Part shown: positions 1 through 39,408 of the stretch, piece by piece
How positions within the stretch are numbered: position 1 is the first letter of the stretch
Layout of the letters: the number at the start of each line of letters is the position of its first letter
IMG/VR virus record: IMGVR_UViG_3300042731_001380
Span: 1-39,408 of that record
Reading direction: 5' to 3' (one strand)
Origin: a virus
Length of the DNA: 39,408 nucleotides
The notes under the pieces: model-generated
The model's database searches: none
Told to the model about the DNA's origin: nothing
Seen by the model: the letters and a program-made list of their open reading frames with translations, nothing else
Position numbers and translations under genes: made by a program

Positions 1-1169
1 AGTCGGTTGACTATAACGCATACACTGCACAGACCTATCAGTTTGTTCTAGGTCCAAGCCGAGATACATTGGTATCGAAGCAACCAACTCTAGGATCATT
101 ATTCCTATCGCAGAACGGTACTACTTGGACACCAGATCAAACACGTGATCTTATGTTCGAACTAGATCGTGCAGAATTCGCACTGTCAGGTACAGTACAA
201 CTAGAGAATGGTGTTCTACCTAGAGTCATGTTGGGTGCAGATCCACTAGAGACCACTCAAGGATCAGGTCGTGTATTCGTCAACCATCAAGGTCACGGAT
301 TCACTTCGGGTGACTTTGTACAACTAGAAGGTATCGTAGACGGTATCGGTGGTATCACTATATCCGACGGTTTCTATGCAGTAGTTGAGCCATCATGGGA
401 TGGTTACTACATCGAAGGGTTCCCGATCGCAACAGGTTCGTCTGTTGGTGGTGGGTCCTCTGTAGTTGCATCACAACAGGTCATGTATGATCAGTTTGTA
501 CCGCAGATTCAGAGCATCATACCACGTTCGACATCTATCACCACGACTGCACGTCAGAGTGAAGGTTCGTCGTATGGTAACGGACGTTCGGACACTGCAT
601 GTTCGTACACTACCAAGACATCGACTGCGTTCCTAAATGATCTAAACATCAACGACACTCCGAAGGTTGTCGCATCGGTTGACAACGTGAATGGTGCACG
701 TACGTTACGCCTAGATCTGAATCTATCGACGACAGACACCAAGGTCTCTCCGATCATTGATCTACAACGTGTTTCGGTTCTTGCACTTGAAAACGTTATC
801 GATATGGCTGACGCAGCGCAACACATCACTACACCAATCGCGATCGATGAGTCGTCGGTAGGTCTAAAGGTAATCTTTGGTGCCAACCGTCCATCGGGTG
901 CAGACTTCGAGGTATACATCCGTACTGCGATTGATGAGGATGCATTGGGTGCGGTTGACGCAAACGGTGATCCACTTGTTGATTGGGTACAGGGTGCGAT
1001 AGATACTACTATGCCTGCAGACGATAACCCAAATACATTCCGTGATTACGAGTACACCTTCGAGGTTGATCCGTTCTCAGTATTCCAGATCAAGGTGGTA
1101 ATGAAGTCCACTAACTCTTCACGAGTTCCGGTGATCAGGGATCTACGCGGTATCGCATTGGTAGTATAA
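1..1169 (+). CDS. Large virion structural protein, C-terminal part (5' truncated)
   Basis: The reading frame is open from the first complete codon at position 3, so this is the last 388 codons of a gene that begins before the window. A TTG at 69 is only an internal codon. The visible part contains SLFLSQNGTTWTPDQTRDL and ends with RVPVIRDLRGIALVV. From memory, this resembles the C-terminal part of large tail or baseplate-associated structural proteins of marine T4-like phages. It is rich in beta-type sequence (many T, S, V, G) and has no visible membrane segment or enzyme motif. Its TAA stop overlaps the ATG of the next gene by one base, which suggests translational coupling into the downstream fibre genes. 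Exact position in the virion is an inference from neighbours. Confidence 0.7.
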   Translation, partial: SVDYNAYTAQTYQFVLGPSRDTLVSKQPTLGSLFLSQNGTTWTPDQTRDLMFELDRAEFALSGTVQLENGVLPRVMLGADPLETTQGSGRVFVNHQGHGFTSGDFVQLEGIVDGIGGITISDGFYAVVEPSWDGYYIEGFPIATGSSVGGGSSVVASQQVMYDQFVPQIQSIIPRSTSITTTARQSEGSSYGNGRSDTACSYTTKTSTAFLNDLNINDTPKVVASVDNVNGARTLRLDLNLSTTDTKVSPIIDLQRVSVLALENVIDMADAAQHITTPIAIDESSVGLKVIFGANRPSGADFEVYIRTAIDEDALGAVDANGDPLVDWVQGAIDTTMPADDNPNTFRDYEYTFEVDPFSVFQIKVVMKSTNSSRVPVIRDLRGIALVV

Positions 1170-1399
1170 TGAAAAGACTGAAGGTCGAAGGATATAATAA
1201 CTTAGTAAGGGATGGTCGCACAGGGGCCATCCTCAATACCAACAGAATCGAAATAGAAAGGGCAAAAAAACAGAAACAAGCAGAACAACAAAAACGAGAT
1301 CATATTGAAACCCTTACTGCAGAGGTAAAGACTCTCAAGGAAGATATGTCTCAAATAAAAGACTTGCTTTTTCGTTTAGTAGAGGGTAAAGATGACTAG
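1169..1399 (+). CDS. Small coiled-coil structural/accessory protein (76 aa)
   Basis: This short protein has a conserved-looking N-terminus (KVEGYNNLVRDGRTGAILN) followed from about residue 28 by a charged, heptad-like helix ending in LKEDMSQIKDLLFRLVEG, which is probably a short coiled coil. It starts on the last base of the preceding stop and overlaps the following fibre gene by eight bases. The three genes therefore form a translationally coupled set. From memory, small proteins with this N-terminal pattern sit beside tail genes in marine T4-like phages. No function is known to me. A role as a small connector or assembly factor for the adjacent tail proteins is only inferred from position. 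Confidence 0.6.
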   Translation: MKRLKVEGYNNLVRDGRTGAILNTNRIEIERAKKQKQAEQQKRDHIETLTAEVKTLKEDMSQIKDLLFRLVEGKDD

Positions 1400-3146
1400 T
1401 CCAGTTTTACAAGAAATACATCTTGCGGATAATATAAACGCAGCGATATTAAAGATTAATCAGAACTTCGATGAGATCGAAGCTGGTAACATCAATATTA
1501 ATATCGACTCTGCAGATATTACTAATATCGTTAATAATATATTAGACTCAGATTATTTCCTAAGTGTAATCGACTCTGATTATATTCAGCAGTTGTTATT
1601 GAATATGGAGTTGAACTTTGATGACTCTCAGGTTCAAGCCAATGCGACAAATATATTAGAGTTATACAACCGCATCGATATTACTGACTCAGATGTTCTT
1701 GTACTTGCAAGTCAAATACAACAGGTAGAAGCGGACCTTGCAAACTTAACACTTGACGGTATCGATTCTGCGTTTTTAGAATCTGCAGTTGCGGGTGCGA
1801 TGTCATCATTGACTGCTAGAATAGATGTTAATAGCGATGGACTAACAATACTTGGTGAGGCTGTAGATTCAGTCAGTGCGTCATTAGTTCTTATCGATAG
1901 TGAATTGGGCGGTTTAGATGGTCGCATTACTGGAAACGCAAATGCAATTTCTACACTAACCTCTCGTATCAATATCAACTCAGACCAGATTGATATACTG
2001 GGTCAGTCAGTAGATTCTATTCGTACAGACCTAAACAATATTGTATTGGATGCAATCGACTCTGACTTAATTATAGATGCAGTTGCAGAAGCCCAGAACG
2101 CATTAAGTGCACGAATCACTGTAAATAGTGATGGCATCACTTCCTTGGGTTCACAGATAACTACCCTTAATGCAAACCTTAGTGCGATCAACTCCGACAC
2201 TAACGAAAGAATTGATCTAAACGCAAGTGCAATCTCTTCAGTAATCGCACGAGTCAATATAAACTCAGATGAACTGTCAGCGATAGCGACTGCGACGGAT
2301 TCTTTGAGTGTTAGTCTGGATCAGATCCTTGATTCTAATGGTAACGTAATCATTTCACCTGCCGACGTTGAGGCTGCGGCAGCAGATGCGTTCAGTCAAG
2401 TGTATGCACGAATAGAAGCAGACAGCGCACGTTTAACGATAATGAGTGGTCGAGTCGATAGTTTTGAAACCGAATTACTTGCCACTCAGGGTGATTTAGA
2501 CGCAGAGATACTAGCGACTGGCCTTGCACGTCAACAACTTGATAATCGAATTTCAATCAACAGTGATACAATCTCTAACGTTAGTTCTTTGGTCACTGAA
2601 CTAGATAGTACTCTTTTGGTTCGTGACGCACAAGGTAATGTGACAAGCACTGCATACGCAGGTGCGGTACAAGACCTAAGAACTGAGGTGGTTGCAGAAG
2701 ACGGACTGATCCAGAGTGCACTATCGAGTTTTGAAACTACAATCGAAGCGATGATTGATAGTTCTAGGGCTGCGATCACTACAGACTACCAAACTTATGT
2801 AGATAATGCAACTGGTAATACTACCGCAACATGGCGTTTAAACGTAGAGGCAGGTGACACAACTGACCCTTACGTTGCGGGTATCGAGTTGTCGAACAAC
2901 GCTCAGGTTGCAGACCTAGTCATCACTGCAGATACGTTTAAGTTGGTAACCCCGACTGCGACAGATGGTTCTGGTGGTATCAGTCCATTTAGTGTAGACG
3001 CAACTGGAGTGAAACTATCTAACGCAACAGTTACCGGAGGAATAGATATTGGTACAGATCAGACGGGTGATCGCATGGAGATCACCAATGATAGGATTGA
3101 TATCTTCGAAGGATCTTCACGTAGGGTTCGATTAGGAATGTTATAA
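1392..3146 (+). CDS. Tail fibre protein with repeated helical stalk (584 aa)
   Basis: This is a probable trimeric fibre. The N-terminus (LQEIHLADNINAAILKINQNF) is a likely virion-attachment helix. Residues from about 60 to 470 consist of recurring units with the core pattern ARIxVNSDGxTxLG followed by a DSxxxxL helix, typical of coiled-coil fibre shafts. The C-terminal 110 residues lose this pattern (TATWRLNVEAG, then GGIDIGTDQTGDRMEITNDR and a final RRVRLG). They resemble the C-terminal domain of host-specificity tail-tip proteins. Asp and Ser are unusually frequent because of the NSD motif. The start overlaps the preceding small gene, so the fibre and its partner are probably co-translated. 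The receptor is unknown. Confidence 0.75.
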   Translation: MTSPVLQEIHLADNINAAILKINQNFDEIEAGNININIDSADITNIVNNILDSDYFLSVIDSDYIQQLLLNMELNFDDSQVQANATNILELYNRIDITDSDVLVLASQIQQVEADLANLTLDGIDSAFLESAVAGAMSSLTARIDVNSDGLTILGEAVDSVSASLVLIDSELGGLDGRITGNANAISTLTSRININSDQIDILGQSVDSIRTDLNNIVLDAIDSDLIIDAVAEAQNALSARITVNSDGITSLGSQITTLNANLSAINSDTNERIDLNASAISSVIARVNINSDELSAIATATDSLSVSLDQILDSNGNVIISPADVEAAAADAFSQVYARIEADSARLTIMSGRVDSFETELLATQGDLDAEILATGLARQQLDNRISINSDTISNVSSLVTELDSTLLVRDAQGNVTSTAYAGAVQDLRTEVVAEDGLIQSALSSFETTIEAMIDSSRAAITTDYQTYVDNATGNTTATWRLNVEAGDTTDPYVAGIELSNNAQVADLVITADTFKLVTPTATDGSGGISPFSVDATGVKLSNATVTGGIDIGTDQTGDRMEITNDRIDIFEGSSRRVRLGML

Positions 3147-3149
3147 TAT

Positions 3150-4046
3150 ATGTTTTATGTTTTATCTAGCCACAACATTTATGCACTCAAGCGACAGTTT
3201 AAAACACTACCAATAGATAAGACGACAGTAATAATAAATACGACTCACATTGAGTTTCGACAACAGGCGATATCTTACTGTGAGGAAAATAAAGTTCGTT
3301 ATTTTGTAACAGAGAGTGACGGCACTGCGGCCACAGGAAAGAATAGTTTCCTTGACAGGTTCGAGGAAGATGGTGTACCATATGCAGTGTTGATAGACGG
3401 TGATGATTACCTCACTAAACGTGGGGTGGTCATGTATCAACGTTTGGTAGAACAGAAAGACGCACCGGATGCGTTAGTGTTATTTAATCAGGTCAACATC
3501 ACTGCACAGAACCATCATCTTGCAGAAAGAAGTCAAGACCCGATCAGACCACACGAAGATCCAAATACACTGACCTCTCGATACGTCCAACAATCAGTAG
3601 TAGAAGATTGGGACAAACTAGCGGATGGACGGTTAGTGGCCGAGAATGTACCGGACATTACTGTAGAAGAAGTAGAGATGTTTAAAAAATATATCTCAAC
3701 TCTTCAACATTCAATGGGTATAGATGAGTTAAGTACTCGACTTGTGTTTATGTCAAGAAAGGTCTTGCCCTATAGATTTAAAAGTTTAACGGTAGGAGAG
3801 GATACTCTTCAATACCTTGAACTGAAAGATGCGCACGAACGCGGTGAATTAAAGTTGGTTGCGCACGATGAGAAGTTCCCGACGTACATGTATGATGTAC
3901 GTATATCGGGTATTGCATTAAAAGAAAGTCAAAAGGATCAGGGTAAAGGCTTCATTGAGTGGATGCAGATCCTTTTGTCAGAGATGGAAAGTTTAAAAGA
4001 GAATAATAAGTTACATGATACACGTGTACCTATATGGGAGTTTTAA
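3150..4046 (+). CDS. Glycosyltransferase-like protein, GT-A fold (298 aa)
   Basis: The N-terminal half resembles family 2 type glycosyltransferases, which move a sugar from a nucleotide-sugar donor to an acceptor. A beta-strand start (FYVLSSHN) is followed by a GKN motif at residues 63-65 and a DGDDYLT motif at 83-89, whose D83/D85 would be the metal- and nucleotide-binding DxD. The C-terminal half (from about 150) is helical and not recognised. It lies three bases after a fibre gene and directly before two small tail-type genes, so a virion fibre is a plausible acceptor; modification of host-surface glycans is the alternative. Neither acceptor nor sugar can be read from sequence. Confidence 0.6.
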   Translation: MFYVLSSHNIYALKRQFKTLPIDKTTVIINTTHIEFRQQAISYCEENKVRYFVTESDGTAATGKNSFLDRFEEDGVPYAVLIDGDDYLTKRGVVMYQRLVEQKDAPDALVLFNQVNITAQNHHLAERSQDPIRPHEDPNTLTSRYVQQSVVEDWDKLADGRLVAENVPDITVEEVEMFKKYISTLQHSMGIDELSTRLVFMSRKVLPYRFKSLTVGEDTLQYLELKDAHERGELKLVAHDEKFPTYMYDVRISGIALKESQKDQGKGFIEWMQILLSEMESLKENNKLHDTRVPIWEF

Positions 4047-4349
4047 ATGTCTGACTATGGATTGAAAATATGGACACCGGCTGGATATGTCTCGTTTGAT
4101 TCTAGGGACATGCCTTCCTATGTCAAGGTGGTATCTTCAGGTGTTGTTACCGTTAACGGGAGTAGTTCATCTACTGTTTCAATACCAGAAGGTTATGGAT
4201 ATGTTTATGTCAATGGACCATCGGGTCCATATGAATATCCATTTGAGGCAACCAGAACGGGTTTCTCTGGTGGATTATACTACAGTTTTTTACTAGAAAA
4301 CAACACACCTTCTAGTGAAAACTTTGGATACGTGTGCATTAGGTTGTAG
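4047..4349 (+). CDS. Small tail-associated protein with YGL/FDSR domain (100 aa)
   Basis: The protein opens with MSDYGLKIWTPAGYVSFDSR, a pattern I associate with a small phage tail domain (DUF6453-like; from memory). The same pattern recurs twice in the next gene. The rest is beta-rich and contains a Ser-rich segment (GSSSSTVSIPEGYGYVYVNG). No enzyme motif is visible. It begins immediately after the stop of the glycosyltransferase gene and ends nine bases before its larger paralogue, so the three are probably one transcription unit. A minor tail or fibre-tip component is the likeliest role, inferred from neighbours and family memory. Confidence 0.6.
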   Translation: MSDYGLKIWTPAGYVSFDSRDMPSYVKVVSSGVVTVNGSSSSTVSIPEGYGYVYVNGPSGPYEYPFEATRTGFSGGLYYSFLLENNTPSSENFGYVCIRL

Positions 4350-4358
4350 GAAAGTATT

Positions 4359-5222
4359 ATGGCGGATTATGGATTACAGGTAACAAACAGAGCAGGTCGT
4401 ACTCTATTCGACAGTCGTGAGGCTGGTCGTGGTACTTTCCAATACTCGAAAGGTACTATCAACCCTGGCCAGTCGTTATCGACGTTGGTATCCGATTTAG
4501 TATTGGTTAACATCGACCGTCCATCTGGAGGTGGTCAGTTCTTATTGTGTGGTACACGAGTTGTCTCTGGCACAACCCTTACGTGGACTTTTGAATATCA
4601 ACAAGCGACCATATCCAACCATCCTATTAACTACGTTATTCTACGAGACGCAGCTAACGCAACGTTGACGGGAGATTATGGACTGCAGTGTAATGATCCA
4701 CTGGGAGCGTATACTGGTCCGGTTACCTTTGATAGTCGTATGTTTAAATCAACCGAAGGTGAGATCACATTAAACCCAAGCGAAGTATATGGTAGTGAGT
4801 TCGGTCATGGTACATACGTATCAAGTACAGCTAATATAGGTGGTACTTTAATGACGGGTTGGAATGGACCTAATGGCACCGACTACTATAACGCAGGTGT
4901 TTGTGAGTTCACTACTGTTACGAGTTACGTTAGAACGTTTGGTCTACTATGGAGCAGTTCTACGACATCCGGTCAAACTTTGTATTTTCGACAGAGTGGT
5001 CCATATGGTAACCCAGCATACTCACCAATAGGTGCATCTTATATTAATGTAACTTCTCTCGCAAAATCTACTGCACCGAGCCCAGGCGCAGTGTATTCAT
5101 TTAGTGAGGTACACTCTGCTGGATTTGGTTTTGAAAACAACTATTATCCTCACGCATTACAACCGATGTATGTTGGTAGACCAGACCCGACGTTGGGTTT
5201 GTATGAACCAACCAACATATAA
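4359..5222 (+). CDS. Tail-associated protein with duplicated YGL/FDSR domain (287 aa)
   Basis: Two copies of the domain seen in the preceding gene are visible. The first starts at residue 4 (YGLQVTNRAGRTLFDSR) and the second at about residue 107 (YGLQCNDPLGAYTGPVTFDSR). The remainder is rich in Gly, Ser, Thr and Tyr and looks like beta-structure. It ends with a Pro-rich tail (RPDPTLGLYEPTNI). The gene is probably a tandem-duplicated form of the 100-residue neighbour. A virion surface or tail role is inferred. Its stop codon lies inside a TATAAATA late promoter box that would serve the next gene. Confidence 0.6.
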   Translation: MADYGLQVTNRAGRTLFDSREAGRGTFQYSKGTINPGQSLSTLVSDLVLVNIDRPSGGGQFLLCGTRVVSGTTLTWTFEYQQATISNHPINYVILRDAANATLTGDYGLQCNDPLGAYTGPVTFDSRMFKSTEGEITLNPSEVYGSEFGHGTYVSSTANIGGTLMTGWNGPNGTDYYNAGVCEFTTVTSYVRTFGLLWSSSTTSGQTLYFRQSGPYGNPAYSPIGASYINVTSLAKSTAPSPGAVYSFSEVHSAGFGFENNYYPHALQPMYVGRPDPTLGLYEPTNI

Positions 5223-5225
5223 ATA
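5218..5225 (+). promoter_or_regulatory. T4-type late promoter box
   Basis: An exact TATAAATA overlaps the stop codon of the 287-residue gene and lies 23 bases upstream of the ATG of the chaperone gene. This octamer is the T4 late promoter core, read by the phage sigma-like factor gp55 with gp33 and the sliding clamp. Confidence 0.75.
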
Positions 5226-5248
5226 AATTTTATTTGGAGATTTATAAA

Positions 5249-5722
5249 ATGCATCCTAAAGTCGCCTTGATCAACGAAAATGGCGTAATTGAAAGAACTG
5301 ACATGGACAATGGTCGCTGGCCAGAAGACGGTGAGTCGTTAGACGGTCGCCGTGTTCAACGTATCTATGACCTAGAGGGTCTGGAAGTTAGTGACTATAT
5401 CTCAACCCGTGTGTGGTCAGATGACGCGTACGCGTTTGTTGCGGTCGATCGTCGTCCAAATATGTACGCAGATTTTGACTGGTCTACAGAACAATGGGTA
5501 TGGGACACTGAACTTATTCTTAACGAGATTCGAACTGAACGTGACCGTCGTCTTATGCAGACTGACTGGGCACTAATGGTTGACACACCTCTCTCTGACG
5601 AACAACAGGCAGAGATGAAATTGTATCGTCAAGCCCTTAGAGATTTTCCATCCACTCTTGATATGACTCAAGTGATGAGTCTGCAAGATGTCGAAGATTG
5701 GCCTGTACACCCTTCGATCTAA
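5249..5722 (+). CDS. Tail fibre assembly chaperone-like protein (157 aa)
   Basis: The C-terminal third carries the pattern RDRRLMQTDWALMVDTPLSD followed by YRQALRDFP. This is typical of phage tail-fibre assembly chaperones (the Pfam tail assembly chaperone family; from memory). Such proteins help fibres fold or trimerise. The N-terminal part (HPKVALINENG onward) is a small beta domain. I chose the ATG at 5249 over an in-frame TTG at 5234 because the TTG lies inside the Shine-Dalgarno stretch TTGGAGA, which is eight bases before the ATG. The gene sits directly before the 1911-residue repeat protein and has its own late promoter, so that giant is the likeliest client. Confidence 0.7.
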   Translation: MHPKVALINENGVIERTDMDNGRWPEDGESLDGRRVQRIYDLEGLEVSDYISTRVWSDDAYAFVAVDRRPNMYADFDWSTEQWVWDTELILNEIRTERDRRLMQTDWALMVDTPLSDEQQAEMKLYRQALRDFPSTLDMTQVMSLQDVEDWPVHPSI

Positions 5723-5725
5723 GTA

Positions 5726-5733
5726 TATAAATA
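5726..5733 (+). promoter_or_regulatory. T4-type late promoter box
   Basis: Exact TATAAATA just after the chaperone stop codon. It is the first of two late boxes upstream of the giant repeat gene, and a hairpin lies between the two. Confidence 0.7.
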
Positions 5734-5751
5734 GGAGTATTGATTGGTGGT

Positions 5752-5774
5752 GCGCAGATAGTGGATTTCTGCGC
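5752..5774 (+). terminator. Hairpin between two late promoters (possible terminator)
   Basis: A seven-base-pair stem (GCGCAGA at 5752-5758 with TCTGCGC at 5768-5774) encloses a nine-base loop. The following sequence is only moderately T-rich, so it may end transcription of the chaperone gene weakly or act as an RNA processing or stability structure in the leader made from the promoter at 5726. Confidence 0.4.
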
Positions 5775-5784
5775 GTCAATTTAT

Positions 5785-5792
5785 TATAAATA
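5785..5792 (+). promoter_or_regulatory. T4-type late promoter box
   Basis: Exact TATAAATA 48 bases before the GTG start of the giant repeat gene. With the box at 5726 it gives that gene two late promoters, consistent with high late expression of a virion protein. Confidence 0.75.
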
Positions 5793-5839
5793 AAACCATC
5801 GTAAAACCCTTTTTTCATTCACTATAGAGAGCGATAATT

Positions 5840-8800
5840 GTGTCAGCATCGAGCATTCCACTAAAAATTAAGAATTCGAATGGTGACCTACAGGAATTCA
5901 CTCCGACGGAAGAAAACTATCTTGCGTTCGCAGTGGGACAAGCATTGGCGTCTGCAGCGTCCAATGATGTCGGTAACATAAGTTTAACAGGTAATGTGAA
6001 CATTGGTTCTTTCGTTGACACATTCTACAACGAGGCGACAGGAACCCACCCAGCTTCACAGATCACTTCATCCACAACTACAACCACCCTTACTCAGGTC
6101 GGTGGTAGCGCAGATGAATCCGGCGCAAACTTTGTTCGTCCTATAGGATACTATGACGGTACTAATCCTGGCTTCTACGAAATGGTAGACCCAGATGTAA
6201 CCGCACTTGCCAATCGTGTTCTAAGTAATCTTGCACAAAACGATTACGTCGGGACATTTAAACTCGCATCAACCAGCCCAGGCGCGGACTATACTCTGTT
6301 CATCGCAGGTGTATTCCAAGATACGCGTGGTGATGGGTCATCTACTGTTTACAACATCTATCTACGCAACAACATGTCTGCAATCGCCGCAGTACGTCCT
6401 GTTGCAACGAAATACGATGTTAACGGAGACTTCGACGGTTTCCAAGAGATGACTGATGCTCAGATCCAATATACTATTGGTCAACGTATTAAAACATTAC
6501 GTGCAACTGCAGGGAACATTGGTTCATACCAGTTACGTTCATCTGCACAAGGTGCACCTACAGCCCCAGGCACTTGGAGATCTGTAGGTTCTGCGATCAA
6601 CACTACTAGACAGATCACAGACGTATCTTACTCACGTATCCGTAACTCGGCCTACGTTCGTACACGCGTTTCTGCATACACCCGCGACAGAACTTCGACT
6701 TATACTCGTGTTTCTACTCGCACTAGTACTCGTGACTTTGCAGGAAACTACGTAGGTAACTACACTCGCGATTTCGCCGGTAACTATTCACGCAACTTTG
6801 CAGGTGAATATGTCGGTGATTTCATTGGAGAGTACACACGTACTCGCCCGTCTGCATATACTCGCGATCGTGTAACTAACTTCTCACGCACGTTTACTGG
6901 CGAATACATTCTAAACCGTCAGTCAACTTATACTCGTGTACGTCTACAGGCGTTCACTGGTGCGTTCACTGGTTACTACACTCGCGCACGTGTTTCTGTA
7001 TACACTCGCAATCGTATCACTGACTTCACTGGCACTTACACTCGTACTCGTACTTCGACGTACGCTCGTGGCCGTGTGTCTACTTACACTGGTACGTATT
7101 CACGTAACCGTGTATCTGCGTATGCAGGAACTTATTCACGTACTCGTGTTTCCTCTTATAGCGGCACTTACGCACGTAACCGTATCTCTGCATATATTGG
7201 AACTTACTCACGTTCGTTCTCTGGTCAGTACACTCGTTCTTTCCAAGGTAACTACACAGGTGAGTTTACACGTACTCGTACGTCATCTTACTCAGGTACT
7301 TACGCTCGCACTCGTACTTCAGCGTACGCAGGAACTTACGGTCGCAACTTCGTAGGAAACTACAGCCGTGGGTTTGCAGGTAACTACGTTGGTGAGTTTA
7401 CACGTACTCGTACTTCGACATTTGCAGGGACCTATTCTCGTGAGCGTATCAGTACTTACACTGGTACTTACGCACGTGATTTCGTAGGTAACTATACTCG
7501 CAACTTTGCAGGAAACTACTCACGTAACTTTACTCGTGGTCGCGTTAGTTCATTCTCTGGTACTTACACACGTAACCGTGTATCAACGTACTCAGGTACT
7601 TACTCACGTAACTTCACTGGTAACTACGCTAGAAACTTCGTAGGAAACTACTCGCGCAACTATGCACGTACTCGCGTATCGTCTTACGCTGGAACTTATG
7701 CGCGTACTCGTGTTTCTGCGTACTCTGGAACTTACTCACGTACTCGCGTATCAGCTTACGCAGGTACTTACTCACGCACACGTGTCTCTGCATATGCGGC
7801 TGACTATACTCGTGTTCGTGCGACTAACTATACTCGCGATCGCGTTACTAACTTCGCTGGCATCTTCTCACGTGCACGTGTATCTACTTACACTCGCAAC
7901 CGTGTGACTAACTTTGCTGGTAACTTTGTTGGTAACTACGCTCGCAACTTTGTTGGAAACTACTCACGTAACTTCGTGGGTAACTATTCTCGTGCATTCG
8001 CAGGGAACTATGTTGGTAACTACGCACGTACTTCTACTCGTACGTCTACCCGTACTCGTTACTCAGCTTACGCACGTACCTCAACTAGAACTCGCTCATC
8101 TGCATACACTCGTGATCGCGTAACTAACTTTGCCGGTAACTTCATCGGTAACTACGCACGTGATTTCGTCGGAGACTTCGTAGGAAACTATTCACGAACT
8201 TTCGCTGGTAACTTTGCAGGTGACTTCGTAGGTAATTATACAACTACCTTCACTGGTAACTTTGTCGGTAACTACGCTCGTAACTTTGTTGGAAACTTTG
8301 CTGGTGACTTCGTCGGAAACTACGCAACCACATTTACTGGAGACTTCGTGGGTAACTATGCTCGCGGTTTCGTTGGTAACTATGGCCGTAACTTCGTCGG
8401 TAACTACACCAGAAACTTTGCAGGTAACTTCGTAGGTAACTACGCACGTGGCTTCGTAGGAAACTATGCAGGTAACTTCGTTGGTGATTATGCGCGTACT
8501 CGTGCAACCAACTACACTCGTAACCGTGTCTCTGCGTACTCACGTACTCGTGCGACTAACTATACTCGTACTCGTAACTCCGCTTATTCACGTACTTCAG
8601 TTCGTACTCGTTACTCTGCGTATGCACGTACTTCGACTCGTACGTCAACTCGTACTTTAAGTTACACTCGTACATTGTACTACACTGGTAACTACGCTCG
8701 TGCGTTTACTCGTGATCGTACTCAGACATTCACTGCAACTGGTACCTATACTCGTACTCTATACTACGCGGGTGACTTTACTGGTAATTATACCCGTAAT

Positions 8801-11575
8801 GTTACTTACACTGGTAACTATACCCGTACATTGACTTACACTGGCGACTTCGTAGGTAACTACACTCGTGGTGTTACTTACACTGGTAACTATACTCGTG
8901 GTGGACCAGTAACATATATTGGTGACTATGTTCGTTACCAGAACCCGTACGATACTGTAAACTACTATGTTGGTAACTACGTAGCTGGCGCTAACTTTAC
9001 TGGCGACTTCGTAGGTAACTACGCGGGCGGTGGTGCATCGACTCGTGTATCTGCATACTCTCGTATGTACAACTTCAACGTATACTTCTATACTCGTACG
9101 TTGTCGTTCGGTACTACTACTTACTTTACTCGTACATCGACTCGTACTTCAGTAGGTACAGGTACGGCTTACACTCGTGTGTCTACTCGTTCAGCTGCAG
9201 TGTACTACGCTGGTAACTATATCGGTACTGTTACTGAGACTTACACTCGTAACCGTGCAGCGACATTAGACTACACTCGTACTCGTGTCACTAACTACAC
9301 TGCAACAGGTACGTATACTCGTAACCGTGCGGCGACACTAGACTACACTCGTAACAGTACTCGTACTTCAACCAATACTGGTTACTACACACGTACATTG
9401 TACTATGTCGGCAACTTCGTAGGTAACTATGCGCGTAACTACGCCGCAGACTACACTCGTACTGGTTACTACACACGTACTGGATACTACGCAGGCGACT
9501 TCGTAGGTAACTATGCGCGTGGGTTCGTCGGTGATTACGTAGGTAACTATGCTCGTTCATTCGTGGGTGATTACGTAGGAAACTTCGTAGGAAACTACGC
9601 ACGTACGTTTGTTGGTGATTACGTTGGTAACTTTGTGGGTAACTACACTCGCACATCAACCCGCACATCAACTCGTACTCGTAACTCTGCATACTCACGT
9701 ACTCGTGTGACTAACTACGCTGGTGCATACACAAGATCACGTGCATCCGCATATTCACGTACTCGTTACTCAGCTTACGCACGTACTCGTATCACTAACT
9801 ACGTTGGCGACTTTACTCGTACATCAACTCGTACTTCTACTCGCAACCGTTACAGTGCATACGCTCGTACTCGTGTTACTGACTACGTTGGTAATTTTAC
9901 TCGTACTTCTACTCGTACATCAACCCGTTCACGTGGTTCTGCGTACGCACGTACACGAGTAACTAACTACGTCGGTAACTTTACTAGAGATCGCGTAACT
10001 CAGTTCGCTGGTAACTTCGTAGGTAACTACAGCCGTAACTTCGCAGGTGACTTTGTAGGAAACTACGCTCGCGCATTTGCAGGAGACTTTGCAGGTAACT
10101 TCGTTGGTGAGTACACTCGTACTTCTACTAGAACTCGTTACAGTGCATACGCTCGTACTCGTGTATCTGCATACAGCCGTACTCGTGGTTCCGCATACAC
10201 TCGTGACCGTGTAACTAACTTCGCGGGAGACTTTGTTGGAAACTATGCACGTACATTCGCTGGAAACTACTCACGCAACTTTGCGGGTAACTTCGTTGGC
10301 GATTACGTCGGTAACTTTGCAGGAAACTACGTTGGAAACTACACTCGTGACTTCTCTGGTCAGTACGTAGGTAACTACACACGTAACTTCTCTGGTCAGT
10401 ACACTGGTACTTACAACCGCAACTTTGTCGGTGAGTACACTGGTACTTACAACCGTAACTTCGTAGGTAACTATGCACGTGCATTTACTCGCACTCGCGC
10501 ATCTGCCTACTCTCGTGTACGTCCATCATCATATGCGGGAACTTACTCTCGTACATTCGTTGGTGAGTACACTGGAACTTATAACGCAACTTACACTGGT
10601 AACTACGCTCGAGCGTATACTAGAACACGTGTATCAGCTTACTCACGTGCGCGTAACTCAACGTTCACAGGAACTTACTCACGTTCATTCTCTGGTCAAT
10701 ACACTGGAACGTATGCACGTGATTACGTAGGTAACTATGCGACTGACTTTACACGCAACCGTAATTCTGCATACACTCGTACTCGACTATCAACTTACGC
10801 GGGTAACTACAGCCGTGACTTCGTTGGTGAGTACACTGGTGCATACACTCGTGACTTTGCGGGCAACTACTCTCGCAACTTCGTAAGAACTCGTGTTGAA
10901 ACTTACTCACGCGACCGTGTCTCAACTTACACAGGAACCTACAACCGTGGATTCGCTGGTGAGTACACTGGAGCGTATACTCGCGACTTCTCTGGTCAGT
11001 ATGTCGGTAACTACACTCGCGGCTTTGCGGGAGAGTACACTGGCACTTACAACCGTACGTTCGCAGGTGAGTACACTCGTGACTTCACTGGAAACTACAC
11101 TAGACAGTTTGCAGGTGACTTCGCTGGTAACTACACTCGCACGTTCGCTGGAGAATACGCAGGAACTTATAACCGCGACTTCGTAGGCGACTTTACTGGT
11201 AACTATGCACGTACGTTTGCAGGTAACTACATCCGCAACCGTGTCTCTGCATACGCTGGTAACTTCGTAGGTAACTACACTCGTGACTTCATCGGTAACT
11301 ACTCGCGTAACTCAGTAGACACATTTGCACGTACTCGTGTATCTGCATACTCACGTCTACGTACATCTGCTTACTCAGATGTTTACGGACGTACTCGTGT
11401 CTCTACTTACGCAGGTAACTACACTGGTGACTACGCTCGTGACTTCACTGGTAACTACTCACGTGATTTCACTGGTAACTACAGTCGCGCATTTGTCGGT
11501 AACTATGTTGGTGCAACTATCCAGCCAGCGTTGCAGACAATCGAGTCATATACATTATACGTAAGGGTTGCATAA
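5840..11575 (+). CDS. Giant tetrapeptide-repeat virion/adhesin-like protein (1911 aa)
   Basis: Residues 1-263 are a non-repetitive head (SIPLKIKNSNGDLQEFTP onward), likely the attachment domain. From Tyr264 almost to the end the protein is made of four-residue units whose first position is Tyr or Phe, or else Arg or Ser: examples are FVGN, YTRT, RVSA and STRT. The phase is unbroken over residues 264-967. It is irregular over about 968-1188 and unbroken again over 1189-1892. A 19-residue tail ends in YTLYVRVA. I saw no Cys, Lys, Trp or His in the repeat blocks. The start is GTG at 5840, with an AGAGAG stretch upstream. Two late promoters precede it, a fibre chaperone-like gene lies upstream and a strong terminator follows. 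A long fibre or adhesive filament is inferred. The exact function is unknown. Confidence 0.75.
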   Translation: MSASSIPLKIKNSNGDLQEFTPTEENYLAFAVGQALASAASNDVGNISLTGNVNIGSFVDTFYNEATGTHPASQITSSTTTTTLTQVGGSADESGANFVRPIGYYDGTNPGFYEMVDPDVTALANRVLSNLAQNDYVGTFKLASTSPGADYTLFIAGVFQDTRGDGSSTVYNIYLRNNMSAIAAVRPVATKYDVNGDFDGFQEMTDAQIQYTIGQRIKTLRATAGNIGSYQLRSSAQGAPTAPGTWRSVGSAINTTRQITDVSYSRIRNSAYVRTRVSAYTRDRTSTYTRVSTRTSTRDFAGNYVGNYTRDFAGNYSRNFAGEYVGDFIGEYTRTRPSAYTRDRVTNFSRTFTGEYILNRQSTYTRVRLQAFTGAFTGYYTRARVSVYTRNRITDFTGTYTRTRTSTYARGRVSTYTGTYSRNRVSAYAGTYSRTRVSSYSGTYARNRISAYIGTYSRSFSGQYTRSFQGNYTGEFTRTRTSSYSGTYARTRTSAYAGTYGRNFVGNYSRGFAGNYVGEFTRTRTSTFAGTYSRERISTYTGTYARDFVGNYTRNFAGNYSRNFTRGRVSSFSGTYTRNRVSTYSGTYSRNFTGNYARNFVGNYSRNYARTRVSSYAGTYARTRVSAYSGTYSRTRVSAYAGTYSRTRVSAYAADYTRVRATNYTRDRVTNFAGIFSRARVSTYTRNRVTNFAGNFVGNYARNFVGNYSRNFVGNYSRAFAGNYVGNYARTSTRTSTRTRYSAYARTSTRTRSSAYTRDRVTNFAGNFIGNYARDFVGDFVGNYSRTFAGNFAGDFVGNYTTTFTGNFVGNYARNFVGNFAGDFVGNYATTFTGDFVGNYARGFVGNYGRNFVGNYTRNFAGNFVGNYARGFVGNYAGNFVGDYARTRATNYTRNRVSAYSRTRATNYTRTRNSAYSRTSVRTRYSAYARTSTRTSTRTLSYTRTLYYTGNYARAFTRDRTQTFTATGTYTRTLYYAGDFTGNYTRNVTYTGNYTRTLTYTGDFVGNYTRGVTYTGNYTRGGPVTYIGDYVRYQNPYDTVNYYVGNYVAGANFTGDFVGNYAGGGASTRVSAYSRMYNFNVYFYTRTLSFGTTTYFTRTSTRTSVGTGTAYTRVSTRSAAVYYAGNYIGTVTETYTRNRAATLDYTRTRVTNYTATGTYTRNRAATLDYTRNSTRTSTNTGYYTRTLYYVGNFVGNYARNYAADYTRTGYYTRTGYYAGDFVGNYARGFVGDYVGNYARSFVGDYVGNFVGNYARTFVGDYVGNFVGNYTRTSTRTSTRTRNSAYSRTRVTNYAGAYTRSRASAYSRTRYSAYARTRITNYVGDFTRTSTRTSTRNRYSAYARTRVTDYVGNFTRTSTRTSTRSRGSAYARTRVTNYVGNFTRDRVTQFAGNFVGNYSRNFAGDFVGNYARAFAGDFAGNFVGEYTRTSTRTRYSAYARTRVSAYSRTRGSAYTRDRVTNFAGDFVGNYARTFAGNYSRNFAGNFVGDYVGNFAGNYVGNYTRDFSGQYVGNYTRNFSGQYTGTYNRNFVGEYTGTYNRNFVGNYARAFTRTRASAYSRVRPSSYAGTYSRTFVGEYTGTYNATYTGNYARAYTRTRVSAYSRARNSTFTGTYSRSFSGQYTGTYARDYVGNYATDFTRNRNSAYTRTRLSTYAGNYSRDFVGEYTGAYTRDFAGNYSRNFVRTRVETYSRDRVSTYTGTYNRGFAGEYTGAYTRDFSGQYVGNYTRGFAGEYTGTYNRTFAGEYTRDFTGNYTRQFAGDFAGNYTRTFAGEYAGTYNRDFVGDFTGNYARTFAGNYIRNRVSAYAGNFVGNYTRDFIGNYSRNSVDTFARTRVSAYSRLRTSAYSDVYGRTRVSTYAGNYTGDYARDFTGNYSRDFTGNYSRAFVGNYVGATIQPALQTIESYTLYVRVA
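6629..8740 (+). repeat. Tetrapeptide (12-bp) repeat block 1
   Basis: This stretch encodes residues 264-967 of the giant protein as 176 consecutive tetrads in one phase. Checked anchor points Tyr264, Phe696 and Leu940 all fall on the same phase. Codons vary freely at third positions (for example TTCGTAGGTAAC and TTTGTTGGAAAC for FVGN), so the repetition is sharper in protein than in DNA. Confidence 0.85.
9404..11515 (+). repeat. Tetrapeptide (12-bp) repeat block 2
   Basis: This stretch encodes residues 1189-1892 as a second in-phase run of 176 tetrads. It is shifted by one residue relative to block 1 because of the irregular 221-residue segment between them. Compared with block 1 it has more FSGQ, YTGT and YNRN units towards the end. 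Confidence 0.85.
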
Positions 11576-11602
11576 ACCACACCTATAGTGTATAATATGT
11601 GA

Positions 11603-11632
11603 AAGTGGGTCAGTAATGGCCCACTTATTTTT
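11603..11632 (+). terminator. Intrinsic terminator after the giant repeat gene
   Basis: AAGTGGG at 11603-11609 pairs with CCCACTT at 11620-11626. The stem can be extended inward by two pairs and is followed by a T-rich ATTTTT. It lies 28 bases after the stop codon. Confidence 0.8.
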
Positions 11633-11679
11633 GTACTATATACATTTGAATTGAAGATCTTTTTTTGGAGAATGACTTA

Positions 11680-12141
11680 ATGAGTTACAGAAGATGGATG
11701 GATAACGCGTTCTGGGAGACAGATGCAAAAGAACAACTAAACTGCATCCTAGAAATGGAAGACGATGTTGGTCGAGTTACCCGTCAGGTTATGTTATTAA
11801 ACAGGTTCGATAAGGAAGGTAATCCTAACGAACTTTTTGATGAGGTGGTATCATCACTAGGTGAGGATGTCATCGACAAAGAAACCGAAGATCGTACCGT
11901 TCGCAAGAAGGCCGAAGCGGAAGAAGAAAAACAACGCGACTTAGAACATAGGAAGGCGCGTAAACTAGAGAAACTGTTCAACTATAAGTTGGAAGCGTTC
12001 GAGGTCGATGAGATCAAGAACTCTAAGAACCGCAAGTTGAAAGGTAAGTTACGTCGTGCGAAGTCTCGCATCGAAGTTGACTTATACTCTATTATGATTC
12101 TTCAGGAAGTGCTAGAGGCGGAAGAGAATGGAACAGAGTAA
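11680..12141 (+). CDS. Conserved-looking charged phage protein, unknown function (153 aa)
   Basis: I do not recognise a named family. The protein has an N-terminal segment rich in aromatic and acidic residues (YRRWMDNAFWETD) and a middle acidic part. A long, strongly charged helix of alternating Glu and Lys/Arg runs over residues about 70-130, probably a coiled coil. The ATG at 11680 is chosen over an in-frame TTG at 11665 because the TTG is part of a TTGGAG ribosome-binding site nine bases upstream of the ATG. No TATAAATA box lies between the terminator at 11603 and this gene. The 3' end overlaps the glycosyltransferase gene by 14 bases, which links it to the enzyme pair downstream. A structural or assembly role is possible. 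Confidence 0.55.
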   Translation: MSYRRWMDNAFWETDAKEQLNCILEMEDDVGRVTRQVMLLNRFDKEGNPNELFDEVVSSLGEDVIDKETEDRTVRKKAEAEEEKQRDLEHRKARKLEKLFNYKLEAFEVDEIKNSKNRKLKGKLRRAKSRIEVDLYSIMILQEVLEAEENGTE

Positions 12142-12862
12142 AGGTTTTGTAATCGTCGCGTCACAGAAACATAATTTTTATCTGTACGCGATTAACTTGG
12201 CGGAATCAATTCGAGACTTCTATGAGCCAGAAGACGAATGTAAGATCTGTCTAGTTACAGAAGAAAGGTTTTTAGACGACCGTGGTCGTGAAGTTGCAGA
12301 CGATATTCTTTTATGTGACGACCACTATCGTGCAAAGTTGTGGGGTATGGCCAAGTCACCTTACGACTTGACAATGTATATTGACGCTGACATGGAATGT
12401 GAGCACGAAGACATCGTCAAATGTTGGGATGAGATGAAGGACCACGATGTGGTATTCTCTGCACTCACAGACGATCGTTCTTACATCTACGCAGAGCGAG
12501 ACTTTGATACACCAGAAGGTCCTCAGAAGTTCTCTTTATGCGGTGGGGTATGTTTATATGATATGTCTAAGCCGATCGTGCGAGAGTTTATGCAAGATTG
12601 GTGGGACTTAACGTTCAGACAGATGAACGACACTTGGTGGCCTAAGGGGTATGCGGACAGTCTCAAGTCTTGGGATCAGTTCTCACTCTGGTGGTTGACT
12701 GAGAGAGAAGAAAAATATAAAGACCTCAAGGTCGGTATCTTTGATGACGATTTGAGGTGGAACTATTACAACGCCTTTAATTGGGCAATAACACAACCCG
12801 AAGGACCTGTGATCTTACGTCACTTCTCTGCAGGGTTAAATAAGGACACACCAATCGTATGA
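12128..12862 (+). CDS. Glycosyltransferase, GT8-like (244 aa)
   Basis: The sequence shows the layout of GT8-like glycosyltransferases, which use a nucleotide-sugar donor and a metal ion. It has a beta-strand start (GFVIVASQ), a DxD motif at 86-88 within TMYIDADME, and CGGVCLYD at about 138-145. SWDQFSLWW follows at about 181-189, where the family has a conserved Asp-Gln, and HFSAG comes near the C-terminus (His232), matching the usual His-x-x-Gly metal ligand region. It overlaps the genes on both sides (14 bases upstream, an ATGA junction downstream), so it is probably made together with the oxygenase-like protein. Acceptor unknown. Fibre modification is inferred from location between giant fibre genes. 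Confidence 0.65.
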   Translation: MEQSKGFVIVASQKHNFYLYAINLAESIRDFYEPEDECKICLVTEERFLDDRGREVADDILLCDDHYRAKLWGMAKSPYDLTMYIDADMECEHEDIVKCWDEMKDHDVVFSALTDDRSYIYAERDFDTPEGPQKFSLCGGVCLYDMSKPIVREFMQDWWDLTFRQMNDTWWPKGYADSLKSWDQFSLWWLTEREEKYKDLKVGIFDDDLRWNYYNAFNWAITQPEGPVILRHFSAGLNKDTPIV

Positions 12863-13569
12863 CACAGGTAAATGATCAATATCTGAAGCATATCGAAGTC
12901 AACAATCCAGAACTTCTGGATATTCTTGATGAGTATGCGAAGTTGCACAAGTGGGATGGGTTTCTAAAGAACGCACACTGCACTGCAAAGGAACACGCAC
13001 GTCAACGTCCTTATTACGTTGGCGAAAAGTACATGAAGGAAATCATGGCGATGGGTACTGGGCACGATGGCTTCCCAGAACATCTGCTTGGTTATAACTT
13101 CAAGATCTCTGATCGTGGTCACTTAATGTTTGAGAAAGACGCAGACCCACTATTCCGTCGCGACTTTACTCATCACCTATCTGACCTAAACGATCGCATG
13201 ATGAACTTCTTGTCTACTAAACACAATGCATTGTGTGCAGTATATCCACCAGAAGGTTTCATCTCGTGGCATAACAACCAGAACGCACCTGGCTTCAATC
13301 TAATCTTCTCGTACTCAGAGGATGGTCAGGGTTGGTTCGATTATGTTCATCCAGAGACAAAGGAAGTGATCCGTTGTCAAGATGAGCCAGGGAAGTGGAC
13401 ATGTAAGGCTGCTTACTTTGGTTCGTTCGAGGAACCAGACAAGAGACTATACCATGCGGCATCGTCAGGTGGCGAGTGGAGAACTACTGTTTCTTATATC
13501 TTTGATTGGACTGACGCGGGTGCAGACCTACGCGAGATGGTCCTAGAAGACATTTCTGCAAAATATTAA
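12859..13569 (+). CDS. 2OG-Fe(II) oxygenase-like protein (236 aa)
   Basis: The C-terminal half has the layout of a 2-oxoglutarate/Fe(II) dioxygenase double-stranded beta-helix. YPPEGFISWHNN gives the first metal His (138). It is followed by GFNLIFSYSEDGQGWF, CKAAYFG, a second His (199) in YHAAS and an Arg (208) in WRTTVSYIF that would bind 2-oxoglutarate. The position after His138 that usually holds Asp or Glu is Asn (H-N-N). A paralogue at 37979 shares this. The start overlaps the glycosyltransferase stop (ATGA). Substrate unknown; hydroxylation of a virion or host protein is one possibility, and loss of catalysis cannot be excluded. Confidence 0.6.
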   Translation: MTQVNDQYLKHIEVNNPELLDILDEYAKLHKWDGFLKNAHCTAKEHARQRPYYVGEKYMKEIMAMGTGHDGFPEHLLGYNFKISDRGHLMFEKDADPLFRRDFTHHLSDLNDRMMNFLSTKHNALCAVYPPEGFISWHNNQNAPGFNLIFSYSEDGQGWFDYVHPETKEVIRCQDEPGKWTCKAAYFGSFEEPDKRLYHAASSGGEWRTTVSYIFDWTDAGADLREMVLEDISAKY

Positions 13570-13578
13570 ATCCTAAGT

Positions 13579-13621
13579 CCCTAAGTCGTATAAATAGAGG
13601 AAAACGTTTATACACTTAGGG
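13579..13621 (+). repeat. Inverted repeat flanking a late promoter
   Basis: CCCTAAGT at 13579-13586 and ACTTAGGG at 13614-13621 form eight-base-pair arms around the TATAAATA box at 13589. The right arm would lie near the 5' end of the transcript. An RNA read from upstream could form the full hairpin. Confidence 0.5.
13589..13596 (+). promoter_or_regulatory. T4-type late promoter box
   Basis: Exact TATAAATA 36 bases upstream of the ATG at 13633. It lies in the gap after the oxygenase-like gene and would start the transcript for the Ig-like protein and the fibre-associated gene. Confidence 0.75.
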
Positions 13622-13632
13622 TCTTTAAGACG

Positions 13633-13989
13633 ATGGCACATTACGAAGATTTTACAATCGACCAAGGCGCGGATCTAGCTCTACAACTAGAGTTAGTGAA
13701 TCCAGACGGGTCAACGAAAGATCTTAGTGGTTACTCTGCCGCAGCGAAGATGAAGAAAAACTTCAACAGTCTCGCGGCAGATACCCTTGACTTTACTGCA
13801 GTCGTCAGTGACCCACCATCCGCTGGTGTAGTTACATTATCTCTCACTAATCTCCAGACCGATGAACTATCTACACGCGGTCGTTACGTTTATGATGTTG
13901 AAATCAACTACACCGATAGTGATGGTAACAACATTGTTGAACGCGTACTTGAAGGTAAGATAAAAGTTAACCCTTCAGTGACAAGGTAA
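13633..13989 (+). CDS. Ig-like/BppU-N-like small structural protein (118 aa)
   Basis: The whole protein looks like one beta-sandwich. It opens with DFTIDQGADLALQLEL and continues with a DLSGYSAAAKMK strand pair, ending with RYVYDVEINYTDSDGN and LEGKIKVNPSVTR. From memory, this arrangement (an 'x-x-QGADx' start, then 'DLTGY', then a 'Y-D-V/L-E-I' strand) is typical of small Ig-like domains attached to phage baseplates and fibres. No signal peptide or enzyme motif is visible. It has its own late promoter and lies four bases before the next structural gene, so it is likely a virion decoration or connector protein for the following fibres. Confidence 0.65.
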   Translation: MAHYEDFTIDQGADLALQLELVNPDGSTKDLSGYSAAAKMKKNFNSLAADTLDFTAVVSDPPSAGVVTLSLTNLQTDELSTRGRYVYDVEINYTDSDGNNIVERVLEGKIKVNPSVTR

Positions 13990-13993
13990 TAGT

Positions 13994-14872
13994 ATGCCTA
14001 TACGCAGGGTTTCTACAGCCGGTCCAGATACATACGTCAAGAAGATTGGCGGTATTCGCACTGGTACAACTAAAGTACGAAAGATTACGATCGGCAGACC
14101 TGTAAGTCACGCCGTACAAAATCTATCATCTAATATTAAGACATTTGATGGTCTGGGAGATATACCAGGCATCGATGAGTTGAAACTAGGTGAGATTGGT
14201 ATTAATACACAAGATGGTCGTTTGTATATCAAGCGAGCATATGACGGTGTAGAGACGATTGTCGAGATCGGTGCAGCTGGTGGTGGTGGTGATTTAAATG
14301 CGACCACAACGTTTAATGCATACATATACACGTCGGACGGGACGTTGCAGACAGTCGAGGGTGCGGATGATGCGGGTAACGTATTACAGTATGATCCAGA
14401 CCCTAACACTCCGTCAAGGATTCAAGTTTATTTGAACGGTGTCTTACTCCACCAAGGAATAGACTACGTTGCAAACGATGGGGCAAGTATTGTCCTAACT
14501 CACCTTGTTGGTGAGGAGCAGGTGGTTCAGGTAGCCGCCTATAACTCTACCGGAGTTTCCCTAAACAATGACTTGATCGTAGACGATCATTTCTCATTGA
14601 CATTAGGTACAAACGAAGAAACCCGCCTTTATCATAATGGAACTGACACTGTCATCAAACACTTAGGTTTCAATGACAGTCAATTCAAGATGCAATATCA
14701 GAATAACGACAAGTTCATTATGGATAATGCAGGCGTCCAACTAATTGGGTCATACAAACTCAACGGTGCGGATGTCGCCACTCAAACTGACATTGATCAG
14801 ATTAACAACAGACTTGATGCGCTAGACAGTGATGTCCAAGAGATCAAGGCCCTACTGGCGCAATTAACCTAA
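13994..14872 (+). CDS. Fibre/baseplate-associated structural protein (292 aa)
   Basis: The middle holds LKLGEIGINTQDGRLYIKR, a motif common at the head of marine phage fibre proteins. It is followed by a beta domain with RIQVYLNGVLLHQGIDY, similar to the VFVGGVIQDPSVHYSI region near the end of the 1679-residue fibre downstream. The C-terminus ends in a short coiled coil (IDQINNRLDALDSDVQEIKAL) that probably trimerises. An AAGG ribosome-binding stretch overlaps the preceding stop region. The protein is most likely a short fibre or a collar/adaptor that joins a larger fibre to the particle. Function is inferred from these motifs and from position. Confidence 0.65.
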   Translation: MPIRRVSTAGPDTYVKKIGGIRTGTTKVRKITIGRPVSHAVQNLSSNIKTFDGLGDIPGIDELKLGEIGINTQDGRLYIKRAYDGVETIVEIGAAGGGGDLNATTTFNAYIYTSDGTLQTVEGADDAGNVLQYDPDPNTPSRIQVYLNGVLLHQGIDYVANDGASIVLTHLVGEEQVVQVAAYNSTGVSLNNDLIVDDHFSLTLGTNEETRLYHNGTDTVIKHLGFNDSQFKMQYQNNDKFIMDNAGVQLIGSYKLNGADVATQTDIDQINNRLDALDSDVQEIKALLAQLT

Positions 14873-14900
14873 GTTATAGTCCAGTTAAACTCGTTTTTAA

Positions 14901-14908
14901 TATAAATA
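14901..14908 (+). promoter_or_regulatory. T4-type late promoter box
   Basis: Exact TATAAATA in the 72-base gap after the 292-residue gene and 36 bases before the ATG at 14945. It probably drives the 119-residue gene and the 1679-residue fibre. Confidence 0.75.
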
Positions 14909-14944
14909 AAATCAGTATATTAACTGACCCTAGTATTCGAAGGT

Positions 14945-15304
14945 ATGATCAATAATAAGTCCTTTAACAGGGTACTTGCGGAGAGTCTATTCAATCTTGC
15001 AAAACAAAAGCAAGATGAGGTTTCTGCAACACCCGGCCAAGAAACTGCGTTATTCGATTATATCGAAGGTACCTCTTCATCGACGAATGATCGAACTGTA
15101 ATACCTGAGGCGCAATCGATCACGGCCCCAGGCGACACTGCAGTATTCACTTTGAACGGTACTCCATCTCGCGATGACTTAATTGATGTTTGGGTGAATG
15201 ATGTTCTTCAACACCCTGAAGAAATATATGAAACTATTGGTAATACTATTCATTTTTTTGTGATCCCTCCGCAAGGAACGGACATCTACATTAAATTTCG
15301 TTAG
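14945..15304 (+). CDS. Small structural protein with beta domain (119 aa)
   Basis: The protein has a short N-terminal helix (SFNRVLAESLFNLAKQKQDE) and a C-terminal beta domain. The latter includes the strand pattern VFTLNGTPSRDDLIDVWVND and ends in DIYIKFR, reminiscent of the 'V-x-L-N-G' beta domain of the fibre-associated gene just upstream. No catalytic motif is visible. The best upstream purine stretch (GAAGG) ends only one base before the ATG, which is too close for an ordinary ribosome-binding site, so start efficiency is uncertain. Location between two fibre genes and behind a late promoter points to a minor tail or fibre component. Confidence 0.55.
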   Translation: MINNKSFNRVLAESLFNLAKQKQDEVSATPGQETALFDYIEGTSSSTNDRTVIPEAQSITAPGDTAVFTLNGTPSRDDLIDVWVNDVLQHPEEIYETIGNTIHFFVIPPQGTDIYIKFR

Positions 15305-15310
15305 TATATT

Positions 15311-15324
15311 ATTAAACGTTTAAT
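15311..15324. other. Perfect 14-bp palindrome
   Basis: ATTAAACGTTTAAT lies in the 47-base gap before the 1679-residue fibre gene. It is fully self-complementary with no loop, so a protein-binding site is a likelier reading than an RNA hairpin. No regulator is known to me. Confidence 0.35.
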
Positions 15325-15351
15325 TTCAACCTAACTCTAGGAGATTCACAG

Positions 15352-18300
15352 ATGTCATTTAGACAGATTAAATCACCTGCTCTAGCCGATAAGGCTGTCA
15401 TCAACACCAAACTTGACGAAAGTGCGGTACAAGGACAGAGCACCCTAACGGGGATGACCTCAACGGACCAGTGTTTTACACTGTTGTACGATGTAGGTTC
15501 GGACTCGTTGAAGAAAATCGCAGCTGACGATTTCTTCGGTTCATTTACAACAGATGATTTAGTAGAAGGTTCTAGCCAATTATACTTCACTGACACACGT
15601 GCAAAGACTGCCGTCGCTCAGGATATCGCAGACGCAGTTGCAGTTGAGGAAACTCGTGCACTTGCGGCAGAAGGCGTACTACAAGCTGCAATCGATGCAG
15701 AGGTTGTACGTGCAACTGCAGCTGAACAAGCAAATGCTCTTGCAATTTCAAATGAAGTAACACGTGCAGTAACCCGCGAAGACGCAATCGAAGCCGCTTT
15801 CCAAGCTGCAGACGCTGCGTTGTCAGTACGTATCGATAACATCCTATCGAACACTGACGAAGTCGCACTAAACTCTCTAGCAGAAATCGTAACTGCGTTC
15901 CAAGACGCGGATGACGTACTAACTGCATCAACTATCGCAAACTCTAACGCAATCGCAACTGAAGTTGCACGTGCAACTGCTGCAGAGCAGGCAAACGCAA
16001 CTGCGATCGCAACTGAGACTACTCGTGCAACTACTGCAGAAGCTGATCTACAATCACAGATCACTACTGAAGTTGCAGCTCGTGTTGCAGGCGACAATGC
16101 GCTAGACGCACGTTTGACTACTGAAGAAGGTAATGTAGATCAACTACAAACTGACCTTGCAGCAGAAGTCTCACGCGCAACTGCCGCTGAGGCAGTCATC
16201 GCACAAGACCTTGCAGACGAAGTTACTCGTGCAACTGCGGCGGAAGCTGCGAACGCACAAGCGATCACTGACGAAATCAACGCACGTGCAGTAGCGGATA
16301 CTCAAGTCCGTACTGACATGACTGCATTGATCAACTCTGGTGACGCTGCAACTCTACTATCAGCGAAGGCAAACGACGATCTATTGATTGGCGACGCTAC
16401 TGTTGACGGTACTGCAGGCAACACTGTAACTGATCGCATCGCAACTGCTAAGGCAGAGGCGGTCGCAAGTGCATCTACTGACGCAACTTCTAAAGTCGCT
16501 TCAGAGACCGCTGCACGTCAGGCTGCAGATTCAGACCTACAGGCACAGATCGTTTCTAACGACGGTGAGATCGCAACTCTACAATCAGAGATGGATGCGG
16601 TTGAAGTACGTGCCACTGATCTTGAATCTCGTGCGACTGTAGTTGAAGGTCGCGTCGATGATATCATCGGCACTTCACCAGAAACACTAGACACTTTGCA
16701 AGAGATCGTCGCTGCATTTGAAGCATCCGACTCAGACATCTCTGCACTTGTCAACTCTAACACTACTGCAATCACTAACGAAGCAACTGCTCGCTCATCT
16801 GCAGATACTATCCTACAGGGTAATATCGACGCAGAGGCTGCAACTCGTGCAGCTGCAGACGTTACTTTGCAGAACAACATTGACGCAATCGAACTTGACT
16901 ACATCGAACGTGACGCGGTAGTTGCTGCAAACGCAGCCGCTGACGCAACTGCGAAGGCAGACGCTGCAGAAGCTGACGCAATCGCACACGCAGATGCACA
17001 AGACGCGGCACTAATCGGTGACGCATCTGTTGACGGTACTGCAGGCAACACTGTTACTGCACGTATTGCAACTGCTAAGTCAGAAGCGACTGCATACACC
17101 GATGCACAGGTAGCGGCAGAAGCTGGTATCCGTCAGTCGGCAGACGACGCACTATCTCTACGTACTACTTCACTAGAAGGTCGTATGGATACTGCAGAGG
17201 CAGACATCACTGCACTAGAAGGTGATCTGGCTACTGAAGTCGCTGCACGTACATCCGGTGACACAACTCTACAGGGTAACATCGACGCAGAAGCGACTAC
17301 TCGTGCAGCTGCTGATACTACTCTACAACAAAACATCGACGCAGAAGAAACTGCACGTATCGCTGGTGATGCAAGTCTACAGACTCAAATCACTGCGGAA
17401 GTTACTCGTGCAACTGGTGTCGAAGCGGGTCTACGTACTGACGTTGACGCAAACACTGTGGGTGTTGCAACTAACGCAACTAACCTATCAAACGAGATCA
17501 CTCGTGCACAGTCTGCGGAAGCGGGTCTACAGACTCAAATCACTAACGAAGTCAACCGTGCAACATCTGCAGAGGCAGCCCTTGCGGCAGCTGATTCAGA
17601 CGAGCAGGCTGCACGTATCGCAGGTGACGCGGCACTACGTTCAGACGTAGATGTTAACACTGCAGACATCGCAGGTCTTGATTCAGACCTATCTGCAGAA
17701 ATTGCACGTGCACAGGCAGCAGAACTAGTACTAACTCAAGACCTAGCGGCAGAGGTAACTCGTGCAACTGGTATTGAGGCAGGTCTACGTACTGACGTTG
17801 ACTCAGTAACTACTCGTGTTGACAACATCATCGGCACTTCACCAGAGACTTTAGATACTCTACAAGAAATCGTTGCTGCATTCGAAGACGCAGACTCAGA
17901 CCTACAAGCAGTTATCTCTGCAAACTCAGGTCGTTTGACTGTCAACGAAGGCGACATCGACGCTCTTGAAGTACGCGCAACTGACCTTGAGTCACGTGCA
18001 ACTCTAGTCGAAGGTCGTGCAACTGCACTAGAAACTGAGCAGTTGGCACAAGGTAGCCGTCTAACTGTTAACGAAGGCGACATCGACGACCTAGAAGCGA
18101 AGGTTGGTACTGCAACACTAGACACCACTGCAACTGATCTATCAGCTGCAATCAACGAACTACACGGTGAACTAGACGTAGAAGCAGGTCATGTAGACGT
18201 ATTGCAATCAGAAATGGATGCAGTTGAACTACGTGCAACTACACTAGAAGGTCGTGTTGATGGTATCGATTCTGATCAGGTTGTTCAGAATACTCGCCTA

Positions 18301-20391
18301 ACTAACGCTGAATCTGCTATCACTTCAATCGAAAGTAAGGTAGGTACTGGTACATTCGACACTACTGCACAAGACACTGTCGGTGCGGTTAACGAAGTAC
18401 ACGGTGAACTAGACGCGGCAGTAGCTCGCATCGACGGTCACGATTCAGACGTATCATCACTACAAGCACAGATCACTGCAGAAGTTAACCGTGCAACTAC
18501 AGAAGAAGGTCTAATCCGTTCTGAGTTCGCAACAGAAGACACTGCAATCCGTTCTGAGTTCGCTGCGGCAGACGCAGTTGTTGCGGCTAACGCTGCGGCA
18601 GACGCGACTTCTAAGGCAAACGACGCAGAAGCGAATGCGAAAGTATACGCAGACGGAATCGTTGCAACTGAAGCAACTGATCGTGCAAACGCAGACGCAG
18701 TACTACAGTCTGCAATCGACGCAGAAGTAACTCGCGCAACATCTGCAGAAGCAGCATTGTCATCTCGTGCAACTGCACTAGAGACAGAAATGACTGCAAC
18801 TCAGTCTGGCGCTGGTCTAACTACTGCTGGTAACTACATTACTCCAACTGGTACTAACTACATCGATCCAACTGTTTCGTTGGCAGACGCAGATCTAAAA
18901 CTAGACACTGCAATCGGTGCAGAAGTAGCTCGCGCAACTGGTGTTGAGGCTGGTCTACAGACTCAGATCACTAACGAAGTTGCAGCTCGCATTGCGGGTG
19001 ATTCAGACCTACAAGGTCAGTTGGATGCGGAAATCGCACGTGCGACTGGTGTTGAGACAACTCAGGCTGGTCTAATCCAAGCGAACGCTGATGCGATCGC
19101 GGCAGAAAGTACTGCACGTCAATCCGCTGATGCAAACCTACAGTCTCAGATTGACTTCATCAAGTCAAACACTGATTCGGCTGCACTAGACTCACTAACA
19201 GAGATTGTCAACGCATTCCAATCTGCTGACTCTACTCTAACTGGTCTAGTATCACAGAACCAAACTGACATCGCTGCAAACGCAACTGCAATCTCCACTG
19301 AAACTACTGCACGTATCGCTGAAGATGCGGCAATCCGTGGTGAGTTCGCAACTGCAGACGCAACCCTACAGACTCAGATCGATGGTAAGGTAGCGAAAGC
19401 TGGTGACACTATGTCTGGTGTCTTGAACATGGGTTCAAACAAGATCTCTGGTCTTGCTGCAGGTTCAGTTGATTCAGACGCAGTCAACAAGGGTCAGATG
19501 GACGCAGGTCTTGCTGCACAGCACATCTCAGTATTCACCACTGGTGATCTTACTGAAGGATCTAACCTATACTACACAGATGCACGTTCACGCGCTGCAT
19601 TCTCTGTAACTGACGTAGATGGTGAAGGTAACGTATCTTACAACAGCACTTCAGGTGTTCTATCAGTATCAACTGGTAAGGCATTCACTGAGTTGGAAGA
19701 CGTTGCAACTGCTTCACTAGGTACTGATAAGGCTGGATTCGTTGCACGTGTTAAGACTGACGGCTCTGCGATCGAACTAGTCGATCCAGCAGAACTACAG
19801 TTCAACGACGCTAAGCGTCAAACAATCAACGGTGACGGTTCACAGACCGTATTCGCACTAGACTTCTACACTCAAGAAGCGAATGCAATGGTCTTCGTTG
19901 GTGGTGTTATTCAGGATCCATCTGTACACTACTCAATCGACGCTGTAAACCAGCAGATCACATTTAACAGTGCGATCCCTGTTGGTACTCAGGCGGTAAT
20001 CATCGCTCAGTCTACTAACTCAGTCGGTGTCCTAGACCCAGGCTCAGTTGGCGTTGAAACTCTGGCGGATAACGTTAAGGCGTTTATCCAAAGTAATGAT
20101 GTAGTTGTGGGAACTTCTGCAACTGTGGTATCTTCGTTCAACAAGGGATCATACCGTTCTGCTAAGTACGTTGTGACTGTCGAATTGAACGGTGAGTTCG
20201 AGACTCGTGAATGTCTAGTAACTCACGATGGTACTAATGCATACATCGTCGAGTACGGTATTGTCTTCACTGGCGCAAGCCTACTAGGAGACACTGACGT
20301 ACAGGTGAACGGTAGTTCAATCGAACTAACTTACACCGCAGTAGGCGTTGGTGCTGTTGTTAAAGTCGCTGCAGTATACGTTGACGCATAA
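15352..20391 (+). CDS. Giant tail fibre with 18-residue helical repeats (1679 aa)
   Basis: The N-terminus (SFRQIKSPALADKAVINTK) and a VEGSSQLYFTDTRAKTAV motif are typical of phage fibre heads. Residues about 90-1340 are long helical stalk. The stalk is made largely of 18-residue units such as EVTRATAAEAANAQAITD, interrupted by a recurring SPETLDTLQEIVAAFE element. Near residue 1344 comes KAGDTMSGVLNMGSNKI, a classic fibre motif, then LTEGSNLYYTDARSRAAF and a beta-rich C-terminal knob with VFVGGVIQDPSVHYSI. The likely product is a very long homotrimeric fibre that contacts the host. A GGAG ribosome-binding site precedes the ATG. A hairpin follows the stop. T4 gp34 (about 1290 residues) is shorter. 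Confidence 0.8.
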   Translation: MSFRQIKSPALADKAVINTKLDESAVQGQSTLTGMTSTDQCFTLLYDVGSDSLKKIAADDFFGSFTTDDLVEGSSQLYFTDTRAKTAVAQDIADAVAVEETRALAAEGVLQAAIDAEVVRATAAEQANALAISNEVTRAVTREDAIEAAFQAADAALSVRIDNILSNTDEVALNSLAEIVTAFQDADDVLTASTIANSNAIATEVARATAAEQANATAIATETTRATTAEADLQSQITTEVAARVAGDNALDARLTTEEGNVDQLQTDLAAEVSRATAAEAVIAQDLADEVTRATAAEAANAQAITDEINARAVADTQVRTDMTALINSGDAATLLSAKANDDLLIGDATVDGTAGNTVTDRIATAKAEAVASASTDATSKVASETAARQAADSDLQAQIVSNDGEIATLQSEMDAVEVRATDLESRATVVEGRVDDIIGTSPETLDTLQEIVAAFEASDSDISALVNSNTTAITNEATARSSADTILQGNIDAEAATRAAADVTLQNNIDAIELDYIERDAVVAANAAADATAKADAAEADAIAHADAQDAALIGDASVDGTAGNTVTARIATAKSEATAYTDAQVAAEAGIRQSADDALSLRTTSLEGRMDTAEADITALEGDLATEVAARTSGDTTLQGNIDAEATTRAAADTTLQQNIDAEETARIAGDASLQTQITAEVTRATGVEAGLRTDVDANTVGVATNATNLSNEITRAQSAEAGLQTQITNEVNRATSAEAALAAADSDEQAARIAGDAALRSDVDVNTADIAGLDSDLSAEIARAQAAELVLTQDLAAEVTRATGIEAGLRTDVDSVTTRVDNIIGTSPETLDTLQEIVAAFEDADSDLQAVISANSGRLTVNEGDIDALEVRATDLESRATLVEGRATALETEQLAQGSRLTVNEGDIDDLEAKVGTATLDTTATDLSAAINELHGELDVEAGHVDVLQSEMDAVELRATTLEGRVDGIDSDQVVQNTRLTNAESAITSIESKVGTGTFDTTAQDTVGAVNEVHGELDAAVARIDGHDSDVSSLQAQITAEVNRATTEEGLIRSEFATEDTAIRSEFAAADAVVAANAAADATSKANDAEANAKVYADGIVATEATDRANADAVLQSAIDAEVTRATSAEAALSSRATALETEMTATQSGAGLTTAGNYITPTGTNYIDPTVSLADADLKLDTAIGAEVARATGVEAGLQTQITNEVAARIAGDSDLQGQLDAEIARATGVETTQAGLIQANADAIAAESTARQSADANLQSQIDFIKSNTDSAALDSLTEIVNAFQSADSTLTGLVSQNQTDIAANATAISTETTARIAEDAAIRGEFATADATLQTQIDGKVAKAGDTMSGVLNMGSNKISGLAAGSVDSDAVNKGQMDAGLAAQHISVFTTGDLTEGSNLYYTDARSRAAFSVTDVDGEGNVSYNSTSGVLSVSTGKAFTELEDVATASLGTDKAGFVARVKTDGSAIELVDPAELQFNDAKRQTINGDGSQTVFALDFYTQEANAMVFVGGVIQDPSVHYSIDAVNQQITFNSAIPVGTQAVIIAQSTNSVGVLDPGSVGVETLADNVKAFIQSNDVVVGTSATVVSSFNKGSYRSAKYVVTVELNGEFETRECLVTHDGTNAYIVEYGIVFTGASLLGDTDVQVNGSSIELTYTAVGVGAVVKVAAVYVDA
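15620..19380 (+). repeat. 18-residue (54-bp) coiled-coil repeat region of the fibre stalk
   Basis: Successive units align at 18-residue spacing, for example EVARATAAEQANATAIAT, then ETTRATTAEADLQSQITT, then EVAARVAGDNALDARLTT. Other sections follow the pattern IDAExTxRxAxDxxLQxx at the same spacing. Eighteen residues over five turns gives 3.6 residues per turn, which suits a nearly straight helical bundle. Limits are approximate because non-repeat elements interrupt the array. Confidence 0.75.
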
Positions 20392-20400
20392 TGAACACTG

Positions 20401-20428
20401 ATGAGGTGGGGGACGTGCCCCACCTTAT
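20401..20428 (+). terminator. Hairpin terminator after the 1679-residue fibre
   Basis: AGGTGGGG at 20404-20411 pairs with CCCCACCT at 20418-20425 around the loop GACGTG, with weaker outer pairs. The T-run is poor (TATATC), so termination may be partial. No late promoter box lies between this hairpin and the next gene, so read-through may supply it. Confidence 0.65.
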
Positions 20429-20472
20429 ATCATACAGACATTAGTGTTTTAACTCAACAAAGGTAAAGAAAA

Positions 20473-23400
20473 ATGAGTACAAATAAAAAGTTCAGAATAC
20501 AGAACGGTCTCGATGTCACTGGTGAAGTGGTCGTCGGTGGCGTTACTGTAATTAACGCTGACGGTACCGTTGTTTCCGATGTAAGTGACCAACTTGTTCC
20601 TCTTCAGGCAGATGTTGCGGCCTTAGAAACTTCAATCGCAAACATTCTTGGTACATCGCCAGAAACTCTTGATACCCTTCAAGAGCTGGTTGCCGCATAT
20701 GAAAGTGCGGATGCAGATCTGACTGTCTTGGTTACGCAAACTAGCCAAGCTGTTACAGATCTGGAAAACTCAGTAGGTGCGGGTGCGGCATTGACTGTTA
20801 CATCTCAACCTACTACTATTAACTATGAAGAGTCATTGGGTTCAGTATTCAAGATATTTGCATCTGATAATCATGATCAGGGTATATTATACTCTTCGAA
20901 TAACTATAACTCAGTTACAGTTTTCAACAGATATAATACATCTAACTCTGCACTACAAGAAGAAGGGTTCGATAAGTCTTTTGTAACTTCAGACGCATTC
21001 TTCTTGCATCATGACGACAGAGTTATCGAATATCCATTAGATGAAAATGCGATCGAGAACGATCAACGTGCAGTAGAATACGTTGGTTGGCCAGCTAACG
21101 AATATAGCAGAATGATATACGCGGATGATGACGTGGTTGCGTTAATCACCGATGATAATATGTCTTCTGCACGATTCCGTGTATGGACTCGTGGTGACGG
21201 TTATTCTGGTACAACTATTGCCATTCCAACACCTGCAGAGGATTGGAACCATTCTTGGGGTAGAACAATCACTCGAGCTGGGGACTACTTTGTAATTGGT
21301 GGTTCTCGTGGTGGTTCGATTCATAACCTAGACGGATCTTTCGTCAAGTACTTCTATGCAAGCACATATTTCTCAAACACTCAAGATGTTAACTTCGGTG
21401 GAGACAATAAGAAATCTGCAGTAGCATCTTACGGAAATACACTTGTTATTGGTTGTCCAAATGCCGCTCGCAGAAGTGGTATCGGTGCTACAGGTGCGAT
21501 ATTAATCTTCGACATGAATGATTTTAACATCATGCCGACGGTTGTATATTGTCCAACACCAGATTACCCGAATGATAAATTTGGTTATTCGGTTGATGTG
21601 ACTGCTGATCGTATTTACGTTTCGGCCCCAGGCATCAACCAGACTAATGGCGACCATCCTAAAGGTCGTGCGTTCGTCTTGGAGTTAGATGGTACTTTGG
21701 TACAAGAGATAACCGATCCAAACCCTAACAGCATCTACCGTAACTTTGCGTATTTCCTTGGTGTTTCTGGAACTACTTTGGCTATCGCTGCAGAGGGTTA
21801 TGATAACTCTATCGGAAGTAAAGGTGGTATCTACCTATATGACACTGAAGATTTAGCCTCAGGTCATGTTGAAGAACTAGTTTACCCAGGCACTGATTTA
21901 GATTATCCAAAGCGATTCCACGTAACTACTGCAGAGCTGTTGACACAAGCTGCATCCGACGTTATCGTTCCATCGTCAGGTGTTGTTCCTGCTATCAACT
22001 ATCTTGAAGACAAGACAAATGATATGCAGACTGAGATCAATGCTCTGACAGGTCAGGACACGTCTCTAAGTACGTCTATCGATGCAAACACTGCAGCGAT
22101 TACTGCTGAGACTGCACGTGCACAGGCCGCGGAGTCTGCGAACTGGAATGCAATCCAGAACGAAATCACACGTGCGACTGCGGTAGAAGATGCAAATACT
22201 TCTGCAATCTCAGATGAAAGTGTTGCACGTGCGGCTGGTGACTCTGCGTTACAATCACAGATTGATGCGATTGTTGGTACGTCTCCAGAGACTTTGGATA
22301 CACTACAAGAAATTGTAGCGGCATTCGAAGGTGCAGATAGTGACCTACAGGCAGTGATGACCGCAAACGCTTCTACGATCTCTGAGTTAGAGAGCGCTAT
22401 TGGCTCTAATGTTTCTACCGATCCAAACCTACCTGCATCATTTAGTGTTGATGGATATGGTTCTGGTTATCACTCAGACTTCTTCAAGACTATAAGTGGA
22501 GAGTCGTATACTATAAGTGGTAACAATAGTGGTAGTCCGTTCTATGTTCGTGTAATTGATGTAGATGGTAATCAGTTAGAAAACATTTATATGAACCCGA
22601 ATGGGGTTAGTTGGTCAGGATCATTTACTGGTAACGGTTCTGTTGTAAAACTACAGTTCTACATTGACCATGAAAACCCACAAAGCTTCAACTCTGTATC
22701 GTTCTCAGGAACTACGGGTTCTGCTGGTTTAGAGACAACAGCTACAACAGTATTTGGTGCGGTTAACGAACTACACACCGAACTACAGACACTTGCCGGT
22801 TTAGACACTAGCATTGTGAGTGACGTGTCTGCAAACACTCAGGCGATCGCTGACGAAGTTGCCCGTGCAACTGCGGCAGAGGCTTCACTGTCTACTTCGA
22901 TTTCAAATGAGTCAACTGCACGTAACACTGCAGTAAGTGGTCTACAATCACAGGTCACTTCTAACGCATCTGCAATCACTGCAGAAGAGTCTCGTGCACT
23001 AGCTGCAGAGGCAGGTCTTGCAACTCAAATCGCTGCAGAATCTACTGCACGTGATAGTGCAATCTCTGCTGAGGCTTCACTACGTGAGGCGGGTGACGCT
23101 GCACTACAGGCTGCAATCGACGCAAGTGTATCGACTACTGATCTAAGTGTTAGTGGTACTGCAACATTCGAGGGCGGAATCAACGTTGGTTCTAACGGTG
23201 GTTCAATCGGATACGACGACACTTCTGAAGATATTCAGATGATGTCAGATGTGGATATGCAAGGTAACTTGATCCACAATCTAGGTACTCCGGTAGACGC
23301 TACAGACGCTGCATCTAAGTCATATGTTGACGGTCGTATCAGTGATGTTATCGGTGGTTCGGTTGAGTCACTAGACACAATCCAAGAAGTTGTTGCTGCA

Positions 23401-25185
23401 TTCGAAAGTGCTGATAGTGATATCCAGGGCTTGATCGCGGCAAATACTGCAAACCACGCAACTAATGCAGCTGCAATCTCTGCAGAAAGTACTGCTCGTC
23501 AGACAGCAGATACTACTCTACAGGGTAACATTGACGCAGAGGCAAGTGCACGTTCCGCGGCTGACTCCAATCTACAAGCGAGTATAGACGCAGAAGTTGC
23601 ACGTGCAACTGCAGCAGAGGCACAAAACGCAACTGACATTGATTCACTAGAGTCAACTGTTGGTTCGGTAGATGTTCAACTACTACCTTCTTCTGTTACT
23701 GCAAATACTTATGACACATTGTATACAACAACAGTTAATACTGTTATTGGTCAACAATATACAATCTCATTCGATTATTCTAACCCAGACAAAGGGTTTG
23801 GTTTCTATGTTTGGAGTGAAGCAGGAAACATCAATAATGCAGATATAGTAGATGAAAACTTCTCTAGTGCGGCAAACTCTTCGGGTTCAGGTAGCAGAAC
23901 ATATACATTTACTGCAACATCTGAAACTACTGGGATTGCGGTTAGACCAGAAAACAACAACAGCATTCCTGTACAGATCACCAACTTGAGTATGCCTTCT
24001 CCGGCTCCGACTCTAAACACGACTGCACAGGTAGTTATTCCTGCGATTAACGAAGTTCTTGCAGCAGTAAACTCTTCGTCTACTGCATCTGCAAGTGATC
24101 TTGCTGCGGAAACTGCGGCACGTATCGCGGGTGACTCTGACGTAACTGCAAGTCTTGCAGGTGAAACTGCAGCTCGTATTGCGGGTGACGGTTCACTACA
24201 GTCTCAGATCGACGCAGTCGAATCTGCAGTACAGGCAATCACTAGCGGTTCAGTTGCATCACTAGACACTCTAGTAGAAGTTGTATCTGCATTCGAGAAT
24301 GCGGACTCAGATCTACAAGCGTTGATGACTGCAAACTCATCTTCGATCTCAGGTGTTGACACTCGTGTCGGTACCCTAGAGACTGAAATGGATGCAGTTG
24401 AAGGTGTTGCGTCAGCAAATGCAAGTTTGTTGTCAACTCACTCATCATCAATCGCAGGTTTGGATAGTGATGTTTCTTCACTACAGTCATTCACTGGTCA
24501 AGGTACTGCACTAGGTACTGCGGCAGTATCATTGGCTGCAGCGATCAACGAAATTCACAATGAGTTGAATTCAGTTGTCGCTGATCTAGGTGTTGAAACT
24601 GCACGTGCGGCCGCGAAAGAGAACAGTCTTGATTCGGATATCGACGATGAGACTGCAGCTCGTATCGCAGGTGACGCAGGTCTACAGTCACAAATCGATT
24701 CACTATCAACGTCTCTAACTGACGAAGGTACTGGACGTGACTCAGACGTTGCAAGCCTACAGTCGCAGATCAACTCTATCGTGTCCAATACTGATTCTGC
24801 AGCGCTAGACTCTCTAACTGAGATCGTCGCAGCGTTCCAGAGTGCAGATGGTTCACTAAGTCAGTTGATCACTAACAACCAGACTGACATCACTTCACAC
24901 AATACTCGTATTGGTGTGATTGAAGCTTGGACTACTGATAACCTTCCAGAAGGTTCAGTCAACAAGTACTTCAACGACAGTGACGTTAAGGCATGTTTGT
25001 CAGGCGGTCTATGTATCGACTACGACGCGTCAACTGGTGTTATCGCGATTGACGAGGCAGAAGCTGCAACTTCATTGAAGACTGCAGAATCATTCGCTTC
25101 GGATGATGCATCTAAACTAGAAGGTCAGGCAGGTTCTTACTACCGTATCGATGTCTACGACATCAACGGTTCAGTTGTGAACTAA
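20473..25185 (+). CDS. Giant modular tail fibre with propeller-like and beta-sandwich inserts (1570 aa)
   Basis: After a fibre-type N-terminus (FRIQNGLDVTGEVVVGG) and a SPETLDTLQELVAAYE element, residues about 105-470 form a propeller-like domain. FG-GAP-type blades are visible there (YGNTLVIGCPNAARRSG, FGYSVDVTADRIYVSAPG). The rest is helical stalk of the same 18-residue type as the preceding giant fibre. Two beta-rich inserts interrupt it, at about 653-750 (starting LPASFSVDGYGSG) and 1068-1180 (starting LLPSSVTANTYDT). Both look like small carbohydrate-binding-type sandwiches. GTPVDATDAASKSYVD near residue 940 is a standard fibre motif. The C-terminus carries TTDNLPEGSVNKYFNDSDV and ends in SVVN. 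Host glycan binding is inferred. Confidence 0.78.
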   Translation: MSTNKKFRIQNGLDVTGEVVVGGVTVINADGTVVSDVSDQLVPLQADVAALETSIANILGTSPETLDTLQELVAAYESADADLTVLVTQTSQAVTDLENSVGAGAALTVTSQPTTINYEESLGSVFKIFASDNHDQGILYSSNNYNSVTVFNRYNTSNSALQEEGFDKSFVTSDAFFLHHDDRVIEYPLDENAIENDQRAVEYVGWPANEYSRMIYADDDVVALITDDNMSSARFRVWTRGDGYSGTTIAIPTPAEDWNHSWGRTITRAGDYFVIGGSRGGSIHNLDGSFVKYFYASTYFSNTQDVNFGGDNKKSAVASYGNTLVIGCPNAARRSGIGATGAILIFDMNDFNIMPTVVYCPTPDYPNDKFGYSVDVTADRIYVSAPGINQTNGDHPKGRAFVLELDGTLVQEITDPNPNSIYRNFAYFLGVSGTTLAIAAEGYDNSIGSKGGIYLYDTEDLASGHVEELVYPGTDLDYPKRFHVTTAELLTQAASDVIVPSSGVVPAINYLEDKTNDMQTEINALTGQDTSLSTSIDANTAAITAETARAQAAESANWNAIQNEITRATAVEDANTSAISDESVARAAGDSALQSQIDAIVGTSPETLDTLQEIVAAFEGADSDLQAVMTANASTISELESAIGSNVSTDPNLPASFSVDGYGSGYHSDFFKTISGESYTISGNNSGSPFYVRVIDVDGNQLENIYMNPNGVSWSGSFTGNGSVVKLQFYIDHENPQSFNSVSFSGTTGSAGLETTATTVFGAVNELHTELQTLAGLDTSIVSDVSANTQAIADEVARATAAEASLSTSISNESTARNTAVSGLQSQVTSNASAITAEESRALAAEAGLATQIAAESTARDSAISAEASLREAGDAALQAAIDASVSTTDLSVSGTATFEGGINVGSNGGSIGYDDTSEDIQMMSDVDMQGNLIHNLGTPVDATDAASKSYVDGRISDVIGGSVESLDTIQEVVAAFESADSDIQGLIAANTANHATNAAAISAESTARQTADTTLQGNIDAEASARSAADSNLQASIDAEVARATAAEAQNATDIDSLESTVGSVDVQLLPSSVTANTYDTLYTTTVNTVIGQQYTISFDYSNPDKGFGFYVWSEAGNINNADIVDENFSSAANSSGSGSRTYTFTATSETTGIAVRPENNNSIPVQITNLSMPSPAPTLNTTAQVVIPAINEVLAAVNSSSTASASDLAAETAARIAGDSDVTASLAGETAARIAGDGSLQSQIDAVESAVQAITSGSVASLDTLVEVVSAFENADSDLQALMTANSSSISGVDTRVGTLETEMDAVEGVASANASLLSTHSSSIAGLDSDVSSLQSFTGQGTALGTAAVSLAAAINEIHNELNSVVADLGVETARAAAKENSLDSDIDDETAARIAGDAGLQSQIDSLSTSLTDEGTGRDSDVASLQSQINSIVSNTDSAALDSLTEIVAAFQSADGSLSQLITNNQTDITSHNTRIGVIEAWTTDNLPEGSVNKYFNDSDVKACLSGGLCIDYDASTGVIAIDEAEAATSLKTAESFASDDASKLEGQAGSYYRIDVYDINGSVVN

Positions 25186-25203
25186 TCCACTTCAGATGAA
25201 TAG

Positions 25204-25228
25204 AAAGGGGACTTCGGTCCCCTTTTTT
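25204..25228 (+). terminator. Strong UUCG-loop terminator
   Basis: AAAGGGGAC at 25204-25212 pairs with GTCCCCTTT at 25217-25225 across a TTCG tetraloop and leads into a T-run. It closes the fibre transcription unit 19 bases after the 1570-residue gene. Confidence 0.92.
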
Positions 25229-25236
25229 ATTGCTAG

Positions 25237-25244
25237 TATAAATA
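25237..25244 (+). promoter_or_regulatory. T4-type late promoter box (first of tandem pair)
   Basis: Exact TATAAATA directly after the UUCG terminator. Twelve bases separate its start from that of a second identical box. Confidence 0.8.
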
Positions 25245-25248
25245 AACG

Positions 25249-25256
25249 TATAAATA
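25249..25256 (+). promoter_or_regulatory. T4-type late promoter box (second of tandem pair)
   Basis: Exact TATAAATA 26 bases before the ATG of the gp13-like gene. The tandem pair would drive the neck-terminase operon (gp13, gp14, gp15, gp16, gp17). Confidence 0.8.
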
Positions 25257-25282
25257 GTATTATTCAACTATGGAACCATCAA

Positions 25283-26053
25283 ATGTACGCAACTAGTAAA
25301 GACGAACTGATAGACTATTGCCTACGTGCCTTAGGGCATCCAGTAGTAGACATCAACATTGATGAAGAACAACTAGACGATCGTATTGACGAGGCCGTCC
25401 AGTGGTTTCGTGAGTTTCACCCAGATGGTTCAAAAAGATTTTATCTGCAACACCAACTGACGCAACAAGACATCGATAATCAGTACATTGACTTTCCGGA
25501 TGATATGGATCTACTGAGCGTTGTCCGTATGATGCCTGTGTCTTACACAGGTGCGCAGACAGGGTGGTTCAGTGACGCATGGCAGTTCATGAAGTTTACT
25601 GTCAGTGATTTCGTCAACGGCCGTGGTATTCTTGGTGACCTTGCATACTACGAGCAGATGCAACAACACTTGTCATTGATCGACATGAAGTTAAGTGGTC
25701 ATCCAATAATCACATTCGATCGACAGTACAACCGTATTAATTTGCATATCAGTACATCCAAACTTGACGTAGACGACTACGTGGTGTTTGAGGTATATGG
25801 TGTGCGTAATCCAGATGACTCAGTAAATGAGTACAACAACCTTTGGAACCATCGTTTTTTAAAAGCATATGCGACTGCATTGATTAAGAAGCAGTGGGGT
25901 CAGAACCTCATCAAGTTTGACGGTATGACACTCCCAGGCGGAGTTACCGTGAACGCTCGTCAGATCTATGAAGATGCACTTCAGGATATTGACAAGATCA
26001 TGGAGAAATTCCGTGAAGAAGATGAGGAAGGCCCAATGTTCTTTATGGGGTAA
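25283..26053 (+). CDS. 13: Neck protein gp13-like (256 aa)
   Basis: This is the T4 gp13-type neck protein, which completes the portal vertex after DNA packaging and joins head to tail together with gp14. Recognisable features are the N-terminal YATSKDELIDYCLRALG and the middle DIDNQYIDFPDDMDLLSVVR. FDRQYNRINLHI follows, and the C-terminus is acidic (REEDEEG). It is shorter than T4 gp13 (309). An in-frame ATG at 25196 is rejected as the start because it would place the terminator and both late promoters inside the gene; the ATG at 25283 gives the expected protein. It is followed three bases later by gp14, in T4 order. Confidence 0.88.
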   Translation: MYATSKDELIDYCLRALGHPVVDINIDEEQLDDRIDEAVQWFREFHPDGSKRFYLQHQLTQQDIDNQYIDFPDDMDLLSVVRMMPVSYTGAQTGWFSDAWQFMKFTVSDFVNGRGILGDLAYYEQMQQHLSLIDMKLSGHPIITFDRQYNRINLHISTSKLDVDDYVVFEVYGVRNPDDSVNEYNNLWNHRFLKAYATALIKKQWGQNLIKFDGMTLPGGVTVNARQIYEDALQDIDKIMEKFREEDEEGPMFFMG

Positions 26054-26056
26054 CCG

Positions 26057-26941
26057 ATGGCGACCAATCCATACATTAGTCAAGGACATAGACCTGAACA
26101 GAGTCTATACGAAGACTTGGTCATTGAGTCCATTAAATTTTATGGACAAGATGTCTATTATCTACCAAGAGAAGTGGTAGAGCGAGAAGACATCTTCCTA
26201 GACAGTATTCAGTCTCAGTTCTCTGACGCATACAAGGTTGAGGTGTTCATTGAAAACACCGACGGTTTCGAAGGTGAGGGTGACCTATTCACTAAGTTTG
26301 GTATTGAGTTACGTGACCAAGCGACGTTTGTTATCGCACGTCGTCGATGGAGAGAACTGGTAGGTGATCGACTAACTCAACACGAGTTCAGGCCACGTGA
26401 AGGTGACGTTATCTACTTGCCTCTGTCAGAATCATTATTCCAAGTGATGAAGGTAGAGACGGAATCTCCGTTCTATCAGTTGAACCAGCTACCGTTATTC
26501 CGTCTACAGTGTGAGTTGTTCGAGTACTCAGACGAAGACTTCGACACAGGTATCGAAGAGATTGATGTCGTTGAGCGTGAGGCTGCATTCCAGTATCATA
26601 TTCAGATGGGTGCACCAGACTCAGACGAAGGTGGATTCTACTACATCGGTGAGAAGGTGGTTCAGACCTTCGACGACTTCACTCTTGAAGGTGAGGTCAC
26701 TGCATGGAATAGTGAAACCCGTATTTTGTCCATTGCACACACAGGTGCGGACGACGGTGCGTATCACATCTGGACAACTGACCGAATCATCGAGTCAGAC
26801 TCAGGTGCGCGTTACACACCAACACAGGTGTCTGAAGACATCAATGAGATTCAACCATTGAGCCAGAACAAGATATTCGATGATTTCGAAAACGACTTCG
26901 TGGACTTCAGTGAGAGGAATCCATTCGGAGATATATTCTAA
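26057..26941 (+). CDS. 14: Neck protein gp14-like (294 aa)
   Basis: This is a T4 gp14-type neck protein, the partner of gp13 in the head-completion ring that accepts the tail. The N-terminal stretch NPYISQGHRPEQSLYEDLVI and the segment IKFYGQDVYYLPREVV, followed by EVFIENTDGFEGEGD, are typical of this family (from memory). It is somewhat longer than the T4 protein (256). The C-terminus holds a short FDDFENDFVDFSERNPFGD motif. It is flanked by gp13 and gp15 with a one-base overlap into gp15, exactly as expected for the neck operon. Confidence 0.88.
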   Translation: MATNPYISQGHRPEQSLYEDLVIESIKFYGQDVYYLPREVVEREDIFLDSIQSQFSDAYKVEVFIENTDGFEGEGDLFTKFGIELRDQATFVIARRRWRELVGDRLTQHEFRPREGDVIYLPLSESLFQVMKVETESPFYQLNQLPLFRLQCELFEYSDEDFDTGIEEIDVVEREAAFQYHIQMGAPDSDEGGFYYIGEKVVQTFDDFTLEGEVTAWNSETRILSIAHTGADDGAYHIWTTDRIIESDSGARYTPTQVSEDINEIQPLSQNKIFDDFENDFVDFSERNPFGDIF

Positions 26942-27714
26942 TGTTCGGCACTTATTTTTATAACAAACGTGTACGTACCAGTGTATCGGTCTTCGGTTCA
27001 CTGTTCAATAACATACATGTTTTAAGAACAGATGCGAACGGTAAAGTATTGTCGCAGGTAAAAGTACCTCTATCATATGCGCCGAAGCGTAGTTTCCTTG
27101 AAAGATTAGAGGAGATGTCGCAAGGAGAAGATGCAGAACGTAGAGTTGCAATCAAGCTCCCACGTATGTCGTTCGAGATTACTTCGATGACTTACGATGC
27201 GCAGAGACAGTTACCGAAGATCAATAGTTTTACTGCATCCACAGAAGATGAATCAGGTAACACCAGACGCAAAGTATACACTGGTGTTCCATACAGTATT
27301 AGTTTCCAGTTGAGCGTCTATGCGAAGTCACAGGATGATGCACTACAGGTCGTAGAGCAGATACTACCTTACTTCTCTCCACAATACACTCTATCTGTCA
27401 AACCATTTTCTGATCTACCAGATGTTACGGAAGATGTCCCTATTGCACTGCAAGGGGTTGATTTCCAAGATGACTATGAGGGTCCGCTAGAACAACGTAG
27501 GACTATAATATATAATTTAAACTTTGAAATGAAAATGAACTTCTATGGGCCTGTCCAAGACGGTAAGATTATTCGTGAAGTTAACATGAATATGCACCTA
27601 ATGGACCCAGATGAATTCATCCACAACATCGAGATCACACCAGTTCCGGCTGACGTAAGTCCGGACGATGACTATGGTTTCGGGATAGAGTATAATGACG
27701 AGAGACACACGTAA
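26941..27714 (+). CDS. 15: Tail sheath stabiliser/tail terminator gp15-like (257 aa)
   Basis: T4 gp15 caps the finished tail as a hexameric ring, stabilises the contractile sheath and binds the neck. The protein begins MFGTYFYNKRVRTSVSVFGS, contains DVTEDVPIALQGVDFQDDYE and RRTIIYNLNFEMKMNFYGP, and is close to T4 gp15 in length (272). Its start shares one base with the gp14 stop. Its last 20 bases overlap the start of the small terminase gene. The tight packing suggests coupled translation in the neck-terminase operon. Confidence 0.88.
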   Translation: MFGTYFYNKRVRTSVSVFGSLFNNIHVLRTDANGKVLSQVKVPLSYAPKRSFLERLEEMSQGEDAERRVAIKLPRMSFEITSMTYDAQRQLPKINSFTASTEDESGNTRRKVYTGVPYSISFQLSVYAKSQDDALQVVEQILPYFSPQYTLSVKPFSDLPDVTEDVPIALQGVDFQDDYEGPLEQRRTIIYNLNFEMKMNFYGPVQDGKIIREVNMNMHLMDPDEFIHNIEITPVPADVSPDDDYGFGIEYNDERHT

Positions 27715-28087
27715 ACCACCAGCGTTATTTGACGAAGAGCAGAAAAAGAACTTCGTCCACGAACAAGACTACGAATACTCTAGGGACACTTACTATGACC
27801 TCATAGAGAAAGGTCGTGAGTCACTAGAACTTATGATTGAAGTCGCACGTGAGAGTGAGCACCCTCGTGCGTTCGAGGTATTGTCGAACATGATCAAGGG
27901 CATCGCAGATGTCAATGATAAGTTGATGGACTTGAATAAGAAACAGAAGGAACTGCAGAAAGACGATTCCGCTGTTGAAAAAACTACGACGAACAACAAT
28001 CTGTTCGTTGGGTCTACTACAGAGCTACAACGCATGTTGCAGGGTCAAGATGAGAAAGTCATCGATCACGATGACAGTGATGAATGA
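27695..28087 (+). CDS. 16: Small terminase subunit gp16-like (130 aa)
   Basis: The small terminase forms a ring that recognises concatemeric phage DNA and stimulates the large subunit. The protein is mostly helical, with a central pair LIEKGRESLELMIEVARES and FEVLSNMIKGIADVNDKL that suits the oligomerising coiled-coil core of T4 gp16. It is shorter than the T4 protein (164). The gene begins inside gp15 and its stop overlaps the ATG of gp17 (ATGA). Assignment rests on this position and the helical pattern more than on sequence identity. Confidence 0.8.
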   Translation: MTRDTRKPPALFDEEQKKNFVHEQDYEYSRDTYYDLIEKGRESLELMIEVARESEHPRAFEVLSNMIKGIADVNDKLMDLNKKQKELQKDDSAVEKTTTNNNLFVGSTTELQRMLQGQDEKVIDHDDSDE

Positions 28088-29709
28088 GTACGTACACAAA
28101 GAACTCCTACTTAGGTAATCCAAATGTAAAGCGTGATGGTGTCTCAGAAGAATGGGACGCTAAGAAACTGCGCGAGTATAAAAAGTGCATGAACGATCCC
28201 GCGTACTTCTGTCGCAAGTACGTGAAAGTCGTGCACCTTGACAAAGGTTTGGTCCCGTTCAAACTATATCCTTATCAGGAGGAGATGTTCGAGCACTTCA
28301 ACAATAACCGATTCAATATCGTGTTGGCTTGTCGTCAGTCGGGTAAGTCGATTAGTTCGGTCGGGTATCTGTTGTGGTACGCACTGTTTCATCCAGAGAA
28401 GACTATCGCGATCCTCGCAAACAAGGGTATGACTGCACGTGAGATGTTGGCGCGTGTTACACTTATGTTGGAGAACCTACCGTTCTTTTTGCAACCTGGC
28501 TGTAAGGCACTGAACAAGGGGTCACTGGAATTCTCCAACAACTCTCGTATCATCGCAGCCGCGACATCCGGATCATCGATTCGTGGTATGTCGGTCAACC
28601 TACTATTCCTAGATGAGTTTGCGTTCGTCGAGAACGCGGCAGAGTTCTATACATCAACCTATCCGGTAATCTCATCGGGTAAGGACACTAAGGTCATCAT
28701 CACATCAACCGCAAACGGTATAGGCAATACCTACCACAAGATCTGGGAAGGTGCGGTACAGGGTGTGAATGAATACAAACCGTTTCGTGTGGATTGGTGG
28801 GATGTCCCCGGCCGAGATGAAAAATGGAAAGAACAGACCATCGCAAACACGTCCAGTCTGCAGTTCGATCAAGAATTCGGTAACACGTTCTTCGGTACAG
28901 GTAATACGTTGATCGAGGGTCAGGTACTTCTGGACCTACGTGCGCGTGAACCACTACAAAGACTTGAGGGTGGAGATCTTCTGGTATACGAAGAACCCGT
29001 CGCAGGACATCAATATATCATGACCGTTGACGTTTGTCAAGGGCGTGGTCAAGATTATTCTACGTTTAATATTATCGACGTATCACAGAGACCGTTCAAA
29101 CAGGTATGCGTATATCGTAATAACATGATATCACCTATCCTATACCCTAACATCATCTACAAGTACGCAACACTGTATAACGAAGCGTACACGGTCATCG
29201 AGAACAATGACCAAGGAATGGTCGTATGCGTGGGTCTATACCAAGACCTAGAGTACGAGAACATTCACCTTGAGTCTGCGGTTAAATCCGATGCGATCGG
29301 TATTCGCATGGACCGCAAGGTCAAACGCATTGGGTGTTCACAGATCAAAGACATCATCGAGAACAACAAACTGCATATCGTTGATGAGAACACCATCATG
29401 GAGATCTCCACGTTTGTGTCCAAGGGACAGTCGTTCGAGGCCAGCGACGGTAACCACGATGACTTGATGATGAACCTTGTGATGTTCGGTTACTTCGTTG
29501 GTACACAGGCTTGGGGTGACATCACAGAAGTCGATATTAAACGTATGTTGTTCGATCACCGCATGAAAGAAATCGAAGATGATGTACCGCCGTTTGGTAT
29601 TATCGATGACGGTAGTGATTATATTCCGCAACAGGATCTACACGATCCGTATAATATGGGGTGGCATTCGGTTGAAGGAATCGACTTCACACCAACCGAA
29701 GATTGGTGA
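28084..29709 (+). CDS. 17: Terminase large subunit gp17-like (541 aa)
   Basis: This is the ATP-driven DNA packaging motor and headful nuclease. The ATPase domain shows a Walker A variant CRQSGKS at 83-89 and Walker B LLFLDE at 173-178 with catalytic Glu178. A coupling motif TSTAN lies at 207-211. The C-terminal RNase H-like nuclease shows Asp316 in YIMTVDVCQGRGQDYS, Glu373 in VIENNDQG, and Asp459/Asp460 in DGNHDDLMMNL, as expected for the metal-binding triad. The length is a little below T4 gp17 (610). It overlaps gp16 by four bases and is the last gene before a new late promoter. Confidence 0.95.
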   Translation: MSTYTKNSYLGNPNVKRDGVSEEWDAKKLREYKKCMNDPAYFCRKYVKVVHLDKGLVPFKLYPYQEEMFEHFNNNRFNIVLACRQSGKSISSVGYLLWYALFHPEKTIAILANKGMTAREMLARVTLMLENLPFFLQPGCKALNKGSLEFSNNSRIIAAATSGSSIRGMSVNLLFLDEFAFVENAAEFYTSTYPVISSGKDTKVIITSTANGIGNTYHKIWEGAVQGVNEYKPFRVDWWDVPGRDEKWKEQTIANTSSLQFDQEFGNTFFGTGNTLIEGQVLLDLRAREPLQRLEGGDLLVYEEPVAGHQYIMTVDVCQGRGQDYSTFNIIDVSQRPFKQVCVYRNNMISPILYPNIIYKYATLYNEAYTVIENNDQGMVVCVGLYQDLEYENIHLESAVKSDAIGIRMDRKVKRIGCSQIKDIIENNKLHIVDENTIMEISTFVSKGQSFEASDGNHDDLMMNLVMFGYFVGTQAWGDITEVDIKRMLFDHRMKEIEDDVPPFGIIDDGSDYIPQQDLHDPYNMGWHSVEGIDFTPTEDW

Positions 29710-29721
29710 AAATCGGTAAGT

Positions 29722-29729
29722 TATAAATA
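29722..29729 (+). promoter_or_regulatory. T4-type late promoter box
   Basis: Exact TATAAATA between the terminase and sheath genes, 66 bases before the gp18 ATG. It would drive gp18, gp19 and, through a weak hairpin at 32143, gp20. Confidence 0.8.
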
Positions 29730-29795
29730 GATACATTGACAATTTCTCCGTATTATGTTTAACTTATTATTCGCTACCGATTAAAGGAAAAGGTT

Positions 29796-31589
29796 ATGGC
29801 ATTATCAAATCCATCTGCTTCGCCTGCCGTAACTGTACGTGAGGTTGATCTGTCTGGCGTTGCGCCAAACGTTCAAACCACTACAGGTGCATTTGTAGGC
29901 AACTTTAGATGGGGTCCAGCAGACCAACGCGTCTTACTCTCTGGTGAGGGTGATCTTGCGTCAGTGTTCGGTACTCCGTCAAAATCAAATGCAGTAGACT
30001 TTTTGTCTGCCGCATACTTTCTAAAATATTCTAACTCACTTTTCGTTGTACGTGCAGTATCAGCTGATGCATTCAATGCGTCAACTAGTATTGATCCAAA
30101 CGGTGTTCTAATCTCACCTGAAGTTCCTGCTGTCTACATGACAGACAGTGACGGTAATCAGGTACTAGACTCAGATCAACAGCCTGTCGTTGTTACTCCT
30201 GCGGTTCCTGCAGTTTATGGACCAGAGACAGCTCGTCAAGTTAAGAACGAAGCCGAGTGGGATTCTATGGTGTGGGACGCATCACTAGGTTCATTCGTCG
30301 CTAAGTTCCCAGGCGAACTAGGTAACGCACTATCTGTACACATCTGTCCAGCGGGTGCAGACTTTGCAGGTTGGGCATACAGTGATTTCTTCACTGGTCC
30401 TGCTGCAACTTCTGATTGGGCTGCAGAACGTGGTGCATCTAACGATGAAGTACACGTAGTTGTTACTGATCGCACAGGTGCAATCTCTGGTACTGTTGGT
30501 TCAGTATTAGAAACGTTCGCATTCGTATCAGTCGCTGACGGTGCAAAGACTCCAGAAGGTTCACCAAACTACATCAAGGACGTAGTCGATGCACAATCTG
30601 CATACGTCTGGTTCGGTGGTTTCGGTTCTGAACTATCATGGGGATCTAACTCAGGTACAGCACCATCTGTCGATACTCCAGTAAACTACGCGGGCGGTTC
30701 ATCTGCATCTGTCGCATTTACTAGCGGTACCGACGGAAGCGTTGCAACTCCAGATTACTCACTATTCTCTGACGTAGAGGAAGTGGTCGTAGATTTCTTG
30801 ATCACTCCGAAGGACGGTGACGTATCTGCATTGAATGCAATCGCATCACAACGCAAGGACTGTGTAGTCGTCGCATCACCAACAGAAGCTGCAGTCGGTG
30901 ACGCAGCCGCAACCGTTGCATGGGCAGACGGTCTAGGTATCAGTTCATCGTACGTAGTCGTAGACAACAACTGGTTGAAAGTTTTCGACAAGTACAACGA
31001 TCAGTACGTAAACATTCCAGCTGCATCATCCACTGCGGGTGTTATGGCTGCAACAGACGCAAGCGCAGCGCCATGGTTCTCACCAGCGGGTAACCGTCGT
31101 GGTAACTACCTAGGCGTAACTGACATTGTTGCACATCCAGACAAGGGTGACCGTGACACATTGTACAAGGCGGGCGTTAACCCTATCGCAAACATTCCTG
31201 GCCAAGGTGTTCTACTGTTCGGTGACAAGACGTTCTTGAAGCGTCCATCGGCATTTGATCGCATCAACGTACGTCGTATGTTCTTGGCAATCGAGCGTTC
31301 AATCGCTTCTGCAGGAAAGAACGTAATGTTTGAGTTCAACGATGAGTTCACTCGTGCAGAGTTTGTAAACATCGTAGAACCACTACTACGTGAGATTCAG
31401 GGTCGTCGAGGTATCACTGACTTTAAAGTAGTCTGTGATGAAACTAACAATACTCCTGCTGTCGTTGACCGCAACGAGTTCGTCGCATCTATCTTCATCA
31501 AGCCAGCACGTTCTATTAACTTCGTGACATTGAACTTTGTCGCAGTTCGTAGTGGTGTAGACTTCGACGAAGTAGTCGGCGTAGTATAA
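29796..31589 (+). CDS. 18: Tail sheath protein gp18-like (597 aa)
   Basis: This is the contractile sheath subunit. The N-terminus (SPAVTVREVDLSGVAPNVQT, then GAFVGNFRWGP) and the C-terminal half (NRRGNYLGVTDIVAHPDKGD, FLKRPSAFDRINVRRMFLAI) are typical of T4-type sheath proteins. The C-terminal strand exchange region ends in FDEVVGVV. The length is below T4 gp18 (659), with the variable protruding domain at about 110-330. A short VPAVY phrase occurs twice near residues 110-145, flanking an Asp-rich loop. A purine-rich AAAGGAAAAGG ribosome-binding stretch precedes the ATG, as expected for an abundant virion protein. Confidence 0.93.
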   Translation: MALSNPSASPAVTVREVDLSGVAPNVQTTTGAFVGNFRWGPADQRVLLSGEGDLASVFGTPSKSNAVDFLSAAYFLKYSNSLFVVRAVSADAFNASTSIDPNGVLISPEVPAVYMTDSDGNQVLDSDQQPVVVTPAVPAVYGPETARQVKNEAEWDSMVWDASLGSFVAKFPGELGNALSVHICPAGADFAGWAYSDFFTGPAATSDWAAERGASNDEVHVVVTDRTGAISGTVGSVLETFAFVSVADGAKTPEGSPNYIKDVVDAQSAYVWFGGFGSELSWGSNSGTAPSVDTPVNYAGGSSASVAFTSGTDGSVATPDYSLFSDVEEVVVDFLITPKDGDVSALNAIASQRKDCVVVASPTEAAVGDAAATVAWADGLGISSSYVVVDNNWLKVFDKYNDQYVNIPAASSTAGVMAATDASAAPWFSPAGNRRGNYLGVTDIVAHPDKGDRDTLYKAGVNPIANIPGQGVLLFGDKTFLKRPSAFDRINVRRMFLAIERSIASAGKNVMFEFNDEFTRAEFVNIVEPLLREIQGRRGITDFKVVCDETNNTPAVVDRNEFVASIFIKPARSINFVTLNFVAVRSGVDFDEVVGVV

Positions 31590-31599
31590 GGAGATAGTC

Positions 31600-32121
31600 A
31601 TGTCACTTAGAGTCGATGATTTTAAAGCAAAACTAAAGGGCGGCGGTGCACGTTCCAACCTATTCAAGGCTACTGTAAACTTCCCTGCATACGCAGGTGG
31701 TGACGCAGAGTTAACTTCATTCATGTGTAAGGCTGCACAGTTGCCTGCATCTGTAATGAATGTTATCAGTGTACCGTTCCGTGGTCGTGAGTTAAAGATC
31801 GCGGGTGATCGTACGTTCGAAACTTGGACTGTTACTATTATTAACGACACAGGCTTCGAGGTGCGTAACGCTATGGAACGTTGGATGAACGGTATCAATG
31901 CACACAGTGCAAACGTTGGTCTGACTAACCCTGTTACATATCAAGCGGATTTGATTGTTGAACAACTTGACAAAGACGGATCTACCCTAAAGACATACAA
32001 CTTCCGTGGATGTTTCCCAACTAACGTTGCATCCATTGACTTATCGTATGAGCAAGAAGGTATCCAAGATTTTCAGGTTGAGTTCCAAGTTCAATACTGG
32101 GAAGCGAATACAACAAGTTAA
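31600..32121 (+). CDS. 19: Tail tube protein gp19-like (173 aa)
   Basis: This subunit forms the inner tube on which the sheath assembles. LKGGGARSNLFKATVNFP at the N-terminus, then LTSFMCKAAQLPAS, a VERW-like helix (NAMERWMNGIN) and the phrase YNFRGCFPTNVASIDLSYE are typical of T4 gp19 homologues, and the length is close to T4 (163). It follows gp18 by ten bases behind a clear AAGGAGAT ribosome-binding site. A structural relative without the same sequence lies at 37512. Confidence 0.93.
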   Translation: MSLRVDDFKAKLKGGGARSNLFKATVNFPAYAGGDAELTSFMCKAAQLPASVMNVISVPFRGRELKIAGDRTFETWTVTIINDTGFEVRNAMERWMNGINAHSANVGLTNPVTYQADLIVEQLDKDGSTLKTYNFRGCFPTNVASIDLSYEQEGIQDFQVEFQVQYWEANTTS

Positions 32122-32142
32122 ATATGATATACATATAGAATC

Positions 32143-32162
32143 GGTGGGGGTAAAACCCCACC
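32143..32162 (+). terminator. Hairpin between tail tube and portal genes
   Basis: GGTGGGG at 32143-32149 pairs with CCCCACC at 32156-32162 around the loop GTAAAA. No T-run follows. It may attenuate or protect the abundant gp18-gp19 message, so that less transcript reaches the portal gene. Confidence 0.5.
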
Positions 32163-32182
32163 CATTCATAATGTGAGGCATC

Positions 32183-33694
32183 ATGGCAGAGAACAACAAC
32201 ATTTTTCAGGCGTTCGGGTTCGAGTTAAAACGAGTCGCAAAACAACGAGAGGAAGATAAGAAGGCACCATCCATCGTACCAAAGATCGATGAGGATGGGG
32301 CTGGTTACGTCACTGCATCTGGTTCCTATTTCGGTCAGTACATCGATCTTGATGGTACTGGCGCAAAAGACAATCAAGAACTCATTCGTAAGTATCGCGT
32401 GATCGCAGAACACCCTGAGTGTGATGCAGCCATTGAAGATATCGTGAACGAGGCGATTGTCGCAGGTGAGTTGGAATCTACCATCACCGTCAATCTGGAC
32501 AAAGTAGAAGCTCCAGACCGAATCAAAAAGACGATCACTGAAGAGTTCAATGACATCGTAAGTATGTTGAACTTCGAGGAGTACGGTCACGACATGTTTC
32601 GTTCGTGGTACGTAGACGGTCGCATCTATCATCACCTTGTGGTCAACGAGTCAAACTTGAAGGCGGGTATTCAAGAGATCCGTCCTATCGATTCGACTAA
32701 GATTCGCAAGGTAAAAGAAATCCAACATAAGAAAGACCCTAAGACGGGTGCGAAACTTGTGGATAAAGTCAATGACTTTTACATCTACCAAGAACGCGCA
32801 GGCGCTAATAATGGTATCAAGTTGACCAGCGACTCCGTATCTTATGTTACTTCAGGATTGTTAGACACGTCGAAGAAGCGTGTACTATCATATATGCACA
32901 AGGCAATCAAGCCGGTCAATCAGTTGCGTATGATGGAAGACTCTCTAGTCATCTATCGTATGGCACGTGCACCAGAACGTCGTATCTTCTACATCGACGT
33001 GGGTAACCTACCGAAGGGTAAGGCAGAACAACACATCAAGGACATCATGTCGCGTTATCGCAACAAGGTAGTCTATGATGCGAACTCTGGTGAGATCAAA
33101 GATGACCGCAAACACATGTCGATGCTCGAAGACTTCTGGTTACCACGTCGTGAAGGTGGACGTGGTACTGAGATAAGTACACTGCCTGGGGGCGAGAACT
33201 TAGGTCAGATCGACGATATCCTTTATTTCCAAAAGAAGCTGTACCGTTCATTGAACGTACCATTGAATCGTCTGGAGCAAGAGGCTCAGTTCTCTCTAGG
33301 TAGATCTACAGAGATCAACCGTGACGAAGTTAAGTTCCAGAAATTTATTGACCGTCTCCGCAGAAAATTCTCTAGTCTGTTCCTAGGCATCCTAAAGAAA
33401 CAGTTGATCATGAAGGGTGTCTGTACCGAACAAGACTGGGAAGATTGGAGAACGGAAATACAGGTTGACTACAACCGTGATAACCATTTTGCAGAGCTGA
33501 AGGACGCAGAGATTCTGCGTGAACGTCTACAGACGATGGACCAGATATCACAGTATGTAGGTGAATATTTCTCACGTGAGTGGGTAATGAAAAACGTCAT
33601 GATGTTTAATGACGAAGACATTGAAAATATGCGCAAAGAAGTCGAAGGCGAGAACGCTAAAGACGATGGCGCGGATGAAGAACCGGAGATGTAA
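32183..33694 (+). CDS. 20: Portal vertex protein gp20-like (503 aa)
   Basis: This is the dodecameric portal through which DNA enters the head. Typical features are ASGSYFGQYIDLDG near the N-terminus, AEHPECDAAIEDIVNEAIV, and RYRNKVVYDANSGEIKDD. EDFWLPRREGGRGTEISTLPGG follows, then SLNVPLNRLEQE. The C-terminus is acidic. The length is near T4 gp20 (524). No late promoter box lies directly upstream, so it depends on the promoter before gp18 through the hairpin at 32143. That fits the low number of portal copies needed per particle compared with sheath and tube. Confidence 0.94.
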   Translation: MAENNNIFQAFGFELKRVAKQREEDKKAPSIVPKIDEDGAGYVTASGSYFGQYIDLDGTGAKDNQELIRKYRVIAEHPECDAAIEDIVNEAIVAGELESTITVNLDKVEAPDRIKKTITEEFNDIVSMLNFEEYGHDMFRSWYVDGRIYHHLVVNESNLKAGIQEIRPIDSTKIRKVKEIQHKKDPKTGAKLVDKVNDFYIYQERAGANNGIKLTSDSVSYVTSGLLDTSKKRVLSYMHKAIKPVNQLRMMEDSLVIYRMARAPERRIFYIDVGNLPKGKAEQHIKDIMSRYRNKVVYDANSGEIKDDRKHMSMLEDFWLPRREGGRGTEISTLPGGENLGQIDDILYFQKKLYRSLNVPLNRLEQEAQFSLGRSTEINRDEVKFQKFIDRLRRKFSSLFLGILKKQLIMKGVCTEQDWEDWRTEIQVDYNRDNHFAELKDAEILRERLQTMDQISQYVGEYFSREWVMKNVMMFNDEDIENMRKEVEGENAKDDGADEEPEM

Positions 33695-33697
33695 ATA

Positions 33698-34057
33698 ATG
33701 AGTGACGATCAATCACTAGATGTTGAAACACTTGAGTTGGATGACGAAGTAGAGGTAGAGGCCACTGAAGAAGAGGTCGCCGTTGATCCTACTATGAGCT
33801 TTGTCGATGCACTTGCATCGGGAAACTTTAATGATGCAGAAACACTATTTAATGATATTTTAGGCGACAAGGTTCAGGCAACACTTGACGCAGAGAAGAT
33901 CGCTGTCGCAGGACAGATATTTAATGGTGAACCAGATTACGAGGAAGACTTTACCGAAGACGATGTCGAGTATGGTGAAGAGGCCGCGGAGTTCGGTTCT
34001 GCTGAGGAAGTTGCGGTCGAGGAGACCGACGAAGAAGCCGTAGAAACTGAAGAGTGA
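33698..34057 (+). CDS. 67: Acidic prohead core protein in the gene 67 position (119 aa)
   Basis: The protein is dominated by Asp and Glu, with a short helical centre (TMSFVDALASGNFNDAETLFNDIL) and a C-terminal run of acidic residues. It lies where T4 has gene 67, between portal and protease. T4 gp67 (80 residues) is an acidic scaffold-core protein cleaved by gp21, so a similar role is likely. Sequence similarity itself is hard to judge from such composition. The ribosome-binding site GGAGATG overlaps the end of the portal gene. The symbol reflects position and character, not a confirmed match. Confidence 0.65.
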   Translation: MSDDQSLDVETLELDDEVEVEATEEEVAVDPTMSFVDALASGNFNDAETLFNDILGDKVQATLDAEKIAVAGQIFNGEPDYEEDFTEDDVEYGEEAAEFGSAEEVAVEETDEEAVETEE

Positions 34058-34064
34058 TAAACAT

Positions 34065-34078
34065 CGGACAGCTGTCCG
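34065..34078. other. Perfect 14-bp palindrome
   Basis: CGGACAGCTGTCCG is fully self-complementary and lies just after the stop of the acidic core gene, upstream of a hairpin terminator. No loop bases are present, so a dimeric protein site is as likely as an RNA structure. Confidence 0.35.
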
Positions 34079-34110
34079 TCTAAGTAATTATTCTTTATTA
34101 GAACTGTAAG

Positions 34111-34134
34111 ACGCCTCGCTGTGGGGGCGTTTTG
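34111..34134 (+). terminator. Hairpin terminator after the acidic core gene
   Basis: ACGCCTC at 34111-34117 pairs with GGGGCGT at 34124-34130 (one G-T pair) around the loop GCTGTG and leads into TTTGC. It would separate the portal unit from the protease-capsid unit. Confidence 0.65.
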
Positions 34135-34174
34135 CATTACGTTATAACAAAATGTTCGTTAAAATTTTTTTTTG

Positions 34175-34182
34175 TATAAATA
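34175..34182 (+). promoter_or_regulatory. T4-type late promoter box
   Basis: Exact TATAAATA, preceded by a T-run, 18 bases before the ATG of the 65-residue gene. It would drive that gene together with gp21, gp22 and gp23. Confidence 0.8.
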
Positions 34183-34200
34183 ATACAAAACGAGGGTGTT

Positions 34201-34398
34201 ATGAAGACATTTAGACAACTGAGAGAAAATAAAGCGGTCATCAATAAAAAGATGGGCGGTTACCCAGTTGTCATCACCAAAACCCCAAAGGGTTACGAGC
34301 TGAAGATCGATGGTGATAAGGTAGATATTTTCAAAACACCTAAAGAGGCGGAGAAGACCGCGAAACAGGTCCTAAAGGACTTAGGTAAATTAAAATGA
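34201..34398 (+). CDS. Small basic core/internal protein with capsid-targeting-like N-terminus (65 aa)
   Basis: The protein lies where T4 has gene 68. Its N-terminus MKTFRQLRE resembles the capsid targeting sequence of T4 internal proteins (MKTYQEFIAE). It contains an L-x-E site (L7-R8-E9), the gp21 cleavage pattern. Cleavage there would leave a 56-residue, lysine-rich, basic peptide with a compact beta-hairpin-plus-helix look (GYELKIDGDKVDIF, then a Lys-rich helix). It starts the protease-capsid operon and overlaps gp21 (ATGA). A packaged, DNA-associated core protein is inferred; whether it is a true gp68 homologue is unclear. Confidence 0.7.
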   Translation: MKTFRQLRENKAVINKKMGGYPVVITKTPKGYELKIDGDKVDIFKTPKEAEKTAKQVLKDLGKLK

Positions 34399-35054
34399 AA
34401 CTGATTAGCGAATACGTAGAAAACGACATCGAATGCATCGTTGAAGCCAAAGAGAATGGTGAGAAGAACTATGTCATTGAAGGTGTGTTCGCACAAGCAG
34501 ATCAAAAGAATCGTAACGGACGTATCTACCCTAAACCAATCATGGAGAAGGCAGTAAATACGTACGTTGAAAATCAGGTTAGTAAGAAGCGCGCAGTCGG
34601 TGAGTTGAATCACCCTGAAGGCCCTACTGTTAACCTAGATAAAGTTTCCCACTTAATTACTGACTTGAAATTGGAAGGTAATAATGTGATTGGAAAGGCA
34701 CAAATATTGGATACTCCGATGGGTAAGATCGTTAAAGGTCTCTTAGAGGGTGGTGTTCAGTTAGGCGTGTCAACTCGTGGAATGGGAAGTCTTGAGAGTA
34801 GAAACGGCGTAATGTACGTCAAAGAAGACTTTATTCTTAGTACGGTAGATATCGTACAAGATCCCTCTGCACCAGATGCATTTGTTAATGGTATAATGGA
34901 AGGTGTAGATTGGGTCTGGAATAATGGTGTTCTTGAGCCTCAAGCGATTGAAGAGATAGAGACTGAAATCAAAACAGCACCGGCTGCAGTTCGACCTGAA
35001 GTGCAAATACGTGAGTTTAAGAATTTCCTCTCGTTAATCAAATCTAAACTATAA
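34395..35054 (+). CDS. 21: Prohead maturation protease gp21-like (219 aa)
   Basis: This is a serine protease that assembles in the prohead core and cleaves scaffold and capsid proteins during maturation. Family landmarks are NRNGRIYPKPIMEKAV, a catalytic His73 in GELNHPEG, and Ser126 in LGVSTRGMG. The stretch IVQDPSAPDAFV probably holds further active-site residues. The length is close to T4 gp21 (212). It starts inside the stop of the 65-residue core gene and precedes gp22 by ten bases. Confidence 0.93.
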   Translation: MKLISEYVENDIECIVEAKENGEKNYVIEGVFAQADQKNRNGRIYPKPIMEKAVNTYVENQVSKKRAVGELNHPEGPTVNLDKVSHLITDLKLEGNNVIGKAQILDTPMGKIVKGLLEGGVQLGVSTRGMGSLESRNGVMYVKEDFILSTVDIVQDPSAPDAFVNGIMEGVDWVWNNGVLEPQAIEEIETEIKTAPAAVRPEVQIREFKNFLSLIKSKL

Positions 35055-35064
35055 GGAGTCATCT

Positions 35065-36117
35065 ATGACTGATCTTAATCAAGAAGTCGAAGTTGAAATC
35101 CGCGATACAGATGTTGAAACTAACGATGTAGCGGAGGAAACTCTGGACGAAGCGAAAGAGCCAGGCACTAACGGCGATGCGAAATCTGTGAAGGGACAAC
35201 CTGTCTCTGAGCCAGAGTCAATCGCAACTGTCGATAAGGCGGCAAAAGGCGCTACTTCTAAGCAGGCACCACCAAAGACTAAGGCAGGTATGTTGAACGC
35301 AATGTATCAGACTGCTTCAAAAATGAAGAAGGCTGACCTACAAGCGGCGTACACTGCAGTATGTGAAGCGGCAGGTGTTGAACTAGAAGACGTAGCGGAA
35401 CTTGACACATCTGCAGAACTATCTGCAATCGTTGAAGGTGAAGCGACTCTATCTGAAGAATTCAAGGAAAAGACTGCGGTAATCTTCGAAGCGGCTGTAA
35501 AGACTAAGCTGTCTGAAGAAGTCACTCGTCTTGAAGAACAGTATGCTGAAGAACTAGCCGAAGAAGTCGAGACTATCAAGTCTGACCTAGTCGGTAAAGT
35601 TGATTCTTACCTAAACTATGTAGTTGAATCTTGGATGGAAGAAAACAAGTTGGCGATTCAGAACGGTCTACGTACTGAGATCGCTGAAAACTTCATGAAC
35701 TCAATGAAGGACCTATTCGTAGAGTCTTACGTTGAAGTTCCTGAGTCTAAGGTAGACCTAGTTGATGAACTAGCAGAGCAGGTATCTGAGTTAGAAGAGA
35801 AACTAAACTCAACTACTGGTGACGCTATTTCACTTGCAGAAGAACTAGAGACTTACAAGCGTAACACTATTATCGCTGAAGCCTCTCGTGATCTTGCAGA
35901 CACTCAAGCAGAAAAGTTACGTGAACTTGCAGAGAGCGTTGACTTCGAGAACGAAGACCAATTCGTCAAGAAAGTTGCGACTATCAAAGAATCATACTTT
36001 TCAAAAGAAATCCCAGAGCAAATTGAAGAATCAGTTTCAGAAGAAGCTGAGGAAGTAGAAGTATCCGGCCTAATGGAGAACTACTTGAACGCTCTACGCA
36101 AAACCTCTAAAAAATAA
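35065..36117 (+). CDS. 22: Prohead scaffold protein gp22-like (350 aa)
   Basis: This is the major internal scaffold around which the capsid forms and which the gp21 protease then degrades. The protein is acidic and almost wholly helical, with a disordered N-terminal third rich in Glu, Lys, Ala and Gly. A long helical centre follows (KTKLSEEVTRLEEQYAEELA; VDLVDELAEQVSELEEKLN). L-x-E sites suited to gp21 cleavage are visible. It is longer than T4 gp22 (269). The ATG follows an AAGGAGT ribosome-binding site, and the next gene is the capsid protein. Confidence 0.88.
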   Translation: MTDLNQEVEVEIRDTDVETNDVAEETLDEAKEPGTNGDAKSVKGQPVSEPESIATVDKAAKGATSKQAPPKTKAGMLNAMYQTASKMKKADLQAAYTAVCEAAGVELEDVAELDTSAELSAIVEGEATLSEEFKEKTAVIFEAAVKTKLSEEVTRLEEQYAEELAEEVETIKSDLVGKVDSYLNYVVESWMEENKLAIQNGLRTEIAENFMNSMKDLFVESYVEVPESKVDLVDELAEQVSELEEKLNSTTGDAISLAEELETYKRNTIIAEASRDLADTQAEKLRELAESVDFENEDQFVKKVATIKESYFSKEIPEQIEESVSEEAEEVEVSGLMENYLNALRKTSKK

Positions 36118-36128
36118 GGAAGACTAAA

Positions 36129-37406
36129 ATGAATCAATCATTCGACAAATTGATCGAAAAGTGGTCTCCAGTTCTTAATGAAGAATCTGCGGGCCAAATC
36201 AACGATCACCATCGTAAGGCAGTTACAGCTGCTATCCTAGAAAACCAAGAACGCGCAATGATGGAAGAGCGCACTGCAATGCAAGGCTTCATGACTGAAG
36301 ACGCATCTGGCGGCGCGAACACTGGATCTGCAGCGAACTGGGATCCAGTATTGATCTCTCTAGTTCGTCGTTCTATGCCTAACCTAATGGCGTACGACAT
36401 CTGTGGCGTTCAGCCAATGTCTGGTCCAACTGGCTTGATCTTCGCAATGAAGTCTCGTTACGGTTCTGGTAAGACTACTTCTCCAGAGGCACTATTCCAA
36501 GAAGCTGATACTGGTTTCTCTGGTACTGGTACTCACCCTAACGGTGAAGCAATGTCTACTGCAGCTGCAGAGGCTCTAGGTCGTTCTGGTAACGACGTTG
36601 AAGGCAACCCAGCAGGTTCTTTCGCAGAGATGGGCTTCACTATCGAGAAGGCAACTGTAACCGCTAAGTCACGTGCATTGAAGGCAGAGTACTCGCTAGA
36701 ACTTGCACAAGACTTGAAAGCGATCCACGGCCTAGACGCTGAGACTGAGTTGGCGAACATCTTGTCAACTGAGATCCTAGCGGAAATCAACCGTGAAGTT
36801 GTCCACGCGATCAACTCTACTGCAATCCAAGGCGCAACTACTTCTAACATCAATGCTCCAGGCACTTTCGACCTAGACCTAGATGCAGACGGTCGTTGGT
36901 CAGCTGAGAAGTTCAAGGGTCTAGTTGTACAACTTGACCGTGAAGCAAACCAAATCGCGAAAGAAACTCGTCGCGGTAAGGGTAACGTCGTAGTATGTTC
37001 TTCTGACGTTGCAACTGCTCTAGCAGCTTCTGGTATGTTGGATTACACTCCAGCGATGTCTACTTCATTGTCAATCGACGACACTGGTAACACTTTCGCA
37101 GGTACTCTAAACGGACGCATCAAGGTCTACATCGATCCATATGCATCTTCTGACTACATCACTGTAGGCTACAAGGGTACTAACGCATACGACGCAGGTA
37201 TCTTCTACTGCCCATACGTACCACTACAGATGGTCAAGGCAGTTGGTGAGGATGATTTCCAGCCACGTATCGGGTTCAAGACTCGTTACGGCATGGTATC
37301 AAACCCATTCGTTGGTTCACCACCACCAAGCGGCATCGCGTCGAACAACATCTACTACCGTTCATTCGCGGTAGCGAACATCATGGGTACTTCTACTACT
37401 GTATAA
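36129..37406 (+). CDS. 23: Major capsid protein gp23-like (425 aa)
   Basis: This is the HK97-fold shell protein. Diagnostic phrases are FDKLIEKWSPVLNEES at the N-terminus and WDPVLISLVRRSMPNLMAYD, where the mature domain begins. ICGVQPMSGPTGLIFAMKSR and YCPYVPLQMVKAVGEDDFQP follow, and near the end comes RIGFKTRYGMVSNPFV. The gp21 cleavage site is probably after Glu57 (FMTE-D), which would remove a helical propeptide. The length is shorter than T4 gp23 (521), as in many marine T4-like phages. No gp24 (vertex) paralogue follows. A strong ribosome-binding site (AAGGA) and a strong terminator bracket the gene. Confidence 0.96.
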   Translation: MNQSFDKLIEKWSPVLNEESAGQINDHHRKAVTAAILENQERAMMEERTAMQGFMTEDASGGANTGSAANWDPVLISLVRRSMPNLMAYDICGVQPMSGPTGLIFAMKSRYGSGKTTSPEALFQEADTGFSGTGTHPNGEAMSTAAAEALGRSGNDVEGNPAGSFAEMGFTIEKATVTAKSRALKAEYSLELAQDLKAIHGLDAETELANILSTEILAEINREVVHAINSTAIQGATTSNINAPGTFDLDLDADGRWSAEKFKGLVVQLDREANQIAKETRRGKGNVVVCSSDVATALAASGMLDYTPAMSTSLSIDDTGNTFAGTLNGRIKVYIDPYASSDYITVGYKGTNAYDAGIFYCPYVPLQMVKAVGEDDFQPRIGFKTRYGMVSNPFVGSPPPSGIASNNIYYRSFAVANIMGTSTTV

Positions 37407-37452
37407 GTCTCATTAGTTCAATAAAAAGAACTGGTTTCAAGCTAGTCATTTT

Positions 37453-37480
37453 AGGGGAGTCTTCGGACTCCCTTTTTTTT
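37453..37480 (+). terminator. Strong UUCG-loop terminator after the capsid gene
   Basis: GGGAGTC at 37455-37461 pairs with GACTCCC at 37466-37472 across a TTCG tetraloop, followed by eight Ts. It ends the protease-capsid transcription unit. Confidence 0.93.
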
Positions 37481-37483
37481 GTG

Positions 37484-37491
37484 TATAAATA
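37484..37491 (+). promoter_or_regulatory. T4-type late promoter box
   Basis: Exact TATAAATA four bases after the T-run of the gp23 terminator and 20 bases before the ATG at 37512. It is the last late box before the recombination genes. Confidence 0.8.
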
Positions 37492-37511
37492 TGGACTACT
37501 GAGGACATATT

Positions 37512-37982
37512 ATGAGTCTAACAACTAACAAAAACTTTTTGCAACCTACAGGGTTTCGTGTCATCATTGACCGCGAGAAGTATGCGAACCTAGAGTTCTT
37601 TGCGCAGTCGGTGAATCACCCTGGCTCCGCAGTAGATGCTCGCGAGATCCCGCTGGCGAAACTACAGAACCTACCTATCGGTGGTGATAAGATATCATAC
37701 GCAGAGTTAAGTATCAATTTGATCGTGGATGAAGACATGACCGCGTACAAGGAGATGCAGTCGTGGCTGGAACGCACCGTCGCAGAGAACGATACGACAT
37801 CACTATATAATGATATAACCGTTGTGATCCTAACAAGTCATAACAATGCGAATCAACAGATACGATACAAGAACTGTATCCCTGTTAGTATTGGAACCAT
37901 CGAGTTCACTTCCACTGCAGGTGATACCACATTCATTACGTTTGACGCTACATTTAGATACAGTGAATTTGAAATACAATGA
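37512..37982 (+). CDS. Tail-tube-like structural protein (156 aa)
   Basis: The layout matches gp19-type tube proteins: FFAQSVNHPG in the place of the tube protein's CKAAQLPAS, then GGDKISYAELSINLIVDEDM and a Trp-containing helix (EMQSWLERTV). A strand pair ending RYKNCIPVSIGTIEFTST parallels FRGCFPTNVASIDLS in gp19. It is therefore probably a second tube-fold protein, such as a tube initiator or terminator or a baseplate hub component. From memory, similar proteins sit beside gp23 in cyanophages. It has its own late promoter and a TGAGGA ribosome-binding site, and its stop overlaps the next gene (ATGA). Confidence 0.72.
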   Translation: MSLTTNKNFLQPTGFRVIIDREKYANLEFFAQSVNHPGSAVDAREIPLAKLQNLPIGGDKISYAELSINLIVDEDMTAYKEMQSWLERTVAENDTTSLYNDITVVILTSHNNANQQIRYKNCIPVSIGTIEFTSTAGDTTFITFDATFRYSEFEIQ

Positions 37983-38626
37983 GTCTGAAAAAATTTGAGA
38001 TCAAGAACGCAAATGTTGTTGCGATTCTTGAAGATTTTCGTTATACTTACCGTGAGCTCTACAACCCCGAAGAAACAAACGAATGTATGTTTCCTCGTTA
38101 CGTAGACAAGGCGGACTACTACACAGGCCCTGAGTTCCTCAAGGTCATACTTGATCAAGGTGAAGAACACTTGGGTGCCGCAGAGGTATCGGTGTGTTAT
38201 CCGATCAAACCGCATCACTACAACGGGACTCATCCCGATGAGTATCAGAAGACATGGTCTAGCCTAGACGGAACACTAAAGGAAGAGTTGGGTCTATCGT
38301 CTAGCGCACTGTCTACTCTCTACCCACCCAATGGATTTATTGGTTGGCACAACAACGCAAACGCATCTGCATACAATCTCATCTTCTCATGGTCAGAGAA
38401 TGGTGACGGGTGGTTCCGTTACATTGATCCAGTGAGTGGTGAAGAGATCACCGTGCAGGATGAGAAAGGCTGGAACCTAAAGGCAGGTCACTTCGGTCAG
38501 TACGGTTCAGGCGACGTGGTGTACCACTGCGCACGTACCAACTGTTATCGAATGACACTGAGTTACGTACTTGGGCACAACCAAGATTACTGGCAAGATT
38601 GTATTGACTACATCACCAATCCGTGA
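37979..38626 (+). CDS. 2OG-Fe(II) oxygenase-like protein, second copy (215 aa)
   Basis: This is a paralogue of the protein at 12859. LYPPNGFIGWHNNANAS gives His124. YNLIFSWSENGDGWFRYIDP and LKAGHFG follow, then a second His (183) in YHCAR and Arg191 in YRMTLSYVLG. As in the other copy, the residue two after the first His is Asn instead of the usual Asp/Glu. It is slightly shorter, and its N-terminal 75 residues differ from those of the first copy. The gene overlaps the tube-like gene by four bases, so it would be made late, with the virion proteins. A target cannot be named. Confidence 0.62.
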   Translation: MSLKKFEIKNANVVAILEDFRYTYRELYNPEETNECMFPRYVDKADYYTGPEFLKVILDQGEEHLGAAEVSVCYPIKPHHYNGTHPDEYQKTWSSLDGTLKEELGLSSSALSTLYPPNGFIGWHNNANASAYNLIFSWSENGDGWFRYIDPVSGEEITVQDEKGWNLKAGHFGQYGSGDVVYHCARTNCYRMTLSYVLGHNQDYWQDCIDYITNP

Positions 38627-38632
38627 TATACT
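38604..38632 (+). promoter_or_regulatory. Sigma70-like promoter before uvsY
   Basis: A -35 box TTGACT (38604-38609) and a -10 box TATACT (38627-38632) are separated by exactly 17 bases; each matches the sigma70 consensus at five of six positions. They straddle the stop of the oxygenase-like gene and lie just upstream of uvsY. This would be an early or middle promoter read by host polymerase, unlike the TATAAATA boxes before the virion genes. Confidence 0.75.
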
Positions 38633-38659
38633 ATACCTTTTGCACCGTAGGTTTACACG

Positions 38660-39103
38660 ATGGATTTAGACTCTATTAAAAGAGAGTGGGAGGAGGATTG
38701 CGTAATCCCCGAACATCGACTTGACGAAGTATCTCGCCAAACTCCTAGTTTACACGCTAAGTATCTAGGGTACAGGTCACTTGCAAAGTTGCAGCTGAAA
38801 CGCGCAGAGAACGCACAGAAGACTTTGCTGTTGCAGAAGTGGAAGTACTACAACGGTAAGATGGACGAAGATGAATTACGTGCGACTGGATGGGATTTAG
38901 ATCCCTTCAACGGACTAAAGGTTTTAAAGGGTGATATGGACCTGTATTATGATGCAGATCCCGAGATACAAAAGTCCGAAGAACGAATAGCGTATCTTAA
39001 AGAAATAATAGATACTATTACAGATATTGTTGATACTTTAAAATGGAGGCACCAGACAATCAAGAATATGATTGACTGGAGGAAGTTTGAGGCCGGTGGA
39101 TAA
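38660..39103 (+). CDS. uvsY: UvsY-like recombination mediator (147 aa)
   Basis: UvsY loads the UvsX recombinase onto single-stranded DNA coated with gp32, for recombination-dependent replication and repair. The protein matches in size (T4 UvsY is 137) and pattern: a short acidic N-terminus with LDSIKREWEEDC, a Lys/Arg-rich central helix (YRSLAKLQLKRAENAQK; LLQKWKYYNGKM), and the C-terminal helix IDTITDIVDTLKWRHQTIKN, which is typical of the hexamerising part. It is preceded by the sigma70-like promoter and overlaps the uvsW start, giving a small recombination operon. Confidence 0.9.
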   Translation: MDLDSIKREWEEDCVIPEHRLDEVSRQTPSLHAKYLGYRSLAKLQLKRAENAQKTLLLQKWKYYNGKMDEDELRATGWDLDPFNGLKVLKGDMDLYYDADPEIQKSEERIAYLKEIIDTITDIVDTLKWRHQTIKNMIDWRKFEAGG

Positions 39104-39408
39104 TAAAATACGAATAAGGATGGTCAACCACAGTTACTTTGCTGTGGAGGCTCATCCCGCACAGGAGAACGAATTGCGAGAGTATTTCTCGTTTTTCGTC
39201 CCTGGCTACAAGTTCATGCCTGCGTATAAACGTAAGGTTTGGGACGGGCGTGTCAAACTCTACAACACCATAACTAAACAAATGAACGTGGGTCTCTACA
39301 CGCACCTACGTCGATTCTGCGCAGATCGATTCTACCAACTAGAAATCCTACAACACGAACAGTACGGTATTCCGTCATACAAAGACGAAGTCGATCACCC
39401 GACACTGA
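39096..39408 (+). CDS. uvsW: UvsW helicase, N-terminal part (3' truncated)
   Basis: The frame runs from a GTG at 39096 to the window end, giving 104 complete codons. The translation begins MDNKIRIRMVNHSYFAVEAH, continues ELREYFSFFVPGYKFMPAYK, and then KVWDGRVKLYN. This aligns with the N-terminal domain of T4 UvsW (MDIKVHFHDFSH; LRDFFSF; WDGRIRL), an SF2 helicase that unwinds branched DNA and R-loops. The GTG start is preferred over an ATG at 39120 because it restores the conserved N-terminus and has a GGAGGAAG ribosome-binding site about ten bases upstream. It overlaps uvsY by eight bases. The helicase motifs lie beyond the window. Confidence 0.85.
   Translation, partial: MDNKIRIRMVNHSYFAVEAHPAQENELREYFSFFVPGYKFMPAYKRKVWDGRVKLYNTITKQMNVGLYTHLRRFCADRFYQLEILQHEQYGIPSYKDEVDHPTL

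Follow-up and report, generated by a model that had tools for sequence, protein, structure and literature searches.

A phage tetrad-repeat protein with two mirror-complementary arms, a candidate out-and-back fibre

A 1911-residue protein of a marine T4-like myovirus is built mainly of two repeat blocks of 704 residues each, and these blocks appear to be reverse-complementary at the protein level, in the manner of the two strands of a DNA hairpin. This reading is well supported by comparisons of amino acid sequence within the protein and across its relatives. By the same comparisons, the equal length of the blocks is no accident: they are mirror-complementary, a point absent from an earlier note on this DNA. 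We infer that the protein is likely to form a giant antiparallel beta fibre that runs out and back, with its N-terminal head and C-terminal tail at the base and its variable middle at the tip. The gene was found in a 39,408-base virus record, referred to here in its full length as the window, which carries portal, protease, scaffold, major head protein, sheath, tube, terminase and neck genes of a T4-like myovirus. The features that enter the argument are these:

5234..5722, plus strand: tail-fibre assembly chaperone-like gene (Phage_tail_APC; PF16778, E 1.7e-16; phrog_4912, E 1.3e-14)
5723..5839, plus strand: intergenic region before the fibre gene, carrying two TATAAATA motifs
5840..11575, plus strand: whole fibre gene (1911 aa, GTG start, net charge +147)
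5840..6628, plus strand: N-terminal head, predicted fibre base (residues 1-263)
6629..8740, plus strand: arm 1 (residues 264-967, 176 tetrads), predicted to lie antiparallel to arm 2
8741..9403, plus strand: middle, the likely receptor-binding end (residues 968-1188), a distal stem with broken phase followed by the hypervariable tip
9404..11515, plus strand: arm 2 (residues 1189-1892, 176 tetrads), reverse-complementary to arm 1 by the pairing described below
11516..11575, plus strand: C-terminal tail and stop (residues 1893-1911, ending YTLYVRVA), predicted at the base beside the head
11665..12141, plus strand: conserved 158-aa gene directly after the fibre gene, recognised by synteny
12128..12862, plus strand: conserved gene, tentatively a glycosyltransferase (DxD-like motif; weak Glycos_transf_2 matches, synteny)
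12859..13569, plus strand: conserved gene, tentatively a 2-oxoglutarate/Fe oxygenase (H138-x-N140 ... H199 ... R208 invariant in the alignment)

The earlier note had described a 1911-residue protein with a repeat of period four, and the open reading frame at 5840-11575, the autocorrelation and the phase counts bear this out. The autocorrelation that it had proposed, expecting a period of four, stands at 0.58-0.63 for Tyr and Phe at lags 4, 8, 12 and 16. Its block boundaries (residues 264-967 and 1189-1892) proved correct by phase count, each block comprising exactly 176 tetrads, all in phase. The leading residue of the tetrad is Tyr, Phe, Arg or Ser in 99.4% of each block, with one exception per block. 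Tyr and Phe occupy a single phase in 129 of 134 instances in the first block and 140 of 146 in the second; the maxima in 2000 shuffles were 50 and 54. By composition the arms are without histidine, and the protein is strongly basic, whereas the products of neighbouring genes are acidic. Nearly all close homologues likewise begin with GTG. Tetrad classes recur also with periods of 11 tetrads (44 residues) and 3 tetrads, in the window arms and in the homologues L007, L062 and L020; the periodicity at 11 tetrads is strong in some homologues and weak or absent in others.

The central evidence lies in the relation between the two blocks. The mutual information between the tetrad classes of arm 1 and those of arm 2 reaches z = 21.3 at offset 0 in the antiparallel orientation and stays below z = 3 at all offsets in the parallel one. 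At the level of residues, position 1 of a tetrad is matched with position 3 of its partner and position 3 with position 1, such that arm 1 residue i stands opposite arm 2 residue 2155-i. Across this register runs a near-absolute code, with Arg or Ser opposite Gly, Tyr opposite Arg, and Phe opposite Ser, Thr or Gly. Arg at position 1 faces Gly in 63 of 65 cases and Arg, Ser or Thr in none, and Ser at position 1 faces Gly in 16 of 16. Taken together, the tetrads led by Arg or Ser have Gly opposite in 79/81 and Arg, Ser or Thr in 0/81; the minimum count of such forbidden pairs was 29 in 20000 tetrad shuffles, 17 in 20000 shuffles of 11-tetrad blocks and 24 in circular shifts. Tyr is opposite Arg 120 times (65 expected) and Phe opposite Ser or Thr 61 times (18.5 expected). 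Among the 352 pairs of the coded face, not one is Arg-Arg, Ser-Ser, Gly-Gly or Arg-Ser.

The face formed by positions 1 and 3 is 27% Arg with less than 0.5% acidic residues, a composition that points to a face either exposed or lined by anions. A constant side-chain volume across the arms was considered and was not seen; instead, charge is anticorrelated between them (-0.41, vs 0.00 +/- 0.15). This correlation and the avoidance of Arg by Arg across the arms together suggest that the spacing of Arg charges, with Tyr-Arg contacts, would set the code, and Gly opposite Arg may leave space for the Arg side chain across the strand. The earlier note had supposed that positions 1 and 3 share a face, on which Tyr or Phe would lie beside Gly or Arg. 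That company of residues was correctly anticipated, but by the register found here the neighbours sit on the opposite arm, in reverse order.

The mirror order extends beyond the window. Scans of IMG/VR yielded 186 loci in 65 sequence clusters, and the sole homologue covering the query among 50,697 phage records was WJE88074.1 of Phage C48C1 (OQ984149, Kyanoviridae). Among 84,980 bacterial and archaeal genomes, neither the repeat nor a relative could be confirmed. A match in Enterococcus phage Riverwalk was rejected as a chance resemblance to a non-coding tandem repeat. In some 20 homologues the arms range from 49 to 220 tetrads, and within each protein they are equal (49/49, 69/69, 71/71, 85/85, 129/129, 132/132, 145/145 and 220/220, beside 176/176 in the window) or nearly so (192/193, 142/144, 156/159 and 160/168). 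Given such wide variation in length among homologues, this agreement within each protein suggests that the arms pair. The antiparallel peak of mutual information lies at offset 0 in eight homologues (z 8.5-25.9), at -1 in L040 and L115, and at +2 in L100, the repeat of which is divergent. L100, which has a truncated N-terminus, also contains a separate 10-residue repeat, YEGLYERQQDIT-like, at residues about 1330-1760, beyond the mirror arms.

For an out-of-sample test, a log-odds score was learnt from the window alone and slid over all mirror centres of the other clusters. Most full-length homologues have one dominant centre by this score. The best centre exceeded the next by 194 to 1.1 in L007, 152 to -1.9 in L062, 108 to 6 in L148, 77.5 to 6 in L162, 42.7 to 0.4 in L125 and 115 to -1 in another homologue. 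In close homologues the mirror sum is always the length plus 238 to 251, as predicted by a stem that spans from the end of the head to the start of the C-terminal tail.

The code itself recurs when 31 homologues are pooled with the window excluded (6100 pairs); the homologues are related, so that the pooled counts are not independent, and clusters share at most a quarter of 12-mers by construction. Arg is opposite Gly in 1070 of 1088 cases (433 expected) and opposite Arg in 2 (390 expected), Ser is opposite Gly in 276 of 284, Tyr is opposite Arg 1933 times (1077 expected) and Phe is opposite Ser or Thr 1012 times (315 expected). The window-trained score found no clear mirror in L112 and L090. 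In L185, L186, L190-type relatives and the longer genes of L168 and L170, the mirror signal is weak or absent. Since it fades in more distant relatives, we claim the pairing rule for the close family only. Some phages carry the genes as tandem pairs (L168, L170, L176, L190, L187, L179, L185 and L186), which have a common head type, repeat and C-terminal motif and a weak mirror signal.

The two arms also change together. Comparison of the window protein with L005, to which it is 90% identical, gives a difference of +176 residues in arm 1 and +156 and +20, again 176, in arm 2; the comparison with L007 gives 176 fewer residues in each arm. L133 carries insertions of similar size at the base of both arms, rich in Arg and Ser in arm 1 and in Gly in arm 2. 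Among in-register aligned pairs, 16 compensating changes were counted where about 4 were expected, such as Tyr-Arg to Phe-Thr; the closest pairs of proteins (>90% identical) hold few countable changes of this kind. As a counter-example, 24 arm 2 residues of L009 are missing from the otherwise identical L011, possibly because of a misassembled repeat. The stem of the C48C1 protein is divided into four nested stretches, and the mirror register resumes past insertions in arm 2, as it would past bulges in a stem. These insertions, of 329 and 660 residues (residues about 1803-2131 and 2401-3060 of 3347 aa), are mostly non-repeat, are confined to one arm and lie opposite short gaps in arm 1.

Outside the arms, the parts of the protein differ in their conservation. 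Head sequences are 27-83% identical across 51 sequences, and an AF2 model of the head reached a mean pLDDT of 87.4 and a pTM of 0.81. Foldseek was run on this model and returned nothing below E 0.1 from the PDB (best E 0.18) or BFVD (best E 0.27). By eye, a motif (…LQE[MF]T…, YEMVD…, FQEMTD…) seems to recur about three times in residues 1-263, which suggests internal repeats. The middle is the segment that changes fastest between close homologues, with a hypervariable tip around residues 1021-1130 of the window protein; pairing is detectable in residues 968-1020 and gone in 1021-1060. L018 and L019 are 93% identical over the head, 84-96% over the arms and 52% at the tip. The corresponding values for head and tip are 78% and 49% between L009 and L017, and 97% and 73% between L066 and L077. 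Several homologues have non-repeat segments in the middle. At the other end, almost all full-length members retain the YTLYVRVA motif.

We interpret these patterns as follows. The chain would leave the N-terminal head and extend as arm 1, 704 residues of beta-strand tetrads; very probably it runs out to the variable tip and back, in that it would turn there and return as arm 2, such that the head and the C-terminal tail meet at the base. The arms, taken to be antiparallel beta-strands from their alternation, register and composition, would lie side by side, residue i beside residue 2155-i in a fixed register. On one face, each position 1 would sit opposite a position 3 of the other arm, and the code would keep the register over the full length. 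Three such hairpins probably assemble into a trimer, forming a six-stranded tube on the phage tail, at the far end of which the variable tip would meet the host. That the function is to hold a receptor-binding tip at a distance is made likely by gene position, by the chaperone and by the variability of the tip; the protein is presumably part of the virion. At 3.3 A per residue, 704 residues would give a length of at most about 230 nm, which strand tilt would shorten. Regression for a second strand register gave hints at -2 and -4, none distinct; closure of the tube and the trimeric state are thus without sequence support of their own, and we make no claim about tube shear. An AF2 model of the short homologue L115 at full length (10-sequence alignment) had a pLDDT of 28.6 and was discarded. 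We lean, by a narrower measure, towards the broader view that this is a class of fibrous protein, in which a near-digital pairing code keeps two long arms of a single chain in register, length is changed by matched blocks, and tip and side domains are exchangeable modules.

The sequence data would fit a partner arm from the same chain or from a neighbouring one. In a domain-swapped version, arm 1 of one subunit would pair with arm 2 of the next within the trimer. Phage fibres are commonly intertwined, and covariation reports register and not the identity of the chain, so the mirror statistics agree with this arrangement as well. However, the turn of L115 is very short (about 10 residues) and the equal arms come from a single gene, for which a hairpin within one chain is the simplest explanation; we regard the swap as possible, if unlikely. 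More doubtful is a two-stranded beta-ribbon, monomeric or dimeric, or an adhesive filament rich in Arg and Tyr without the order of a trimeric tube. Such a structure would accord with the regression, in which no distinct second interface was found, and with a coded face so rich in Arg and so poor in acid that it would be hard to bury. Counter to this, the gene follows a tail-fibre chaperone within a tail-fibre region, and known fibres of this kind are trimers. A disordered or solenoid Tyr/Arg repeat, its blocks independent and of equal length by chance, would accord with the low AF2 confidence for L115 and the lack of a known fold, but it is most improbable in view of the pairing code and of arm lengths that match, exactly or nearly so, in about 20 homologues differing widely in size. 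Finally, we reject an origin of the mirror order in nucleic acid (an inverted repeat or mRNA hairpin) or in DNA duplication, the chance of which we consider negligible even for a gene so rich in repeats at the DNA level, because codons are less complementary, in antiparallel, at the mirror register (0.183) than at other in-phase registers (0.194 +/- 0.007), the pairs Arg-Gly, Tyr-Arg and Phe-Ser are non-complementary at the middle base, and an inversion of DNA would destroy both reading frame and code.

The preferred reading, a hairpin that runs out and back within one chain, has a likeness among known fibres. In the 2010 structure of T4 gp37 the chain reportedly extends to the tip and then returns, ending with its C-terminus at the collar, and it is this topology that the window protein would share, with antiparallel pairing over 704 residues per arm indicated by sequence statistics. 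The distal tip of gp37 is a trimer, a six-stranded antiparallel beta needle with a receptor-binding head (PMC7291167, PMC9659904), and the needle binds seven iron ions via histidines (PMC6957217). That needle is short and holds iron, whereas the window arms are far longer, at 704 residues each, follow a period-four code of Tyr, Phe, Arg and Ser, and contain no histidine and hence none of the HxH motifs of gp37. No PDB sequence match and no Foldseek match of the head model was found that would point to a relationship, and for these reasons we do not class the window protein as a gp37-type member.

Other likenesses are partial. WJE88074.1 of Phage C48C1, annotated as hypothetical, resembles the window protein in its head (67.7% identity), repeat, upstream chaperone and downstream genes, and differs in its length of 3347 aa and in the non-repeat insertions on the arm 2 side. 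Cyanophage [V/L]TG[N/D] tetrads (for example in S-RIM2 AOO06811.1), also from structural proteins of marine T4-like phages, have a period of four with Gly at position 3 and Asn or Asp at position 4, but identity is 28.7% over a short stretch, Tyr and Arg are absent, and the head is another one. Pentapeptide repeats and left-handed hexapeptide beta-helices are likewise short beta-forming repeats of strict period; their period is five or six, however, and they are single solenoids without reverse-complementary arms. PHROGs (E up to 0.001) and Pfam (E up to 0.1) contain no family for the whole fibre protein, Pfam and NCBIfam none for the head, and the PDB no sequence match for the protein or for the head profile, in agreement with the earlier note, which could match the repeat to no named family. 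The open-licence literature searched contained no account of such a repeat, and we found no described protein family with the Arg/Ser-Gly, Tyr-Arg, Phe-Ser/Thr pairing rule. Among the searches made, neither the pairing code nor the head fold appears to have a described counterpart.

If the model is correct, either arm of this natural protein stem could largely be predicted from its partner, which would offer a directly testable rule for joining matched pieces into very long beta fibres whose length can be chosen. The model would also account for the lengthening of phage fibres in evolution, by matched changes in both arms, and would make fibre architecture readable from sequence alone in uncultured marine phages. 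The family is large and unannotated (186 loci, 65 clusters, one named phage), and the tip of each member may be located via its mirror centre.

Gene order supports a role as a tail fibre in the broad sense, with an assembly chaperone adjacent and a position among the tail genes of a T4-like phage. A chaperone homologue lies immediately upstream of the fibre gene in many relatives. The earlier note had proposed, from gene position, a virion filament or adhesive, and this is still the best reading in light of the upstream chaperone, the T4-like structural block and the conservation of the fibre gene in many related contigs. The TATAAATA motifs of the upstream intergenic region match what we take to be the T4-like late-promoter consensus, and we presume them to be promoters by that consensus only. 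After the fibre stop, at 11585-11640, an inverted repeat rich in G+C runs into T residues and resembles, by eye, an intrinsic terminator.

Three genes downstream (11665-13569) occur in the same order in about 50 loci and are retained by nearly all relatives whose sequence extends to this point; in these, the 158-aa gene begins the set 15-142 bases 3' of the fibre gene. For the family of the gene at 12128..12862, Glycos_transf_2 matches were weak, in 7 of 24 members, with a best E of 0.001 that falls below the cut-off. The product of 12859..13569 has no match in Pfam, NCBIfam or the PDB, and the spacing of its motif leads us to guess at a 2-oxoglutarate/Fe oxygenase. We would guess, further, that the three-gene set modifies the Tyr/Thr/Ser-rich arms of the fibre. 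An L-shaped-fibre-assembly PHROG gene follows the set. At 3150-4046 of the window, upstream of the chaperone, a second glycosyltransferase-like protein (IDGDD motif) has no family match above the cut-off. Among the genes of Phage C48C1 (OQ984149 26148-59506) are tRNAs for Thr, Asn, Leu, Asp, Tyr, Ser and Ala, several of which serve residues abundant in the fibre.
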